A stretch of DNA of 64,000 nt from Acidobacteriota bacterium (lineage in GTDB: Bacteria > Acidobacteriota > Thermoanaerobaculia > Multivoradales > J023): positions 1 to 64,000 of the forward strand of contig JAJCXO010000035.1 of assembly GCA_029263395.1 (NCBI GenBank), in the 5' to 3' direction. Position numbers and translations under genes: made by a program. Shown here piece after piece: positions 1 to 64,000 of this stretch; position 1 is the stretch's first letter, and the number at the start of each line of letters is the position of its first letter. Below the pieces are notes generated by a model. It did not search any database, was not told where the DNA came from, and was given only the letters and a program-made list of their open reading frames with translations.

Positions 1-513
1 CAGGGTAGTTACCTTTCACCCCAGACCCGAATCGCAACCCTACAGGACGTCGACTCGGTCAAAGTCGACTTCTCGGTACCGGAGAAATACGCTTCGAGGA
101 TGCGCCGCGGCGGTGAGATTCGATTTCGGGTCAAGGGTGACGAGCGCAACTTCACCGGCAAAATTTACGCCATGGAGCCCCGCGTTGACCCAGACACCCG
201 CTCGCTACAGCTGCGCGCCGAGAGCTCCAATGCCGATGGCGCTCTGCTGCCCGGCGCCTTCGCCGACGTTGAAATTGTGGTGGCAGAAACCGACGATGCG
301 CTCACCGTGCCAGCAATCGCGGTGATCCCCGAGCTTGGTGGTAAAAAAATATTCGTGTTGGAGGACGGCAAAGCCCAGCCGCGGACGGTGGAGACCGGCA
401 TCCGCACCGCCGATCAAGTCCAGATCACCAGCGGCCTCGCCCCTGGCGAGCGGGTGATCATCTCGGCGATCCAACAGCTGCGCGCCGGGCTGGAGGTCGA
501 GGCCGCGTTATGA
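1..513 (+). CDS. RND efflux periplasmic adaptor (HlyD/MexE family), C-terminal part
   Basis: The reading frame is open from base 1, so the gene starts outside the window; about 170 C-terminal residues are present. They match the beta-barrel and membrane-proximal domains of MexE/MdtA-type adaptors, with the typical runs VDPDTRSLQLRA, LLPGAFADVEI and LTVPAIAVI and the late SGLAPGERVI segment. The adaptor is anchored in the periplasm and links the inner-membrane pump to an outer-membrane channel. It stops 28 bases before the pump gene, on the same strand, which is the usual operon order. The substrate cannot be read from the sequence. Confidence 0.93.
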   Translation, partial: QGSYLSPQTRIATLQDVDSVKVDFSVPEKYASRMRRGGEIRFRVKGDERNFTGKIYAMEPRVDPDTRSLQLRAESSNADGALLPGAFADVEIVVAETDDALTVPAIAVIPELGGKKIFVLEDGKAQPRTVETGIRTADQVQITSGLAPGERVIISAIQQLRAGLEVEAAL

Positions 514-541
514 CCGCCCCCGCCCACCCGGGACACCCGTC

Positions 542-3500
542 ATGACCCTTTACTCCCTCTCGATCCGACGTCCGGTACTGGCCCTGGTGATGTCGATCAC
601 CATCGTACTGTTCGGGTTGATCGGCTTCCGCTCTCTTGGAGTGCGCGAGTTCCCATCGGTCGACTCACCGGTGATCACCGTGTCGACCAGCTACCGTGGC
701 GCCAACGCCGACGTCATTGAATCGCAGATCACCGAGCCGCTGGAAGAGTCGATCAACGGCGTTGCCGGCATCCGCACGCTGACGTCGGTAAGCCGCGAGG
801 GACGCAGCACGGTGCGGGTGGAATTTGGCATCGATGCCGATCTCGATACCGCCGCCAACGACGTTCGCGACCGGGTGTCGCGAGCTCAGCGCAACCTGCC
901 GCCGGATGCTGATCCACCGACGATCTCGAAAGCCGACGCCGACGACCGACCGATCTTGCAAGTTACGGTGTGGTCAGACACCCGCAACCTACTCGAGCTC
1001 AGTCGCCTGGCCGACGACCTTTTTGTCGAACGTTTGCAGACGATCCCGCAAGTCAGCCAAGTCGACATTTGGGGTGACAAGACCTACGCCATGCGGCTGT
1101 GGATCGATCCTCAGAAGCTCGCCGCTTACGAGCTGACGCCGCTCGAGGTACGGCAGGCGATCGAGCGCGGCAATGTTGAGCTACCGGCGGGCCGGATCGA
1201 GGGCCGTGACGTCGAGCTGCCGGTACGCACCATGGGCCGAATCGATACCCCAGAGGCATTTGAGAACTTGATCTTGAAGTCCGCCGGCGGCAGTATCGTC
1301 CGTTTTCGCGACATCGGCACCGCCGAGCTCGGGCCGCGCAATCTGCGCACCATTCTCAAGCGGGACGGCATCCCGATGGTTGCCGTCGTCATCCGTCCGC
1401 AACCTGGCGCCAACTACATCGACATTGCTGACGAGTTCTATCGTCGCATCCCGCTGATCGAAAAAGACCTGCCTGAAGACATCGAGATTGCAATCGGCTT
1501 CGACTCCACCAAATACATCAAACGCTCGATTCGCGAGGTCCAACAGACCGTCCTGCTGGCGTTTGGGCTGGTGATTCTGGTGATCTTCGCTTTCCTGCGC
1601 GACTGGCGGACAACCCTGATCCCGGTGCTGGTGATTCCGGTGTCGTTGACCGGGGCGTTTTTTGTCATGTCGAGCGCTGGCTTCTCGATCAATGTCCTCA
1701 CCTTGCTCGGTATGGTGCTCGCCATCGGATTGGTGGTTGATGATGCGATCGTGGTGCTGGAGAACATCTACGCCAAAATCGAAGACGGCCTGGAGCCGAT
1801 CGAAGCCGGGGTTGTCGGTACACGGGAAATCTTCTTCGCCGTCATCGCCACCACCCTGGCGCTGGTGTCGGTGTTGCTGCCGATCCTCTTCATCGGTGGG
1901 CTCACCGGGCGGCTGTTTCAGGAGTTTGGGGTCACCCTGGCTGGCGCAGTGATCATCTCGTCCTTTGTGGCGCTGACGCTGACACCGATGTTGAGCTCAC
2001 GGATGCTCAAGAAGCGTCAACAACAACCCTGGTTGTACCGCGCCACCGAACCCTTCTTCGAACGCCTCACCGGAAGCTACCGCAGCAGCTTGGAGTGGCT
2101 GCTGGCGCGCCGCTGGCTGGCGATCCCGATGGTCCTGGCCTGCGTTGGATTGATCGGGCTGTTCTTCCGCACCCTGCCGTCTGAGTTGGCACCGCTCGAA
2201 GACCGCAGCTCGATTCGACTCAACGCCACCGGCCCCGAAGGCACCACCTTCACCTACATGGATCGTTTTGTCGACGAGCTCAATGCGCTGCTCCTCGACG
2301 AGATCCCAGAAACCAAAACTTTGGTGTCGGTGACTTCCCCCGGCTTCGGGGCGACAAGCTCGGTCAACTCCAGTTTTGCCCGCGTCATGCTGGTCGACCC
2401 GGACGACCGCGATCGTTCGCAAACCGAAATTGTCGACGCGTTGAAGCTGCGTGTTCGGGAGCTGACCGCGGCCCGCATCTTCGTGTCGCAAGAGCCGACC
2501 ATCGCCGTTGGCCGACGTCGCGGTCTGCCGGTGCAATTTGTCATCCAGGCGCCCAACCAGGCCCGGTTAGAGGAGGTTTTGCCCGACTTCCTGGCCACCG
2601 CCGAGGCAGATCCCACCTTCACCAACATCGACCTCAACCTCAAATTCGACAAACCTGAGCTACGCATCGAAATCGACCGTGAGCGTGCCCGCGACCTCGG
2701 CATCTCGGCCCTCGACATCGGCCGCACGCTCCAGCTGGCGTTGTCCGAGCAGCGGCTGGGCTTCTTCCTACGCGACGGTAAACAATACGAGATCATCGCC
2801 CAGGTGTCGCCGGAAGACCGTAACGAGACCATCGACCTGCGTAACCTCTACGTCCGCTCGTCCGCCGGTAGGCCGGTGCTGCTCGACAAACTGGTGACGG
2901 TGACTGAGGAGAGCCGCCCGCCACAACTCTTCCGGTTCGATCGTTACGTCTCGGCCACCGTATCGGCCGACCTCGCCACCGGCAAAACCATCGCCGACGG
3001 TATCGACGCCATGGATCGTGTCGCCGATCAAGTGCTCGACGACTCTTTCGCCACCTCGCTGTCCGGCGAGTCGCGAGACTACGCCGAAAGCGCCCGCAGC
3101 CTGGACTTCGTCTTCCTGCTCGCCTTGGTACTGATCTACTTAGTGCTGGCGGCACAATTCGAGAGCTTTCGCGATCCGATCACCATCATGCTCACCGTGC
3201 CGCTGGCTCTGGCCGGCGCGCTGATCGCGCTGTGGTATTTCAACTTGACCCTCAACATCTTCAGCCAGATCGGCATGATCATGTTGATCGGCCTGACCAC
3301 CAAAAACGGCATCCTGATCGTCGAGTTCTCGAACCAACGCCGCGAGCGCGGTCGTTCCCCGATGGATGCTGCCATCGAAGGCGCCACTCGCAGGTTCCGA
3401 CCCGTGTTGATGACCAGCCTGTCGACCGTCCTCGGCATCCTACCGATCGCCCTGGCACTGGGTGCTGGTGCCGAGAGTCGAGCTCCGATGGGCGTGGCCA

Positions 3501-3676
3501 TCATCGGTGGGTTGATTTTCGGAACGTTCCTGACCCTTTACGTGGTGCCGGCGATGTACACCTACCTCACGACGAAGGAATGGACACGGGGCGTCGTGGC
3601 CAAACGGGCCGCGGCCGCGTCAGCAGAAGCCGACGCGAGTGGCGTTGGAGACGAAGCACCAGCAACGGTTGGCTGA
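542..3676 (+). CDS. RND efflux pump, inner-membrane transporter (HAE1/AcrB family)
   Basis: The 1044-residue length is normal for the family. The N-terminus (MTLYSLSIRRPVLALVMSI) is the canonical cytoplasmic start and first membrane helix. Two duplicated halves each have a large periplasmic loop and a six-helix block. The proton-relay pair in helix 4, IGLVVDDAIVVLENI, is intact as D400-D401, and the second half has IGLTTKNGILIVEF and the block ending VVPAMYTYL. The protein exports small hydrophobic compounds with proton antiport, partnered with the adaptor just upstream. No outer-membrane factor lies downstream. The last 25 residues are an Ala/Glu-rich tail of no known role. Confidence 0.97.
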   Translation: MTLYSLSIRRPVLALVMSITIVLFGLIGFRSLGVREFPSVDSPVITVSTSYRGANADVIESQITEPLEESINGVAGIRTLTSVSREGRSTVRVEFGIDADLDTAANDVRDRVSRAQRNLPPDADPPTISKADADDRPILQVTVWSDTRNLLELSRLADDLFVERLQTIPQVSQVDIWGDKTYAMRLWIDPQKLAAYELTPLEVRQAIERGNVELPAGRIEGRDVELPVRTMGRIDTPEAFENLILKSAGGSIVRFRDIGTAELGPRNLRTILKRDGIPMVAVVIRPQPGANYIDIADEFYRRIPLIEKDLPEDIEIAIGFDSTKYIKRSIREVQQTVLLAFGLVILVIFAFLRDWRTTLIPVLVIPVSLTGAFFVMSSAGFSINVLTLLGMVLAIGLVVDDAIVVLENIYAKIEDGLEPIEAGVVGTREIFFAVIATTLALVSVLLPILFIGGLTGRLFQEFGVTLAGAVIISSFVALTLTPMLSSRMLKKRQQQPWLYRATEPFFERLTGSYRSSLEWLLARRWLAIPMVLACVGLIGLFFRTLPSELAPLEDRSSIRLNATGPEGTTFTYMDRFVDELNALLLDEIPETKTLVSVTSPGFGATSSVNSSFARVMLVDPDDRDRSQTEIVDALKLRVRELTAARIFVSQEPTIAVGRRRGLPVQFVIQAPNQARLEEVLPDFLATAEADPTFTNIDLNLKFDKPELRIEIDRERARDLGISALDIGRTLQLALSEQRLGFFLRDGKQYEIIAQVSPEDRNETIDLRNLYVRSSAGRPVLLDKLVTVTEESRPPQLFRFDRYVSATVSADLATGKTIADGIDAMDRVADQVLDDSFATSLSGESRDYAESARSLDFVFLLALVLIYLVLAAQFESFRDPITIMLTVPLALAGALIALWYFNLTLNIFSQIGMIMLIGLTTKNGILIVEFSNQRRERGRSPMDAAIEGATRRFRPVLMTSLSTVLGILPIALALGAGAESRAPMGVAIIGGLIFGTFLTLYVVPAMYTYLTTKEWTRGVVAKRAAAASAEADASGVGDEAPATVG

Positions 3677-3706
3677 AAGCGCTCAGCTTCTCCAAGAGGT
3701 GACTTT

Positions 3707-4567
3707 ATGGCTACGGCCTCAGCAAGACGTATCGCAGCAGCCTTCGCCCTCCTCGTGGCCGCTGCCGCTTGCACCGGAGAAGCACCGCCAGAGAGCAACG
3801 TTGAGGGTGACGTCAAACTCTACGCCATGGATTGCGGCTCGATCGATGTCGCCGACATGAGCGTCTTCTCCGACGACGGAACCTTCGATGGCCAGTCGAT
3901 TCGTTTGGCTAACCCGTGCTTCTTGGTTCGCCATCCCAAAGGCAACCTGCTCTGGGATACAGGTCACCCAGACGAACTGGCCGACACCCCGGACGGCACA
4001 ACCTTTGACGTATGGCACTACGCGTTGAAAACCAAGCTGGTCGATCAACTCGCCCTGCTAGACCTAAAGCCGTCCGACATCGATTACCTATCGCTGTCTC
4101 ATCTCCACCCTGACCACTCTGGCAACGCCAATCTTTTTGCCGGCTCAACCTTCATTATCAACGCTTTCGAGCGGCAATACATGTTCTCAGAGGAAGGCAG
4201 AACTGCATTTGGGGAGTCTTACTCCAGCCTCGAGCAAGCCACCACCATACTCTTCGAAGAGGAGCACGATGTGTTCGGAGACGGCACCATCGTCATGAAG
4301 TCGATGCCCGGGCATACCCCTGGCAGCTCTGTACTGCTCGTTCGATTAGAGAATTCGGGGAGTGTTTTGTTGACGGGTGACCTGTACACCCACGCCAAGG
4401 CGCGTGAGTTGCAAACCGTGCCCACATTCAACCTCGACAAGCCAACAATCCTCGAGTCGAGACGCCGCTTCGAAGCGTTGGCAGCCACCGAAAACGCCCG
4501 CGTCGTGATCCAACATAGCCTGGCTGCTTTTGAGGCACTGCCTACCTTTCCGGCTTTTTTGGACTAG
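3707..4567 (+). CDS. Lipoprotein metallo-beta-lactamase-fold hydrolase (AHL-lactonase-like)
   Basis: The 286-residue protein begins with a lipoprotein signal (about residues 1-22, lipobox ending AAAC), so it is probably membrane-tethered on the periplasmic side. The zinc site is complete: H132-L-H134-P-D136-H137, then H203 in MPGHTPGS, D225 in LLTGDLYTH and H270 in VVIQHS. The spacing and the opening LYAMDCGSIDV resemble the N-acyl-homoserine lactonase (AiiA-like) subgroup. Lactone hydrolysis is an inference; other esters or lactones are possible. It starts 30 bases after the efflux pump gene and could be co-transcribed with it. A GAGGTGA motif lies just before the ATG. Confidence 0.88.
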   Translation: MATASARRIAAAFALLVAAAACTGEAPPESNVEGDVKLYAMDCGSIDVADMSVFSDDGTFDGQSIRLANPCFLVRHPKGNLLWDTGHPDELADTPDGTTFDVWHYALKTKLVDQLALLDLKPSDIDYLSLSHLHPDHSGNANLFAGSTFIINAFERQYMFSEEGRTAFGESYSSLEQATTILFEEEHDVFGDGTIVMKSMPGHTPGSSVLLVRLENSGSVLLTGDLYTHAKARELQTVPTFNLDKPTILESRRRFEALAATENARVVIQHSLAAFEALPTFPAFLD

Positions 4568-4643
4568 GTCTTGGAAGCGATCCAGGCCCAAAGTGAGACT
4601 CGGGGACACATCTCTTGGTGTAGGGACCGTTCCTCGACGTTCT

Positions 4644-4838
4644 GAGACCACGATTTACGCTCGATTGCACTCTCCTGACGTTGCAGAGACCACGATTCAC
4701 CCTCGATTGCACTCTCCTGCCGTTGCAGAGACCACGATTTACGCTCGATTGCACTCTCCCGACGTTCCAGAGACCACGATTCACGCTCGATTGCACTCTC
4801 CCGACGTTGCAGACACCACGATTCACGTTCGATCGCGC
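4644..4838. repeat. 42-bp tandem repeat, about 4.6 copies
   Basis: Copies begin at 4644, 4686, 4728, 4770 and 4812, each opening GAGACCACGATT or a one-base variant and continuing CGATTGCACTCTC. Copies differ by only a few substitutions and the last one decays after about 25 bases. Because 42 is a multiple of three, several frames stay open on both strands, but no frame has a ribosome site or a convincing protein. The array lies between the hydrolase gene and the ArsR promoter. Confidence 0.92.
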
Positions 4839-4898
4839 ATTTTGGCCAAAAATCAGCGACACTGAGGCGTATCTCACAACGAACCTCGCGATCGGCCC

Positions 4899-4928
4899 TT
4901 GACATCTAAGTAAGCCACAACTTACTTT
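4899..4928 (+). promoter_or_regulatory. Sigma-70-type promoter with overlapping inverted repeat for the ArsR-type gene
   Basis: TTGACA (4899-4904) is a perfect -35 box, and TACTTT (4923-4928) sits 18 bases later as a weak -10. An exact inverted repeat AAGTAAG / CTTACTT (4908-4914 and 4921-4927, 6-base spacer) fills the gap between the boxes and overlaps the -10. A dimeric repressor bound there would block RNA polymerase, as expected for autoregulation by the ArsR-type product. The ATG at 4935 is only 6 bases past the -10, so the message would be leaderless or nearly so. Confidence 0.7.
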
Positions 4929-4934
4929 AAAACC

Positions 4935-5246
4935 ATGGCATACGCAGAAGTCCTCACCGCACTGGCTGATCCTACTCGCCGGCACATCTTCGAAGCGTTG
5001 CGCGAACAACCCAGAACCGTTGGTGAATTGGCTGCTGGTCAGCCGGTCAGCAGACCCGCAGTGTCACAACACTTGAGGGTGCTCGAAACCGCAAGGCTGG
5101 TCAATGTTGTACCCCAAGGCACCCGCCGTCTTTACTCGATCAAACACGACGGACTGGAAGATCTTCGCCAATATTTAGATACATTCTGGTCTGATGTCTT
5201 GTCGGCCTACAGCGCTGAGATCACTCGCCGAATGCAGGACGAATGA
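4935..5246 (+). CDS. ArsR-family winged-helix transcriptional repressor
   Basis: The 103-residue protein is one winged-helix domain. It opens with ALADPTRRHIFEAL, has the recognition helix SRPAVSQHLRVLETARLV, and a wing around QGTRRLYSI. It contains no cysteine, so it is not a classical metal sensor; it fits the ArsR branch encoded with SRPBCC proteins. It starts right behind a promoter carrying an inverted repeat and is followed after 20 bases by the SRPBCC gene. It probably represses this two-gene operon. The signal that releases it is unknown. Confidence 0.92.
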   Translation: MAYAEVLTALADPTRRHIFEALREQPRTVGELAAGQPVSRPAVSQHLRVLETARLVNVVPQGTRRLYSIKHDGLEDLRQYLDTFWSDVLSAYSAEITRRMQDE

Positions 5247-5265
5247 ACAGGCATAGGAGTCCCGC

Positions 5266-5730
5266 ATGCTTGCTCCGCTGATCAAGTCCATTGATGTCCC
5301 CTGCCGTCAAGACAAGGCATTTGTGGTGTTTATCGAGGAGATGGCCAGTTGGTGGCCGCTCGGAAAATTCACCGTCTCCGCAATGAGCGGAACCACCGCC
5401 AAGTCGATCCGAGTAGACACACGACCGGGCGGCGAGATCGTGGAAATTAGCCCGGATGATACGGAACACTTGTGGGGCACCATCCAAGACTATGATCCGT
5501 ACGACTTCGTCAGCATGAACTTCCACATCCCGCAACCCGGTGAAATCGTCGAAGACAGAAGCCTGGTCGAAGTGCGATTCACCGCACTCACCAGCGAACA
5601 CACCCGCGTCGTGCTCACCCAGAGCAACTGGGAAGCCTTTGGCGAACGAGCCGAGGCGCTGCAGGGTGGTTACGGCGGCGGTTGGACGCTCATCTTCGAG
5701 CAGGCATTCAAGGCAGCATGCGGCGGATGA
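5266..5730 (+). CDS. SRPBCC (AHSA1-like) domain protein
   Basis: The 154-residue soluble protein matches the START/AHSA1 ligand-binding fold. Family-like runs are the early SIDVPCRQDKAFVVF strand and helix, the WWPLGKF and GGEIVEIS segments, LWGTIQDYDPYDFVSMNFH in the middle, and the terminal helix GGWTLIFEQAFKAA. Such proteins bind hydrophobic ligands, and ArsR-SRPBCC gene pairs are common in soil bacteria. The ribosome site is weak (ATAGGAGTCCCGC before the ATG). The ligand and the link to the repressor's signal are unknown. Confidence 0.85.
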   Translation: MLAPLIKSIDVPCRQDKAFVVFIEEMASWWPLGKFTVSAMSGTTAKSIRVDTRPGGEIVEISPDDTEHLWGTIQDYDPYDFVSMNFHIPQPGEIVEDRSLVEVRFTALTSEHTRVVLTQSNWEAFGERAEALQGGYGGGWTLIFEQAFKAACGG

Positions 5731-5830
5731 CGTCCGACACCCTAAACCTGCCACGCCGAACAAGTCTCGTGCCGATAGGTCCCGTGTCGTTTCGATCTGC
5801 AGCGAGCTAACTCTCGCTCGCCAGATCCAC

Positions 5831-6283
5831 CTAACCGACGATCTTCAACCGCGGCCGCTTCTCGGCCCATTCCTGGCTGGAGTAAATTTGCGGCGCAACC
5901 TCGACTACCCGTGGCAACAAATTGAACAGCGACACCTGTGTCCACTCGGCGCCGTCACGCTGGTGGAAGCCACGCCGGGTGAGCTCTTCTGCGACTTGCG
6001 ATAAGGGGCGGTCCAACACAACCTGCTCCAGCACACAGCGCATCGCTTCGACCTCGGCAGGATTCTCGACCAGGAAGTGGCAGTCGGCTGCAACCTCCAG
6101 CCCATAGGGCACTTCTTCCTTCGCTAGGCCGTCTTCCCTTGCCTGGATGTCAGCAGTGTCACCCTCGGTTTCCCGTTGCCACTCGACTGCCGCCAGCCGC
6201 CAACCTTCCTCGGCCTTCTCACGCAGTTCCTCCGCACTTGGCGGAGAATCCACAACCTCTCGCACTCGTTCGACGTTTGCCAT
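5831..6283 (-). CDS. Small stand-alone protein resembling the recombinase domain of large serine recombinases
   Basis: The 150-residue protein has a strong ribosome site (AAGGAGGCACC before the ATG). Residues 1-60 are charged and helical. From PYGLEVAAD (about residue 58) to QIYSS it follows the plan of the Recombinase domain (Pfam PF07508): PYG start, a helix with NPAEVEAMRCVLE, SQVAEELTRRGFHQRDG and EWTQVSLFNLL. The catalytic serine resolvase domain and zinc ribbon of real recombinases are absent, so it cannot recombine DNA by itself. It may be a domesticated DNA-binding protein or a remnant under selection. The assignment comes from motif pattern only. Confidence 0.6.
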   Translation of the reverse strand: MANVERVREVVDSPPSAEELREKAEEGWRLAAVEWQRETEGDTADIQAREDGLAKEEVPYGLEVAADCHFLVENPAEVEAMRCVLEQVVLDRPLSQVAEELTRRGFHQRDGAEWTQVSLFNLLPRVVEVAPQIYSSQEWAEKRPRLKIVG

Positions 6284-6301
6284 GGTGCCTCCTTGTGGAG
6301 T

Positions 6302-6319
6302 GCGGGTTCAAGAACCCGC
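6302..6319. other. Hairpin-forming inverted repeat in a minus-strand intergenic gap
   Basis: GCGGGTTC-AA-GAACCCGC forms an 8-base stem; in practice 7 pairs with a 4-base loop. It sits 19 bases before the small recombinase-like gene and about 70 bases after the glycosyltransferase stop, both on the minus strand. No clean U-run follows on the minus strand, so it may be a weak terminator, a processing site or an operator. Confidence 0.5.
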
Positions 6320-6385
6320 GTCAAAATTTTCGGATGGTCTCATCTGGTTGCTACGCAAGACGGGCACCCAACGTTTCATCCGACG

Positions 6386-8476
6386 TCAGGGGTCACCCAC
6401 GCTGAGTGCTCTCGTGATCTCGAGAGTTTGCAGCTGACTGGCTTGGTCGATGTAAAACTGAAACAGGTAGCGACCGGCCTGCTCGACTGCGATATCAAAA
6501 GCACCGTCTTCTGCTTGCACGGCGTAGGCGGCTTCCTGATTGTCGAGATCGATGACGCTCACGTAGGCATAACCGGAGACCTCACTCAACTTTAGACGAT
6601 GAGCGCCAGCTGGCAGTGAGGCTCGAAACGTCCGCCAGCGATGGGTTGGCGCCCACCGAATGCGAGTGGACCGCCCTTCACGCGGACGAATCTTCTTGTG
6701 AATCGGTTGGCTGGCGTCGAGCAGTTGTTGGTCTGGCACGTCGCGCGGTGGCACTTTGAACACCAGGATCCTCGGTCCCATGCGCGTTCGATGGGGGCTG
6801 ATCTCGACCACCAACTCGAGCCCTAGAACCTCACGATAGTTGCGCTCTGCGATCTTGTGGAACGGTTTGAAATGGAGTTCGGGACGCAGGAAACGCTCAA
6901 AGGCGTCACTCGCCAGGATCACAAAGTCGAAGTCGGCCGCAACCAGATCGGCAACCGAGTAGTCACCGATCCAGCGCGTCTTCTGCACTTGAAAAGCATC
7001 CAGGTCCAGGTTCGGGGTGTACCGTTCCTTGAGAATCGAGGCGCCACGAGGAAGGGTCTCCCAGATGCTTTCGGCTGCCACTTGACGGGTGCTGTCGCTA
7101 GCGTAGGCGATAGCTTGCGCCACCACCTGCATCAACGGTAGCGCCAGGCAAACGATCGCGAGGACCCACGACAATAAGAGGCGTTTTCCGAGCCAACGCT
7201 GACTCAACCATCCTGCCCAGGCGGCGATACCGGCTCCCATTAATACGGCAACGGCTGGGAGTGCTGGATAGAGGTTGCGCTCAACGACCATGTTCATCGA
7301 ACTGATGAGCGTCAGGTAGAGCACCGGGAACGGCAGCAGCCAAAAGGCTGCTGAGCGTTGCTGACGGCCGAGTACAAATAGGCCAGTCGCTCCCACCAAC
7401 ACGGCTGGCCAAGCAAAACTCTGTACGATCAAGTCAAAATAGTAGCCGGAGTTCGAGTCGACGACGACACCGATCCATCCACCCTGGGAGTACTGTCGGG
7501 CGCCGAACAAGGCGCCCATTGGACCGAAGATGTTGGCACGCGGATCGAGTGCCAGTCCGGGGGTGCTGAGCAAAAAGACCGCAAGCGACGGTAGCCCCGC
7601 CCACACCAAACCCCAAGACAATCGACGCTCAGTGATGCGCCACTTGAGATACACCGCGAGGATTGCCACTGCAACCAACCCGGCCGGATACTTGGTGCCA
7701 GCAGCGAGGCCCGCGAAGATGCCAGCCAAGGCATAGTCTCTGTAGCTCTCGCGCTGTATGAGCGCAGCCACCACCTGGAAAGACAAGGCGGCGAAGAATG
7801 CCGATGGCACGTCCGAGGTATTGACGTGGCCTCCTTGGTTGTAGACCGGTGCAAAGGCGATCAGCAGCCCGGCAAGACCACCGGCATACAGCCCCCACAG
7901 CCGCTCGGCTGCCCGAAAGACAGGCACCGCGGTCAGCCCAGCCATCACCGCAGTCACCAGCCTGGCCAACAGGCGGCAGAACACTTGCCAATCCGACACC
8001 CCGAACATCCAGCTCGACGCTGCCAGCACCGGCTTCGCAGCGAGTGATGCCAACCAGGTAACAAAAGCATCGATGTAGTACAGCAAATGGGGGTAAAAAA
8101 AACTGTCCCGCAGGTAGTTGCCTAGGTTGATCTGATTGGCATGATGTCGATAGGTGCCTTCGTCGTCATAGTAGGCGTCCGCGACTTCATGCTCGATCCC
8201 GACAACATGGATCGCCAGCGACAAGACGGTGATAGCAACCAAGGCCAAAACTCGCCGCTGTTGCCCTTGTCGCCAGGACGCGACACCACGGGCAACAAGG
8301 TAGATCCCGGTGAGCGCAATAGCGCTTACCGCCATCAGCTGACTCCATGCGATGGCAGCAGGGCGTTGCAAAACCTGCAGCCACCACAGCCCAGCAACTA
8401 TCAACCATGCAATAGCGACCGCCCAACCGAGCCAATGGATTCGGGTGGAAACCACACCGAGCGCTGGACTAGACAT
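6386..8476 (-). CDS. GT39/PMT-type membrane glycosyltransferase
   Basis: The 696-residue integral membrane protein has about a dozen predicted helices in residues 10-430 and a soluble C-terminal part. The first extracytoplasmic loop carries the acidic pair of the GT-C fold (AYYDDEGTYRHHANQI, about residue 100), followed by the family-like FFYPHLLYYIDAF. This matches ArnT/dolichyl-phosphate-mannose mannosyltransferase relatives, which transfer a sugar from a polyprenyl phosphate on the outer face of the membrane. The acceptor cannot be told. The C-terminal 150 residues look like a beta-rich domain. The helicase gene ends 19 bases before its ATG on the same strand. Confidence 0.85.
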   Translation of the reverse strand: MSSPALGVVSTRIHWLGWAVAIAWLIVAGLWWLQVLQRPAAIAWSQLMAVSAIALTGIYLVARGVASWRQGQQRRVLALVAITVLSLAIHVVGIEHEVADAYYDDEGTYRHHANQINLGNYLRDSFFYPHLLYYIDAFVTWLASLAAKPVLAASSWMFGVSDWQVFCRLLARLVTAVMAGLTAVPVFRAAERLWGLYAGGLAGLLIAFAPVYNQGGHVNTSDVPSAFFAALSFQVVAALIQRESYRDYALAGIFAGLAAGTKYPAGLVAVAILAVYLKWRITERRLSWGLVWAGLPSLAVFLLSTPGLALDPRANIFGPMGALFGARQYSQGGWIGVVVDSNSGYYFDLIVQSFAWPAVLVGATGLFVLGRQQRSAAFWLLPFPVLYLTLISSMNMVVERNLYPALPAVAVLMGAGIAAWAGWLSQRWLGKRLLLSWVLAIVCLALPLMQVVAQAIAYASDSTRQVAAESIWETLPRGASILKERYTPNLDLDAFQVQKTRWIGDYSVADLVAADFDFVILASDAFERFLRPELHFKPFHKIAERNYREVLGLELVVEISPHRTRMGPRILVFKVPPRDVPDQQLLDASQPIHKKIRPREGRSTRIRWAPTHRWRTFRASLPAGAHRLKLSEVSGYAYVSVIDLDNQEAAYAVQAEDGAFDIAVEQAGRYLFQFYIDQASQLQTLEITRALSVGDP

Positions 8477-8495
8477 GGAAGAAACGGACGCTCGA

Positions 8496-10550
8496 CTACC
8501 CGAAGTAGTCTTGGATCCGCTGGATTTGTTCGGCGTTGGCGTCGGCTCCCTCGTCTCCCTGCCAAGAGTCCTCTTCTGGAGTTGGAGCGTAGGTCTCGTC
8601 GTCTACCAACTCGTCGAGTCCCTCGATCTCGGAGACCAGCGGACTGAGCTCGGCCACTTCGAAATAGCCACCGCGGCCTTTCTGCTCTTCCGGCTTGATC
8701 AAGTAGAGGTTGCGTTTGGCCCGCGTCACTGCAACATAAAGCAGTCGGCGCTCTTCCTCGTAGTCATCAGCGTCTTGCAAGCTGTTGTAACCCGGGAAAC
8801 GCCCCATATTCATCTGTACCAGAAACACCGTGTGCCACTCCAAACCTTTCGCCGAGTGGACCGTGGACAGGGTCATCCATTCGTCCTCGCTGTCGGCTCC
8901 CAGCACCGCCGCCGGCCGACTGAAATCAGGCGGGTCGATCGCGATATCTGTCAGGAAAGCTTCCAACTCACTGTAACGTTCGGCGATCACCGCCAAGGCT
9001 TCGAGGTCTCGAATGCGTCGTGGGGCATCGTCGAACTTCTTCGGCATCCAGGTTTGATAGGTCTCGAGGGCGGTGTCGAGGCGCTCGACCAAAGGCTGAC
9101 GCGGCTTACCGATCTTTTCCAATAGGCGCTTCAATGCAACCAAGTCGCCCCCGTACTTACGTTTCGCCAACTTCGCTGCTGCCAGACTGTCCAGGGAACC
9201 GCCATCTGCAACCACCCCATCGGCCAGACCTCGTGCAGTCTTTGGACCGATACCTTCGAAAAACTGCAAGATGCGGAACCAAGCTGCCGCATCGAGCGGG
9301 TTGACGGCAAGTTTGAGCAAGGCACAAACATCTTTGATGTGTGCCGCTTCCACAAATTTGATGCCGCCAAATTTCTTGAACGGGATGTTGCGATTGTTGA
9401 GCTCTAGCTCTAACGAATTGGTGTGCCACGCCGCACGGCACAAGACCGCAATCTCTTGCAGCGGTACCCCCTCTTCACGCAGCGCAAGCACTCGATTGCA
9501 AATGTATTCAGCCTGGGTGTACTCATCGGTGGTGCGCAACAACACCGGTTTGTCGTCACCTTCGAGTTCGGTAAACAGGCGTTTTGTGTACTTCTCCCGC
9601 GCCTTCTTCAAGACCGCATTGCTGAGATCCAGAATCGGCTGCGTGCTGCGATAATTCTGCTCGAGCAAAAGGGTTTCGCAACCCTGGAAGATCTGCGGGA
9701 AGTCAATAATGTTACGGAAGTTGGCGCCGCGAAAACCATAAATCGACTGCGCATCGTCACCGACCACCATGATGTTGCGGTGGCTCGCCGCCAACAACGC
9801 TCCAATATGGGCTTGCAGGCGATTGGTATCTTGATACTCGTCGATCATGATGTAGCGATAGGTACTCGTCAACTGACGACGCACCGCTGGATGTTCGGCC
9901 AAGAGATCGCGCAGGTTGACGAGCAAGTCGTCGTAATCCATCACATTGTGCTCGCGCTTACGATCGGAATATTTCGTCCGAAGCTCGGCGAGCGCGTCGA
10001 GATCATCCACAAATTGGGGATAGTCGGCTTCGAGCAGGTCCTCCAGAGGACGGTGGGTGTTGATCTCTTTGGAGAATAGGTTGAGCAACGTCTCGGCACG
10101 AGGGAACCGTTTCCCTCGGCGCTCGTAGCCACCTTCGGTGCGAAGAATGCCGATCATGTCGACACAATCCGCACGATCGATGATCGTGAAGCTGTTGCTG
10201 TAACCGAGGCGATCGGCGTATCGCCGCAGGGTAATGTTAGCGAACGAGTGAAAGGTGCCGCCCGACACCCGATGGCACCGCTCGTCGAGCAGGCCTACCG
10301 CTCGCCGCAGCATCTCCTGGGCCGCGCGTCGGGTGAAGGTCAATAGCAGAATCGACTCGGGATGGACCCCCTCCAACACCAAGTGGGCAACCCGGTACAC
10401 CAGCGTCCGCGTCTTGCCACTGCCAGCTCCCGCAATCACCAGATGGGGCCCATCGAGAGATCGAACCGCCGAGTACTGAGCGGCGTTGAGCTCACCCTCG
10501 AAGTCGATCCGCGTATCGTCGGTAGGGGACCTAAGGTCTGATTGCTCCAT
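8496..10550 (-). CDS. ATP-dependent 3'-5' DNA helicase, UvrD/PcrA/Rep family
   Basis: The 684-residue protein has all superfamily 1A motifs in order: Q-motif LNAAQYSAV, motif I AGAGSGKTRTL, Ia TFTRRAAQEM, II MIDEYQDTN, III VVGDDAQSIYGFRGA, IV LEQNYRSTQPIL, V VHSAKGLEWHTVFL and VI LYVAVTRAKRNLY. It unwinds DNA in repair and replication restart. The acidic C-terminus lacks the Tudor-like tail typical of UvrD, so UvrD, PcrA and Rep cannot be separated here. The gene precedes the glycosyltransferase by 19 bases and may share its transcript. Confidence 0.96.
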   Translation of the reverse strand: MEQSDLRSPTDDTRIDFEGELNAAQYSAVRSLDGPHLVIAGAGSGKTRTLVYRVAHLVLEGVHPESILLLTFTRRAAQEMLRRAVGLLDERCHRVSGGTFHSFANITLRRYADRLGYSNSFTIIDRADCVDMIGILRTEGGYERRGKRFPRAETLLNLFSKEINTHRPLEDLLEADYPQFVDDLDALAELRTKYSDRKREHNVMDYDDLLVNLRDLLAEHPAVRRQLTSTYRYIMIDEYQDTNRLQAHIGALLAASHRNIMVVGDDAQSIYGFRGANFRNIIDFPQIFQGCETLLLEQNYRSTQPILDLSNAVLKKAREKYTKRLFTELEGDDKPVLLRTTDEYTQAEYICNRVLALREEGVPLQEIAVLCRAAWHTNSLELELNNRNIPFKKFGGIKFVEAAHIKDVCALLKLAVNPLDAAAWFRILQFFEGIGPKTARGLADGVVADGGSLDSLAAAKLAKRKYGGDLVALKRLLEKIGKPRQPLVERLDTALETYQTWMPKKFDDAPRRIRDLEALAVIAERYSELEAFLTDIAIDPPDFSRPAAVLGADSEDEWMTLSTVHSAKGLEWHTVFLVQMNMGRFPGYNSLQDADDYEEERRLLYVAVTRAKRNLYLIKPEEQKGRGGYFEVAELSPLVSEIEGLDELVDDETYAPTPEEDSWQGDEGADANAEQIQRIQDYFG

Positions 10551-10853
10551 GCATCAACTCTATACGGAACCGGTAGGCTTTCGAAGCGATCGCTACCAAC
10601 CGCTGGATCCGAGTTGATCTTCGCTGACAGCTTCGAAGGCGGCGATCTATATGCTTGGATGAGCCGCTAGAGCTCCGGCCGGCGCAAAAAGAGTGCTTCG
10701 CAGAAACCTAACACCGCCTTCTGACGTATCCCAGAGTCGAGACCAAGCTGACCAGCCGGCACGAATCACCGAGCCGTTCGTTCTCGATCGGCGGCTGGCG
10801 TATGCATGGCGCGGATTCTTCATCGTCTACCAGGCTGCAAGGAGGCCTTTGAG
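10551..10853. other. Intergenic region between divergent genes
   Basis: This stretch separates the minus-strand helicase from the plus-strand three-module protein, so it should hold promoters for both. No sigma-70 pair stands out. A good ribosome site (AAGGAGG, 10839-10845) precedes the ATG at 10854. No RNA gene or repeat was recognised. Confidence 0.5.
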
Positions 10854-12095
10854 ATGAGCACCCTATCGACATCCCCAATTCGCTTCGCGTTGCCTGCGCT
10901 TGCGGCTGTTGTCTTTTTGACCGCAGCCCCCGCGACCGCGGCGGATCCCCAAGGGTTTATCTACGGCAAAATCACGACGCGCTCCGACTCGACCTATGAA
11001 GGGCGAATACGCTGGGGCAAGGAAGAAGCCTTCTGGGGCGATCACTTCAACTCGACGAAGGAAGAGCGGCCTTATCGGGACAGGGCACCACGACGCGAGC
11101 GCCGCGACAAAGAGGCGATCAAGGTTTTCGGCATCACGATCGGCACGAAGTGGAGCAACGTCTCGAATGACCGTAGTCTGATCGCACGCTTCGGAGATAT
11201 TCAGCGCATCGAAGTTCGGCATGGAGACGAAGCGACCCTGGTGCTCAAAAACGGCACCGAGATCGAGATCGACGGTGGCTCGAACGATCTCGGTGGCAAG
11301 ATCCGCATCTGGGACCGGGAGGTCGGCGAAATCGACATCCGCTGGAACGACATAGAAGAAATTGTCATGTTGCCGACTCCCAAGGATCTCGACGTTGCGG
11401 CCCTCCGGCTTTATGGCACTGTCGAAACCCAGCGCGGTGAATTCAAGGGCTACATCCAATGGGACCAGGACGAGTGCCTGTCGACCGACAAGCTCGACGG
11501 CGAAAGTCGCGACGGCGAGATGTCGATCGAGATGGGTAAGATCCGGTCGATCGAACGCCATACGAGCGACAGCTCACGGGTCGTCTTGAAGACCGGGCGA
11601 GAACTTGTGCTGGAAGACTCCAACGACGTCGACAGCGATAATCGCGGTATCTTCGTCGAAGATGAACGTTATGGCCGCGTGCTGGTCGAATGGGACGCAT
11701 TCGAGCGCCTCGAGTTCTCGGACTCGGACTCCAACGGCCCCAGTTATGCAGAGTATCTTCCCGCCAAATCGCTGACCGGCAAAGTCTTCGATGAGAAAGG
11801 GAACGTCCACGAGGGGCGCATCGTCTATGACCTCGACGAAAGCGAGACCTGGGAGATCTTGGATGGCAATCAACGCGATATCAGTTACCACATCCCCTTT
11901 GGTCTGATCGCGTCGATCATTCCCGACAGCCACGATTCGAGCTTGGTGGTGCTGAAGAGCGGCGAAGAGATCGAACTCGAAGATTCCGCCGATGTCGGCG
12001 GCGAGCACGACGGGGTTTTGATTCTCGACGGCGGGATCGATCAGTCAGTCTACGTCTCGTGGAATGACGTCCAGCGCATCGATTTCGACCGCTGA
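10854..12095 (+). CDS. Secreted protein of three diverged repeat modules, function unknown
   Basis: The start at 10854 is chosen because AAGGAGG lies 8 bases upstream and a clean signal peptide follows (about residues 1-30, cleavage after TAAPATAA). The mature protein has three related modules of about 120 residues. Each opens with a strand pair such as IYGKITTRSDSTYEGRIRW, LYGTVETQRGEFKGYIQW or LTGKVFDEKGNVHEGRIVY. Each has an inner VVLKxGxEIELEDSxDV unit and closes with a WND(I/V)xxIxF-like strand. It looks like an all-beta, exported, acidic protein. No enzyme motif is visible. A longer start at 10806 is possible but would bury the signal peptide. Confidence 0.8.
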   Translation: MSTLSTSPIRFALPALAAVVFLTAAPATAADPQGFIYGKITTRSDSTYEGRIRWGKEEAFWGDHFNSTKEERPYRDRAPRRERRDKEAIKVFGITIGTKWSNVSNDRSLIARFGDIQRIEVRHGDEATLVLKNGTEIEIDGGSNDLGGKIRIWDREVGEIDIRWNDIEEIVMLPTPKDLDVAALRLYGTVETQRGEFKGYIQWDQDECLSTDKLDGESRDGEMSIEMGKIRSIERHTSDSSRVVLKTGRELVLEDSNDVDSDNRGIFVEDERYGRVLVEWDAFERLEFSDSDSNGPSYAEYLPAKSLTGKVFDEKGNVHEGRIVYDLDESETWEILDGNQRDISYHIPFGLIASIIPDSHDSSLVVLKSGEEIELEDSADVGGEHDGVLILDGGIDQSVYVSWNDVQRIDFDR

Positions 12096-12150
12096 CATAC
12101 CCGTCTCGCTGCTGACACACCCGTCTCGCCGCTGACCTACCCCGTCTCGC
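12091..12150 (+). repeat. 20-bp tandem repeat, three copies, first copy contains the stop codon
   Basis: Units at 12091, 12111 and 12131 read GCTGACATACCCGTCTCGCT with one to three changes. The TGA at 12093-12095 that ends the three-module protein lies in the first unit, and in-phase copies of the TGA recur in the following units. Confidence 0.88.
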
Positions 12151-12155
12151 GAGAA

Positions 12156-12244
12156 AGCCTCTGCCTCTGCCGGAAGAGAGCCCGCGCTTCCGACAGAGGC
12201 TATCTACGCCTCCATCAGGAGGCGTGCGCCGCTTCAGGCGAAGC
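12156..12244 (+). other. Cluster of three hairpins, the first a possible terminator
   Basis: Three inverted repeats follow each other. AGCCTCTG (12156-12163) pairs with CAGAGGCT (12194-12201), with CGGAAG/CTTCCG nested inside. CGCCTCC-ATCA-GGAGGCG lies at 12207-12224, and CGCTTC-AGGC-GAAGCG follows at about 12229-12244. No U-run follows any of them. They lie 180-270 bases before the inferred start site of the next gene, so they could be a terminator for the gene before or protein-binding sites for the gene after. Confidence 0.55.
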
Positions 12245-12396
12245 GTAAGCCAGGGTGGTAAAAACTCCCTGCCTGGAAAAAATCCATCTCTCGACCCCAG
12301 CCAAGCGGCAGCATCGGCAGGCCGTCAATCATCTCAAACACTGACATGTAATGACTTAATGAGTCCGAGGCAAGATTCGGCACGATCTCCTCCAGG

Positions 12397-12413
12397 TTGG
12401 CACCGTTGTTGCT
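12397..12413 (+). promoter_or_regulatory. Sigma-54 (RpoN) -24/-12 promoter
   Basis: TTGGCACCGTTGTTGCT matches the sigma-54 consensus YTGGCACGNNNNTTGCW at every specified base but one. The GG (12399-12400) and GC (12411-12412) have the required 10 bases between them. Transcription would start near 12424, giving a leader of about 48 bases before the ATG at 12472. An inverted repeat TAGCTCT / AGAGCTA (12415-12421, 12429-12435) straddles the predicted start. Confidence 0.75.
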
Positions 12414-12414
12414 C

Positions 12415-12435
12415 TAGCTCTCTATTGAAGAGCTA
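12415..12435 (+). promoter_or_regulatory. Inverted repeat over the predicted transcription start
   Basis: TAGCTCT and AGAGCTA are exact 7-base arms separated by 7 bases. They begin directly after the -12 element of the sigma-54 promoter and span its expected start point. It may be an operator, or a hairpin at the 5' end of the message. Confidence 0.5.
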
Positions 12436-12471
12436 TCCATGTGAAGCAACAGCCGAAGGAGAGATCTAGAC

Positions 12472-13017
12472 ATGAGTCTAATAAAAACAGAATCAGCTCC
12501 GATGATCCCATTCCCGATCCGTGCCCTCGACGTTAGTCGGGAAACGATATTCAACGCTCCGCTAGACGGCACAACCAACGGCGCAAACGGCGCGATTTCG
12601 GCCGCTGCCATCGGCCAACTGATGGATCTGATCGCAAATCAGAGATCCGACCTCCTGCCGATTCAAATCGAAACACTCACCGCCTGCGAATCGACCCGCG
12701 AGCATGCCACCGCCCTGCTTGATCTGATCAAGGCATGCGGTGTTGCCGAGACGGCGAGTCCCTGCGCAACCGCTCTTGCGATCTCAGCCGATCTCGACAA
12801 GCTGGTGAGATCGACGGATACCTGGACTCACCCTGCACAAGTCGTCAGGCACCCAGATGCCAAGGCTCTCCACAACCTGTGCGTCCATCGCGTTCAGAGT
12901 GCAGCAGGATCCGAGCTCGAGGACCTAAGGCAGGTTTTGCCACGACTCGAACGAGCCGCGAGACTGGCGAAGAAGGCCGCTTCCAGGCGCACTCAAGACA
13001 CCACGCGGCACGCCTAG
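12472..13017 (+). CDS. Unknown 181-residue cytoplasmic protein, probably sigma-54 dependent
   Basis: No family is recognised. Evidence that it is a real gene: a good ribosome site (GAAGGAGAGATCTAGAC before the ATG), a sigma-54 promoter 60 bases upstream, and a GC-rich hairpin just after the stop. There is no signal peptide or membrane segment. It has three cysteines, a predicted helical body (residues 45-180) and a strongly basic C-terminus (RLERAARLAKKAASRR) that could bind nucleic acid. It stands alone between repeats. Confidence 0.65.
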   Translation: MSLIKTESAPMIPFPIRALDVSRETIFNAPLDGTTNGANGAISAAAIGQLMDLIANQRSDLLPIQIETLTACESTREHATALLDLIKACGVAETASPCATALAISADLDKLVRSTDTWTHPAQVVRHPDAKALHNLCVHRVQSAAGSELEDLRQVLPRLERAARLAKKAASRRTQDTTRHA

Positions 13018-13040
13018 TAGCCACCCCTCTCTAAAGCGAA

Positions 13041-13063
13041 TCCCCCGACGCTGCGGCGGGGGA
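13041..13063 (+). terminator. GC-rich hairpin, probable terminator of the sigma-54-dependent gene
   Basis: TCCCCCG at 13041-13047 pairs with CGGGGGA at 13057-13063, 24 bases after the stop codon at 13017. The stem is strong, but only ATCGAGAG follows instead of a U-run, so termination may be inefficient or need Rho. Confidence 0.55.
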
Positions 13064-13090
13064 TCGAGAGAGCGGGCCTTGGAGGCTAGT

Positions 13091-13312
13091 TAGTTAGATC
13101 CCGTCCAGAAACACCGGTTGCCCGGTCGCCCCCTGTGGACTGCGCGCGCTGCTGCGTAACTCGCCTCGGCGCCTTAATGTCCGCCAACCCTCTTGGTTAC
13201 AATATTTTAGAGGGATAAGAGCTGTTTTCTTGCTCATACATACTCGCTGCGTGCTCGCTCCACAGGGGGCTCTCAGGAAGGCGAGAAACGGGTTTCTGGC
13301 TGGACTCTAGTT
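13091..13312. repeat. Diverged inverted-repeat element related to the 193-bp dispersed repeat
   Basis: The left arm (about 13100-13160) and right arm (about 13223-13305) are imperfect reverse complements around CCCCCTGTGGA / TCCACAGGGGG and the CCAGAAAC / GTTTCTGG blocks. The right arm contains CTCGCTGCGTGCTCGCTCCAC, the reverse complement of the core of the neighbouring repeat. TAGTTAGATCCCGTC occurs exactly at 13091-13105 and again at 13308-13322, marking a shared boundary. No protein is encoded. Confidence 0.7.
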
Positions 13313-13505
13313 AGATCCCGTCTCGTTTTGCCATTTTCGGCTCAGTGAGGGAGGTCTTGTGGAGCGAGCAAGCAGCGAGCATGTTTGAGCTTCGTACCTG
13401 TTGGCATCTCGTATCCGATGGCACCAAAAGGGCTTAGGCTTCTCGTAACAGGCCCGGCGAGTTCTGGAGCTGCGGCGCAGCCCACAAGGCCGACCGAGCT
13501 CTCGG
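13313..13505 (+). repeat. 193-bp dispersed repeat, copy 1
   Basis: It matches the reverse complement of 28890-29082 over its whole length at high identity. The best-conserved blocks are GAGGTCTTGTGGAGCGAGCA, CTCGTATCCGATGGCACCAA and GCTGCGGCGCAGCCCACAAG. It contains a small hairpin, GCTGC-GGC-GCAGC. It lies between a plus-strand gene and the convergent Spy-like gene and encodes no plausible protein. With the element before it, this explains most of the gene-free stretch 13018-13530. Confidence 0.9.
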
Positions 13506-13530
13506 CGTGTTACTGGTAGTTACTGCAGAG

Positions 13531-14007
13531 TCAGAGTTGTTCGCCAGGCTCTCCGAACCGCTCGCCAGGTCCTCTGTGGTGACGCTTTCCACCCCGTCGC
13601 CGCAACTCTTTGAAGTTCCCCCACTTCTCGAGCTGTTCGGCGCTCAACAGTGCGGAGAATTGGCTCTCGGCATCTCGACGGATCGTCCGAAGCTGCTGGC
13701 GGTGATCATGCATGTCGATCGCCAGCTGGCCAACCTCCGTAGCATCTGGCGCCCCACTGTCAAAGGCCACCTCGAGTTGCTCCCGTAATGCCCGCATTTC
13801 GTCACGGATCGGCTCGACCGTGCTGCGGATCTCCTCGCGGATCGCTTGCGCGGCATCACTCTGTTCGTCGGTGAGCTCGAGATAGCCCGGCGGCGGCAAC
13901 AAGCCTCGGTCAGCCCCACGGTCACGGGGTCCCGCTTCGGCAACTGCAATCCACGCCACAGACGCGGTCAGAGTGAGGGCGATGAAAGCGCTTTTGCGAT
14001 AGGTCAT
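13531..14007 (-). CDS. Periplasmic Spy/CpxP-like (LTXXQ) protein
   Basis: The 158-residue protein has a signal peptide (residues 1-25, cleavage after AVAEA) and a ribosome site (CAGGAGACTTGTC before the ATG). The mature part is helical with two LTXXQ-like motifs, LTDEQ and LSAEQLEKW, and a middle EIRSTVEPIRDEMRALREQL helix. This is typical of Spy/CpxP and zinc-resistance-associated proteins, periplasmic chaperones or stress sensors. The C-terminal tail RRRGGKRHHRGPGERF is basic and histidine-containing and might bind metal. It stands alone, transcribed toward the repeat region. Confidence 0.83.
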   Translation of the reverse strand: MTYRKSAFIALTLTASVAWIAVAEAGPRDRGADRGLLPPPGYLELTDEQSDAAQAIREEIRSTVEPIRDEMRALREQLEVAFDSGAPDATEVGQLAIDMHDHRQQLRTIRRDAESQFSALLSAEQLEKWGNFKELRRRGGKRHHRGPGERFGEPGEQL

Positions 14008-14398
14008 GACAAGTCTCCTGGTTCGATGGTTCAGTCGTGAGCGGAGCCTCTACCTCACGGCTCCGATGTCCTTCACTAGCTGAAACCCATCACCTTCGGA
14101 GACCTTGCGCGGAACCTTGTAAGGTGTTTGTAAACTCGGAAGAACGACCCGAGACTAGCGTCGACGCGGCTCGAGCGTGACACCGACGGAAAGATTGGCG
14201 CACTGGATCCCGAAAAGCTCGGATGCGATATCAACTCGATCAACCACATCGTCAACCACTGCGATAGCCTCGCCTGAGTTACAGCCATCAGCCCCAAGTA
14301 GACAACTTCCGGTCTGAAACTGAACCCACCATGAGACTGGACCTACCGTGATATCGTCGGCTGCCTTACGACTGCTGACGAAAGGAGCCTCGAATACC
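14008..14398. other. Intergenic region between spy-like and gcvT genes (divergent)
   Basis: Visible elements are a hairpin CGGAGCC / GGCTCCG (14042-14048, 14059-14065), a perfect palindrome ACCTTGTAAGGT (14114-14125) and a ribosome site (AAAGGAG) before the gcvT ATG at 14399. The conserved features of a tandem glycine riboswitch were not found. A minus-strand open frame is present at 14155-14463 but is not supported as a gene. Confidence 0.5.
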
Positions 14399-15502
14399 AT
14401 GTCCGAAACTTCCAACCCGAAACAAACAGCGCTCCATGCTCGCCACGTGGCAGCAGGCGCCAAGATGGTTGAGTTCGCTGGTTGGGAGATGCCGGTACGT
14501 TATGGTTCGGAGCTGGACGAACACCGTGCCGTACGCACTGCGGCTGGACTCTTCGATGTCTCGCACATGGGTGAATTCCGCGTCCATGGCCCCGGGGCCC
14601 TGGAGTTCCTGCAGCGTATGACGCCAAACAACGTTGCCAAACTCCAACCCGGCCGGGCTCACTACAGCGGCTTGCTGACACCAGAGGCTACCTATGTGGA
14701 CGACCTGCTGGTCTACCAGATGGGCGAAGCGGACTACCTACTAGTGGTCAACGCTGGCAATCTCGATGAAGATTTGGCGTGGCTAAAGTCACACCCTCAC
14801 CCAGACTGTACGATTGAAGATCACTCCGATCGTTATGCTCTTTTGGCCCTTCAAGGGCCAAAAGCGATCGAGATCCTGGCCCGCCACACCACTACAGATC
14901 TCGAGGCCATCAGCTACTACCACTTCGTCAACGGCTCGGTGGCGGGAGTTGATTGTCTGATCTCACGCACCGGCTATACCGGCGAGGCCGGCTTCGAACT
15001 TTATCTAGACCCTGCCGATGCACCCAGTATCTGGGATGTTCTACTCGACTCAGGTGCTGACGATGGGCTTGTTCCAGCCGGCTTGGCGGCCCGCGACTCG
15101 TTGAGGCTAGAAGCCGGCATGGCCCTCTATGGACACGAAATCGATCGCCAAACCACACCCTACGAAGCCAACATCGGTTGGGTCGTCAAGCTCAGGAAGG
15201 GCGACTTCCTGGGTCGTGAAGTGTTGCGCGATCAAAAACGCAACGGCACCACAAAAAAGCTGATCGGCTTCGAGATAAAAGGCCGTGGTATCGCCCGTCA
15301 GGGCCACACGATCCTGCATGACGATGCAGAGGTGGGGACTGTGACCAGCGGAGGCTGGAGTCCGACGTTCGAAAAAGCGGTCGGTACCGGTTACGTACCA
15401 CCACACCTCGCCGCTGAGGGCACCGAACTCGAAGTTGCAGTCCGGAAACGCCGTTTCTCTGCTGTTGTCGTCGCGCTGCCGTTTTATCGCCGGGAAGACT
15501 GA
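14399..15502 (+). CDS. gcvT: Glycine cleavage system T protein (aminomethyltransferase)
   Basis: The protein transfers the aminomethyl carbon from the lipoyl arm of GcvH to tetrahydrofolate, releasing ammonia. The 367-residue protein has the family marks: [32 protein letters not shown], the folate-site region [29 protein letters not shown] and the C-terminal [11 protein letters not shown]. The start at 14399 is chosen over 14348 because it aligns with the family and has AAAGGAG 13 bases upstream. gcvH follows after 115 bases; gcvP is not in the window. The stop codon is inside a 21-bp tandem repeat. Confidence 0.97.
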
Positions 15503-15548
15503 ACACCATCGCCGGGAAGACTGACACCATCGCCGGGAAGATGACACT
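15486..15548 (+). repeat. 20-22-bp tandem repeat, three copies, overlapping the gcvT stop codon
   Basis: Units at 15486, 15508 and 15529 read ATCGCCGGGAAGACTGACAC with small indels. The gcvT stop TGA (15500-15502) lies in the first unit, so the last four gcvT residues are encoded by the repeat. The second copy repeats the same ACTGA context. Confidence 0.9.
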
Positions 15549-15617
15549 GTCGGCCAACAGGCTCGAAGTTGTCAGCGAACCCGAGGCCGACCACGTAACG
15601 CCAAGAAGGAATCGACC

Positions 15618-15995
15618 ATGTATTCGAACTCGTTGCGCTACACCAAGAACCACGAATGGCTGCGGATCGAAGATGACCTTTGCGTCATAGGCATCACCGA
15701 CTACGCTCAGAAAGAGTTGGGCGAAGTGGTCTACATCGATCTTCCCGAGGTCGGAGACTCGTTTGAGCCCGAGGATGCTTTTGGTGCCATCGACTCTTCG
15801 AAAACCTCGGCGGATGTCTACACACCTTTAGCCGGGGAAGTTGTTGAGGTCAACGAGGCCCTCGAAGATTCGCCCGAGATCGTCAATGACGATCCTCACG
15901 GCAAAGGCTGGTTGATCAAACTGCGTTTCGAGTCGGCAGATCAGCTCGAATCGCTGATGAACGCCGAGCAGTACCAAAAGAGTATCGAGGGCTAG
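15618..15995 (+). CDS. gcvH: Glycine cleavage system H protein
   Basis: The 125-residue lipoyl carrier shuttles the aminomethyl intermediate between GcvP, GcvT and the L protein. The family start (RYTKNHEWLRIEDDLCVIGITDYAQ region) is present. The lipoylated lysine is K62 in IDSSKTSADVYTP, and ALEDSPEIVNDDPHGKGWLIK is typical. A ribosome site (AGAAGGAATCGACC) precedes the ATG. It is co-directional with gcvT, and a membrane protein gene starts 10 bases downstream. Confidence 0.98.
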   Translation: MYSNSLRYTKNHEWLRIEDDLCVIGITDYAQKELGEVVYIDLPEVGDSFEPEDAFGAIDSSKTSADVYTPLAGEVVEVNEALEDSPEIVNDDPHGKGWLIKLRFESADQLESLMNAEQYQKSIEG

Positions 15996-16004
15996 CCGCA
16001 GCGC

Positions 16005-16403
16005 GTGCTACGTCTCGAACGGATTCTGCTGGCCGTTTTCTCAGCCGCCTGGCTGCTGGCGATTCTTGCTGGCATGGGATTGGTGCCCCTCGCCGGCATT
16101 CTCGACCTGGACCTTTATCGGCTTTACAGTGTCGCCGCCGTCCTCGGTTGGGTGGCAGGTAACATCTATGTCTTCCGATCCCAGACCCTGCCCAAAGACC
16201 GATCCAGCAAACGCCTGCTGTGGACCTATCTCATCGGACCTCCAAGCATCGTCTACATCACACGCTCATTGGCCCGCCAAGCGGTCCAGCAGGCGGCACC
16301 TTTTGTGCCGATTTATAGTTTTGCGATCTACGCACTCTTCTTCCTGGTGCCGGTAACCCTGCGCGCGACCCGACGACCCCGCAAAGAAGTTGGCGACCCT
16401 TGA
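16005..16403 (+). CDS. Small four-helix membrane protein, function unknown
   Basis: The frame begins with GTG at 16005, 10 bases after the gcvH stop; no clear ribosome site is seen, so translation may depend on coupling. The 132 residues contain about four hydrophobic helices (around residues 5-30, 38-58, 75-88 and 98-120) and end in a basic tail, RATRRPRKEV. No family is recognised. Its place suggests co-transcription with gcvTH, but a role in glycine metabolism is not implied. Confidence 0.7.
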   Translation: MLRLERILLAVFSAAWLLAILAGMGLVPLAGILDLDLYRLYSVAAVLGWVAGNIYVFRSQTLPKDRSSKRLLWTYLIGPPSIVYITRSLARQAVQQAAPFVPIYSFAIYALFFLVPVTLRATRRPRKEVGDP

Positions 16404-17017
16404 CGGATCGGCAAAACTCTGGGTAGGAGCGCCCGGCTGTGCGCCCTAATGCCAAACCGAACGGGATTCGGAGAAGAAGGCCAGCAAAATCCTGGGCCCT
16501 GGAGAGAACGCATCGAGCGCTCTCGGACTCCTGTCCAAACCGATGCGGAGCGTCTTGTCCATCTTGACCCTAGCGCCTTGGCGTCAAAAGGACGTCGTTA
16601 CCGAGATCCAACAAGCGCTCCCCCGGCGGGAGAACGCCTCCACCGTCTTCTGACTCCCGCTCCGACCCCGGGAGCAGACGTGTTCCAACGTTCGAGAGGT
16701 CTTCTCCGGCTCGCGGACCCCTTGCCGTACCGAGCGACACCTGTTCTCCCACGGTTGGACGCGAGTCGCAACGTTGGAAAGGTCTTCTCCCGGCGTTTGG
16801 GTGGCAGTTTGGATCGTCGAAAGGTCCTCTCCCGGTCACCTTTTTCAGGCACTGTCGACCGAATCACCCAAATGGGGTCGCACATTGACCGATTTGGCCG
16901 AATAGGGAGCGGACTAGAGGGTGCTGCTGGTCCCTTGCGGCACCCAGCAGCACCAGCAGCAGCACCCGACGCTCCAGCAGCACCCAGCAGCACGCCAGCA
17001 GCAGCACCCGTCGATAG
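16404..17017. other. Gene-free stretch with degenerate repeats and a CAGCAGCACC microsatellite
   Basis: The region has three scattered copies of AGGTCTTCTCC or AGGTCCTCTCC (near 16700, 16780 and 16823). From about 16938 to 17010 a CAG/CAGCACC microsatellite runs up to the 3' end of queA. Long open frames exist on both strands because stop codons are rare in GC-rich repeats, but their products are low-complexity R/P/A runs without a ribosome site. I see no convincing gene. Confidence 0.6.
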
Positions 17018-18121
17018 TCATGGCGAAGAGCTGATGCATCTCGTGAGAGATCTGGATCCAGCGCGCTGCACAAACATCGCATCGCCATAAGAATAGAAGC
17101 GATACCCGGCCGAAACCGCTTCGCGGTACGCTGTCAAAATTCGATCGCGACCGGCGCGCTCGTCGGCTGCTCCTGGGCGGCTAGCCAGTGCAGACACCAG
17201 CATCAAGAGGGTCGAACGAGGCAGATGGAAGTTGGTGATCAACGCATCGACGGCTCGAAACGCGAAACCCGGGGTTATAAATAGTTCGGTTCTGCCAGAC
17301 CCAGCCTCAACTTCGCCGTGCTCGCGGGCCGCACTCTCCAACGTCCGAACGACCGTCGTCCCGACAGCAACCACCCGGCCACCGGCGTTTCGCGTTCGGC
17401 GAATCGCAGTCGCGGTTGCTTCTGAAACCCAGTAGCGCTCGGCCTCCATCTCATGATCCTCGATCTGATCGACCTTAACCGGCCTGAAGGTCCCCAACCC
17501 GACATGCAACGTGACCGCAGAGTGTTCTACTCCACGGTCGGCAAGAGCCGTCAGCAGGTCGGGACTGAAATGTAGCCCGGCCGTAGGTGCTGCGATCGCT
17601 CCTGGCTGACGGGCAAAAATGGTCTGATAGCGAGTTCGGTCGTCAACCTCGTCAGCTCGACGAATGTAGGGCGGCAACGGAACATGCCCACAACGTTCGA
17701 GATGCGACTCGATCTCGAGATTGAATCGTAGATGTCGGCGACCGTCTTCTCCTACCGCCCTAACTTCAGCAACCAAATCGCACCCTTCGATCTCGAGCAC
17801 TGTCCCAGGGCGCAAACGTCGCGCCGGCTTGGCCAGGGCCTCCCAGATCCGAGAGGCATGTTTCTCCAACATCAACAGCTCGACTCGCCCGCCGTTAGGC
17901 CGGCGACGGGCGAAAACTCTAGCTGGAATGACTCGGGTATCGTTGACAACCAGCAGGTCCCCGGATTGCAGGATCTCAGGAAGGTCGGCCACCGTGCGAT
18001 GGCGGGCGGCGCCTACAGCGTCAACAACCAACATCCGACTACAACCACGATCCAGCGGTTGCTGTGCGATCGCCGACTCTGGCAAGTTGTAGTCGAATTC
18101 AGAGGTCAGCCATGTATCCAT
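17018..18121 (-). CDS. queA: S-adenosylmethionine:tRNA ribosyltransferase-isomerase
   Basis: The enzyme moves the ribosyl part of SAM onto preQ1 in tRNA, making epoxyqueuosine. The 367-residue protein is complete: FDYNLPESAIAQQPL at the start, VVNDTRVIPARV, the PTAGLHFSPDLL core, HVGLGTFRPV, NFHLPRSTLLMLVSA, and YSYGDAMFV near the end. ATG at 18121 is preferred to the TTG two codons earlier. The last 16 residues extend past the usual YGDAMF end and reach the microsatellite-bearing region. It is the last gene of a minus-strand operon, 15 bases after the ABC permease. Confidence 0.96.
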   Translation of the reverse strand: MDTWLTSEFDYNLPESAIAQQPLDRGCSRMLVVDAVGAARHRTVADLPEILQSGDLLVVNDTRVIPARVFARRRPNGGRVELLMLEKHASRIWEALAKPARRLRPGTVLEIEGCDLVAEVRAVGEDGRRHLRFNLEIESHLERCGHVPLPPYIRRADEVDDRTRYQTIFARQPGAIAAPTAGLHFSPDLLTALADRGVEHSAVTLHVGLGTFRPVKVDQIEDHEMEAERYWVSEATATAIRRTRNAGGRVVAVGTTVVRTLESAAREHGEVEAGSGRTELFITPGFAFRAVDALITNFHLPRSTLLMLVSALASRPGAADERAGRDRILTAYREAVSAGYRFYSYGDAMFVQRAGSRSLTRCISSSP

Positions 18122-18136
18122 TGTCAATCGTACCGC

Positions 18137-19108
18137 CTAGTGCTTACGAGGATCGAGCCAATCGCGCAGACCATCACCAACCAGGTTGATGGCAACAACC
18201 GCAAAAACCAGCACGGCAGACGGAAACCCTGCCACCCACCAGGCAGTGAGTAACACGCCTTGCCCGTCCGCAATCATATTGCCCAAACTGGCTTGTGGCG
18301 GCTGTACGCCAAAACCAAGGAACGACAACGATGTTTCGATCAAGATCAAGTTACCCACTCTGAGCGTAGCCGCCAACATCACAGCAGTCATGGCATTAGG
18401 CAACATATGACGGAAAAAAATCCGCACCTCCCCTAATCCCTGCCCACGCGCCGCAAGTACGAAGTCACGCTGCCGGAGGCCCATTAGCTCCGCACGCATC
18501 AACCGGCTGATAGGGGGCCACGAAGTCATCCCCAACAACACAATCAACATCCAGGTGTCGGTAGCGAACAATGCGGTCAGCGTCATCAGCAGGAAAATCC
18601 ATGGAAGCGTCAGGATGCCATCCACAAAACGCATCAGGAGACTATCGAGCAACTTGCCGCCAAGGGCAGCAATTGCACCCACCGCAATCCCGATTATCAA
18701 CGCGAGAACAACCGACAGGACACCGATCATCAACGAGACACGGATCCCGTATATCAATCGCGATAGAACATCGCGCCCGAATTTGTCGGTACCCAACACA
18801 AAAACACGCTGATCGAGTACTCCGTTTTGATCAAGGTTCAAAACCTCGGTCACCGGATACTCCTGGGTCTGACCCAGCCGGTCGACGATCAGTTGATCTC
18901 CGCTACGCTCCACCCGATTGGCCAAGCGCCAGCGGCCATGTTCGAGCTGCATCGCGGCCATCGCCGTCAGCGGCGGCTGGTGCTTGCCCGCAACCGCATC
19001 GATCTGTTCGACCGGGTCGTACGGAGCAATCCAAGGTGCCGCTAGGCCCACCAAGGCCAACGCCAAAAGCAGGAAGAGTCCGCCCCGCAACAAATAGTTA
19101 GGTGGCAT
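18137..19108 (-). CDS. Oligopeptide-type ABC transporter permease (OppC/DppC family)
   Basis: The 323-residue inner-membrane protein has an N-terminal helix, a long extracytoplasmic insertion (about residues 35-110) and five further helices. The EAA loop that contacts the ATPase is visible as FVLAARGQGLGEVRIFFRHMLPN. The start at 19108 is chosen because it fits the family N-terminus and overlaps the stop of the upstream permease by 11 bases. ATG at 19144 is an alternative. It forms a heterodimer with that permease. The insertion resembles YejE-like members; the substrate is unknown. Confidence 0.9.
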   Translation of the reverse strand: MPPNYLLRGGLFLLLALALVGLAAPWIAPYDPVEQIDAVAGKHQPPLTAMAAMQLEHGRWRLANRVERSGDQLIVDRLGQTQEYPVTEVLNLDQNGVLDQRVFVLGTDKFGRDVLSRLIYGIRVSLMIGVLSVVLALIIGIAVGAIAALGGKLLDSLLMRFVDGILTLPWIFLLMTLTALFATDTWMLIVLLGMTSWPPISRLMRAELMGLRQRDFVLAARGQGLGEVRIFFRHMLPNAMTAVMLAATLRVGNLILIETSLSFLGFGVQPPQASLGNMIADGQGVLLTAWWVAGFPSAVLVFAVVAINLVGDGLRDWLDPRKH

Positions 19109-20066
19109 CCCGAACCCGTGGATCGAGCCAGGCGTGCAGCACATCTGCCATCAAGCTTCCTAGTACTACCAGGACTCCTGCTAAGGCGGTGCTTGCCAAC
19201 ACCACCGGATAGTCGCGCTGCGATATCGCCTGAAAAACCGCCATGCCAACCCCTGGCCAAGAAAACATGACCTCGACGATCAAAGAGCCGCTGAGCAGAA
19301 TCGGCAACGCAACACCGAACCGCTGAACCAGAGGAATGAGTGCGTTGCGTAGAGCATGCACCCACAGAACTCGGCTCGGAGACAGCCCTTTGGCGTTCGC
19401 GGTGCGAATATAGTCCTTGCCCAGCACGTCGAGGAGGCCGTTACGCACAAAACGCACCACTGCGCCACAACGTGCGAAACCGAGGATGAGGCTCGGTAGC
19501 GCCAGGTGATGCAGCACATCGAGAGCCTGAGCAAAAGGCGAGAGCTGATCCGCACCGTCAGACCGCATCTGATTGATCGGGAAAAGTTGCCAACGCACTG
19601 CCAACACTTCGATCGAGATCAGAGCCAGGCAAAAAATCGGCAAAGAGAAGAGTAGTAGTGAAACAACACGGATCTGGCGATCGATCCACGATCCAGCCCG
19701 CACTGCCGCCAGCAAGCCTAGAACCAAACCCACGATATGTTCGATGGTGACGCCAGCAAGGACCAACAAGACCGTGTTGGGCAACCTGTCCATCAACACG
19801 TCGAACGCAGGGCGCTCTAGTGAAATCGAATAACCCCAATCACCTCTTAGTACCGCACCTAACCAACTGATGTACTGCTCGGTCACTGGCCTGTCGAGAC
19901 CGTAGAGCTCACGCAGCTCCTGACGTTTGTCCTCCGACATCCACGGGTTGTCAAAAAGCCGCAGCGGCTCACCCGGCGCCAAGTGGATGAGGAAGAAGGT
20001 TGTCGTCAGAACAAAAAACAGCAGAATGGCTGATGAGCCAAGCCGACGTAAGACAAAGCGGAGCAC
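19098..20066 (-). CDS. Oligopeptide-type ABC transporter permease (OppB/DppB family)
   Basis: The 322-residue protein begins MLRFVLRRLGSSAILLFFVL at a GTG codon. It has the family's LAPGEPLRLF loop, the RQELRELYGLDRPVTEQYISWL segment, an EAA loop (YIRTANAKGLSPSRVLWVHALRN) and six helices. It pairs with the OppC-like permease, whose gene overlaps its end, and starts 20 bases after the binding-protein gene. No OppD/OppF ATPase is encoded nearby, so those must come from another locus. Confidence 0.93.
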   Translation of the reverse strand: MLRFVLRRLGSSAILLFFVLTTTFFLIHLAPGEPLRLFDNPWMSEDKRQELRELYGLDRPVTEQYISWLGAVLRGDWGYSISLERPAFDVLMDRLPNTVLLVLAGVTIEHIVGLVLGLLAAVRAGSWIDRQIRVVSLLLFSLPIFCLALISIEVLAVRWQLFPINQMRSDGADQLSPFAQALDVLHHLALPSLILGFARCGAVVRFVRNGLLDVLGKDYIRTANAKGLSPSRVLWVHALRNALIPLVQRFGVALPILLSGSLIVEVMFSWPGVGMAVFQAISQRDYPVVLASTALAGVLVVLGSLMADVLHAWLDPRVRDAT

Positions 20067-20086
20067 AACAGCTTAGGCTGAGGAGC

Positions 20087-21730
20087 TCAACCTTCATCCT
20101 CGAGACGCCAACGGCGTATGTTGAAAAAGCCCGAGAGCGCGTTGGGGTCGACGTTGTGGAGGTTCTTGTGCACCGCAGTCAGTCGCCGCGACTCGTAGAG
20201 GAAGGTCATCGGGACGTCTTCATGGAGCATCACTTGCAGGCGGTCGTAGAGTGGCTTCGCCATCAGCTGATCGAGCTGCTCGACCGTCGCATCGATCACC
20301 GCATCAACCTCTGGATTCGAGTACATCCCCCAGTTGTAACCGCCGTCGATGGCATCAGAATGGAAGAAGTAGGACGTGTTGAGACTGGTGTCCAGCGCTA
20401 GCGCCTGGATGACGGCATCAAAGTCGTGCTGATTCAAAGGCCCGAGCAAGGCGTTGAACTCCATCGAGCGAGTCCGTACCTCAACGCCAATCCTCTTCAG
20501 ATGCTCTTGGATCATCGGCAACAGATCAACCCGTACCTGGCTCTCAGAGTTGGTGATCAACTCAAAGCTGAAGGGCTCGCCGCCGCGATCGCGAATGCCG
20601 TCACCGTCGGTATCCACCCAACCGTGATTGGCGAGGATTTCCTTGGCTCGCCCTGGATCATAAGGCCAAGGCTTCAACTCGTCGTTGTGAGTCCATAAAT
20701 TCGACGGGAAGGGTGAATGTGCTGGACTCGAATAGCCGAAATGCAGGGAGTCGATGATTTCTTCACGGTCAATGCCCATCGTCAGGGCTTGACGAATCTC
20801 CTTGTCCGCAAACAACGGCCGTGAAACATTCCACGCCACAAAAAAGAAAGATCGTGGTATGTGGCTGAGTAACTCCAGATCTGGCTCGTTCACGATCATT
20901 GCCGCATCCGAGGGGTCGATCACTTCGATCATGTGGGCCTGACCTGAACGCAACAGCGCTAAACGACTGTTGGTATCTGGCGTGATCTGAAACACGATCC
21001 GATTCGTTGTCGGCACCCCGTCTTCGAAATACCGTTCATTTCGCCGCAAGACGAACCGCTGTTGAGGCTGCCACGATTCCAAAATAAATGGACCGTTGAC
21101 GACCATGTGCTCATGAAACCATGTGTTGTTTTGTCGCCATTCTTCAAAAGGCAGCAAGCTCCAGGCATGCTTTGGCAGAATCACACCAAGATTGGCATCT
21201 TGGAGCTGAGCAGCATAAGCCTCGGAAAAGTGAAAAACCACCGTCAACGGATCAACGACCTCTACATCTGTAATCCGAGACTTGGCCTCGGCAAAGCTCC
21301 AAGTGACCGCAGGGTGCACCTGTGCTTGCCAGGTCCAACGCACATCCTCGGCCGTGACAGCAACACCGTCACTCCACACAACCTCATCGCGCAAATGAAA
21401 GGTCAACCGGAGACGATCATCCGAGAATTCGTAGGACTCAGCGAGTCTCGGTTCAAAAGACGGTGGCCCATCTTGATAGTCAGCCTGTTCCTCGACCAGC
21501 TGCAAGAACCACGCAAAGTAGAGCATGCCGTTCATGATCGGAGTCGAAGGCGTCGTGAGCTCGTTGACGCCTTGAATATCAAAGGGGTAGGCAATGACCA
21601 CCGAAGGCTCCGGGTTCTCGATGACCGTTTCCCCACACGCAGCCAACAACCCACCCCAAACGACCAGCAGGGCCAACAGAAACGGAGCGGGATCCTGGCG
21701 TGTGGACCCAGTTGATAGATATCTCATCAT
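20087..21730 (-). CDS. ABC transporter substrate-binding lipoprotein (SBP_bac_5, OppA/DppA family)
   Basis: The 547-residue protein has a lipoprotein signal (lipobox LLAAC near residue 32). Family features are PRLAESYEFSDDRLRLTFHLR, WSDGVAVTAEDVRWTWQ, the hinge region with RRNERYFEDGVPTTNRI, VDTDGDGIRDRGGEPFSFEL, and a C-terminal lobe ending in a typical LHNVDPNALSGFFNIRRW. It captures peptides or similar solutes in the periplasm for the two permeases downstream. A good sigma-70 promoter lies about 140 bases upstream. Confidence 0.93.
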   Translation of the reverse strand: MMRYLSTGSTRQDPAPFLLALLVVWGGLLAACGETVIENPEPSVVIAYPFDIQGVNELTTPSTPIMNGMLYFAWFLQLVEEQADYQDGPPSFEPRLAESYEFSDDRLRLTFHLRDEVVWSDGVAVTAEDVRWTWQAQVHPAVTWSFAEAKSRITDVEVVDPLTVVFHFSEAYAAQLQDANLGVILPKHAWSLLPFEEWRQNNTWFHEHMVVNGPFILESWQPQQRFVLRRNERYFEDGVPTTNRIVFQITPDTNSRLALLRSGQAHMIEVIDPSDAAMIVNEPDLELLSHIPRSFFFVAWNVSRPLFADKEIRQALTMGIDREEIIDSLHFGYSSPAHSPFPSNLWTHNDELKPWPYDPGRAKEILANHGWVDTDGDGIRDRGGEPFSFELITNSESQVRVDLLPMIQEHLKRIGVEVRTRSMEFNALLGPLNQHDFDAVIQALALDTSLNTSYFFHSDAIDGGYNWGMYSNPEVDAVIDATVEQLDQLMAKPLYDRLQVMLHEDVPMTFLYESRRLTAVHKNLHNVDPNALSGFFNIRRWRLEDEG

Positions 21731-21871
21731 GTACTCTCGCTCGGCGGCCGAATAAGCACGCGGTCATGACCCGCTGACGTGCGATCGCGGGTGCGGCAGC
21801 CGGTGCTCGAGACCACCAACTAGACCACATGCTGCCGGATTGTATCGTGCCCGATGAACCCAAGTTGTATT

Positions 21872-21900
21872 ATTACAGCTATTACACTGGACACGGTCAA
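21872..21900 (-). promoter_or_regulatory. Sigma-70 promoter for the ABC importer/queA operon
   Basis: Read on the minus strand, TTGACC (21895-21900) and TGTAAT (21872-21877) are separated by 17 bases; each matches its consensus at five of six positions. The binding-protein ATG is at 21730, leaving a leader of about 135 bases. The plus strand toward the sensor kinase has no equally good pair. Confidence 0.65.
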
Positions 21901-21965
21901 TGTATCTTGCGTAAGGACTTTTTGCAAAAACCAGCCACTCGGAGCGCAGATGTTATGCTGCGGAC

Positions 21966-23339
21966 ATGTCTCCATTGACCTCCAAGCGCCTGGTTATTGC
22001 CGCCATTACGTTCGCGCTCTTCATTATTTTCGACATCGCACTACTCGGCTGGTTGATCTTCAGTTCGCTTTCAAAACGGGAGATCGACAAAGCCTTCTTC
22101 GAAACCCGCGCCGAGGCCGAGCCCTTGGCACGGCAGCTCGAAGAACAGGCTCTGACTCTAGGTCAAGATCTCTATGTCGCAGTATCGTCCTTGACGACGC
22201 TGACCACTTACATTCAGTCGTTCCCCACCCAGCGCGAGATGATCCGCCGGTTCGAGATCCGCGACCGCGACGGCAAGGTGGTCTATCAGGAAGAGAGCTC
22301 CAACGAGCTACCAATCAGTGACGGTGATGTGCCCCGAATCGAGACCGGAGACGGTGACTCGTTGGAAGTGCCGTACCAAGCGCCATCGATGGATCTAGAA
22401 GAGGTCGAGGTGCCGATCGGAGATCTCGGCACAATGATCGTCGGTTTGAGCGGTCACGTACTCGAAGAACGGATCGGAGACTTGCGCCAAGACTTGATCC
22501 GGCAGACATCTCTGATCGGTGTCTTGACCCTTGTCCTCTTGGTCGCAGCCTTCACCGCGATCTGGATGTTATTCCACCGTGCCCGACGCCTCGAGGAGCA
22601 AGCGATCGAAGCCGAGAGGCTGGCATACATCGGCACATTGGCCTCAGGCTTGGCGCACGAAATTCGTAATCCCCTGAACTCACTCAGCCTCAACATGCAG
22701 ATGCTCGAGGAAGAGGCCCGAGAACGGGGCTCCGGCGGCTCACAAATGCGCCTGCTCTCGATCACCCGTTCAGAGCTTCGACGGCTCGAGCGACTAGCAA
22801 CCGATTTCCTGTCCTATGCCAAGCCACGTGCTCTGGAACTCCAGGAAGTCTCAGCAGTTGTGCTGTTGGAACGAGTCCTCGAAGTAATGGGTGGCGAAAT
22901 CCAAGAACGTGGCACATTGGTCGAGATCGAGGATCAAAGTGCCGACGCTATGGTGAGCGTCGACCGCGGCCAGATCAACCAACTCCTGATCAACCTCACG
23001 CAAAACGCCTTGGCAGCCACCGAGGGTTCCGATCAAGGCCGAGTTCGCCTGATCGCTCGACGACAAGCAGGGCACGTCGAGATCGAAGTTGTCGACAATG
23101 GCCACGGCATCTCGCACGAGGATCGCGAGCGTATGTTCGAACTCTTCTTTTCGACCCGCAAAGGCGGCACCGGCCTTGGCCTCGCGATTGTCAGCCGCAT
23201 CGCCAAGGCTCACCGCGCTGAGATCGAAGTCGAAAGCGAGCCGGGCAAGGGAAGTACGATTCGGCTACGGTTGCCTATCGCGGCGACTCCAAAGATCACG
23301 AGCCAACGCCCGGGCGCCGAAGTGCTGATCAGTAGCTGA
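21966..23339 (+). CDS. Membrane sensor histidine kinase (ZraS/NtrB-like), orphan
   Basis: The 457-residue protein has a helix at about residues 8-30, an extracytoplasmic sensor domain to about 175, a second helix (TSLIGVLTLVLLVAAFTAIW) and a kinase core. The phospho-acceptor is H231 in ASGLAHEIRNPLNSL. The N box (NQLLINLTQNALAATEG), G1 (VVDNGHGIS) and G2 (GGTGLGLAIVSRI) are intact. No response regulator is adjacent. The kinase subtype commonly pairs with NtrC-family regulators, and a receiverless one is encoded 3.1 kb downstream, but direct phosphotransfer to that protein is impossible. Confidence 0.93.
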   Translation: MSPLTSKRLVIAAITFALFIIFDIALLGWLIFSSLSKREIDKAFFETRAEAEPLARQLEEQALTLGQDLYVAVSSLTTLTTYIQSFPTQREMIRRFEIRDRDGKVVYQEESSNELPISDGDVPRIETGDGDSLEVPYQAPSMDLEEVEVPIGDLGTMIVGLSGHVLEERIGDLRQDLIRQTSLIGVLTLVLLVAAFTAIWMLFHRARRLEEQAIEAERLAYIGTLASGLAHEIRNPLNSLSLNMQMLEEEARERGSGGSQMRLLSITRSELRRLERLATDFLSYAKPRALELQEVSAVVLLERVLEVMGGEIQERGTLVEIEDQSADAMVSVDRGQINQLLINLTQNALAATEGSDQGRVRLIARRQAGHVEIEVVDNGHGISHEDRERMFELFFSTRKGGTGLGLAIVSRIAKAHRAEIEVESEPGKGSTIRLRLPIAATPKITSQRPGAEVLISS

Positions 23340-23356
23340 AGACAGCAGCAGCCGAC

Positions 23357-23521
23357 TCAACTCCCAGTCATTGCTTCGAATTCGTCCTCGGTCGTAAATT
23401 CGTCGGGTTCGTCGGCACCGCACGACATACACATCACTTCGGTCACCACGCTTTCCGCCCACTCGAAGGTGTAGCAGGGTGTCTCACAGTTGATACAAAC
23501 CAGGTACTCAGGCGCGTCCAT
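23357..23521 (-). CDS. 54-residue zinc-ribbon-like acidic protein
   Basis: The start at 23521 is set by an excellent ribosome site (GGGAGGCATC before the ATG). The protein has two Cys pairs, CINC near residue 8 and CMSC near 31, plus an extra Cys between them, suggesting a small zinc ribbon. The C-terminal third is acidic (ADEPDEFTTEDEFEAM). No family is recognised. It ends 17 bases from the convergent kinase gene and is transcribed away from the ribosomal operon. Confidence 0.65.
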   Translation of the reverse strand: MDAPEYLVCINCETPCYTFEWAESVVTEVMCMSCGADEPDEFTTEDEFEAMTGS

Positions 23522-23588
23522 GATGCCTCCCGTGGCGAATAATCTACAGACAGGATGGTATCGCAAAATACGGAAGGCGAGCCGACCA

Positions 23589-23617
23589 TTGACCCGGCAG
23601 GGTCTTCGTGGTATTTT
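23589..23617 (+). promoter_or_regulatory. Sigma-70 promoter of the rplU-rpmA operon
   Basis: TTGACC (23589-23594) and TATTTT (23612-23617) lie exactly 17 bases apart; each matches consensus at all but one or two positions. The rplU ATG is at 23692, giving a leader of about 70 bases that begins with a hairpin. Confidence 0.72.
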
Positions 23618-23624
23618 CCCCGCC

Positions 23625-23640
23625 TTCGCCGTTCGGCGAA
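23625..23640 (+). promoter_or_regulatory. Hairpin at the 5' end of the rplU leader
   Basis: TTCGCC-GTTC-GGCGAA is a perfect 6-base stem with a tetraloop, right at the expected start of the transcript. Ribosomal protein L21 operons in other phyla have autoregulatory leaders; this could be a counterpart or a stabilising 5' stem. It resembles no named leader family closely enough to assign. Confidence 0.45.
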
Positions 23641-23691
23641 CCCCAACGCTTGCTCAAATCCCCCCAAGAAAACCCGTCCGGGAGCAGAACG

Positions 23692-24009
23692 ATGTATGCA
23701 GTGATTGAAACAGGTGGTAAACAATACCGCGTGCAGCCAGGAGACATCATCGATGTCGAGCTACTGCCGAACGTGACGGAGGATGAGCCGAAAGTTGTTT
23801 TCGACCGCGTCCTGCTGGTCGACAACGATGGCGAAGTGCAGGTCGGGAATCCAGTCGTCGAAGGAGCACAAGTCCACGGCGAGCGGCTCGCCGAACGACG
23901 CGGCCCCAAAATACTGATCTTCAAGATGAAACGCCGCAAGGGTTATCGTCGCAAAAACGGCCATCGCCAAGACCTGCTGCAGGTCAGGATCAAAGACATT
24001 CAGTCATAG
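23692..24009 (+). CDS. rplU: 50S ribosomal protein L21
   Basis: The 105-residue protein binds 23S rRNA. Family marks are MYAVIETGGKQYRVQPGD, the central VGNPVVEGAQVHGE, and the C-terminal KMKRRKGYRRKNGHRQDLLQVRI. The ATG at 23692 aligns with the family and follows a GGGAGC site; an upstream in-frame start would add a meaningless extension. rpmA follows after 12 bases in the conserved L21-L27-Obg order. Confidence 0.98.
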   Translation: MYAVIETGGKQYRVQPGDIIDVELLPNVTEDEPKVVFDRVLLVDNDGEVQVGNPVVEGAQVHGERLAERRGPKILIFKMKRRKGYRRKNGHRQDLLQVRIKDIQS

Positions 24010-24020
24010 GAGAGTTGTGA

Positions 24021-25340
<1,320 letters not shown>

Positions 25341-25347
25341 ATATCTC

Positions 25348-25947
25348 ATGGTTGTGAAGCTAGGACTCTACGGCGGTAGCTTCGACCCGATCCACTTCGG
25401 CCATCTCAAACCTACTCGGGAAGCACGGTTGGTTCTCGGTCTCGACCGCGTGATCTACCTGCCGACAGCTCATCCACCCCACAAACTACGCCGCGATGGT
25501 GCATCGGCTCTTGCCCGCTTTACCATGACTGAGCTGGCGCTGCTGGAGGATCCGCAGTCTGTTGTGTCTTCTCTGGAGTTGAATGACCGCGTTACCTATA
25601 CCATCGAGACTCTCCAGCACTTCCGCCGAGAACACCCCGAAGCCCAACTCTTTCTCATCCTTGGCAGCGACTCCCTGCAACAGCTCGACACCTGGCGTGA
25701 ATGGCGGAGTATCTTGGCCCTCGCCAATCTTGCTGTACTCGAACGACCGAATCACAACCCCGGCGAACTGCCCGCAGAAATCGACCGGGCGCTCGACCCG
25801 TCTCGCGTCCATCACATCAAGAATGTGCCCATAAACTGTTCGTCGACTGAAATCCGGCGACGCCTGGCGGCACGATCCAAAGACCTCGACCAGCTCGTCC
25901 CACCGCTGGTGCTAAACTACATTCACAAATATGACCTCTATCGATAA
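25348..25947 (+). CDS. nadD: Nicotinate-mononucleotide adenylyltransferase
   Basis: The 199-residue enzyme makes nicotinic acid adenine dinucleotide, a step of NAD synthesis. It shows the nucleotidyltransferase motif GLYGGSFDPIHFGHL, then LPTAHPPHK, LFLILGSDSLQQLDTWREW, and the C-terminal ISSTxIR-type NCSSTEIRRRLAA. The ATG at 25348 is chosen by alignment. The gene overlaps rsfS by 17 bases, and this order (obgE-nadD-rsfS) is common in bacteria. Confidence 0.96.
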   Translation: MVVKLGLYGGSFDPIHFGHLKPTREARLVLGLDRVIYLPTAHPPHKLRRDGASALARFTMTELALLEDPQSVVSSLELNDRVTYTIETLQHFRREHPEAQLFLILGSDSLQQLDTWREWRSILALANLAVLERPNHNPGELPAEIDRALDPSRVHHIKNVPINCSSTEIRRRLAARSKDLDQLVPPLVLNYIHKYDLYR

Positions 25948-26362
25948 AAGCCCGCACGATCTCGTTGAGACGGAGTCCGAACAGGCTGCCCAGCTTGAAA
26001 CTCCGGCCGCCGACTCAGAGACCTACGTCCGTATCGCCGTCGAAGCAGCGCTCAACCTCAAGGCCGAACGCTTGTTGGTGCTGGACCTCGACGCAATCAG
26101 CGATTTCACCGCCTGTTTCTTGATCTGCAGCGGAACCAACGAGCGTCAGGTCCAGGCCATCGCCGACACCGTGGTCAAGAAACTCCGTGGCCAGGGCTTG
26201 CGCCCACTCCATGCCGAAGGTTTACGCCACGGCCGTTGGATCTTGCTCGACTACGGCGGTGAGATGGTGATTCACATCTTTCTCGAGGAAACCCGCGACT
26301 TCTACGGGCTGGAACGTCTGTGGTCCGACGCTCCTGAAATCACCTCGCGGTTCGTCTCTTGA
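25931..26362 (+). CDS. rsfS: Ribosomal silencing factor RsfS (Iojap family)
   Basis: The 143-residue protein binds L14 on the large subunit and blocks subunit joining under starvation. Typical family segments are LVLDLDAISDFTACFLICSG, TNERQVQAIADTVV, RPLHAEGLRHGRWILLDYG and VIHIFLEETRDFYGLERLW. About 30 acidic, Gln/Glu-rich residues precede the conserved domain. Its start lies inside the nadD end, implying translational coupling. Confidence 0.96.
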   Translation: MTSIDKSPHDLVETESEQAAQLETPAADSETYVRIAVEAALNLKAERLLVLDLDAISDFTACFLICSGTNERQVQAIADTVVKKLRGQGLRPLHAEGLRHGRWILLDYGGEMVIHIFLEETRDFYGLERLWSDAPEITSRFVS

Positions 26363-26436
26363 ATTCCACCGCGCCGAGAGTATTGAGCGCAGAGACTGCA
26401 ACGCTCTGAGCTCTGGAGAGCGCTGAGGCTGAGGCG

Positions 26437-27363
26437 TTGATCACCGGGTACGAGCCTATCCGAGCGTTTGAAACGCTATTCATAGCCACTCCCAGCCTAG
26501 CCGCGCATCTACCCGCCGCCGAACGAGCTGCTGCCAGTGGATCGCCGATCCTCATCCTGGGTGAGCCGGGAACGGGCCGCTCGACCGTCGCTCGAGCATT
26601 TCACTTCGCTAGCAGACGGCACAACAAGCCACTGGTGGAGATTGACCCAGGCGCCTTCCCCAGCACGCTCTTCGAGAGCGAGCTCTTTGGGTATCACGCA
26701 GGAGCCTTCACCGGTGCCGAAGATTCTGTCGAAGGGCGAGTATCACGCGCCGAGGGCGGCACGCTGGTCCTCGACCATGTCGAAGAAATGCCGCTTCCCG
26801 CTCAACCCAAGCTACTGAGGCTTTTGGCCGAACGTCGATATGCCCCTCTAGGTGATCAAGAGCGAGAGGCGAACGTACGGTTCATTGCTGTCGCGTCACA
26901 AGACTTCCCCGAACGCGTCAAGCGTGGCGCCTTTCGTCGAGATCTCTTTTATCGCCTTGAAGTCTTGTCCTTCCGCTTACCACCCCTCCGTGAGCGGCCG
27001 CAAGATATTCAACCGCTGATCACCTATCTGCTTTCAGACCTGGCAGAGCGTTTTGCCAGGCCGGTCCCAAACGTCAGCGAACGTGCCATGCGCTGGATGT
27101 CACGCTACCGCTGGCCAGGGAACTTGCGGCAAGTTCGCAATGTGCTCGAAAGGGCTTTTATTGTCGCCGAATCCAGCGAGATTGATCCCGCCATGCCCGA
27201 CGATGCGAATGAGCCGCGCCCGCGTCCCCTGATCGAGGTCGAGATCGATGAGATCCGACGGGCTTTGGCGTACACGCGTGGTCATCAAGGGCAGGCGGCC
27301 GAACTTCTGGGCATCAGTCGTAAGGCATTGTGGGAGAAGCGCAAACGTCACGGGATCCCGTGA
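26437..27363 (+). CDS. Receiverless sigma-54 activator (NtrC/PspF-like AAA+ protein)
   Basis: The 308-residue protein has only the AAA+ and DNA-binding parts of an NtrC-type regulator. Walker A is GEPGTGRST; the sigma-54-contacting loop is intact as GAFTGA in ELFGYHAGAFTGAEDSVEGR; the arginine-finger region is GAFRRDLFYRL; RWPGNLRQVRNVLERA follows. A C-terminal Fis-like helix-turn-helix (GHQGQAAELLGISRKALWEK) binds DNA. There is no receiver or sensor domain, so it may be constitutive or controlled by a partner, as PspF is by PspA. The start is TTG. A hairpin CGCTCT / AGAGCG (26402-26422) separates it from rsfS. Two candidate sigma-54 promoters occur elsewhere in the window. Confidence 0.9.
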   Translation: MITGYEPIRAFETLFIATPSLAAHLPAAERAAASGSPILILGEPGTGRSTVARAFHFASRRHNKPLVEIDPGAFPSTLFESELFGYHAGAFTGAEDSVEGRVSRAEGGTLVLDHVEEMPLPAQPKLLRLLAERRYAPLGDQEREANVRFIAVASQDFPERVKRGAFRRDLFYRLEVLSFRLPPLRERPQDIQPLITYLLSDLAERFARPVPNVSERAMRWMSRYRWPGNLRQVRNVLERAFIVAESSEIDPAMPDDANEPRPRPLIEVEIDEIRRALAYTRGHQGQAAELLGISRKALWEKRKRHGIP

Positions 27364-27442
27364 CCTTCGGTCCCGACACTCACCGCCGGCGGCTCGACGA
27401 GATTCGTCGATCAGCTCGAGGTTTGCTAACCTGCCGATCCTC

Positions 27443-28702
27443 ATGAATCTCTACGCCGCCGTCATCGTCGCGACCCTGTTGTTCGACTATCTGATCAACC
27501 TCGTCGCCGACGTTCTGAACCTCACTGCTCTCGAGGAAGAACAACCGGCAGAAGTCTCGCACCTCTATGACGCCGAAGCTTATGGCCGTTCTCAGAGCTA
27601 CACTCGAGTCGCGACACGATTCGGATTTGCCACGTCGACCTTCGACCTCGTCACACTTTTTGTTTTCTGGTTCATCGGCGGATTCAACCGGCTCGATTTG
27701 TGGCTGCGCAACTTCGATCTGGGCCCACTGCTCACCGGCCTGCTCTTCATCGGCATCCTCGCTCTCGGCAAAGGGATCCTGAGCCTTCCTTTCTCGATCT
27801 ACTCCACATTTGTCATCGAAGAGCGATTCGGCTTCAACCGCACGACCGCCAAAACTTTTCTACTTGATCTAGCCAAGGCGCTGGCGCTAGCACTGTTGAT
27901 CGGCGGTCCGTTGTTAGCGATCGTCTTATCCGTTTTCGACTACGCTGGTGCCAACGCGTGGCTCCTATGCTGGCTGGCATTGACGACCATTACCATCGCC
28001 TTGCAATTTGTCGTCCCAGTGTGGATCCTGCCTCTTTTCATGAAGTTCACCCCGCTCGAGGAAGGTGAGCTCCGAGACCGTCTGGCCGCCTACGCACAAT
28101 CGGTAGATTTTGCCTTGGGCGGCATCTTTGTCATCGATGGCTCACGGCGATCGAGCCGGGCCAACGCCTTCTTCACCGGTATCGGTCGGAACAAACGTAT
28201 CGCGCTCTACGACACCTTGATCGAAAAGCAAACGCCGGCTGAGCTGGTTGCCGTGCTGGCCCACGAAGTTGGACACTACAAGCGCCGACATATCCTCAAG
28301 TCGATGCTGCTGGGTATCGCCCATAGCGGCGTCATGTTTTACCTGCTGTCTATCTTTCTCAGCCATTCCGGCCTATTCGAAGCGTTCGCCATGGAAGAGG
28401 CTTCCACCTATTCTGGCCTGGTGTTCTTTGGCCTGCTCTACGCCCCCGTTGAACTCTTGCTGGCCTTGTTCTTGAACCACCAATCCCGCCGGCACGAGTT
28501 CGAGGCTGATCACTACGCAGTCACAACAGTTGAAGAGCCAGCGGCCATGGTGACTGCTCTCGAGAAGCTAGCCACAGATAACCTCTCCAATCTCACACCC
28601 CATCCGTTCTACGTCTTCTTGAACTACTCGCACCCACCACTGATGGCACGGGTGGCCGCTATCCAAAAGGGCACTTCGAACCACCTGACCGGCTACGACT
28701 GA
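27443..28702 (+). CDS. M48 family membrane metalloprotease (Ste24/CAAX-protease type)
   Basis: The 419-residue protein has about six to seven membrane helices and the zinc motif H274-E-V-G-H278 (VLAHEVGHYKRRH) with the third ligand region RRHEFEADHYAV. The whole length, including the N-terminal four-helix block and YSTFVIEERFGFNRTT, matches the Ste24p/CAAX prenyl protease 1 family. In bacteria these proteases act in membrane protein quality control. ATG at 27443 fits the first helix; an upstream in-frame start would add a non-membrane leader. It converges on the kinase gene across the 193-bp repeat. Confidence 0.95.
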   Translation: MNLYAAVIVATLLFDYLINLVADVLNLTALEEEQPAEVSHLYDAEAYGRSQSYTRVATRFGFATSTFDLVTLFVFWFIGGFNRLDLWLRNFDLGPLLTGLLFIGILALGKGILSLPFSIYSTFVIEERFGFNRTTAKTFLLDLAKALALALLIGGPLLAIVLSVFDYAGANAWLLCWLALTTITIALQFVVPVWILPLFMKFTPLEEGELRDRLAAYAQSVDFALGGIFVIDGSRRSSRANAFFTGIGRNKRIALYDTLIEKQTPAELVAVLAHEVGHYKRRHILKSMLLGIAHSGVMFYLLSIFLSHSGLFEAFAMEEASTYSGLVFFGLLYAPVELLLALFLNHQSRRHEFEADHYAVTTVEEPAAMVTALEKLATDNLSNLTPHPFYVFLNYSHPPLMARVAAIQKGTSNHLTGYD

Positions 28703-28889
28703 CGTCGTCCTTTCGAGTCATGCGAGGGAGCAACACATTGCGACTCACAGCATCTGCCGCTGCTGTGGCCACGATCTACTATGCAGGGCGCGATCCGTTG
28801 GAAAATTCGATCAAGGCCGTTTTGATCAAAAGCACTCTGCAAGCAGCCTATTTACAGACTTGCTAGATTTCCCATCCAACGACAACATC
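28703..28889. other. Intergenic stretch between the M48 gene and the dispersed repeat
   Basis: Together with copy 2 of the repeat this fills the gene-free gap 28703-29083. GATCAAGGCCGTTTTGATC gives a short imperfect inverted repeat near 28813-28831, which may serve as a terminator for the M48 gene. No other feature is seen. Confidence 0.4.
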
Positions 28890-29082
28890 GAGAGTTCGGT
28901 CGGCCTTGTGGGCTGCGCCGCAGCTCCGGGAACTCGCCGGATCTATCTCAGTATGCCTAAGCTCTTTTGGTGCCATCGGATACGAGACGCCAACAGGTGC
29001 GCAGCTCAAACACGCTCGCTGCTTGCTCGCTCCACAAGACCTCCCTCCCTGAGCCGTAAGCGGCAAAACGGGACCGGATCTT
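28890..29082 (-). repeat. 193-bp dispersed repeat, copy 2
   Basis: This is the reverse complement of 13313-13505 at high identity and equal length. Its 5' boundary abuts the TAG stop of the Ser/Thr kinase gene (29084-29086), and it fills the space between two convergent genes. One substitution relative to copy 1 (CATC to CGTC in the arm opposite GATG) keeps a possible short stem through a G-U pair, so an RNA structure is conceivable. No protein is encoded. Confidence 0.9.
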
Positions 29083-29083
29083 G

Positions 29084-31702
29084 CTACCCTTGACTGGAGG
29101 CCAGCTCAGCCAAACTGGCTTCGAGGATTGCCTCGTACTGAGCTACTCGCTCCGGTTGCCCGCAACGTTCAAGGTGCCCCCTCAGACGCCAGAACACATC
29201 CCGCTGAGTACGCTCCCTCGGTCGCTCCAGCAGCCGATCGAAACTCGCCATGAGTAGGGGTTCTGCTTCCTCGCATCGCCCCTGAACGCTGAGACTCTCC
29301 CCAAGGATGCTTCGGCCGAGGTGAATCCGCCAATGGTCACCGAGGACGCCACCCCACTGCTCGAGGAGTGGTCGAAGGTTCGCTTCGGCTTCAGCGGCAG
29401 CACCTTGGCGGATTCGTGCACGAGCGATCCAAAGATCAAAAGCCAACGTCATGGAGTGCTCAGGCCCTCTGGTCTTCACCACCGCCGCTCGCCCCTCTCG
29501 AAAGACCTCCTCGGCGCCCTCGTTGTTCCCCATCGCGTACAGGACCGCTCCAAGGTTGTTGAGTACCCAGGGGTCGGCGTGGTCGTCGCCAAAATTCACC
29601 CGCTTGATCTCCAAGGCCTCCCGATACATCTGCTCAGAGGCTGTGAAATCCTCCAACCGTCTCAGGCTCAGACCAAGGTTGTTGAGCGTCGCAATCTGCC
29701 CTGGGTGTTGGGCGCCATAAAGGGCTCGCTCCAGCCGCAAGGCCTCACGCCGCAGGGTGGCGGACTCGGCATACCGCCCCTCGTCGTTACGAATCACGGC
29801 ATAATGCTCGAGCGCTGAGATACGCGCCGCGTTGCCCCCTGCCAGCTTCCGGGTCAGCTCGACAGCTTCTATCGCCCACTCCCGAGCTTGCTCGTACTGG
29901 TCCTGGTAGCACATCACCGAGACCAACGTGTTGAGTGCATCGGCTACCAACCTCTTGGATGACTCAGAGGCTTCGTCGGCGTCGACTTTACGAGCGATGT
30001 TCAATGCGCGATGTGCCAACTCCTCGGATTGCACGTATTTGCCAAGGTCCCGCAACGCCCTGGCCAAAGCCCGCGTCGTCCGACCAACTTCTGGGTGGTC
30101 TTCTCCATAAAGCTCGCGCCGGATCTTCAAGGCCTCGGTGAGTTGATCTCGGGCACTTTCAGGATCATCCAAGATCCTGAGGATCGAACCCGATGTGTGT
30201 AACAGCTCGGCTCGCACTTCGGGCTGATCGTTCACCGCGTCCTTCAGCACCGGCACACTGCGCTGCAGCGCCTCCCGCACAGTCAGCTCCTTGCCTGGCA
30301 CCACATAAGGACTGCTGAAGGCAAACAACTCCAGCACCAACTCTAGGACCTGCGACTTCTTGTCACGTTCGACCCGCGCCTGGTCGCGTTCGAAGGTCAC
30401 ACGCTCAGCCTGCAATGCCATTGCCCCAGCAAAGCTGAAGACCATCAGTCCGATGGCGGCAACTCCAACCAAAGCTCGACGATTGCGGCGCACAAACTTG
30501 CCGGCCCGGTACCGCCAACTCCCTGCTCGGGCCTCGACGGGTAGACCTGCTAAATAGCGTCCGATATCCGCCGATAGCCGTTCAACAGAACCATAACGGT
30601 GCCGCGGCGAGCTGCGGAGCGCCTTGAGTATGATGGCATCGAGGTCACCGACCAACCTCTTGCTCAGCGCTTTGGTATCCCGAGATCGGACCTGCCCGGC
30701 CGGATCGTTCTCATCTCGAGTCTCGAGCGACTGTTGGATCGCGACACTTGGGAGTAAAGGCTCGGAGTCGACGATCAGACTTTCGATCTCCTGCGGAGTA
30801 CGCCCAGCAAAGCTGTACGGCAAAATGCCAGTCAACAACCGATACAACAAAACACCCAGCGAATAGACGTCGCTGACCGTGGTGATCAGCTGCCCTCTGA
30901 TTTGCTCGGGACTGGCGTAACTCGGCGTCAAGATGCGCTGCCAGGTGCGCGTTGGCTCAACGCCGGCAGCAAGCTCGGGATTGAGCAACTTGGCGATGCC
31001 AAAATCGAGTAGTTTGGGATCACCATCTGCCGCCACCAGAATGTTCGAAGGTTTGATATCCCGATGCACCACCAGATTCTGGTGGGCATAGTGCAATGAG
31101 TCACAAACCTTGCAGAACAGCTCTAGGCGCTCGCGGACCGAGAGTTGATTTTGTTCACAGTAGGCATCGATCTGCACACCTTCCACATACTCCATCACAA
31201 AATACGGCAACCCCTCCTCAGTGCTGCCACCGTCATACAAACGTGCGATGTGAGGATGATCGAGACTCGCGAGGATCCGTCTTTCGGTTCGCAAGCGGCT
31301 GAGAATAGCCTCAGACTCCATACCCTGGCGCACCAACTTGACGGCGACGCGGCGAGGGAATGCATCGTCTGCCCGTTCGGCCAGATACACGGTACTCATC
31401 CCCCCCTGGCCACAACGTCCAAGAACTCGGTAGGGGCCAATCATCGTACCGCGGGGCAGAACTTTCCCGTCGACCAGGCTAGTTTCACTATTTGGTGAGT
31501 TTTTCGACACCCGTGGAGACAATGGATGATCTAGAAACGAGTCGGTCTCACCATCGGCCGCCAACATATCTTCGACCGCTTGTAGCAATTGAGGGTCACC
31601 GCCACAGGCTTCTTCGAGAAATGTGCGACGGCCTGCGGGAGGCTGCGAAATTGCTGCTTCGAAGATCGTCCAGATGTCCTGCCAACTATCCTTGCTGGTC
31701 AT
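29084..31702 (-). CDS. Membrane Ser/Thr protein kinase with TPR tail
   Basis: The start at 31702 is preferred because GGAG lies 7 bases upstream; a second ATG is at 31720. The 872-residue protein has an N-terminal helical segment, a PknB-type kinase domain (about residues 90-370) with glycine loop GQGGMS, K122, HRDIKPSN (D215) and DFG (233), then a membrane helix near 415-435. The remainder is a run of tetratricopeptide repeats, for example LNNLGLSLRRLEDFTASEQMYREAL. The TPRs lie outside the membrane and may sense or bind partners. It is encoded after an ECF sigma factor, a common pairing in Acidobacteriota and Planctomycetes. Confidence 0.94.
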   Translation of the reverse strand: MTSKDSWQDIWTIFEAAISQPPAGRRTFLEEACGGDPQLLQAVEDMLAADGETDSFLDHPLSPRVSKNSPNSETSLVDGKVLPRGTMIGPYRVLGRCGQGGMSTVYLAERADDAFPRRVAVKLVRQGMESEAILSRLRTERRILASLDHPHIARLYDGGSTEEGLPYFVMEYVEGVQIDAYCEQNQLSVRERLELFCKVCDSLHYAHQNLVVHRDIKPSNILVAADGDPKLLDFGIAKLLNPELAAGVEPTRTWQRILTPSYASPEQIRGQLITTVSDVYSLGVLLYRLLTGILPYSFAGRTPQEIESLIVDSEPLLPSVAIQQSLETRDENDPAGQVRSRDTKALSKRLVGDLDAIILKALRSSPRHRYGSVERLSADIGRYLAGLPVEARAGSWRYRAGKFVRRNRRALVGVAAIGLMVFSFAGAMALQAERVTFERDQARVERDKKSQVLELVLELFAFSSPYVVPGKELTVREALQRSVPVLKDAVNDQPEVRAELLHTSGSILRILDDPESARDQLTEALKIRRELYGEDHPEVGRTTRALARALRDLGKYVQSEELAHRALNIARKVDADEASESSKRLVADALNTLVSVMCYQDQYEQAREWAIEAVELTRKLAGGNAARISALEHYAVIRNDEGRYAESATLRREALRLERALYGAQHPGQIATLNNLGLSLRRLEDFTASEQMYREALEIKRVNFGDDHADPWVLNNLGAVLYAMGNNEGAEEVFREGRAAVVKTRGPEHSMTLAFDLWIARARIRQGAAAEAEANLRPLLEQWGGVLGDHWRIHLGRSILGESLSVQGRCEEAEPLLMASFDRLLERPRERTQRDVFWRLRGHLERCGQPERVAQYEAILEASLAELASSQG

Positions 31703-31889
31703 GGTTTGACTCCAAGACATATCCGGTTCTCAGTCGGACCTCTGACTCGAGACGCCGTGCTCGTCCTGGGACGGTGCTGCGGTTGCACGATACGGAGTCG
31801 GTTGAGATTCAGTCATGCTCGACTTGAAAGGCGGCATCGGACCGAAAATCGGATCAAGCTCCGCCTGAGATGGGCACCGACCCTCTCGT

Positions 31890-32465
31890 TCACTTGGCCG
31901 CGTCATTCAGGTGACTGATCAACCAAGCCCTGGCAGCGCGCCAGCGACGGGTTACCGTAGCGCTCGAGATGCCCAGCACCTCACCTATCTCTTCGCGGTC
32001 GAGGCCGCCAAAAAAGCGCAGCTCAACGATCTGCGCCACTTCTTTATCGTGCTTCGCAAGCTCGGCGAGCGCTTCGTCGAGGGCCACCAGCTGTGGCGCC
32101 CGGCCGCTGGGCAGTCGCTTCAGTTCCTCAGTCTCGACCCGCACTGCTCCACCGCCACGTTTCGCACGGTTGCGATGGCGTGCATCATCGACCAGCACCC
32201 GACGCATGATCCGCGCACACATCGCGTAGAAGTGCGCCCGATCTTGCCAGCCGATATGCTCGAGGTCGATCAGTCGCACGTAGGCTTCGTGCACCAATGC
32301 GGTCGCCTCCAGCATGTGTCCACTGCGCTCGCCACGGATGAGGTGATGCGAAATTTTCTTGAGCCGACGGTAGACCAGCGGTAAAAGCGAGGTTAGCGCG
32401 GCTTGATCGCCGCCACGCCAGGCGACCAGCAAGTTGGTGATGTCATGGTGCTCGGTACCCTGCAT
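31890..32465 (-). CDS. ECF-type RNA polymerase sigma factor (Acidobacteriota/Planctomycete group)
   Basis: The 191-residue protein has region 2 (LVYRRLKKISHHLIRGERSGHMLEATALVHEAYVRL in outline, with FYAMCARIMRRVLVDDARHR) and region 4 (QIVELRFFGGLDREEIGEVL then SSATVTRRWRAARAWL). This long form, with the KRGGGAVRVE segment between regions, is the TIGR02999-type ECF-like sigma, usually encoded beside Ser/Thr kinases rather than an anti-sigma factor. The kinase follows after about 190 bases on the same strand and may control it. No anti-sigma gene is adjacent. Confidence 0.93.
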   Translation of the reverse strand: MQGTEHHDITNLLVAWRGGDQAALTSLLPLVYRRLKKISHHLIRGERSGHMLEATALVHEAYVRLIDLEHIGWQDRAHFYAMCARIMRRVLVDDARHRNRAKRGGGAVRVETEELKRLPSGRAPQLVALDEALAELAKHDKEVAQIVELRFFGGLDREEIGEVLGISSATVTRRWRAARAWLISHLNDAAK

Positions 32466-32571
32466 ACCCTCAGAATAACCTACGTCGCCTGTTCGTGTGG
32501 AACGAGTCGGACGATCTTCGACCGGTAGATCGCTCGACGATCCGCTGCTCCATGCGGTAGAAACGCACCCT

Positions 32572-33273
32572 ATGAAGTTTCACAAGCCACTGCTTCCCGC
32601 CACCCTTATCCGACGATACAAACGATTCCTCGCCGATGTCGAACTAGCGGACGGTACGAGGCTCACCGTGCACTGCCCCAACCCTGGTGCCATGACCAGT
32701 TGTAGCGAGCCTGGACGGCCGGTCTGGATCTCCGATTCCGAAAATCCGAAACGCAAACTGCGCTACACCCTCGAGATGATTCGCATGGGACGCTCTTGGG
32801 TTGGCGTCAACACCGCCAACCCCAACCCGGCGGTGGAAGGATTCATCCGTGCTGGCAAGATTCCAGAGCTCGCCGGATACGATGAACTTCGACGCGAGGT
32901 CAATACTGGCGACAGTCGCATCGATCTCCGTCTGCGGAATACTCTGGCCACACGGCCAGATTGTTACGTCGAGATCAAGAGTTCTTCCTTGCGCGTCGAT
33001 TCACACGCTGCCTTTCCCGATGCCGTGACGGTCCGTGGTCGCAAGCATCTGCTCGAACTCGAAACGCTGGTTTCTGGTGGGCTGCGAGGCGTCATCTTCT
33101 TCTTCGTCAGCCGGTCCGACTGTAGACGGTTCCGGCCCGCAGACGAGATCGACCCGGCCTATGGCGAGACCTTACGCCAGGTTTTGGCTTCGGGGGTAGA
33201 GGCCCTCGCCTACCGCACACGGTTCAGCACCCGTGGGATCCAGCTCATGGATCGCCTGCCAATCGACGTGTAA
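32572..33273 (+). CDS. sfsA: SfsA family DNA/RNA nuclease
   Basis: The 233-residue protein starts MKFHKPLLPATLIRRYKRFLADVEL and keeps all family blocks: HCPNPGAMTSCSEPGRPVWISD, WVGVNTANPNPAVEGFI, the PD-(D/E)XK-like CYVEIKSSSLR, FPDAVTVRGRKHLLEL and the C-terminal FxPADEIDPAYGETLR. The family was first described as sugar fermentation stimulation proteins and later as nucleases. The ATG at 32572 aligns with homologs; the in-frame start at 32497 is unlikely. Confidence 0.95.
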   Translation: MKFHKPLLPATLIRRYKRFLADVELADGTRLTVHCPNPGAMTSCSEPGRPVWISDSENPKRKLRYTLEMIRMGRSWVGVNTANPNPAVEGFIRAGKIPELAGYDELRREVNTGDSRIDLRLRNTLATRPDCYVEIKSSSLRVDSHAAFPDAVTVRGRKHLLELETLVSGGLRGVIFFFVSRSDCRRFRPADEIDPAYGETLRQVLASGVEALAYRTRFSTRGIQLMDRLPIDV

Positions 33274-33390
33274 CGGCGGCTCACCGATCCAGTCGAACAT
33301 CCACACCGGATAGACTGTGAGTTACAACCTCCTGCGGTGCTCACCGTAAAAACAACCAAACGCAGTTCACTTTGATTTAGGAGATTCAGG

Positions 33391-35376
33391 ATGTACGCAC
33401 ACTCGAGAGTCGCCATCCTCGCCGCGATGGGGGTTACCGCCCTGGCCCTTGCCTTCACACCATCGCTCCAAGCTGACACCCAGCGGGTCGAGCAAGGCAA
33501 TCTGGTCCTGGAGGGAATTCCCGACATTCCACCGGAGGTCGAGGAACGATTCCGTCAGTACCAGAATACCCGCGGCGCGTTCCTCAATGGTTGGCACCCC
33601 TCCGGTGAAGGCATCCTGATCTCGACCCGATTCGGCGAAACCAACCAAATTCATTGGGTCAAGACCCCAGGTGGGGCCCGTCACCAGCTGACATTCTTCG
33701 ATGAACCGGTGTCCGGCATGCAGGTCAGTCCCGACCCTGCCCTCAACAGCTTCGTCTTCGCTCGTGATGTTGGTGGCTCCGAGAACTACCAACTCTTCCT
33801 GTATGCGATGAACAGTAGCTCCCACCGGTTGCTGACCGACGGCAAGTCGCGCAACGGCAACCCGAGCATCTCGCGTCGCGGTGATCGGGTTGCATTCAAC
33901 ACCACGATCCGCAACGGCAAAGATTGGGATATCCACATCGCTGACCTCACCCAAGGCACCCCGCCTAAACCAGTGCTCGAAAAGGGTGGTTTTTGGGCTG
34001 CTGGCGACTGGTCGCCGGACGATCATCACTTACTCATCGCGCGTCTGGTGTCGGCCAATGAGACTCATCCTCACCTCCTCGACTTGCGATCAGGAGAGCT
34101 CAAGGCCATTCGACCGGCCGACACCCAGATCGCCTACGGCGCCGCAACCTGGTCCCATGATGGCAAAGGCATCTACTTCTCCTCCGATGAGGACAGCGAA
34201 GTACAACATCTCCGCTACTACGATCTGGCGAGCGGTGACACAAAAGTCTTGACCGCCGACATTCCCTGGAACGTCGGCCAGGTGACGGTGTCCGAAGATG
34301 GTCGCTGGCTGGCTTTCATCGTCAACGACGGCGGCATCGGCAAACTTCATCTCTGGCAAGCCGACAGCCACAAGCCGGTGGCGCTGCCGGCGCTACCCGT
34401 CGGTCAGGTCTTCGGGATCGAGTTCAGCCCCGACTCCAAGCGTCTCGGCTTGGTATTGATGACCCAGAACACACCAGCCGACGTTTTTATGCTGGATCTC
34501 GACTCTCAAGACCTCGAGCGCTGGACCTACAGCGAAGTCGGCGGCCTCGACACCTCACGCTTCGCCGACGTCGAGCTCATTCACTACGACACCTTCGATC
34601 AGGTGGATGGCAAACCACGCCAGATCCCAGCGTTCTACTACAAAACTGCAGCTGACAAACAAGGTTCAGCTCCGGTGCTGATTGATATCCACGGTGGGCC
34701 CGAGGGCCAACATCGGCCCGGCTTCAACTCCCGGATCCAATACCTGACTCAAGAGCTCGGCATTGCGGTGTTGGCACCCAACGTTCGCGGTTCTTCCGGC
34801 TACGGCAAAAGCTACCTCAAGCTCGACAATGGCTATCTGCGCGAGGACTCGGTCAAAGATATCGGCAAGCTGCTCGATTGGATCGAAGCTCGCCCTGAGC
34901 TCGACGCCGAACGGGTCGCGGTGTATGGCGGCTCTTACGGCGGCTATATGGTGCTGGCTGCGATGACCCATTTTAATGATCGCCTGCGCGGCGCCATCGA
35001 TGTTGTCGGCATCAGCAACTTTGTTACTTTCTTGGAGAACACCAAAGACTACCGACGCGATCTTCGGCGGGTGGAATACGGTGATGAGCGCGACCCCAAG
35101 ATGCGCGCCTTCCTCGAAAAAATCTCGCCCACTACCAATGCCCACAAAATCACCAAACCACTGTTCGTGGCTCAGGGACTGAACGATCCGCGGGTCCCGG
35201 CCAGCGAGGCAGAGCAGATCCTCGAAACGGTGCGCAAGAACGGCGCCGATCCTTGGTATTTTCTTGCCAAAGACGAAGGGCACGGCTTCCGCAAGAAGAG
35301 CAATCGCGATCATTTCAATAACGCGATGTCGCTTTTCCTCGAGAAAATCCTGCTCGACGAGCCAACTGCAAAGTAA
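33391..35376 (+). CDS. Secreted S9 family prolyl-oligopeptidase-like serine peptidase
   Basis: The 661-residue protein has a signal peptide (residues 1-28, ending SLQA) and a ribosome site (TTAGGAGATTCAGG). An N-terminal beta-propeller of WD40-like PD40 units (about residues 40-390) guards a C-terminal alpha/beta-hydrolase domain. The catalytic triad is S515 in GGSYGGYM, D599 in GLNDPRVP and H631 in EGHGF. It probably degrades short peptides in the periplasm. The PPK2 gene begins 12 bases after its stop. Confidence 0.94.
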   Translation: MYAHSRVAILAAMGVTALALAFTPSLQADTQRVEQGNLVLEGIPDIPPEVEERFRQYQNTRGAFLNGWHPSGEGILISTRFGETNQIHWVKTPGGARHQLTFFDEPVSGMQVSPDPALNSFVFARDVGGSENYQLFLYAMNSSSHRLLTDGKSRNGNPSISRRGDRVAFNTTIRNGKDWDIHIADLTQGTPPKPVLEKGGFWAAGDWSPDDHHLLIARLVSANETHPHLLDLRSGELKAIRPADTQIAYGAATWSHDGKGIYFSSDEDSEVQHLRYYDLASGDTKVLTADIPWNVGQVTVSEDGRWLAFIVNDGGIGKLHLWQADSHKPVALPALPVGQVFGIEFSPDSKRLGLVLMTQNTPADVFMLDLDSQDLERWTYSEVGGLDTSRFADVELIHYDTFDQVDGKPRQIPAFYYKTAADKQGSAPVLIDIHGGPEGQHRPGFNSRIQYLTQELGIAVLAPNVRGSSGYGKSYLKLDNGYLREDSVKDIGKLLDWIEARPELDAERVAVYGGSYGGYMVLAAMTHFNDRLRGAIDVVGISNFVTFLENTKDYRRDLRRVEYGDERDPKMRAFLEKISPTTNAHKITKPLFVAQGLNDPRVPASEAEQILETVRKNGADPWYFLAKDEGHGFRKKSNRDHFNNAMSLFLEKILLDEPTAK

Positions 35377-35388
35377 CAGGAGCCAACG

Positions 35389-36264
35389 ATGTTCGAAGCC
35401 GTCGATAGTCCCTACTTAGTTCCGTTCGATAGGTCCTTCGATCTCGACAAGGCCACCACCACACCACCGGAGGATGCACCGGGTAAAAAGCGACACCGAG
35501 AGCAACTCAAGGAGCGGATCCAAGAGTTACGCGAACTACAACGCATCCTCTATGCCCACGATCATCACGCCGTGCTGCTGATCTTTCAGGCAATGGACGC
35601 CGCAGGTAAAGACGGCACCATCCGAGCCGTGATGAGTGGCGTCAACCCAGCAGGCTGCCAAGTGTCGTCGTTCAAGGCTCCTTCCAGCGAGGAGCTCGAC
35701 CACGACTTCCTATGGCGCACCAATCGACGGCTGCCGGAACGCGGTCGGATCGGCATCTTCAATCGCAGCTACTATGAAGAGACGCTGGTGGTCCGGGTCC
35801 ATCCCGAGTATTTGAAGGGGCAAAGGCTGCCTGACCCGGTACCCCTCGACAAACTCTGGCAGCAGCGCTTCGAGTCGATCCGCGATATGGAGAAGCACCT
35901 CGCCCGCAACGGTACAGTGATTCTCAAGTTCTGGCTCAATGTTTCCCACGACGAGCAACGCGAACGGTTCCTCTCTCGCCTCGACGAGCCCGAGAAGCAC
36001 TGGAAGTTCTCCAGTGGAGATGTCCGCGAGCGCGGCCATTGGCAAGACTACATGGACGCCTACCAAGACGCCTTGCGATCGACTTCCAGACCCTGGGCGC
36101 CATGGTACGCAATCCCCGCCGACAGCAAGTCCTTTATGCGTTTACAAGTTGCGGAGATCATCGTCTCCAGCCTGCAAAAGCTCGGGCTGCGCTACCCAGA
36201 AGTCGACAAGAAAGAACGCGCCAAGTTCGACGAGATGCGGACGTTGTTAAACAACGAAGACTGA
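35389..36264 (+). CDS. PPK2-family polyphosphate:nucleotide phosphotransferase
   Basis: The 291-residue cytoplasmic kinase has Walker A MDAAGKDGTI (K74), Walker B NRSYYEETLVVRVHPEYL, the lid-module region KFWLNVSHDEQRERFLSRL and the KHWKFSSGDVRER stretch typical of PPK2. It moves phosphate between polyphosphate and nucleotides; class I, II or III cannot be fixed by eye. The ribosome site is AGGAGCCAACG. It shares a transcription unit with the S9 peptidase, though a functional link is not evident. Confidence 0.94.
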   Translation: MFEAVDSPYLVPFDRSFDLDKATTTPPEDAPGKKRHREQLKERIQELRELQRILYAHDHHAVLLIFQAMDAAGKDGTIRAVMSGVNPAGCQVSSFKAPSSEELDHDFLWRTNRRLPERGRIGIFNRSYYEETLVVRVHPEYLKGQRLPDPVPLDKLWQQRFESIRDMEKHLARNGTVILKFWLNVSHDEQRERFLSRLDEPEKHWKFSSGDVRERGHWQDYMDAYQDALRSTSRPWAPWYAIPADSKSFMRLQVAEIIVSSLQKLGLRYPEVDKKERAKFDEMRTLLNNED

Positions 36265-36337
36265 ACCGGCGCGCCCTTTGCATTCGATCTCGGAAGAAAC
36301 TTCCTAAGAAGCGCCATCTCGAGAGATTCGGACTCTG

Positions 36338-36380
36338 AATGTCCTCATCGGGACCGGCACTGGCATCCGATGAGGACATT
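36338..36380 (+). promoter_or_regulatory. Perfect 14-bp inverted repeat spanning an annotated start codon
   Basis: AATGTCCTCATCGG (36338-36351) and CCGATGAGGACATT (36367-36380) are exact complements with a 15-base loop. The element lies 74 bases after ppk2 and its right arm contains the ATG at 36370. It could end the ppk2 transcript (no U-run follows), or hide the start codon of the next gene. Confidence 0.75.
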
Positions 36381-37473
36381 TCACATCCACCACACTACGT
36401 CGCCCCGATCGCCCCGCCCCACCCCCGGGCTCCTTCGAGCCTTGGTACTAGGGTGGTTGATGTTCGCAGGCCTGGAGGGGTCTAGAGCGGCGGCTGAGAT
36501 GGGGCTCGACACGGACCGCACCGCGGTTGTCGTGACCCTGGAGCAGGAAACCCTCCTCGAGCTGGAGGCTGCGCCGGATCTCGGGCCTCTGCAATCCTGG
36601 TTCCTCAGCGACGATGAACCCGTTCGGGTTGTGGCTGTGGACAAGGGCCCAGCCGAGGTGGTGGTGGTGCGAGATCCAACCGCCCAGCCTTATCTCGACG
36701 CTTTGGCTAAAGGCTTCATCGATCGTGAAATCGCACAAACCGTGGCCCCTCTGATCCGAACGGATGACCCCAAGAACGCCTGGGATCCACGGATCCTGAA
36801 ACAAGGTGAGGCTGCTTTCATCGAGGCTGGCCGGGAGATCTTCAAAACCCGTCAACGCAAGATCCAGGATGCCGAGCTGGCGGCGGCTCGACGAACCCTC
36901 AAGACCCACCTGACCTTCGGTGACAACACCCGCCTCCGGTTTGTCTCGCCGATGGCGGCACCGGTCTCGCGAACGGTTGAGCAGATGAACGTCTTCAACC
37001 TGACGCCGGAGCTTCCCGTCGACAGTGGAGGCTTGCTGTCGTTCGTCGAAAACGCCCCTTCCCTACGCTTCGTCCACCGATTCTCCGACGCCTTGACGAT
37101 TGTCGGTCGCGAGCTCCATCGCAAGACCCAACGGCGGGCTGTCGTTGTGCTGCTCGAAGGAAGCTCGCTGGACCGCAGCCAAATCAGCACTGCTGAAGTT
37201 CGCAACCTGCTGCGGGATCTCCAAGTGCCGGTGTTCGTGTGGTCTTTTGGAACCGGCCCGGTAGTCGAGGAGTGGGGTGGTTACCTACTGAGCAGGGTCC
37301 CGGGGCATCTCGAAGTCGACCGCGACCAGACGGTTCTAACCGAGGCCCACGACGAGCTGAGCACCACTCTCGAAGCCCAACGCATCGTCTGGCTGGACGG
37401 GATCCATCGGGTGCACGAGATCGAGCTAACCACCGCCGCCAGCGGTGTTCGCTTAGCGGGAGCAACCCAATGA
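36370..37473 (+). CDS. Secreted VWA-related protein, paralog A
   Basis: The frame encodes 367 residues with a hydrophobic signal segment (about residues 21-42). No family motif is complete, but the overall plan recalls the Acidobacteriota VWFA-related proteins. Short shared blocks with the next gene show they are paralogs: LQSWFLSDDEPVRV, AEVVVVRDP, the RRAVVVLLEGSSLD strand, LRDLQVPVFVWSFGTGP and LEAQRIVWLDG. The DXSXS metal site of true VWA domains is not seen. The ATG at 36370 has no ribosome site and lies in a hairpin, so the true start may be downstream. Confidence 0.7.
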   Translation: MRTFHIHHTTSPRSPRPTPGLLRALVLGWLMFAGLEGSRAAAEMGLDTDRTAVVVTLEQETLLELEAAPDLGPLQSWFLSDDEPVRVVAVDKGPAEVVVVRDPTAQPYLDALAKGFIDREIAQTVAPLIRTDDPKNAWDPRILKQGEAAFIEAGREIFKTRQRKIQDAELAAARRTLKTHLTFGDNTRLRFVSPMAAPVSRTVEQMNVFNLTPELPVDSGGLLSFVENAPSLRFVHRFSDALTIVGRELHRKTQRRAVVVLLEGSSLDRSQISTAEVRNLLRDLQVPVFVWSFGTGPVVEEWGGYLLSRVPGHLEVDRDQTVLTEAHDELSTTLEAQRIVWLDGIHRVHEIELTTAASGVRLAGATQ

Positions 37474-38822
37474 TCGAGTTTATCTCGCTGTTACTCGGGC
37501 TGGTCAGCGGCTCCCACCCGGTCGAAGTCAACGTCGTCGGTGCAGTGGCCAGTGTCGAGCTACAACTCGACGGCCGCGAAGTCGAAACCCTGAGGCGGCC
37601 CCCCTGGCGATTCGACTGTGACTTTGGCACCGCGTTGGTACCCCATGAGTTGACGGCCATCGCCCGCAATGCGGAAGGGCGAGAACTCGGCCGGGCCCGG
37701 CACTGGGTCAACTTACAGCAGCGCCCCGTGGCCGAGGCAGCGATGGTGTTCTCCGGGGGTGAGCCTTCTGAACCGCAGCAGGTTGGCCTGGTGTGGGAGA
37801 GTCTCGGGCAACGTCAACCCCAGTCGATCGAAGTGCTCTTCGACGGCACTCCCCTCAACTTCGAGGACCCCACTCGTATCCCACTGCCAACCTACGATCC
37901 GGAGAATATCCACCTGGTAAGCGCAACGCTCCACTTTCGAGATGAAACTCGTTCCCGGCTTGAAGCAACGTTTGGGGCCGGTCACGGCAGTGAGATCAAG
38001 TCTGAGCTGACCGCGCTTGCAGTCACCCTGAACAAGAAAGCCAAAACCCCCAAGCCCGAGGACTTACAGGGTTGGTTTCTCAAGGACGGCAAGCCGCTGA
38101 AAGTCCATGGCGTAGAGAACGGCTTCGCTGAGGTGATTGTGGTCCGAGATCCAGACGTCCAATCGACCCTCGAGGCAACCCTCGATCTCATCGAACAGTG
38201 GCGCCTCAGCCGAAGCGGGCGCCGCACTGCCTTCGGCAACCTGGGCTACAAGACGTACCTTCGCGTCCTGTCACCCGCGGGAGCCCCGCTGTCACCCACG
38301 GAAGTGACGCGGGACATGTTTGTCCAATCTGAGTCTGTCGAAACTAGCAACCATGGGCTGCTCTGGCTCAGTCAGCAAACCCGGCCGCAAAGTTTCCCGC
38401 TCTTACTGCCTGATGCGGTTGCTCTGGCCGGAGTCCAAGCCCACGCCAGCACCCGTCGGCGGGCGGTGTTGCTGCTGTTGGGAGATAGCCCGAGCCTGGA
38501 ACAGGCCTACAGCGCTGAGGCGGCGCGCCACTACCTGCAGCTGCTACGAGTGCCGTTTTATGTCTGGTCGCTGGGTTCTGAGCCAAGATCGGAGTGGGGC
38601 GACGTGCAGACGGTGCCGTTGGCCGGAGACTTCTCCAAAGGTCACAAGATCTTCAAACGAGCCGTCGAAACGCTTCGAGAAGACCTCGATGCCCAGCGCA
38701 TCGTTTGGCTCGAAGGTAGCCATCTGCCACAAAACATCGAACTCGCTCCGCAAGCGGTCGGACTTCGACTCACCGGCGTTTCACCGCCGGATCTCGACTC
38801 TGGGCAGCGCAGAGGAGGCTGA
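37470..38822 (+). CDS. Secreted VWA-related protein, paralog B
   Basis: The 450-residue protein starts at an ATG that overlaps the previous stop (ATGA), implying translational coupling. A short signal-like segment (MIEFISLLLGLVSG) leads to a beta-rich N-terminal half absent from paralog A, with Ig-like features such as VEVNVVGAVASVELQLDG. From about residue 195 it parallels paralog A: LQGWFLKDGKPLKV, AEVIVVRDP, RRAVLLLLGDSPSLEQ, LLRVPFYVWSLGSEP, LDAQRIVWLEG. Function unknown; the two products may work together outside the inner membrane. Confidence 0.78.
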   Translation: MIEFISLLLGLVSGSHPVEVNVVGAVASVELQLDGREVETLRRPPWRFDCDFGTALVPHELTAIARNAEGRELGRARHWVNLQQRPVAEAAMVFSGGEPSEPQQVGLVWESLGQRQPQSIEVLFDGTPLNFEDPTRIPLPTYDPENIHLVSATLHFRDETRSRLEATFGAGHGSEIKSELTALAVTLNKKAKTPKPEDLQGWFLKDGKPLKVHGVENGFAEVIVVRDPDVQSTLEATLDLIEQWRLSRSGRRTAFGNLGYKTYLRVLSPAGAPLSPTEVTRDMFVQSESVETSNHGLLWLSQQTRPQSFPLLLPDAVALAGVQAHASTRRRAVLLLLGDSPSLEQAYSAEAARHYLQLLRVPFYVWSLGSEPRSEWGDVQTVPLAGDFSKGHKIFKRAVETLREDLDAQRIVWLEGSHLPQNIELAPQAVGLRLTGVSPPDLDSGQRRGG

Positions 38823-38863
38823 TCCTCGGCGGCACTCGACCCGCGACGTCGACCGGCGGGATC

Positions 38864-39132
38864 TTTACCCGGTGAGACCGCGTCCAACATTAGTCAGAAA
38901 ATCTGCCAGGCCGGTAACATCGCTTTTGTCGGCCGACAAAAGCGATATTACCGGGTGATATCGCTTCTAGCGGCCAACACTAACCCACTTTCCCTGGGTA
39001 AAGACGCTTCTATCCCCCGACACTTACCATGTTTACCGGGTGATATCGGTCCCTTTCACAGGCCTCTAGCGAGACTTCATCCAGCAACGCCTCGAGAATT
39101 TGGGCAGCATCCGGTATCGCCTGGTGATATCG
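38864..39132. repeat. Cluster of dispersed 14-16-bp TTTACCGGGTGATATCG-like motifs
   Basis: Copies occur at 38864-38879 (TTTACCCGGTGAGACC), 38948-38963, 39033-39048 and 39119-39132, spaced about 85 bases. The second is joined to a 44-bp palindrome. The gap 38823-39155 holds nothing else recognisable. The pattern resembles REP-type extragenic elements. Confidence 0.75.
38911..38954. repeat. 44-bp loopless palindrome
   Basis: Two 22-base arms, starting CCGGTAACATCGCTTTTG and ending AAAGCGATATTACCGG, meet without a spacer and differ at a single pair. As RNA this would be a very strong hairpin and as DNA a cruciform. It lies between the VWA-related pair and the convergent yceH-like gene, so it could end transcription from both sides. 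Confidence 0.9.
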
Positions 39133-39155
39133 GGACCTGTTCGCTGGCCCTTGGG

Positions 39156-39845
39156 CTACTCGTCGAGATCACCAAGGCGCTCACGCAAAGCTCGTAACTC
39201 TGCTTGCAGGTCGGTGACGGTCTGCTCCAATCGTTCGAGACGTTCGACCGCCGTGGGACCGGTGGGCACCTCGGGAGCTTCGAACACCCTCGGGACCGGT
39301 GATGCGGCGGGGACGGCAGCTTGCACCGCCGCATCCAGTGATGTGTCCTGTTCTATCGCCACCAGATGAACCCAACGATTTTCGCGCTTGCCGATCTGGC
39401 GCGGCAGCTCCCTGACCAGGGCATCAAAACCCTCGGCCATCTGCCTCAGAACCGCCTCGGCATCTTCCTTGGTATCGAAGTGGTGCATCCGCTCACAACG
39501 AGTCTTGAGCTCACCTGGAGTCTGGGGACCCCGCAACATCAAAACGCACATCACCGCCTTGGTTGCGGAATTCAGCTGCCAACGTCGATCGAGGCTATGC
39601 TGCCAGCGTTCGACTCGAGCACCTTCCGTACGCCAGGTCAAGACATCGATCCTCAGGCGATCGAGTGCCTCGACGACTTCGGTCTCCGTCAGGCTTGTCA
39701 CCGGATCGCGATTCGACTTCTGGTTGCAGGCTGAGATCACTCCATTGATCGTCAGCGGGTAAGCGTCTGGGGTGGTTCGCTCTTTCTCCATCAGCGCACC
39801 CAGCACTCGGATCTCGATTGCGTCTAGCGAGCGGGTCTTTTTCAT
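39156..39845 (-). CDS. YceH/DUF480 family protein
   Basis: The 229-residue protein has the DUF480 tandem winged-helix plan: EIRVLGALMEKERTTPDAYPL, SLTETEVVEALDRL, LMLRGPQTPGELKTRCERMHHFD, LPRQIGKRENRWVHLVA. The last 40 residues are a leucine-zipper-like coiled coil (VERLERLEQTVTDLQAELRA). A ribosome site (TTGGAGGACTGAC) precedes the ATG. Function is poorly known; DNA binding is likely from the fold. Confidence 0.92.
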   Translation of the reverse strand: MKKTRSLDAIEIRVLGALMEKERTTPDAYPLTINGVISACNQKSNRDPVTSLTETEVVEALDRLRIDVLTWRTEGARVERWQHSLDRRWQLNSATKAVMCVLMLRGPQTPGELKTRCERMHHFDTKEDAEAVLRQMAEGFDALVRELPRQIGKRENRWVHLVAIEQDTSLDAAVQAAVPAASPVPRVFEAPEVPTGPTAVERLERLEQTVTDLQAELRALRERLGDLDE

Positions 39846-40001
39846 GTCAGTCCTCCAATGTGCCGCGTCCAGAGCGAGCCTACCAGGCTAGAGGACCGTT
39901 GTGGGTCTTGCTCATCCACTCCAACAGGCCACCTGAATACAAATACCGCTGGCAGCGTACAATGAAGCGACCATCCACTTCACCAACTGGCAGGAATCAC
40001 C

Positions 40002-41408
40002 ATGACGGACGCCGACTCCGAGCTTCGGGTCTCTGACACCGCATCTGTAGGCACGCTCTCCGATCCACACTCGTTAGTCGATGACGACAGAGACTCTCGA
40101 CGACGCACCTGGGAGCTCGAGCTGTTGATCTCCGGTGCTGTCGTTTTTGCACTCTTGGGGATACCTGGACGTCTCGACGACTGGTTCTTCCAGCTGCAGT
40201 TGCACTTGTCGAAAGACCAATACCTCATCGCATTCTTTTCCTATTATTACCTCAAGCTGATCGCTTATGCCTTGATCGTCTCGTTTTGCACCAATCTATC
40301 GGTACGAGCGTATTGGATTGGCCTCGTCGGGCTGCACAAGGTTTTCCCTCGAGGAGTCCGTTGGGACAACGTCAAAGACGGGCCAATATCCAAGAAACTC
40401 CAGCAGAGCCACCCCAGCCTGCCTCGTCTGATCGAAATGTCTGACAAAGCGAGCAGTCTGGTTTTCTCGTCTTCGTTTCTCATCGTCCTTATTTTTCTAT
40501 TTTCGATCTTTTGCGTTGGCGGACTGGCGTTGATCGCGTGGATCACTTCGGCCCTGGCGTTCAACGGCACCTATCTCCAGCAAATCTGGTTCACCTTGGT
40601 TGCGGTGCCTCTCGGCCTGGTGATCCTATGTGGTCTGGCCGACAAACTTCTGATCAAGAAACCAGCTGAATCCTGGGAAGGCCGTTGGTACACCAAGCCG
40701 CTGGAAGCTGTTCTTAGAGTATTTTTCTGGATCACGATGAAACCGCTTTCCACTTCGATGCAGCAAACTCTGAACACTAATATTCCGCGCAAGATTTCGA
40801 TCCCACTCTTCATTTTTGCTTTCATCGGTCTGTTGGGCTTTTTTATGGTCAACTTCACCTTGCAAGCCTCTGACAAATTGGCTTTTCATGGCTACTCTTT
40901 CTTCCCCGATACGCGGGTCGAGCGCAACCTCAGCTCTGGGCACTACGAGAACCTTCGTCAGCCCGGAAAGCTCTATCGCCACGAACCTGTCATTCAGTCC
41001 GATATCATTATCGACCCGTTTGTGAAGTTGTTCCTCCCATACTCTCCCCGTCGCCACAATCGCAGGCTAGAGGCTCTTTGCCCTGACACCGAGCCATTGC
41101 CTCAGCAAGGTTTTTCTCTCCGCAAGAAACCAAAGCCGATCCGCCTCTCGGACGATCAAATTTCCCGAGCCCTCGAATGCCTTGGGCGTTTGCACTCGAT
41201 TGTTCTCAACGGGGAAACCATCCATCCGCAATTCGACTTCCATGCTCGCCCAGACACCGGCGTCCACGGCATCATCGCTTACCTATCCACCGAGGGGCTG
41301 CCGCCAGGCCGCAACACCCTGCGCATAGAACAAGTCGAGATCGAAGAGGACACCACGGATTCCGACGAAGAACCGATCGTCGAGTACTTTATTCCGTTCT
41401 GGATCTAG
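40002..41408 (+). CDS. Polytopic membrane protein with large C-terminal domain, function unknown
   Basis: The 468-residue protein has about five hydrophobic helices between residues 45 and 300 (for example LLISGAVVFALLGIP, LIAYALIVSFCTNL, FLIVLIFLFSIFCVGGLALI, IPLFIFAFIGLLGFFMV). A soluble part of about 170 residues follows, ending acidic (EEDTTDSDEEP). The ribosome site is CAGGAATCACC before the ATG; TACAAT at 39958-39963 may be its -10 box. No family is recognised. It converges on the DUF3052 gene with 7 bases between stops. Confidence 0.82.
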   Translation: MTDADSELRVSDTASVGTLSDPHSLVDDDRDSRRRTWELELLISGAVVFALLGIPGRLDDWFFQLQLHLSKDQYLIAFFSYYYLKLIAYALIVSFCTNLSVRAYWIGLVGLHKVFPRGVRWDNVKDGPISKKLQQSHPSLPRLIEMSDKASSLVFSSSFLIVLIFLFSIFCVGGLALIAWITSALAFNGTYLQQIWFTLVAVPLGLVILCGLADKLLIKKPAESWEGRWYTKPLEAVLRVFFWITMKPLSTSMQQTLNTNIPRKISIPLFIFAFIGLLGFFMVNFTLQASDKLAFHGYSFFPDTRVERNLSSGHYENLRQPGKLYRHEPVIQSDIIIDPFVKLFLPYSPRRHNRRLEALCPDTEPLPQQGFSLRKKPKPIRLSDDQISRALECLGRLHSIVLNGETIHPQFDFHARPDTGVHGIIAYLSTEGLPPGRNTLRIEQVEIEEDTTDSDEEPIVEYFIPFWI

Positions 41409-41415
41409 CAAACGA

Positions 41416-41823
41416 CTACCGATCCTTCAACCGGTAAACGAACTTCAGCCCCGACCAGGTGGCATCAACGGCACACACTTTGACGTCGACTAGGCCGCTG
41501 GCGAGCCCGAGCTCGCGCACCACGTTGCCGTCGAGGTCGGTGTCAACCCGAGCCGCTTTTTTAGGCCATGAGATCCACAAAATACCATCGCTCACCAGCG
41601 CAGCTTTCAGACGCGGCAGCTCGGCCATCAGGAGCGCTTGTTCGGTGGTGAAAAAGTGGATAAAAGCTGCCGACGCCGACAACTGATCAACGAACGTTGT
41701 TCCCTCCGGAATGGGATCCAGTAGCGACCGATAGTCCGGCGGGGCGCCCAACGCCACCACTTGCATACCCGGCTTGATTCCCAACTTGCGGGCAAGCGGC
41801 GTTCCTGAATAACCCGCAGACAT
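41416..41823 (-). CDS. DUF3052 family protein
   Basis: The 135-residue protein matches the DUF3052 plan: SGTPLARKLGIKPGMQVVALGAPPDY in outline, VDQLSASAAFIHFFTTEQALL, LVSDGILWISWPKKAA, and the end VKVCAVDATWSGLKFVYR. Family members are small cytoplasmic proteins of unknown function. It starts 12 bases after the SKI2-like helicase stop and is the last gene of that operon. Confidence 0.88.
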   Translation of the reverse strand: MSAGYSGTPLARKLGIKPGMQVVALGAPPDYRSLLDPIPEGTTFVDQLSASAAFIHFFTTEQALLMAELPRLKAALVSDGILWISWPKKAARVDTDLDGNVVRELGLASGLVDVKVCAVDATWSGLKFVYRLKDR

Positions 41824-41835
41824 ATCGTCCGAGCC

Positions 41836-44478
41836 TCAGGTTCCGATCCGTCGCAGCCGCAGCAGCGACCCTTCGAAACTCCGCGGGTCGGTGAGATCGA
41901 CCTGAGCGTCGACATACCAATGATTGTCGCCGACCGGATCGACCAGCACCTGAGTGACGTCCCACGTACGAGGCGAAGTCTGCACGATGCGGGTGTTCTG
42001 CGCTTGCCTCGCCTCGTGATTGAACATCAACTTTTCGTAGTCGGCATAGAAAGGCCCCATTGCCGCTTCGAAACGCTCCGCTGGCCAACGCTCGCCCTCA
42101 TGCTCCGCTAGCTGCCACACTGAAAGAACAGCCCCGTCATAATTCTGCCTGGCAAGAACTCGAACCAACTGATGCAGCTCGGCCCGCAGTCGAGCAGGCA
42201 GCGCACGGGGATCATGCAGCAGCTCGTATGCCCGCAGCTCACGTCGTGCCAGCTCACGTTTCGTAGCATCGAGCTCGAGCTCGGGATGGAGCATATTCTC
42301 CCACTCGTCGAGGAGACTCGAATCGGTGCGCTCCAACATCGTGCGGAAGAAGCCGATAATGTCATAAACCCCCTCCGTCTTGCCGCGCTCGGGCACAGTT
42401 TGACTCAGGGTTTTGTAGAGCTGGCTCAGGTAGCGCAGCAGTACACCCTCTGAACGCTGCAGCCCATAGTTCCGCACGTACCCATTGAAGCTGTGATATC
42501 CCTCGTAGATCTCACGCCCGATCGACTTGGGATGGATGTCCTCACCTCGAACCCAAGGATGTTGCTGGCGGAAGACATCAAACGTGGCGTTGATGAACTC
42601 CAGACTCGGTTTGGGGTAGGTGACCTCCTCGAGCTTCTCCATACGCTCTTCGTAGGGCACGCCTTCGGCCTTCAAGCGACCGATGAGATCCCCTTTGGCC
42701 TTGTCGACTTGTCGATAAAGCACCGCCCGGGGATCTTCGAGAATCGCCTCGACCAACGTCACTACGTCCAGCGCATACTCGGGATCGCTCTGATCCAGTA
42801 CCTCGATCGCCTCGACCATGTAAAGGGCGAGCGCTTGGAAGAGCGAAAAGTCCCATTGCAGGTCTTCGTTGACCACCGCCCAGAGATAGTCGGACTTGCT
42901 ATCCCGCTCCATCTTGAGAATGCCGGAGCGATGCATCGAGCGCACCAACATCGCAGCGTAGGACAGCAGTTTCTTTTTCTTGGCGTCGGGCTCGTGACAC
43001 AGCGCGATCAGCTCGCGCAGGGAGTCGAAGTTGTCACGCTCAGCAACATCCTCTTCGGAATCTCGCTGGACCAGGTTCACCACCATGCCATGCGTGATGC
43101 GGAACCGTGACCGCAACATCTCAGGCGGATGATAAATGAGCTTGTTGAAGGTCTCTTTACTCCAGCTGATGAATCCCGGTGGTGCCTTCTTGGGCCGCGC
43201 CTTCTTGCCCTTCTTTGGATTTGCTATCCGCTTGCGGGTCTCGATCACATGCTCGGGAGCCTGGCTCACCACGCTGCCTTGATCATCGAAACCGCGGCGA
43301 CCGGCGCGGCCGGCGATCTGCTTGAAGTCACGCACCTTGAGGATCGTAACTTTCTGGCCGTCGTACTTGCTGAGCTTGGTGAACAGCACGGTACGGATCG
43401 GAATGTTGACCCCAACCCCCAACGTATCGGTGCCACAAATCACCTTGAGATGTCCCAGTTGCGCCAACTGCTCCACCAACAGCCGATATTTCGGTAACAA
43501 GCCAGCATGGTGGATACCGATGCCGAAACCCAGGTAGCGTCGGATATCCTTACCGTAGGGGGTGTCGTAGCGAAAGTCGCCGATCGCCTGGCGAATCGCT
43601 TGACGCTCATCGCGATTGCAAAGCCGCACGCTGGTCAAGCTCTGGGCCAGCTCAGCACACTCCCGTTGAGTAAAGTTAACGATGTAAATCGGCGCCTTGC
43701 CAGCGTCGAGTAATTCTTCCAAAGTCTCGTGCAGTGGCGTCTCGCGGTACTCGAAGTCGAGCGGTACCGGTCGGTCTTCCGAGTAGACCAACGACACCTT
43801 GCGACCGGTACGCTTCTCGATGCGCTCGGCGATCGGCGCTGTATTGCCGAGTGTCGCCGACATCAAGAGAAACACGCTGCGCGGCAGTACGATCAAGGGC
43901 ACCTGCCAAGCGACACCACGGTCGGGATCACCGTAATAGTGGAACTCGTCCATCACTACGTAGTCGGCACCCGCCTCGTTGCCCTGGCGAAGGGCCCGAT
44001 TCATCAGTACCTCAGCGGTACAGCAAATGATCGGAGCCTCGGGGTTGATCGAGGCATCGCCGGTCTGCATGCCGACGTTTTCGGGGCCGAGATCGTCACA
44101 CAGCCCGAAGAACTTCTCACTCGCTAGCGCCTTGATCGGGCTGGTGTAGAAACACGTCTTGCCTTCACACAATGCCTTGAAGTGCATCCCCATCGCCACC
44201 AGCGACTTACCGGAACCCGTAGGGGTGTTGAGAATGACGTGCCGCCCCGCCATGATCTCGAGCAGGGCTTCTTCCTGCGCCTCATAAAGCTCGAATCCAA
44301 GATCCGCCACCCAGCCCAGGAAGAGATCCAACATCTCGTCGGGGTCGGTGGTACCGCCCTTGGGAATGCGGGCGGTCAAATTCGGCTTGTCACCACCAGT
44401 CTTGGCGGCGGTCTCAGCAGCAGACTCGGAATCGGTGGACGAATCCTCGGCTGACGGATCTTGGGCTAGCGTCGACAC
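41836..44478 (-). CDS. SKI2-like DEAD/DEAH-box helicase (DUF3516 type)
   Basis: The 880-residue protein starts at GTG and has a charged leader, then superfamily 2 motifs: LNTPTGSGKSLVA (K91), PIKALASEKF, the DEFH box in VVMDEFHYYGDPDRG, LLMSATLGN, and GVNIPIRTVLFTKLSKYDG with QIAGRAGRRGFD. The C-terminal half matches the DUF3516 region of actinobacterial and proteobacterial homologs. It is likely an RNA or DNA helicase. It lies between an AAA+ ATPase gene (43 bases upstream) and a DUF3052 gene. Confidence 0.93.
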   Translation of the reverse strand: MSTLAQDPSAEDSSTDSESAAETAAKTGGDKPNLTARIPKGGTTDPDEMLDLFLGWVADLGFELYEAQEEALLEIMAGRHVILNTPTGSGKSLVAMGMHFKALCEGKTCFYTSPIKALASEKFFGLCDDLGPENVGMQTGDASINPEAPIICCTAEVLMNRALRQGNEAGADYVVMDEFHYYGDPDRGVAWQVPLIVLPRSVFLLMSATLGNTAPIAERIEKRTGRKVSLVYSEDRPVPLDFEYRETPLHETLEELLDAGKAPIYIVNFTQRECAELAQSLTSVRLCNRDERQAIRQAIGDFRYDTPYGKDIRRYLGFGIGIHHAGLLPKYRLLVEQLAQLGHLKVICGTDTLGVGVNIPIRTVLFTKLSKYDGQKVTILKVRDFKQIAGRAGRRGFDDQGSVVSQAPEHVIETRKRIANPKKGKKARPKKAPPGFISWSKETFNKLIYHPPEMLRSRFRITHGMVVNLVQRDSEEDVAERDNFDSLRELIALCHEPDAKKKKLLSYAAMLVRSMHRSGILKMERDSKSDYLWAVVNEDLQWDFSLFQALALYMVEAIEVLDQSDPEYALDVVTLVEAILEDPRAVLYRQVDKAKGDLIGRLKAEGVPYEERMEKLEEVTYPKPSLEFINATFDVFRQQHPWVRGEDIHPKSIGREIYEGYHSFNGYVRNYGLQRSEGVLLRYLSQLYKTLSQTVPERGKTEGVYDIIGFFRTMLERTDSSLLDEWENMLHPELELDATKRELARRELRAYELLHDPRALPARLRAELHQLVRVLARQNYDGAVLSVWQLAEHEGERWPAERFEAAMGPFYADYEKLMFNHEARQAQNTRIVQTSPRTWDVTQVLVDPVGDNHWYVDAQVDLTDPRSFEGSLLRLRRIGT

Positions 44479-44521
44479 GGTAGACCGCCAGCATACCGTA
44501 CTTGGCGGTCCAACGTCCGAC

Positions 44522-46273
44522 TCAGCGCTGCAGCATCCACTTGATCTTTTCCACTCTTTCGACGATCTTGCTTTCGCTCATCTCTTGCAGACGGGCCGGC
44601 AACAGCTTGGGATAACTGCAATGGAGCGCCGCGATCAACTCCTGAAGCTCCCGCTCCCGTTCAATCGAGCGGCTGGCTTGCCAACCTTCGAGCACCTTGG
44701 TGGCGGCGATATCGGGGCTCTTGCGCCGTGACGCCAGCACCTCGGCGACCAGATTACGAAAGTCTCGCGCCGAGTAGTAGCTCGTCTGACCGAGGACCTC
44801 CGTCAGCTCGTCGTCGTCGAGCTCGATACCCTTACGGCGAAACATCTCGCCTACAAAAGCCTGGCGGTCGTCGCCTTCGAGATCGAAGATCGGTATCTGG
44901 ATCGGCGAACGGCTCTTGATGTCGGGATCAAGCTCATCAGGACGCGAAGTCATCAAACCCCACAACACCTTACCGAGAAAACTCGGGTCACCCATCATCT
45001 TGATGATGTTGCCGGACAGCCGCTTCTCGGTCTTGTGGGTCTCGCCGGAGTGAATCGAACCAAACGCGGTGTGAGCCTCGTCGACCAGGATGAGTATCTT
45101 GCCAAAAGTGGCGATATGCCAACGCAACAGCTCGAAGAACTTATCCGTCTCGCCGAAGAAAGCACCCCTGATACCCGCCAGCTCGACGACAACCCGGCCT
45201 GAGGCGGCAGCATGGGCTTCGAGTTGAAACGTCTTACCGCCGCCATTGGGTCCAGACACCAGAATCGCCGACACTGCGGTGTCCTCTTCCTCACAACGTT
45301 CGAAGATCGTGCGAAAGATCTCGCCGGTATGTTGGTAGCCAATGACGTCATCAGGGCCATGCTTGGGATACTTGATGCGGATGATCTCGCCGAGCTCTGC
45401 CTCGAGCAGGCGATTGACCTCTTGCACCACGTCGCTGCGGGCCACTCGGTTGCCACTGCGTGACGCAACTTCCAAGAGATCCTTGATACTGGTCAAGGTC
45501 AGACCGGCCGAATCGTGGCAGAACTTGTCCTTACCACCTTCGAAACGCAGCTTCTTGTGATCGCGACGGAACCAGTCGACAAAACGACGGCGCTCGTCGA
45601 GCTCGGGGAGTTGGATCTCGAGATGGGCAGCGGCGGGCAGGGCGATGATCTTGCCGTTGACTTCGCTCTTGACCGGATTGATCAGCAGCAACAGATCCGG
45701 ACCATCAACAAAAACCGGATCGTTTGCCCAGTGCAGAAACAGCACCAACCGTTGACGGTCGAGCTCTGAAAGCCGCGTGAAATCACCGGCTGGAAACAAA
45801 GCTCCCGCGTACTGCAGTACCAAACACAGCGGTCGGATCGACTCACCGGCTTGCCGGACACGATGAAAGGCGTCGGCCATCCCCCGCAACAGCACCAGGG
45901 CCGACAACGGGTTGTGGCGACTGCGGTCGATCAGCTCCTTCATCAGCCGACGGCGGGATTCCGGCACATCCTGCCCATCCGTCGACTCACAAATCCGGAT
46001 CACTTCGCGCTCGGTTTTCGAGTCATAAAAGGTGACACCGGAAGCGATATCGATCCGCACCAAATTGAACTTACTCCCCAACTCGCCGACCACCGCTTGC
46101 TCGAGGGACACGAAGTCATCGTCCACCGAATTGTAGAACGAGCCATGGATATCCCCGGTGAGGAGCACCAAGCTCTTACGGCGCAGGTTGTACGCTTCGC
46201 TCAGGTCGTCGAGAAACTTGGCCCTGCGGGCGTTGCCGGCCAGTGAACTTCTAGGCGATGATTTCTTGGACAT
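44522..46273 (-). CDS. Two-module AAA+ ATPase, first module degenerate
   Basis: The start at 46273 is set by GAGGAG 8 bases upstream; another ATG is at 46297. The 583-residue protein has a canonical C-terminal AAA+ module: Walker A GPNGGGKT (K347), Walker B ILILVDEAHT (D398-E399), sensor region LWGLMTSRPDELDPDI and a lid to the end. The first 250 residues look like another P-loop module whose Walker A is lost (LVLLTGDIHGSF), with a B-like strand DLLLLINP. No adjacent VWA or MoxR partner identifies its client. It heads the helicase-DUF3052 operon. Confidence 0.85.
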   Translation of the reverse strand: MSKKSSPRSSLAGNARRAKFLDDLSEAYNLRRKSLVLLTGDIHGSFYNSVDDDFVSLEQAVVGELGSKFNLVRIDIASGVTFYDSKTEREVIRICESTDGQDVPESRRRLMKELIDRSRHNPLSALVLLRGMADAFHRVRQAGESIRPLCLVLQYAGALFPAGDFTRLSELDRQRLVLFLHWANDPVFVDGPDLLLLINPVKSEVNGKIIALPAAAHLEIQLPELDERRRFVDWFRRDHKKLRFEGGKDKFCHDSAGLTLTSIKDLLEVASRSGNRVARSDVVQEVNRLLEAELGEIIRIKYPKHGPDDVIGYQHTGEIFRTIFERCEEEDTAVSAILVSGPNGGGKTFQLEAHAAASGRVVVELAGIRGAFFGETDKFFELLRWHIATFGKILILVDEAHTAFGSIHSGETHKTEKRLSGNIIKMMGDPSFLGKVLWGLMTSRPDELDPDIKSRSPIQIPIFDLEGDDRQAFVGEMFRRKGIELDDDELTEVLGQTSYYSARDFRNLVAEVLASRRKSPDIAATKVLEGWQASRSIERERELQELIAALHCSYPKLLPARLQEMSESKIVERVEKIKWMLQR

Positions 46274-46474
46274 AGCGACGGCTCCTCGCGATGACACTGC
46301 CGGATCGCAGCGCCCTGTGGCGAGAATTGTAGATCAGTCGTCGCTGTGGGTGTGGGAACCGGCCTTCAGTGGTTTACTCAGACTGTCCAACTATTGAACG
46401 AATAGCTCCATCATTTGGTATCACCGAAACTTCCGACACCCGACTCGACGCGACCGGATAAACTCTCCTCACCC

Positions 46475-48040
46475 ATGGCTTTTGTCCCCGACTACAAACA
46501 CGACATATTCGTGAGCTACGCTCACGTTGATGATTTGCCTTTCCCCGGGGTGGACAAGGGCTGGGTTTCGACCCTGGTCGAGACGTTGGAGATCCTGCTG
46601 GCGCAGAAGCTCGGCCGACGGGAAGGCTATTCCCTGTGGATGGACCACCAGCTGTCACGTCACGCCGACCTGACACCAGAGATCCTCGAAAACCTGGGCA
46701 AAACCGCAACGCTGCTCGTGATTCTGTCCCCTGGCTACTTGGCCTCCGAGTGGTGTCTGCGGGAGAAGGACACGTTCCTGAGGCTGCTCCATGAAAAACA
46801 GCTCAGCGCCCAGCAACGTAGCGGCTCGAGGGTGTTCATCGTCGAGCGCGACCAAGTGGGTTTCGACAACCGGCCAGAACAATTTGCGGACCTACTCGGC
46901 TACCGATTCTGGGTCCAGGAAGGAGATGGCAGCCCACCGCGGGTTCTCGGCTCTCCCTGGCCAGACCCGAAGAATCCCGAGAACATGTCGTACTTCGACC
47001 AGCTGACCCGCCTGGCCACCAATCTGACCGACGAGCTCAAGGCGCTCAAGCAAGTGGTGGGGACAAGCCCTCAGAAACCCCAAGCCACCAAGCCATCGGA
47101 CGACACACCTGCGGCCGTAGCGCAGGGAGAGCCGCTAGTGCCCGCGGCTACCGACCCATCACGACCGATGGTTTACCTCGCCGAAGTCACGGACGATCTC
47201 GACGCCGACAGTGACGGTATGCGCCGTTATCTCGAACAGGCCGGGATCGGGGTGCTGCCGGAAACCTGGATCCCGCGGGAGCCGGACGCCTTCCGCAGCC
47301 AGGTCGCCGCCGATCTCGAACGTAGCGTCCTCTTCGTCCAGCTGCTCAGCGCCCTACCCGGCAAGCGCCCGCCCGGCATGCCTGAGGGTTACGTCCGGGC
47401 GCAATATGATCTCGCCCACCAGGCTGGCAAACCGATCCTCCAGTGGCGCAGTCGGGAGCTCGATCCTGCAACCGTTGACGATCCGGACCATCGCGCCTTC
47501 CTCGAGCTCGAGACGGTGATGGCGGTTGGCTGCGAAGAACTCAAACGCACCGTCGTGGAGCGTGCCACACCGCCCAAGCAACCAACCACCGACGGTATGA
47601 CGCCAGACGGTGTCAAGCCAGACAGTGCCACCGACGCCCTGGTCTTCATCAATGCCGAAGCCGGCGACCTTGCACTGGCCGAAGAGGTGGGCGCCCTGCT
47701 GGAGCAACGCGGCATCGCCTACGCGCTGCCGCTCGGTAGCGGCTCGCCAACCGAAGTGCGCGAGGACTTCGAGCAGAACCTGATGTTCAGTGACGCCCTG
47801 ATTCTGATTTATGGTTCGATCCACTCCAAATGGGTGCGCGACCAGCTGTTGGTCCTCCGTAAGCTGACTTGGAAGCGTGAGGAGCCGCTGCGTGCGTTGG
47901 CAGTATTGGAGTGTCCACCCGCGCCCAAAGATCCGGTCCGCCTGGCATTGCCCAACCTGATTACTCTCGAAGCCCATCAAGGCCCGAGTGACGGAGCCCT
48001 GGCACCTTTCCTCGACGCCTTGGGACCCACCAATGACTGA
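46475..48040 (+). CDS. Triple TIR-like domain protein
   Basis: The 521-residue protein begins with a clear TIR domain (MAFVPDYKHDIFVSYAH, residues 1-165). Its predicted NAD-cleaving site is intact: SEWCLRE gives E97, the position of the catalytic glutamate of TIR NADases. After a Pro-rich linker (about 190-222) come two more TIR-like alpha/beta modules: about 225-370 (VYLAEVTDDLDADSDGMRRY, LFVQLLSALPGKRPPGM, GKPILQWRSREL) and 390-521 (ALVFINAEAGDLALAEEVGA, DALILIYGSIHSKWVRDQ). These lack the WCxxE motif. The start at 46475 puts the TIR at the N-terminus; an upstream TTG is less likely. It overlaps the STAND gene by 8 bases. Confidence 0.87.
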   Translation: MAFVPDYKHDIFVSYAHVDDLPFPGVDKGWVSTLVETLEILLAQKLGRREGYSLWMDHQLSRHADLTPEILENLGKTATLLVILSPGYLASEWCLREKDTFLRLLHEKQLSAQQRSGSRVFIVERDQVGFDNRPEQFADLLGYRFWVQEGDGSPPRVLGSPWPDPKNPENMSYFDQLTRLATNLTDELKALKQVVGTSPQKPQATKPSDDTPAAVAQGEPLVPAATDPSRPMVYLAEVTDDLDADSDGMRRYLEQAGIGVLPETWIPREPDAFRSQVAADLERSVLFVQLLSALPGKRPPGMPEGYVRAQYDLAHQAGKPILQWRSRELDPATVDDPDHRAFLELETVMAVGCEELKRTVVERATPPKQPTTDGMTPDGVKPDSATDALVFINAEAGDLALAEEVGALLEQRGIAYALPLGSGSPTEVREDFEQNLMFSDALILIYGSIHSKWVRDQLLVLRKLTWKREEPLRALAVLECPPAPKDPVRLALPNLITLEAHQGPSDGALAPFLDALGPTND

Positions 48041-51000
48041 CGCCCCTTATGCTGGTCTGCGCCCGTTCCACACTGACGAGATCGATGTTTTCTTCGGACG
48101 CGAGACCCACATCGACCAACTGCTGGAGAAACTCGACCGCTCACGCTTCCTGGGCGTCGTCGGCACCTCGGGGTGTGGCAAGAGCTCGTTGATCAAGGCC
48201 GGCCTGATACCGGCCTTGCAGACCGGCTTTCTGACCAGCGCCGGAGCACGCTGGCGAGTTGCCGAAATGCGCCCCGGCGACCGGCCACTAGAGCGGTTGG
48301 CAGACGCCCTGCTCGACGACGGCGCCTTGGGGCCCGAGCGCGCCGGGCATCCGCTAGCGAATGCCCTGATCCTCGCCAGCTTGCGCCGCGGACCCCTCGG
48401 GTTGTCGGAGATCCTGAACGACACGCCCTTGCCCGAACACACCCAGCTGCTGTTGTTGGTCGACCAATTCGAAGAGATCTTCCGCTACCACCAGCACGGC
48501 GACCGTGATCGTGCGGACGCCTTTGTGGCGCTGTTGCTGCAAGCCGCGAAGCAGCCCGGATTGCCGGTTTATGTCGTGCTGACGATGCGCTCTGACTTCC
48601 TCGGCGACTGCACCCTGTTCGACGGCCTGCCCGAAGCTCTGAATGAGAGCCAATACCTAACCCCGCGGCTCGATCGCGAGCAACGGCAGTCGGCGATCGC
48701 CGGCCCCGCCAGTGTGTTCGGCGCCAGTGTCGAGCCGCGTTTGGTCAACCGGCTGCTCAACGACATGGGTGACGAGCCCGACCAGCTACCGCTGATGCAG
48801 CATCTGATGATGCGGTTGTGGAACGAGGCCCACGACACCGGTACCAAAACCCTGCATGGCCAACACATCGCCCTCACGGTTGAAGGTTACGAGGCGGTCG
48901 GCGGCTTCGCCAACGCCCTGTCGCGCCACGCTGACGAAGCCTTCGCCGAACTCGACAACAACCAGCAGCACATCGCTGAAGTGCTGTTCCGAACATTGTC
49001 GGAGCGCAGTAGCGACCAACGCGACACCCGCCGGCCGGCGCGTCTCGGCGAAATTGCAGCGGTGGCGGGCAACCACGTGACGGCGAACGCTGTAGCAACA
49101 GTGATCGACGTCTTCCGCGCCCCTGACCGCAGCTTCCTGACGCCCCCCGCGGGAGCTCCGCTAGATGCGGACTCGATCATCGACATCAGCCATGAGAGCC
49201 TGATCCGACAGTGGCAACGGCTGCGAAACTGGGTCGACGACGAAGCCGCTTCGGCCGACATCTATCGTCGCTTGGTCGAGACTGCCCGCCTGTGGCAGGC
49301 CGACCAGGCGGGACTGTGGAGTGCACCGGACCTCGACCTCGCTTTGGCCTGGAAGCAGCGCCAGCAACCGACGGCAACGTGGGCTGAGCGTTACGACGGC
49401 GGCTACGACCTGGCGATGCAGTTCCTCGCCGCAAGTGAGCGCCAACGCGACGACAACCTGGCAACAGCACAACAAGCAGAACGGCAAGTCGAACAACAGC
49501 GCCGCACCCGCCAGATGTCGATCATCCTGGGCTGCGGTTTGCTCGTCGCATTGGCCTTGGCGCTGGTGGCCTTCCGTGAGCAACGCCGGGCTCAGTTGCA
49601 AAAGCGGATCGCGATCTCTGGCCAGCTGGTCTCGCAGGCAAAGGAGAACCTCGATAGTAACCCGCAGCTCAGTCTTCTGCTCGCGGTCGAAGCGATGCGG
49701 ACCGCCCCCGAGGCGCCATCGGATTCGCCAGGCAACAGAACCCGCCAGCTGGCACCGATCGAAGCCCTGCGCCAGGCACTGAGTCTCAATGGCGGATCCT
49801 CCCTGGTCGGGCACACCAACGCCATCCGGGTCCTGGCGGTGAGCCCCGATGGCAAGTGGCTAGCAAGCGGCAGCGACGACACCACGGTCCGCCTGTGGCA
49901 ATTCGACGACCCGACCGCCGAACCGATCATCCTCAACGGTCACGGCGAAGCAGTGACCGCGCTCGCCATCAGCCCTGACAGCCGCTGGCTAGCAACCGGC
50001 GGTCATGATGACCAAGTCCGGTTCCTGGATCTGCTGGATCCCACAGCGGAGCCGATCGTTTATCAGGGTCACTTCGACTCGATCACCGCCATCACCTTTG
50101 GCCCCGACAGTCGCCGGTTCCTTACCGGCAGTCAGGACAACACCGTCCACCTCTACCAGTTGGGCGCGCCGCAAGACCAAGCCGAGCCCATCGTTCTCAC
50201 CGGGGCGGCCGACACCATCACTGCAGTGGCGATTAGTCCGGATGGACGCTGGCTGATCGCCGCCAGCGATGACAACACAACGCGGGTGTGGAGTGCCGCC
50301 CAACCTGAGGCTGCACCCTGGTTGCTGGAAGGTCACCTGGGGCCGGTACGAACCGTCGCGGTCAGTCCCAACAGCCGCTGGTTGATCACCGGTAGCTTCG
50401 ACAACACCGCCAGACGCTGGGATCTCGGCGGTCTGCGGCCGGGCAGCGAACCGCCGGACTCGATTGTGCTCGCTGGCCACCAAAGCTCGGTCAGCGCGCT
50501 CGCCATCAGCCCCGACGGTCAATGTCTGGTGACCGGCAGCCGTGACAACACGGCCCGCCTGTGGAACCTTCCGAATCTCACCGAAGACGCCTCAGCGATG
50601 GCGGTTTTCACCGGCCATCGTGGCGCGGTCAGTGCGCTCGCCATCAGCCCTGACAACCAATGGTTGATCACCGCCAGTTGGGACCAAACCGCACGCCTAT
50701 GGAACTTGAAAGGCACCGAACCGGCGGCCTCGTCAACCATCCTACGCGGCCACGACGCGCCGCTTTTCGCCCTCGCCATCAATCCCACTGGCAATCGCCT
50801 GGCGACCGCCAGCGACGACGGTACCGTCCGCTTGTGGCCGCTGGACGATGTCAACATCGATGACACGTCGATCGGCCTGCGCGGCTTCAGAGATACGGTG
50901 TCCGCCGTCGCCTACAGCCCCAACGGCCGGTGGCTCGCCACCGCCAGCGAAGACAACACCGCACGACTGTGGAATTTGAGCGTAGCCAACTTATCGGTTC

Positions 51001-52058
51001 AGCCAATCATCTTGACCGGTCATCAAAGCTCGGTCAACGCCGCCGTGATCAGTCCCGACAACCGCTGGCTCGCTACCGCCAGTGAGGACAACACAGCCCT
51101 GCTGTGGAATCTCGAGGACGCCCTGGCGACCGGCCCGATCGCCCTGCGCGGCCACGGCAACTCGATCCGCGCTCTCGCCGTCAGCCCTGACAGCCGCTGG
51201 CTAGCGACCGCCGGAGCCGGCAACGTGGCTCGACTGTGGGATCTGCAACGCGCCGACCCATCCACGCAACCGATTGTCCTGCAAGGACACCAAGATTCCC
51301 TGACCACAATAGCTATCAGCACCGACGGCACTTGGCTCGCCACCGGCAGTCAGGATCACACAGTCCGCACCTGGGACCTCGAAAGCAACCCGCTCGGCAG
51401 TGAACTTTTTACCCTGAGCGGTCACCAGGGAACGATCACCAGCCTCGCGATCATTCCGGGCAGTCGGCAGCTGGTCACCGGCAGCCGCGACCGGACCACC
51501 CGCCTGTGGGATCTCGCGACCGAAGACCCCAATGCCACCGTCAGAGTCCTCGCCGAGTTTCGGGATGTGGTCACCACGGTCGCCGTCAGCCCCGACGGCA
51601 GCTGGCTGGCTTCCGGCGACGCTGCCGGTATCAACCGGCTGTGGACGCTGCCGGACTTCTCCGGACCAGACGTGCTGACCGACCACGAACGAGCCATCAC
51701 CGCCCAGGCGTTCGCGCCAGATGGCAGCTGGCTGGCCACCGCTAGTAATGACGCCACCGTCAAGTTATGGGATCTCACCACCCGCCCGGTCTCCATCATC
51801 GGCCATTTGCGAGGTCATGCGGGCCCGATTGTGTCCCTTGCCGTCAGTCCCGATGGACTCACCCTCGCCACCGGCAGCGCCGACGATACCGCCCGCTTAT
51901 GGCATCGCGAGTTGTGGACCCTGTCGAAAGACGCGCTCATCGAGCTCGCTTGTCGAACCGCAGGTCGCAATCTCAGTCCCACCGAATGGGCCAAGTACCA
52001 GACACCAGAGCTCCCCTACCGGGAGACCTGCCCCGGACTACCCGGTCCTGGCGTGTGA
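48033..52058 (+). CDS. Membrane nSTAND1 NTPase with 16 WD40 repeats
   Basis: The 1341-residue protein begins with the nSTAND1 signature YAGLRPFHTDEIDVFFGRE and Walker A VGTSGCGKSS (K50). Walker B LLLLVDQFEE (about 143-152) and a winged-helix region to about 460 follow. A membrane helix (IILGCGLLVALALALVAF, about 510) precedes a spacer and 16 WD40 repeats (about 590-1290), enough for two propellers. The end, ACRTAGRNLSPTEWAKYQ with a CPGLP tail, is typical of this family. STAND proteins are nucleotide switches that oligomerise on ligand binding. The ATG overlaps the TIR gene's end, so the TIR protein is probably its effector. Confidence 0.92.
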   Translation: MTDAPYAGLRPFHTDEIDVFFGRETHIDQLLEKLDRSRFLGVVGTSGCGKSSLIKAGLIPALQTGFLTSAGARWRVAEMRPGDRPLERLADALLDDGALGPERAGHPLANALILASLRRGPLGLSEILNDTPLPEHTQLLLLVDQFEEIFRYHQHGDRDRADAFVALLLQAAKQPGLPVYVVLTMRSDFLGDCTLFDGLPEALNESQYLTPRLDREQRQSAIAGPASVFGASVEPRLVNRLLNDMGDEPDQLPLMQHLMMRLWNEAHDTGTKTLHGQHIALTVEGYEAVGGFANALSRHADEAFAELDNNQQHIAEVLFRTLSERSSDQRDTRRPARLGEIAAVAGNHVTANAVATVIDVFRAPDRSFLTPPAGAPLDADSIIDISHESLIRQWQRLRNWVDDEAASADIYRRLVETARLWQADQAGLWSAPDLDLALAWKQRQQPTATWAERYDGGYDLAMQFLAASERQRDDNLATAQQAERQVEQQRRTRQMSIILGCGLLVALALALVAFREQRRAQLQKRIAISGQLVSQAKENLDSNPQLSLLLAVEAMRTAPEAPSDSPGNRTRQLAPIEALRQALSLNGGSSLVGHTNAIRVLAVSPDGKWLASGSDDTTVRLWQFDDPTAEPIILNGHGEAVTALAISPDSRWLATGGHDDQVRFLDLLDPTAEPIVYQGHFDSITAITFGPDSRRFLTGSQDNTVHLYQLGAPQDQAEPIVLTGAADTITAVAISPDGRWLIAASDDNTTRVWSAAQPEAAPWLLEGHLGPVRTVAVSPNSRWLITGSFDNTARRWDLGGLRPGSEPPDSIVLAGHQSSVSALAISPDGQCLVTGSRDNTARLWNLPNLTEDASAMAVFTGHRGAVSALAISPDNQWLITASWDQTARLWNLKGTEPAASSTILRGHDAPLFALAINPTGNRLATASDDGTVRLWPLDDVNIDDTSIGLRGFRDTVSAVAYSPNGRWLATASEDNTARLWNLSVANLSVQPIILTGHQSSVNAAVISPDNRWLATASEDNTALLWNLEDALATGPIALRGHGNSIRALAVSPDSRWLATAGAGNVARLWDLQRADPSTQPIVLQGHQDSLTTIAISTDGTWLATGSQDHTVRTWDLESNPLGSELFTLSGHQGTITSLAIIPGSRQLVTGSRDRTTRLWDLATEDPNATVRVLAEFRDVVTTVAVSPDGSWLASGDAAGINRLWTLPDFSGPDVLTDHERAITAQAFAPDGSWLATASNDATVKLWDLTTRPVSIIGHLRGHAGPIVSLAVSPDGLTLATGSADDTARLWHRELWTLSKDALIELACRTAGRNLSPTEWAKYQTPELPYRETCPGLPGPGV

Positions 52059-52060
52059 CC

Positions 52061-52088
52061 CGTCAGGCCGCCCCGTAACAGGCTGACG
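52061..52088. terminator. Possible bidirectional terminator between convergent genes
   Basis: CGTCAG (52061-52066) pairs with CTGACG (52083-52088) over a GC-rich loop in the 30-base gap between the convergent STAND and TonB-receptor genes. On the plus strand the sequence CTAAAAACG follows, and no T-run is present on either side. Rho-independent activity is uncertain. Confidence 0.4.
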
Positions 52089-54392
52089 CTAAAAACGTCT
52101 CGCGAGCGACAACACCAGGTTGCGTCCGGGCTCGTTCAATCCCGAACCGTGGACCCGGAACGCTACGTCCGTAACGTTGATGAGGGCGGCGGATGCAACC
52201 CAGCGTTCACTGATCTCCCAGCCGCTCCGCAAGGTCAACGTCTCGTACCCCGGGGTTCCACCGGGCGGGATCCGATCCGTATCCGCCACATCGCGACTCG
52301 ACAGTCGATCCTGAGCATCGGCCAAGGTGGTTACCACTTCGGCCCAATAGGGCCGCGTGGCCGGCTGCCAACGGAGCCCGAGGTGGACGGTGAACGGCAT
52401 CAACCGATCGAGCGGCTGGTGATCGACTTCACCTTCGATCCAGCTTGCAGTTCCGAACACCGAGACATCCTCACCCCAACGGGTCCGCGCCTTGATATCC
52501 AAGCCTCGACTGAAGCCCGTGCCACTATTCGACTTGGTGACCTCAAACTCGCCGTCGACGACCGCACCCGTTCGTACCCGCACGATCAGGTCATTGATGT
52601 CGGTGGTAAACGCCACCATCTCGACCGAACTGCGGGACGTTTCGAACCGCAAGCCAAGCTCGACATTGAAGAAGTGCTCTGGCTCGAGCCCCGGAGAAGG
52701 CGTTTCGATCTCCTGGCTCCGGGCACTGTCGAAGCGGGTGAGATCGGAAAGGTTAGGGGCCCGGAACGCCTGCGACAGACCGCCGAAGAGACGCCAGCGA
52801 CCACTCGTCGACGGCCGCATGAAGCGAACGCTGCCGACGATCTGGTCCCAGCTGTCGCCCACTCGAATGCGCTCACCGCTCACCGGATCTTCCACCGCCG
52901 CCGCATCAGCCTCAGCACGCGAGTAGCGCGCCCCGAAAATCCACCGCATCCGCTGGCCGAGCGGCAGTTCGTTCTGAACATAAACGCCCGACAGTCGATA
53001 GCTAGCATCGTCCGCGACTGGGCCCTGGATATCGGTCCCCGTCCGCTGGCCAGCGGCATCAAAACGTTGGCGGAAAGAGTCCACCCGATCGTGATAAGTC
53101 TCGACACCATAGGTCCACAACCCGAGCTTCGACGCCTTCTCGAACCGCACCCAAGACCCGAGTGTCGCAACATCGAACCCCTGGAGATCCCGCCGGTCAT
53201 CGGCTCGAATACGATCTCGATCCTCCTCCTGACGATGGAGAGAGAGGCTCGCGGTAAAACTATCGAAAAACGGGCTGGGCCGATTGTGGTGCCACTGTAG
53301 ATAGGTCAAGGTGCGACCTTGATCGAGCACTCGCCGCTTCTCAGTACCCACGGTCGTGCCACGCCAGGAGCGCCCGAACACCGTCCGGTGAGTACGCCAG
53401 GCATCGTCGATCGAAACCTGCTGATAAGTTGCTACCAGCTCAGAGTCCGGCGCCACGGTGTAACGCAGCTCGAAGTCCAGATCCCACTCGTCATAGCCGG
53501 TCTGCGGCAATCGCCCCTGCGTGCCTCCCGCCTGGACATCGCCAAACTCCTTGATCGAACCACCCAAGGTATAGCTCCACTTCGGACCCAGACTGCCCGC
53601 CAAGTCGAGGTGTCCCAGGTTGGAGCGCTCCGCTGAGGCATACCGATAGAGGACGCTGCCCCTCGACACCGGAGCCGTACCCGACGGACCAGCGTTACGA
53701 GTCAGTGCTTGGACCGTGCCACCGATCGCATCGCTACCGTAGAGCACCGTCCCTGGCCCGTGGACTACCTCCAATCGCTCGAGACCGTAGGCGTCGACGG
53801 TGTTCCAATACTGATTGGGTCCTTCCCGCAGGACCGAGTTGTTGAGCCGGATGCCGTTGATCAGAAAAACGGTGCGGAAGCCGGTGAAGCCCCGCAGGTA
53901 AGGCGAGCCCTGGCCGTGTGACGTCTTCTGCGCCATGATGCCGCCGACCTCGCCGAGCGCCTCGGGCAGCGTTCGCACCAGCGATGTCGAACGTAGATCG
54001 TCAACCGTCAAGGTTTCGGTGAGAAAGGGCAGCTCGGCCGGCGTCGTCTCGCGGGCGGTGGCAGTCACTACTAGCGTCTCCTCGAGCGCCAGAGTCTCTT
54101 CGAGCACTAGAGTCTCCTCGAGCACTAGAGTCTCCTCGACCATCGGTCGCCTCGCCTCAATCCCCGTCTCGACCTCTTCAGCGCCGTTGGTTGCCTCATT
54201 GACGGCGGGTTCCGCCGACAATACCGGCTGAGCGTGGACCACACCGGCCATCAACAACAGCAGGACCCAGCTCAGGGCCTGACGGCGAAGAGATACCAGT
54301 CCTCTCGAGCATGGAGAATTCGAACACGCAGCCGAACCGACAACAACCTTCACTGGATCGAGCTGTCTGCTGGCCGTCTTGGCACCCAACAT
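52089..54392 (-). CDS. TonB-dependent outer-membrane receptor
   Basis: The start at 54392 is chosen for its ribosome site (GGGGGAG 8 bases upstream). A 40-residue leader precedes a signal-type hydrophobic run (SWVLLLLMAGVVHAQ). The TonB-box region reads EETLVVTATARE and is preceded by four 6-residue repeats. The plug domain has SPYLRGFTGFRTVFLINGIR and GLERLEVVHGPGTVLYGSDAIGG; a 22-strand barrel ends in ARRF with the usual terminal Phe. The plug resembles receptors for haem, haemoglobin or other large ligands, but the ligand is not certain. No TonB gene is near. Confidence 0.94.
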   Translation of the reverse strand: MLGAKTASRQLDPVKVVVGSAACSNSPCSRGLVSLRRQALSWVLLLLMAGVVHAQPVLSAEPAVNEATNGAEEVETGIEARRPMVEETLVLEETLVLEETLALEETLVVTATARETTPAELPFLTETLTVDDLRSTSLVRTLPEALGEVGGIMAQKTSHGQGSPYLRGFTGFRTVFLINGIRLNNSVLREGPNQYWNTVDAYGLERLEVVHGPGTVLYGSDAIGGTVQALTRNAGPSGTAPVSRGSVLYRYASAERSNLGHLDLAGSLGPKWSYTLGGSIKEFGDVQAGGTQGRLPQTGYDEWDLDFELRYTVAPDSELVATYQQVSIDDAWRTHRTVFGRSWRGTTVGTEKRRVLDQGRTLTYLQWHHNRPSPFFDSFTASLSLHRQEEDRDRIRADDRRDLQGFDVATLGSWVRFEKASKLGLWTYGVETYHDRVDSFRQRFDAAGQRTGTDIQGPVADDASYRLSGVYVQNELPLGQRMRWIFGARYSRAEADAAAVEDPVSGERIRVGDSWDQIVGSVRFMRPSTSGRWRLFGGLSQAFRAPNLSDLTRFDSARSQEIETPSPGLEPEHFFNVELGLRFETSRSSVEMVAFTTDINDLIVRVRTGAVVDGEFEVTKSNSGTGFSRGLDIKARTRWGEDVSVFGTASWIEGEVDHQPLDRLMPFTVHLGLRWQPATRPYWAEVVTTLADAQDRLSSRDVADTDRIPPGGTPGYETLTLRSGWEISERWVASAALINVTDVAFRVHGSGLNEPGRNLVLSLARRF
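54072..54143 (-). repeat. 18-bp tandem repeat within the TonB receptor gene, four copies
   Basis: Units at 54072, 54090, 54108 and 54126 read TAGAGTCTCCTCGAGCAC or near variants on the plus strand. On the coding strand they give (V/A)LEETL repeats, the last of which merges into the TonB box EETLVVTA. The length is a multiple of three, so changes in copy number would not shift the frame. Confidence 0.93.
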
Positions 54393-54442
54393 CTTCCGAG
54401 CTCCCCCGTCAGTAAGCACCTCACCCAAGGGTATCTGCTGAC

Positions 54443-54463
54443 CTATATCCAATCTATATCCAA
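54443..54463. promoter_or_regulatory. Two direct repeats CTATATCCAA upstream of the TonB receptor
   Basis: CTATATCCAA occurs at 54443-54452 and 54454-54463, an 11-base period equal to one DNA turn, 50-70 bases upstream of the receptor ATG. Such spacing suits a regulator dimer or two protomers on the same face. The minus strand also offers TATA-like -10 candidates here. Confidence 0.5.
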
Positions 54464-54628
54464 CCAAAGATCAGCCGACTGCGACGTTCACCGATGCGTC
54501 GACCGGCTCTACTAGTAAACGCGAGAACGACGCCCGAGAACGATCAGCTGCACCCTGGACCACACGCTGCCAGAACCGCCATAGACGTCTCTACCTTGCT
54601 TCACCGGCACTACTAGGCCGCAAAGCAA

Positions 54629-54653
54629 AAGGCGGACCCGACCGGCCCGCCTT
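54629..54653 (-). terminator. Rho-independent terminator of the 1496-residue secreted protein gene
   Basis: On the minus strand AAGGCGG pairs with CCGCCTT across an 11-base loop and is followed by a TTGCTTTG run, 26 bases after the stop codon at 54679. The rest of the gap 54393-54678 has nothing recognised apart from the direct repeats near the receptor gene. Confidence 0.75.
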
Positions 54654-54678
54654 GTTTCAGTGGTTATGATCGACGTGA

Positions 54679-57600
54679 CTACTGCAACTCGACCTCGATC
54701 ACGCCCATGGCATTGACCGTCGGCAGGCCAACCCACGACCACCACCGGCCGCTGTCGACAAAGTTCGGTGTCACTGGCACCAAGCCAAAGTCGACCGGCC
54801 CTCGCGCTGGTGAACAACCGTTGTTATCGATCGGATGACCGGGAGCCCAACTGACATAACTCGAAGCCCCGCCGACCCACTGCCATCCGCCGGCCGGCTC
54901 CACCGCGTTGACGGCGGGCTGGTGGTAACCGATCCACAACCCGTCGACTTGACCGGGCTCCTCGAAGTCACACATCGAGCACGCAACACCACCGCCGGAA
55001 CCACAGACGTTGATGCCATAACTACTGGTGTTGAAGTTGCCATAACCAGAGAAGTTGTAGACGAAGTTGCGTTCGCCCTGGTCGTTGATAGACACCAGGT
55101 AAGCGCTACGTCCCAGCTCCTGGCCGAGACTCTCGGCCACCGCTTGCGCGGCACTCCAAGAGCTCGGCTTGACCAAGTAGTAACTACGGGTGGGATCCGC
55201 GTTGCGTGGATCCGGGCCACTGGCCAGAGCGTCAGCCTCGATTTCGAACGAATCGAGCCGCTGGTCGTTGATGGCCATGCTGTTACCGAGAACCTGGAAG
55301 GCGGCATGTTTGATCTGTGGCCTGATCGGCACCATTACCGGGTCAATCACCCGGACACCGTCTAGCCACACTTCAGCAAACTGCGTGCTGACCCGATAAC
55401 GCAGCTCGAGGTCGTGCCCTACCGTCGGCACAAAGTTCGGCACCGTCACTACGCGCAGGCCGATCGTACCGTTGTAGAACAGATCCAACCGTCCCGACGA
55501 TCGCAAGATGGTCCACACCTGGCCCTTACCACCGGTCAGGGACACCGTGCCATTGGAGAACCCGATACCCATCCACTGCGCGCCGGGGCCGACAACCTCA
55601 GTGCGATCGATCCGTACCCGCGCCTTGATCCGCAGATCATCGAGCCCCGCCATATACACGTTGAGTGGATCTGACGCGGTTTCGAGATTGAACGGTATGC
55701 TGGCGCCAAAGTTGCCGGTGACCGACGAATTGGTCACCGCGTTGTTGGCGAGTCTGGTGCGTAGACTGACCCACTTCAATCGGTCGCCACCGATCTCGAC
55801 TTGCTGACCGGTCAATACACTGCCCGAAGGCCGCTGAGCATTGATGGTGAAACCGTCGAAAACCACCGGTACTACATTTGCGGGCGGCGGTGGAGCCGCT
55901 TCGGTGGTGAAGCGCCACACCGGACCGGTGGTCAGTCCGCCGGTATTCCTCTCGTCGATCCGCCAGTAGTACGTTGTACTGAAGGTCAAGGCACCGGGGT
56001 TGAAGGTTGTTCCGGCCTGGTTGCCAAGAAACTCCGTGCTGTCCGGCGTCGAGTCGGTGCCGAAGTAGACGTCGTGGCTGGTGGCTCCTGAGCCGGCATT
56101 CCAGCTCAACGTTGCACCGGTCGCGACACCGGTCGCTAAATGCGCTGGGTTCGGAGCACTAGCCTGACCCGGCGCACCAACCTGCGTCGTGAACCGCCAC
56201 ACCGGCCCCGTGGTTGTGTTGCTGGCATTCCTCTCATTGACCCGCCAGTAATAGGTCGTGCCGGCCAACAGAGTGCCGGGGTCAAAGGTTGTCGATGTCT
56301 GGTTGCTCTGGAACTCAGTTGAATCGGGCGTCGAATCGGTGCCGAAGTAGATATCGTGACTGGCGGCTCCCGAGCCGGTCGTCCAACTCAGGTTGGCGTT
56401 GAGACCCACGTTGGTAGCCAGGTGGGCCGGGCTCGGCTGGCTTGCCTGACCGAGCGCGGCGGGACCGTCACCATAGACAGCAAAGTCATCGAGTCGTGCG
56501 AAGCTGAGCTCGTTGTCCTTACGCTGGATCTGAAAACCAGCATAACGAATCACCCCAGGATAGTTGATGTCGGCCCAAGCCATCACCTCGGCGCCATCCA
56601 CCAAAACGCGCGCCTGAGTTTGGCCGTTTACACGGCGGTGCTGCAACTCGAGATCATGGTACGTTCCTGGAGCCAGACCAAGATCGAGGTTGAGCAACAC
56701 CCGACTGTTACCGTTCTCTTTGGCGATGATTCGACCGGTGCGATGAAGATACATCCAAAGCTCGGCATTGCCCATACCCGGATTGGGCAGCTCGGTGAAC
56801 GCTATAGCAGCCCATTTGCCAAAGCTCGGTACGCGGACCCGGGCCGAGACCGCAAGCGCTTCGTCACTGTCGGCCCGTATCGGATCGAGCGCCACGCTAC
56901 CACGGGCGCTGGTTCCGGTCGGCTCAATACCACCGGCTTGAATCACTGCTTGACCATTGGCGATCCAAGAACCGTTACCCACCGGCAGGAGGCGACCGTT
57001 GATGCCGCCGCTGCCGGGGGCAAGATCGTCCTCAGCCATCATCACCCTTAGCCGTGCACCGTGGGTGAACAAACTCTGGCCGTTGTCGGTGACCCGGCAC
57101 CGATACAGCCCCGCGTCGCGCCCCTCGGCGTTGTGGACCTCGAGCGTTGCTTGCTGGACACCAACCAAGTTCGGGTCGGTGGTCGGCAAGGCGCTCCAAG
57201 ACGCTCCGCCGTTGGTGCTGCGCTGCCAGCGATAGAGGTGTGAGCCGCTACCGCCCGCCGACTTGACAGTGAAGGTCGCCGTCTCACCTTCGCCGATCGT
57301 GCGGTGCCAAGGCACCTCGACGAGCATGAAAGCCGCATTGTTGCGATAGGTATTGATCCGGTTGAGGAACGTCGATCGCAGCAGACCACATTCAGGATCC
57401 TCTTGGATCCCGTCGTTGTCCTGGTCACAGTCGAACGGCCACCCCGGTACCTCGTCGTCGATGAAAACCTTGTCGCGAATGGTGAACAGAATCGCCGGCT
57501 CCAGCGGCACCATCACATGATCCCAGGCACGACCAAAATCCGCCGGTGTCATCACACCACCCCGGATGTACTCGGGTCGGAAAAAGGCACCAAAAACCTT

Positions 57601-59169
57601 TCCCTGCTCTTGAACCAGGCGGCGGGCGACCGTCCCTTGACCTATGTGAGGGTAGACGAACAGTGGATCTACGATGGCCTGTTGTTCGAGTTGGGCATCG
57701 GTCAAGTTGTTCCACGCGCTGTTGGGCGGCAGAGTGCCTGTAGCGGTTTCATGCACCAAGCCGGCGAGCCACGGGCTCTTCATCAGAGTAACCATGTCGA
57801 CCCCGCGTTGTGACGGATCGAGGATCACGTCAAAATGCTGCCAGGCTTTGAAGTCGATCGTCTCGTCTTGCAACGGGCCGTTGAGCGTCTTGCGATACTT
57901 GATGGTGACCGGTTGGTCGAAACGGCCAGGCATGCCGTACACACCCGGGAATTGAAAATAGACCGATCCCTTGAAGTCGGGATTGCCCAGTTGAGCTTTA
58001 CCAACCGTTTCAGCAATCTCCTTCGCAAACTCACTCCACGTCTGGTAACACCACTCACCCCACAGCCGCCAATAGTTGGCTACCGACGCGCCATAGAGGG
58101 TTCGTTGTTGTGCCACAGACGGCAGCCCTGGATCGGTAGGCAACGGCACAAGCTGCACGTGGCTCGCCAGCTGCAAGCAGTTATTGGTCCCACTGCAGTG
58201 ATTGAGCTCGCTGCGATCCACCGGCAGCTTCAGGATTTCGGTGAAACCCTGGGATCGAGTGTAGGCCACGAAACTATCTTTGGCGCTGACGGAGAATAGC
58301 GGTGTCATGCGCTTGGCCGGTTGCAGGCCGTGATAGGCAGGATCGTCATCGAGCAGCCTTTGAGCATGGGTTCGGCTGGAGCCGTTGGCGCGCCGGATTT
58401 GAACCTGCCGGCAGGGTCCAGGAATGACATTTGGATCACAGATCGTGCCGTTGTCCATCGCCACACCCCAGGCGTCAGCCTGGCCGCCACCACTGAGGGT
58501 GTCTTCGCCAAACATGAAGTAACCGCGCAGTGGGCCAACCGACTCGCTGAGTCCCCCATGATCGAAAGCCACCGACAGCTGGTCCAGCAGGTCTTCAACA
58601 GCCATGCGATTGGTAATGTCCAAATGTTCGCCGCTGAAACCGATGCGTGAGCCTTCAGTGCCCCGTAGATCCGGATTACGCTGCCAAAGACGACCGAGGG
58701 AATCGAGCGACTGGGCTCGATACCACCCTGGTTGTTGTGCCAGGTCACCCGGATCAAAGAATCCGGGAAAAGATGGGAAACTAAAAAAACCGAAGTAGTC
58801 CGTACCCGTCAGAGCCATCGCGGTTGACACATCGCGGACTTGCTGGCGGCCATTGGTGGCCTCTGGATCAGGGCCAGTGATGTAATAGTTGCCGATCTCG
58901 CTTGCGTCGAAACCGTTGTCATAAATTATTTGGGAAAGGTTTTGTTTCTTGTTGAGAGTGTTGTAAGAATTATTGGTCGAGTCACCGTCCGTATTGGTGA
59001 AGGAGCCTTGCATGGCAGTCACCTGGGCGAACACTGGCATCGAACAGACTAACAAGGACAAAACAAGAAACCGAAACAAGAACGTTTTGAGAACGTTAGG
59101 CGTCAAGACTGTGACGAAACCGTAGGGACTAAGTGCCCTGGATCTCTTCGCGGCAGCGAAAGCTTGCAT
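54679..59169 (-). CDS. Large secreted multidomain protein ending in a C-type lectin-like domain
   Basis: The 1496-residue protein has a signal peptide with a long basic leader (hydrophobic run LFRFLVLSLLVCSMPVFAQ). About 50-640 is an unrecognised domain with features of a secreted alpha/beta enzyme, perhaps a glycoside hydrolase (RLWGEWCYQTWSEFAKEIAE, CDQDNDGIQEDPEC). Then an Ig-like domain (about 640-740, ending GLYRCRVTDNG), a laminin-G-like region, two near-identical fibronectin-like repeats (SHDIYFGTDSTPDSTEF, TTYYWRVNERN), a second laminin-G-like region, and a C-type lectin-like domain (SYYLVKPSSWSAAQAVAES to the end). It is probably a surface carbohydrate-binding or degrading protein. 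A sigma-54 promoter precedes it. Confidence 0.85.
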   Translation of the reverse strand: MQAFAAAKRSRALSPYGFVTVLTPNVLKTFLFRFLVLSLLVCSMPVFAQVTAMQGSFTNTDGDSTNNSYNTLNKKQNLSQIIYDNGFDASEIGNYYITGPDPEATNGRQQVRDVSTAMALTGTDYFGFFSFPSFPGFFDPGDLAQQPGWYRAQSLDSLGRLWQRNPDLRGTEGSRIGFSGEHLDITNRMAVEDLLDQLSVAFDHGGLSESVGPLRGYFMFGEDTLSGGGQADAWGVAMDNGTICDPNVIPGPCRQVQIRRANGSSRTHAQRLLDDDPAYHGLQPAKRMTPLFSVSAKDSFVAYTRSQGFTEILKLPVDRSELNHCSGTNNCLQLASHVQLVPLPTDPGLPSVAQQRTLYGASVANYWRLWGEWCYQTWSEFAKEIAETVGKAQLGNPDFKGSVYFQFPGVYGMPGRFDQPVTIKYRKTLNGPLQDETIDFKAWQHFDVILDPSQRGVDMVTLMKSPWLAGLVHETATGTLPPNSAWNNLTDAQLEQQAIVDPLFVYPHIGQGTVARRLVQEQGKVFGAFFRPEYIRGGVMTPADFGRAWDHVMVPLEPAILFTIRDKVFIDDEVPGWPFDCDQDNDGIQEDPECGLLRSTFLNRINTYRNNAAFMLVEVPWHRTIGEGETATFTVKSAGGSGSHLYRWQRSTNGGASWSALPTTDPNLVGVQQATLEVHNAEGRDAGLYRCRVTDNGQSLFTHGARLRVMMAEDDLAPGSGGINGRLLPVGNGSWIANGQAVIQAGGIEPTGTSARGSVALDPIRADSDEALAVSARVRVPSFGKWAAIAFTELPNPGMGNAELWMYLHRTGRIIAKENGNSRVLLNLDLGLAPGTYHDLELQHRRVNGQTQARVLVDGAEVMAWADINYPGVIRYAGFQIQRKDNELSFARLDDFAVYGDGPAALGQASQPSPAHLATNVGLNANLSWTTGSGAASHDIYFGTDSTPDSTEFQSNQTSTTFDPGTLLAGTTYYWRVNERNASNTTTGPVWRFTTQVGAPGQASAPNPAHLATGVATGATLSWNAGSGATSHDVYFGTDSTPDSTEFLGNQAGTTFNPGALTFSTTYYWRIDERNTGGLTTGPVWRFTTEAAPPPPANVVPVVFDGFTINAQRPSGSVLTGQQVEIGGDRLKWVSLRTRLANNAVTNSSVTGNFGASIPFNLETASDPLNVYMAGLDDLRIKARVRIDRTEVVGPGAQWMGIGFSNGTVSLTGGKGQVWTILRSSGRLDLFYNGTIGLRVVTVPNFVPTVGHDLELRYRVSTQFAEVWLDGVRVIDPVMVPIRPQIKHAAFQVLGNSMAINDQRLDSFEIEADALASGPDPRNADPTRSYYLVKPSSWSAAQAVAESLGQELGRSAYLVSINDQGERNFVYNFSGYGNFNTSSYGINVCGSGGGVACSMCDFEEPGQVDGLWIGYHQPAVNAVEPAGGWQWVGGASSYVSWAPGHPIDNNGCSPARGPVDFGLVPVTPNFVDSGRWWSWVGLPTVNAMGVIEVELQ

Positions 59170-59234
59170 GTAGATATCTCCAAGAGTTGTTGCTTACGTT
59201 GATGAGAACCTCATCTAACATCACAACCCTAGAG

Positions 59235-59251
59235 AGCAAGGTAGGTGCCAA
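59235..59251 (-). promoter_or_regulatory. Sigma-54 promoter of the large secreted protein gene
   Basis: On the minus strand TTGGCACCTACCTTGCT differs from the sigma-54 consensus at one specified position. The GG and GC are exactly 10 bases apart. Transcription would begin near 59224, leaving a leader of about 55 bases before the ATG at 59169, which has GGAG upstream. The layout closely copies that of the 12472 gene. Confidence 0.75.
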
Positions 59252-59356
59252 ACGATCACAACCATGGATCGTACGGCACCTCGACACGCCGCCCCGCCGC
59301 AGGTCCCATTGGCGTCTCGAGGACAGCAATTGACCCCTGCTCCACAATACGCTGGC

Positions 59357-59395
59357 TGGCTCAGATTTGGAGCCAGTGGCTCAGGTTTGGAGCCT
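59357..59395. promoter_or_regulatory. Tandem palindromes, candidate enhancer sites
   Basis: TGGCTCAGATTTGGAGCCA and TGGCTCAGGTTTGGAGCC follow directly after each other with a 20-base period. Each is a palindrome with TGGCTC/GAGCCA-type arms. They lie about 130-170 bases upstream of the predicted sigma-54 start, where NtrC-type activators normally bind as paired dimers. The remaining gap 59170-59572 shows nothing else. Confidence 0.6.
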
Positions 59396-59572
59396 TAGGG
59401 AAGTCTCTCAGCATTGCTCTTCTCTACGAGTCAAAAAGCCGGCGCATTCGTCACGGCTGGTACGGTCCCCCATGCGGCAGCACAATCGTCATGCAATCCT
59501 AAGCGCCTTGTACACGCTTTCCGCCTTCGAGAGACTCTTGTTCCTGAAAAGAAGGAGCCGTGACCTTAACTC

Positions 59573-60910
59573 TCAACGTGGGGACCGAGCCCGCATCACA
59601 TCAGCGATGGCTCGAGCCACGAGCTTGTTGCCAACGGGCGTCAGATGGACAGGATCGGCCCAGGCGCTGTCGTCGACCGGATCGAGGACGCCGGTCAGCA
59701 GATGCAGATGTTCGAGGCGAGCAGCGTGGTGCTCAACCTCTTCATAAGCGGCAGCAAGCACACGGTCGAGATCAACCGCACGGGCGGAGCGAGGCGCCGC
59801 GGCTTCTCGATCGAGCGTCAAGGCCTGCACTGGCTGCCAGAAGCAATCGATCTCGAAACCGTATTCCTGGGACATCCCGTCCAGCAACCGGTAACTGCCG
59901 AGGTAGTTATCGACGATCGCCCGCGCTAGCTCGATCCGCTCGCCGTCACTCAGTGGCTCGACCTGTGGCGGCGCCGGCAGCAGCGAACGCAGCAACAACA
60001 GGGTCCGCAAGCTGGCCAGCCAGGTCATGAAGGGGCGCTCCAATCGGTTGGCGATGTGAGTCTCGGCATAATGCCCTCCAACCGCACCCGCCAGGGCGAC
60101 CGCAACGTCGTTGAAGCCATGGTAGAAGACCACTCGATCGGGCACCCGGTCGGCCTGCAGTTCGAGCATCAGACGAATCAGGCTCTGGGTCGCGACATGG
60201 CCGCGCTCACCCAAGTTCTCGACCCGCACCGGACGTTCGAGCCCTTGAGCCAGCTCAACTTGCAAAAACGCCGGAAGGGTCCCGTCGTCGGGAGCGCCAT
60301 GGCCCCACAGGGCTGAGCCACCAAAGGCGAAAACCGTCTCGAAATCCGCATCCGCACGGTCGCTGCCGGTAGCGTCGCCGTTCGATCCTGTCGGTGTCAA
60401 CGTCCGTCGCACTCCCCGGTCGTCGATACGTAGAGTTTCACCCTGGAACGGCCGCGTGTGCCACAGCGTGTAGGGGCTGTAATCGAGTTGCTTCTTGACC
60501 AGTTCGAACTCTTGCCAATGCTGCCGCGCCCAAGGTTGCGTCGCATAGTAGGCGCCACGGTCGCCGGGGCTCGGCAATGGGGCACGACGATCGATCAGCC
60601 ACCCGACAAGCTCGACGCCAGCGATGAGCAGGAACAGATTGAAGACCGCAAACGCCGCCAAGCGGTAGCCATCTGCCAGAACCCTCCACCCTGGCCGGAA
60701 CCAACGTCGGACGCGCGCCGTGCGCACCAGCAAGCCAGCCGCCATCAACACCAGACCGAGCCCGACCAACAACAGCTGCCCGGTTCCGAATCCACGACGG
60801 GTACCGGCACCGACCAAATCGAGCAATGGCGCCAAAACCACTAACGCCAGACCAACTACGATGGCCGCCGCGGCCACACCGTTTGTAGTGCTGGAATTTT
60901 CGTCTTGCAT
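59573..60910 (-). CDS. Membrane-anchored SGNH/GDSL-like hydrolase
   Basis: The 445-residue protein has three to four N-terminal membrane helices (VAAAAIVVGLALVVLAPLLD, LLLVGLGLVLMAAGLLV, LAAFAVFNLFLLIAGVELVG), then an SGNH domain. S199 in FAFGGSALWGHG, G and N in the YHGFNDVAVALAG block and DPVHLTPVGNKLVARAI (DxxH) fit the catalytic set. Such proteins deacylate or modify surface glycans or lipids. The ATG at 60910 is chosen because the longer GTG version would start inside a terminator-like hairpin. The ribosome site is weak. Confidence 0.85.
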   Translation of the reverse strand: MQDENSSTTNGVAAAAIVVGLALVVLAPLLDLVGAGTRRGFGTGQLLLVGLGLVLMAAGLLVRTARVRRWFRPGWRVLADGYRLAAFAVFNLFLLIAGVELVGWLIDRRAPLPSPGDRGAYYATQPWARQHWQEFELVKKQLDYSPYTLWHTRPFQGETLRIDDRGVRRTLTPTGSNGDATGSDRADADFETVFAFGGSALWGHGAPDDGTLPAFLQVELAQGLERPVRVENLGERGHVATQSLIRLMLELQADRVPDRVVFYHGFNDVAVALAGAVGGHYAETHIANRLERPFMTWLASLRTLLLLRSLLPAPPQVEPLSDGERIELARAIVDNYLGSYRLLDGMSQEYGFEIDCFWQPVQALTLDREAAAPRSARAVDLDRVLAAAYEEVEHHAARLEHLHLLTGVLDPVDDSAWADPVHLTPVGNKLVARAIADVMRARSPR

Positions 60911-60931
60911 GGTCACGGATTGATCGAGAAC

Positions 60932-60959
60932 GAGCCGACGGAGTATACGCCGTCGGCTC
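60932..60959 (-). terminator. Perfect 10-bp hairpin upstream of the SGNH gene
   Basis: GAGCCGACGG (60932-60941) and CCGTCGGCTC (60950-60959) are exact complements with an 8-base loop. On the minus strand no long U-run follows. It lies 20 bases before the SGNH start and about 130 bases after the IPTL-tailed gene, so it may end the upstream transcript or act as an attenuator. Confidence 0.6.
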
Positions 60960-61092
60960 ACATCGCGCTGTCAAACCGACCAGTCCATGACTGTCGTCCA
61001 GCAGCTGTCTCGACACCCGGGTAACGAATCTGAGTCAGTCCGATGTCAACGTCGGCCGAGATCATCCCGACCTATGCCGCACCGGCCGAGAA

Positions 61093-61944
61093 TCACTCAT
61101 CGCGATCCGTTGCGCGCCCCCGCCTTCGGACAAAAACCAACCCCGTCATCGCCAACAGGGCGGTCAAGACAACGAGACTCGTCCCACCCAGGGTGGGTAC
61201 TTCGATGACCGATCGCGGTGAGCCGAACGCCCGTATCATCCAATTGCCGGGGACAAAAACATCAACCTGGTCCAGGAACAGATCGGGCGGCAACTCAGGC
61301 TCTGGCGGCGGATCGCCGGTCCAGATCGCGAGCCAGGATTGCCCTGCAGAACTGTCGGTGTCCAGGGCGGCGGGCTCGGTGGGGCCCGTAACACCGCTCT
61401 CGACAAATCTGCTGACGACACCGACCAAAAAATCTCCGGGGCCTTGCACCGGCACCGGGGGGTCGAGGGAGTAGACCGAGAACGTTTTACCATCGAGCAC
61501 TTGAATCGTCTCGTCGATGGTCGCCAAGAGCTCGGCGCCGGTGGTGGGATCACCGTCTGGATCGCGATAGACGACCAATTGGATCGGTTCGCCGACCGCC
61601 ATATTCCCCCCTGGGGAAAACAGCACCCAGATCTCTTCGAGATCGTAGTTCCGAACGTTCGGACGAGCGAACCGATTGAACCATAGGAATTGCTGGGCGG
61701 TCGCGGCCCCGACGCCAAAGTCCCCCTCGGCCGAACCATCATCGATCACCAGCTGCAGAGGAAAGTCGGGCAGAAGAGGCGCCGGTGGACCCGCGGAAGG
61801 GCGATCTCCCCGGAAGCTCCAAGAGATCTCTTCTGGCAGAGCGTCAGCCAAGGCTCCAGCGGGTAGCAAGAGCAGTCCGACGACGCCGAGCACCCAACAG
61901 GTCCCTCGTCCACTCGCCATGAATCTCATCGGCATGAATCTCAT
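61093..61944 (-). CDS. Secreted protein with IPTL-like C-terminal sorting tail
   Basis: The start at 61944 is set by GAGAGGAG 7 bases upstream and by a 4-base overlap (ATGA) with the previous stop. The 283-residue protein has a signal peptide (about residues 1-34, LPAGALA), an all-beta exported body (LQLVIDDGSAEGDFGVG, IQLVVYRDPDGDPTTGAEL) and the tail VPTLGGTSLVVLTALLAMTG followed by LVFVRRR. This motif-helix-arginine arrangement is like IPTL-CTERM sorting signals; no sorting protease is in the window. The body resembles other exported Acidobacteriota proteins, function unknown. Confidence 0.8.
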   Translation of the reverse strand: MRFMPMRFMASGRGTCWVLGVVGLLLLPAGALADALPEEISWSFRGDRPSAGPPAPLLPDFPLQLVIDDGSAEGDFGVGAATAQQFLWFNRFARPNVRNYDLEEIWVLFSPGGNMAVGEPIQLVVYRDPDGDPTTGAELLATIDETIQVLDGKTFSVYSLDPPVPVQGPGDFLVGVVSRFVESGVTGPTEPAALDTDSSAGQSWLAIWTGDPPPEPELPPDLFLDQVDVFVPGNWMIRAFGSPRSVIEVPTLGGTSLVVLTALLAMTGLVFVRRRGRATDRDE

Positions 61945-64000
61945 CGACGCACTCCTCTCGATGCCCCTCGGCGGGACAGTGACCAAGCAGAGGTATTTCC
62001 TGACTCGAATCCGTCGGCGAAGAGCCCTGCATCCGATTCGAGCAAGGCGCTGTCCAGGTAAGCCTCGAAACTAGCATCTGTCAGGTTGCGCAAATCATAG
62101 CTGCACAGGGCCGAGACCGCATTGTCCGGCACATTGTCGACACTGTCGAGGAAGATCCAATCACCCCCCGTGTCTCGGACGAATGCAACGTCGATGTCGA
62201 TGCCCAAAGCTCGGCCGCCGCAATCCACATTCGGGAAGAACTCACACACCCGCGAGACACTTAGCAATGCCGCCGCGGCCGCATCGACATTGATCCAGCC
62301 ACTGAGCCGGTATCCTAGCGGCTGGGTTGCGACACATTGACCGAGAGAAAATTCACCACTCCCGACCTCGTCGGTCACTCGGGCCGAGCCGGAGACCGCT
62401 GAACCGTCCACATCTTCACTGCTGTATACGATGTTGCCGGGAGCGGGGCTCACGGTGAGCCAATCGTCGATCGAACAATCGAAGAATGAATTCTCGAAAC
62501 GACTGGCCTGGTCGACGCGATAGGTGCGCACAAAATCGCCACCGCCAGCACCATCGCCATCACCATCGAGTGGGTTGCCGGCAATATCTCGAATCGCCGT
62601 CGATCCACAGGCCATCAAACGATAGAGGGAGTCACCCAACAAACCGCTGGCGAAGCTCAACTTGGCGGTCCGCGCCGGGTCGTCGTAGAGCACAGAGTTG
62701 ATCACGACGGCCTCGTCGTCACCCAACACCGGGCCACACGCACTGGTCGCGAAGTCGTGGTCCGGCCCGGAAGCGATCAGTCGATAATTGCCGGGGTTGG
62801 TGACATCGTCGGGATCACTGTTCCCCGGTGGATCACGGACATCTTCGCTGAAGGTCACCAGCAATCTGGTTAGGTTCACCTTGGTGTTCTCGCACTCGAC
62901 GAGCTCACCGTCGCCGGTGTTCCCCTGGGAGTTGAGGAGTGTGACGGTTGGCGGGATGTGGTCGACGAAGGTCTCTTCGCTCGCTGCATTGTCCCCCGGG
63001 TCAGGATCGGGAGTGTCGGAGGTGACACTTACACTATTGATGATCGGGCCCGCGGAAGAAGCATCGACCGACACCGCGACCGTCACCTGGCTCGACGAGC
63101 CCGGCATGATCGTCCCCAGGTCACAACTCGGCACGCCAACGGGATCATCGAGGCAGCCGGTGGTTGAGACGAACGTCACGCCGACCGGCAGGTTTTCGGT
63201 CAACGTCACGTTGGTAGCGTTTGAGGGGCCGCTGTTCGACACCATCACGGAATAGCTCAGAGGGGCTCCCGCGGCCACCGGATCCTGGGAATCCATCAAG
63301 GTCACCGAAAGATCTGCCTCCGCGATGACAGCAGTGTCGATACTGATCGTGTTGTCGGACGGGTCGAGCTCGTTGGCATCGGACGTCACAGTCGCGATGT
63401 TGCTCAACACCCCGAGGGTGCCGGCATCAACGGTGACCATGATCGTCACCTGCTGGTAGAAACCTGCGCCCAGGGTACCAAGCCCGCAGCTCGGCACTCC
63501 CACGGGATCGCCGCTACAGCCGGTAGTCCCAAGGAAGGTCACCCCAGCCGGCAACGTGTCCGTTACGACGACGTTGTCGGCGTCGTCCGGGCCGTTGTTG
63601 GTCACTGTCAGGGTGTAGGTGAGGGTTGTACCCGCCAGCACCGGGTTAAGTGAAACGTCGGCGTTGATCTCGAGATCGGCGACGACAGCCAAAAACTGGC
63701 CGTAGATTTCGAACTCCTCGTTGACCAGAGCCCCCGAGTCGTCGTCCCCTTGCCAAACCACCAACGATTGGTTGCGGGCAGCATCGTAGACCACCGCGGG
63801 ACGCAGGGCGTCGAAGGCCGCGTTGCCGTCAACTGACCCCATATCGCTGATTCGGAAGTCGTTGACCCCGGTCGCTCCACCATTGCTCGTGAGCTGCTGG
63901 CCGAAAATCTCGAACTCGCCGTCGACCAACGAGTTGTCGTCACCGTGCCACACCACCAAATACTCGTTGTCGACCCCGTTGTGGGTCACCTCCGGCTCGA
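61941..64000 (-). CDS. Large secreted DUF11-repeat protein with C-terminal GFESG motif, N-terminus outside the window
   Basis: The frame is open through the right edge (first visible residues EPEVTHNGVDNEYLVVWHG), so the N-terminus is missing. About 686 residues are seen: repeats of the VVWxGDDDSG...FEIYGQ type, two DUF11 domains (TYTLTVTNNGPDDADNVVVT and SYSVMVSNSGPSNATNVTLT), an Ig-like metal-binding region, and a lectin-like beta domain. The end reads FADGFESGNTSAWSLSRRG. This GFESG-W tail recurs in exported Acidobacteriota proteins. The IPTL-tailed gene overlaps its stop by 4 bases and uses a ribosome site inside this gene. Confidence 0.88.
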   Translation of the reverse strand, partial: EPEVTHNGVDNEYLVVWHGDDNSLVDGEFEIFGQQLTSNGGATGVNDFRISDMGSVDGNAAFDALRPAVVYDAARNQSLVVWQGDDDSGALVNEEFEIYGQFLAVVADLEINADVSLNPVLAGTTLTYTLTVTNNGPDDADNVVVTDTLPAGVTFLGTTGCSGDPVGVPSCGLGTLGAGFYQQVTIMVTVDAGTLGVLSNIATVTSDANELDPSDNTISIDTAVIAEADLSVTLMDSQDPVAAGAPLSYSVMVSNSGPSNATNVTLTENLPVGVTFVSTTGCLDDPVGVPSCDLGTIMPGSSSQVTVAVSVDASSAGPIINSVSVTSDTPDPDPGDNAASEETFVDHIPPTVTLLNSQGNTGDGELVECENTKVNLTRLLVTFSEDVRDPPGNSDPDDVTNPGNYRLIASGPDHDFATSACGPVLGDDEAVVINSVLYDDPARTAKLSFASGLLGDSLYRLMACGSTAIRDIAGNPLDGDGDGAGGGDFVRTYRVDQASRFENSFFDCSIDDWLTVSPAPGNIVYSSEDVDGSAVSGSARVTDEVGSGEFSLGQCVATQPLGYRLSGWINVDAAAAALLSVSRVCEFFPNVDCGGRALGIDIDVAFVRDTGGDWIFLDSVDNVPDNAVSALCSYDLRNLTDASFEAYLDSALLESDAGLFADGFESGNTSAWSLSRRGASRGVRR

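Follow-up and report, generated by a model that had tools for sequence, protein, structure and literature searches.

We found that the gene for a 1496-residue exported protein in the window, i.e., the whole 64,000-nucleotide stretch of Acidobacteriota DNA analysed here, is preceded by a near-consensus -24/-12 element and, further upstream, by two tandem 19-bp dyads. This arrangement is likely to represent a sigma-54-dependent promoter with an upstream bEBP enhancer built from two phased dyads. Promoter, dyads, the recurrence of the pair before sigma-54 elements and its adjacency to genes for FHA-domain bEBPs can all be read directly from the DNA. The first-pass annotation, which had proposed an NtrC-type activator at a sigma-54 promoter, was right in kind: matching pairs stand ahead of sigma-54-type elements at four further loci. 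The adjacent bEBPs belong to a subfamily that carries GVATGV in place of the GAFTGA loop, and whether this subfamily is the activator of the dyad pair appears to us about evenly balanced.

The probable promoter and tandem dyads of the 1496-residue protein gene

The element TTGGCACCTACCTTGCT combines a -24 GG and a -12 GC at fixed spacing, close to the consensus YTGGCACGNNNNTTGCW, and lies exactly where it had first been reported, with the ATG of the 1496-aa frame (59169) about 65 nt downstream (Table 1). Its claimed near-identity to the promoter at 12397 also holds, as the -24/-12 sequence is common to both: exact TGGCACNNNNNTTGC occurs at only two places in the 64 kb window (12398 and 59236), and TGGCACN5TTGC without mismatch matches at the same two. 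With a weighted sigma-54 pattern, scored by a consensus-weight scheme of our own, two window sites reach at least 15.6, compared with about 0.2 expected from Markov-resampled sequence, and the 59235 and 12397 promoters are the only sites of at least 13.5 in the 64 kb (random rate 0.0026 per strand-kb). Genome-wide (10.68 Mb, 291 contigs), TTGGCACN5TTGC is present at 13 sites and its reversed control at 8. Although the window is 88% coding, a crude gene caller places 12 of the 13 TTGGCACN5TTGC sites between genes, and an open frame or called gene in the matching orientation lies downstream of nearly every one. Gene calls were crude throughout this analysis. The genome encodes rpoN once (PF04552 match at C278, E 1.3e-65). 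Because the element is near consensus, rare in the window and of a type that is mostly intergenic genome-wide, and because rpoN is present, the sigma-54 promoter at 59235-59251 is very probably real. Upstream of the 12397 promoter we found no dyads, and that promoter therefore probably answers to a different activator.

The window dyads, each of the form TGGCTC-N7-GAGCCA with arms of 5-7 bp, stand in tandem with a period of 20 bp. The proximal dyad is separated from the -24 element by 105 bp, and the pair extends from about -132 to -170 relative to the predicted start site, in agreement with the palindromes originally described at about 130-170 bases upstream. Taken singly, TGGCTC-N7-GAGCC stays close to chance (20 strand matches versus 15 in the control), while the phased pair is above it. 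Single sites across the genome were rejected as regulon members, being mostly intragenic and without sigma-54 sites, and those found with up to three mismatches were at background. Exact TGGCTCCAAATCTGAGCCA has two matches across 85,000 genomes, both within unrelated coding genes and thus ascribed to chance. An insertion-sequence end was likewise discarded: plasmids gave no DNA resembling the region, and the genome carries it only once.

The 1496-aa protein has a signal-peptide-like N-terminus. Its initial designation as lectin-type was not confirmed by Pfam, which gives only a weak, sub-threshold Ig domain (625-694); an Fn3-like region at about 900-1090 was weakly matched in Pfam and PDB searches. 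No strong sigma-54 site was found upstream of the orthologs of this gene in two other genomes (G006 and G010), and the control is therefore not conserved with the gene. The window also encodes a large nSTAND NTPase with about 15 WD40 repeats (48033-52058).

Table 1. Features of the window and dyad pairs at other loci (G013, a second genome; all other entries, this genome)
Feature	Sequence	Position	Strand	Remark
Gene of the 1496-aa exported protein		54679..59169	-	predicted to be driven by the promoter at 59235-59251
Likely ribosome-binding site	GGAG	59178..59181	-	read from sequence
Sigma-54 -24/-12 promoter (very probable)	TTGGCACCTACCTTGCT	59235..59251	-	near consensus; predicted start site ~59225
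Proximal dyad	TGGCTCCAAATCTGAGCCA	59357..59375	-	putative activator site
Distal dyad	AGGCTCCAAACCTGAGCCA	59377..59395	-	20 bp from proximal dyad
Upstream gene, weak GDSL-lipase match		59573..60961	-	stop ~178 bp before distal dyad
Second strong sigma-54 promoter	TTGGCACCGTTGTTGCT	12397..12413	+	near-perfect; ahead of a 181-aa frame; not in regulon
bEBP proposed earlier as activator		26437..27363	+	GAFTGA-type; no receiver domain
Dyad pair	TGGCTAACTTTCTGAGCCA-CC-TGGCTCCATTGTAGAGCCA	C104:77198		266 bp before sigma-54 CCGGCACGACTGTTGCT, same direction
Dyad pair	TGGCTCAGTCATGAAGCCA-C-CGGCTCCGATATAGCGCCA	C274:23047		59 bp before GCGGCACGAGAATTGCC
Dyad pair	TGGCTCCAAGCTGAAGCCA-GC-TGGCTCCAATCTGGAGCCA	G013:C358:4096		97 bp before CTGGCATTACCCTTGCT
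Dyad pair	CGGCTCCAAAGTTGAGCCA-GC-TGGCTCCGAGGCGGCTCCA	G013:C337:28226		164 bp before CGGGCACGCCCCTTGCT

Recurrence of the dyad pair

The genome search for further pairs near RpoN promoters that the first-pass annotation had suggested yielded two more loci, C104 and C274. GGCTN9AGCC occurring twice with a gap of 0-10 matches only the window and C104:77199 in this genome. With three mismatches allowed, a period-21 search over 149 genomes of the class found C104, two places in G013 (same order, another family), one intragenic site in G006 and one repeat array in G026, while a period-20 search over 72 genomes of the order found the window and C274:23047 only. Reversed-pattern controls gave no matches in the 149 and in the 72 genomes. 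The G006 pair (on C34) lies inside a gene and was set aside as chance, and the tandem arrays of G026 were rejected as regulon members, since they are GC-rich repeat. These G026 arrays (L087-L094), which are intergenic, consist of 21-bp GGCTC-N7-GAGCC repeats and occur on several contigs, are lineage-specific. All other pairs are intergenic and each stands ahead of a sigma-54-type element, giving five pair loci in total, three in this genome and two in G013.

A pair matrix trained on the window, C104 and G013 sites and scanned over 1.24 Mb of the genome scored 48.8 at the window, 41.5 at C104 and 34.4 at C274, with the next best match at 17.5; as C274 had been left out of the training set, it represents an independent match. 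An unbiased tandem-dyad detector ranked the window and C104 pairs first. The sigma-54-type elements downstream of the pairs score 14.3 (C104), 12.1 (C274), 13.7 (G013:C358) and 14.3 (G013:C337), at distances of 59-266 bp from the pair. Of 3885 intergenic positions taken as controls, 5.9% lie within 350 bp, in either direction, of a site scoring at least 13.5 and 9.3% of one scoring at least 12, and the product for all four unselected pair loci having a sigma-54-type site by chance is about 2e-5. In their arrangement the dyads match an upstream activating sequence, lying upstream and recurring at sigma-54 promoters (five loci, two genomes).

Downstream of these elements, the C104 site CCGGCACGACTGTTGCT is followed by an exported 155-aa Cys-rich protein, the C274 pair by a wHTH regulator, a split lantibiotic dehydratase and a LanC-like protein, and the G013:C337 pair by a 154-aa protein and then a membrane-GAF-Ser/Thr kinase. 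The C274 region as a whole (L150 8497-17619, G000:C274) resembles a lanthipeptide-type cluster, in which an FHA-bEBP, the wHTH gene, split Lant_dehydr_N/C and the LanC-like gene occur together with a sulfotransferase-like gene upstream.

Candidate activators and alternative readings

About 59 bEBP-type AAA domains are encoded in the genome. The bEBP at 26437, originally named as activator, is one of these; it lies in a housekeeping neighbourhood (Obg- and NadD-like genes, by reading) with no TGGCTC-type dyads nearby, nothing links it to the dyads, and two of the pairs adjoin FHA-type bEBP genes instead; this assignment is therefore not supported. The C274 pair starts 117 bp past the stop of a gene for an FHA-AAA-HTH8 bEBP, in which Pfam identifies the Sigma54_activat AAA+ domain and the Fis-type HTH (PF00158 2.4e-57, PF02954 2e-12) as well as FHA (2.7e-16). 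Its closest relative in G013 is an FHA-bEBP that is convergent to the C358 pair, about 1 kb away. At the GAFTGA position, the C274 and C358-adjacent bEBPs read GVATGV or GAATGV. As the GAFTGA loop is absent from the C274 protein, with GVATGV in its place, we regard the latter as a bEBP-like candidate and do not file it as a proven sigma-54 activator.

A 79% ortholog of the C274 bEBP in G001, a genome of the same genus, is followed by a TGGCTCC array with a 20-bp period. This array, built from the 20-bp direct repeat GGTGGCTCCGCGATGAATCT, begins directly after the ortholog's stop and runs into the contig end (L170, end of G001:C583). In its DNA-binding domain, a TPR-type GVATGV bEBP at C30 is slightly closer to the G013 protein than the C274 bEBP is; in the AAA-HTH comparison, C30 and C274 are about equal.

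The GVATGV class accounts for about 12 of the 38 bEBPs read in this genome, and Pfam scans of ten members (nine from this genome, one from G013) found FHA in nine and TPR in one. The literature treats GAFTGA as an essential or invariant feature of sigma-54 activators (PMC3162934, PMC12316311, PMC7175178). For NtrC proteins that lack GAFTGA, action at sigma-70 promoters has been reported (PMC10274813). Sigma-54-type sites of at least 13 lie within 800 bp of 5 of the 12 class members, compared with 12.4% of other genes (p 0.013); the count for GAFTGA bEBPs is 13 of 26. Near one class member, at C254, a sigma-54 site directed into the gene of a 62-aa exported Cys-rich protein has a tandem dyad of different sequence (TGCCCAA..TTGGCA twice, period 21) 110 bp upstream of it. 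The nearby sites and the C254 locus support, but do not prove, that the GVATGV class works with sigma-54. That these mostly FHA-bearing proteins, an expanded subfamily, are true sigma-54 activators, which act from phased tandem dyads to switch on a RiPP-type cluster and genes for exported proteins, is a tentative proposal that we rate somewhat short of an even chance.

In the C254 region (L149 8226-8391 and 8634-10550, G000:C254), a GVATGV FHA-bEBP is divergent from the tandem dyad, TGCCCAATCTATTGGCA twice at period 21. At G000:C169 (L154, ~8440-8850), a weak tandem dyad and a sigma-54-like element also precede a small exported Cys-rich protein, and a GTASGV-type FHA-bEBP lies about 1 kb away. 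Small exported Cys-rich ORFs were not enriched near GVATGV bEBPs (1 of 11 versus 3 of 27) in a count by a crude script that missed one known case.

The same sigma-54/enhancer architecture could also be served by a conventional GAFTGA-type bEBP, either that at 26437 or another, with the FHA-bEBP neighbours being co-regulated in their turn or serving as accessory or repressing subunits. The genome has roughly 59 bEBPs, and the activators known so far need GAFTGA (PMC7175178); however, the stretches read around the five pairs showed no GAFTGA-type bEBP gene, and both adjacent bEBPs are of the FHA/GVATGV subfamily. We consider a conventional reader possible, if rather doubtful. It is highly improbable that the dyads are RNA stem-loops which end the upstream transcript, as terminator or 3' stabiliser, and are unrelated to the promoter. 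Each dyad could fold into a 5-7 bp hairpin, and the pair follows a same-strand gene stop at C104, G013:C358 and C274, but there is no T-run after the pair in the window, C104 and C358, the upstream gene is divergent at G013:C337, and neither the 20/21-bp phase nor the consistent downstream sigma-54 element would be explained. Dispersed or tandem repeat copies without regulatory role are similarly hard to credit: G026, of the same order, has its GC-rich 21-bp GGCTC-N7-GAGCC arrays at several intergenic places, only one of them with a strong sigma-54 site in the vicinity, about 800 bp off, and the window copies are alike at 17 of 19 positions, as expected from recent duplication. Yet only three pairs were found in this genome; their flanks are unrelated, their centres have diverged, and each of them stands ahead of a sigma-54-type element.

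For the promoter with a phased enhancer, which we favour, a mechanism can be proposed in which two dimers of one bEBP would bind the dyads (period 20-21 bp) side by side on one helix face, assemble the AAA+ ring, and reach the closed sigma-54 polymerase, about 105 bp downstream, through a DNA loop so as to open it. The most likely activator would be an FHA-AAA-HTH8 bEBP of the GVATGV subfamily, with the C274 gene as first candidate, and the FHA domain would presumably switch it via a Thr-phosphorylated partner. Dyad binding, looping, activator identity and phospho-control are what we infer from the arrangement of the sites. The resulting regulon would be small and its products mostly exported, comprising the 1496-aa protein, the small exported Cys-rich protein at C104, the C274 locus, with a wHTH gene ahead of lanthipeptide-type genes, and the two G013 loci.

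Significance and relation to known systems

One suspected promoter has thereby grown into a small regulon that can be tested, with its operator defined and a candidate for its activator. The presence of a GAFTGA-less bEBP subfamily beside sigma-54 promoters offers a direct test of the GAFTGA requirement. Sigma-54 surveys that filter for GAFTGA have systematically left out proteins of this kind (PMC3162934, PMC12316311). Sigma-54 has been viewed as controlling the cell exterior (PMC3162934), with which the exported products are consistent. TGGCTC together with sigma-54 or an enhancer was not found among the best-ranked open-access literature, and may be described elsewhere.

The window dyads resemble NtrC-type upstream activating sequences, i.e., paired dyads of about 17-19 bp, about two helical turns apart and roughly 100-170 bp upstream of -24/-12, whereas the candidate activator, unlike those of NtrC-type systems, is an FHA-bEBP without receiver domain. 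Tandem-repeat bEBP sites upstream of sigma-54 promoters, biosynthetic clusters included, are also known for Nla28 of Myxococcus xanthus (PMC7910581), and one pair here, in parallel, heads a lanthipeptide-type cluster. In contrast to the present dyads and candidate, Nla28 recognises the half site CT(C/G)CG(C/G)AG and is a receiver-domain response regulator (PMC7910581). A bEBP-like AAA+ domain without the canonical loop is shared with the GAFTGA-less NtrC proteins of Caulobacter and Rhodobacter, VpsR, TyrR and HupR; in the Caulobacter and Rhodobacter proteins the loop is deleted, whereas here its length is kept as GVATGV. The novel, as yet unproven, element would be a GAFTGA-less bEBP that works on sigma-54: several GAFTGA-less bEBPs work on sigma-70 promoters (PMC10274813), whereas the sites neighbouring the proteins described here precede sigma-54-type promoters.
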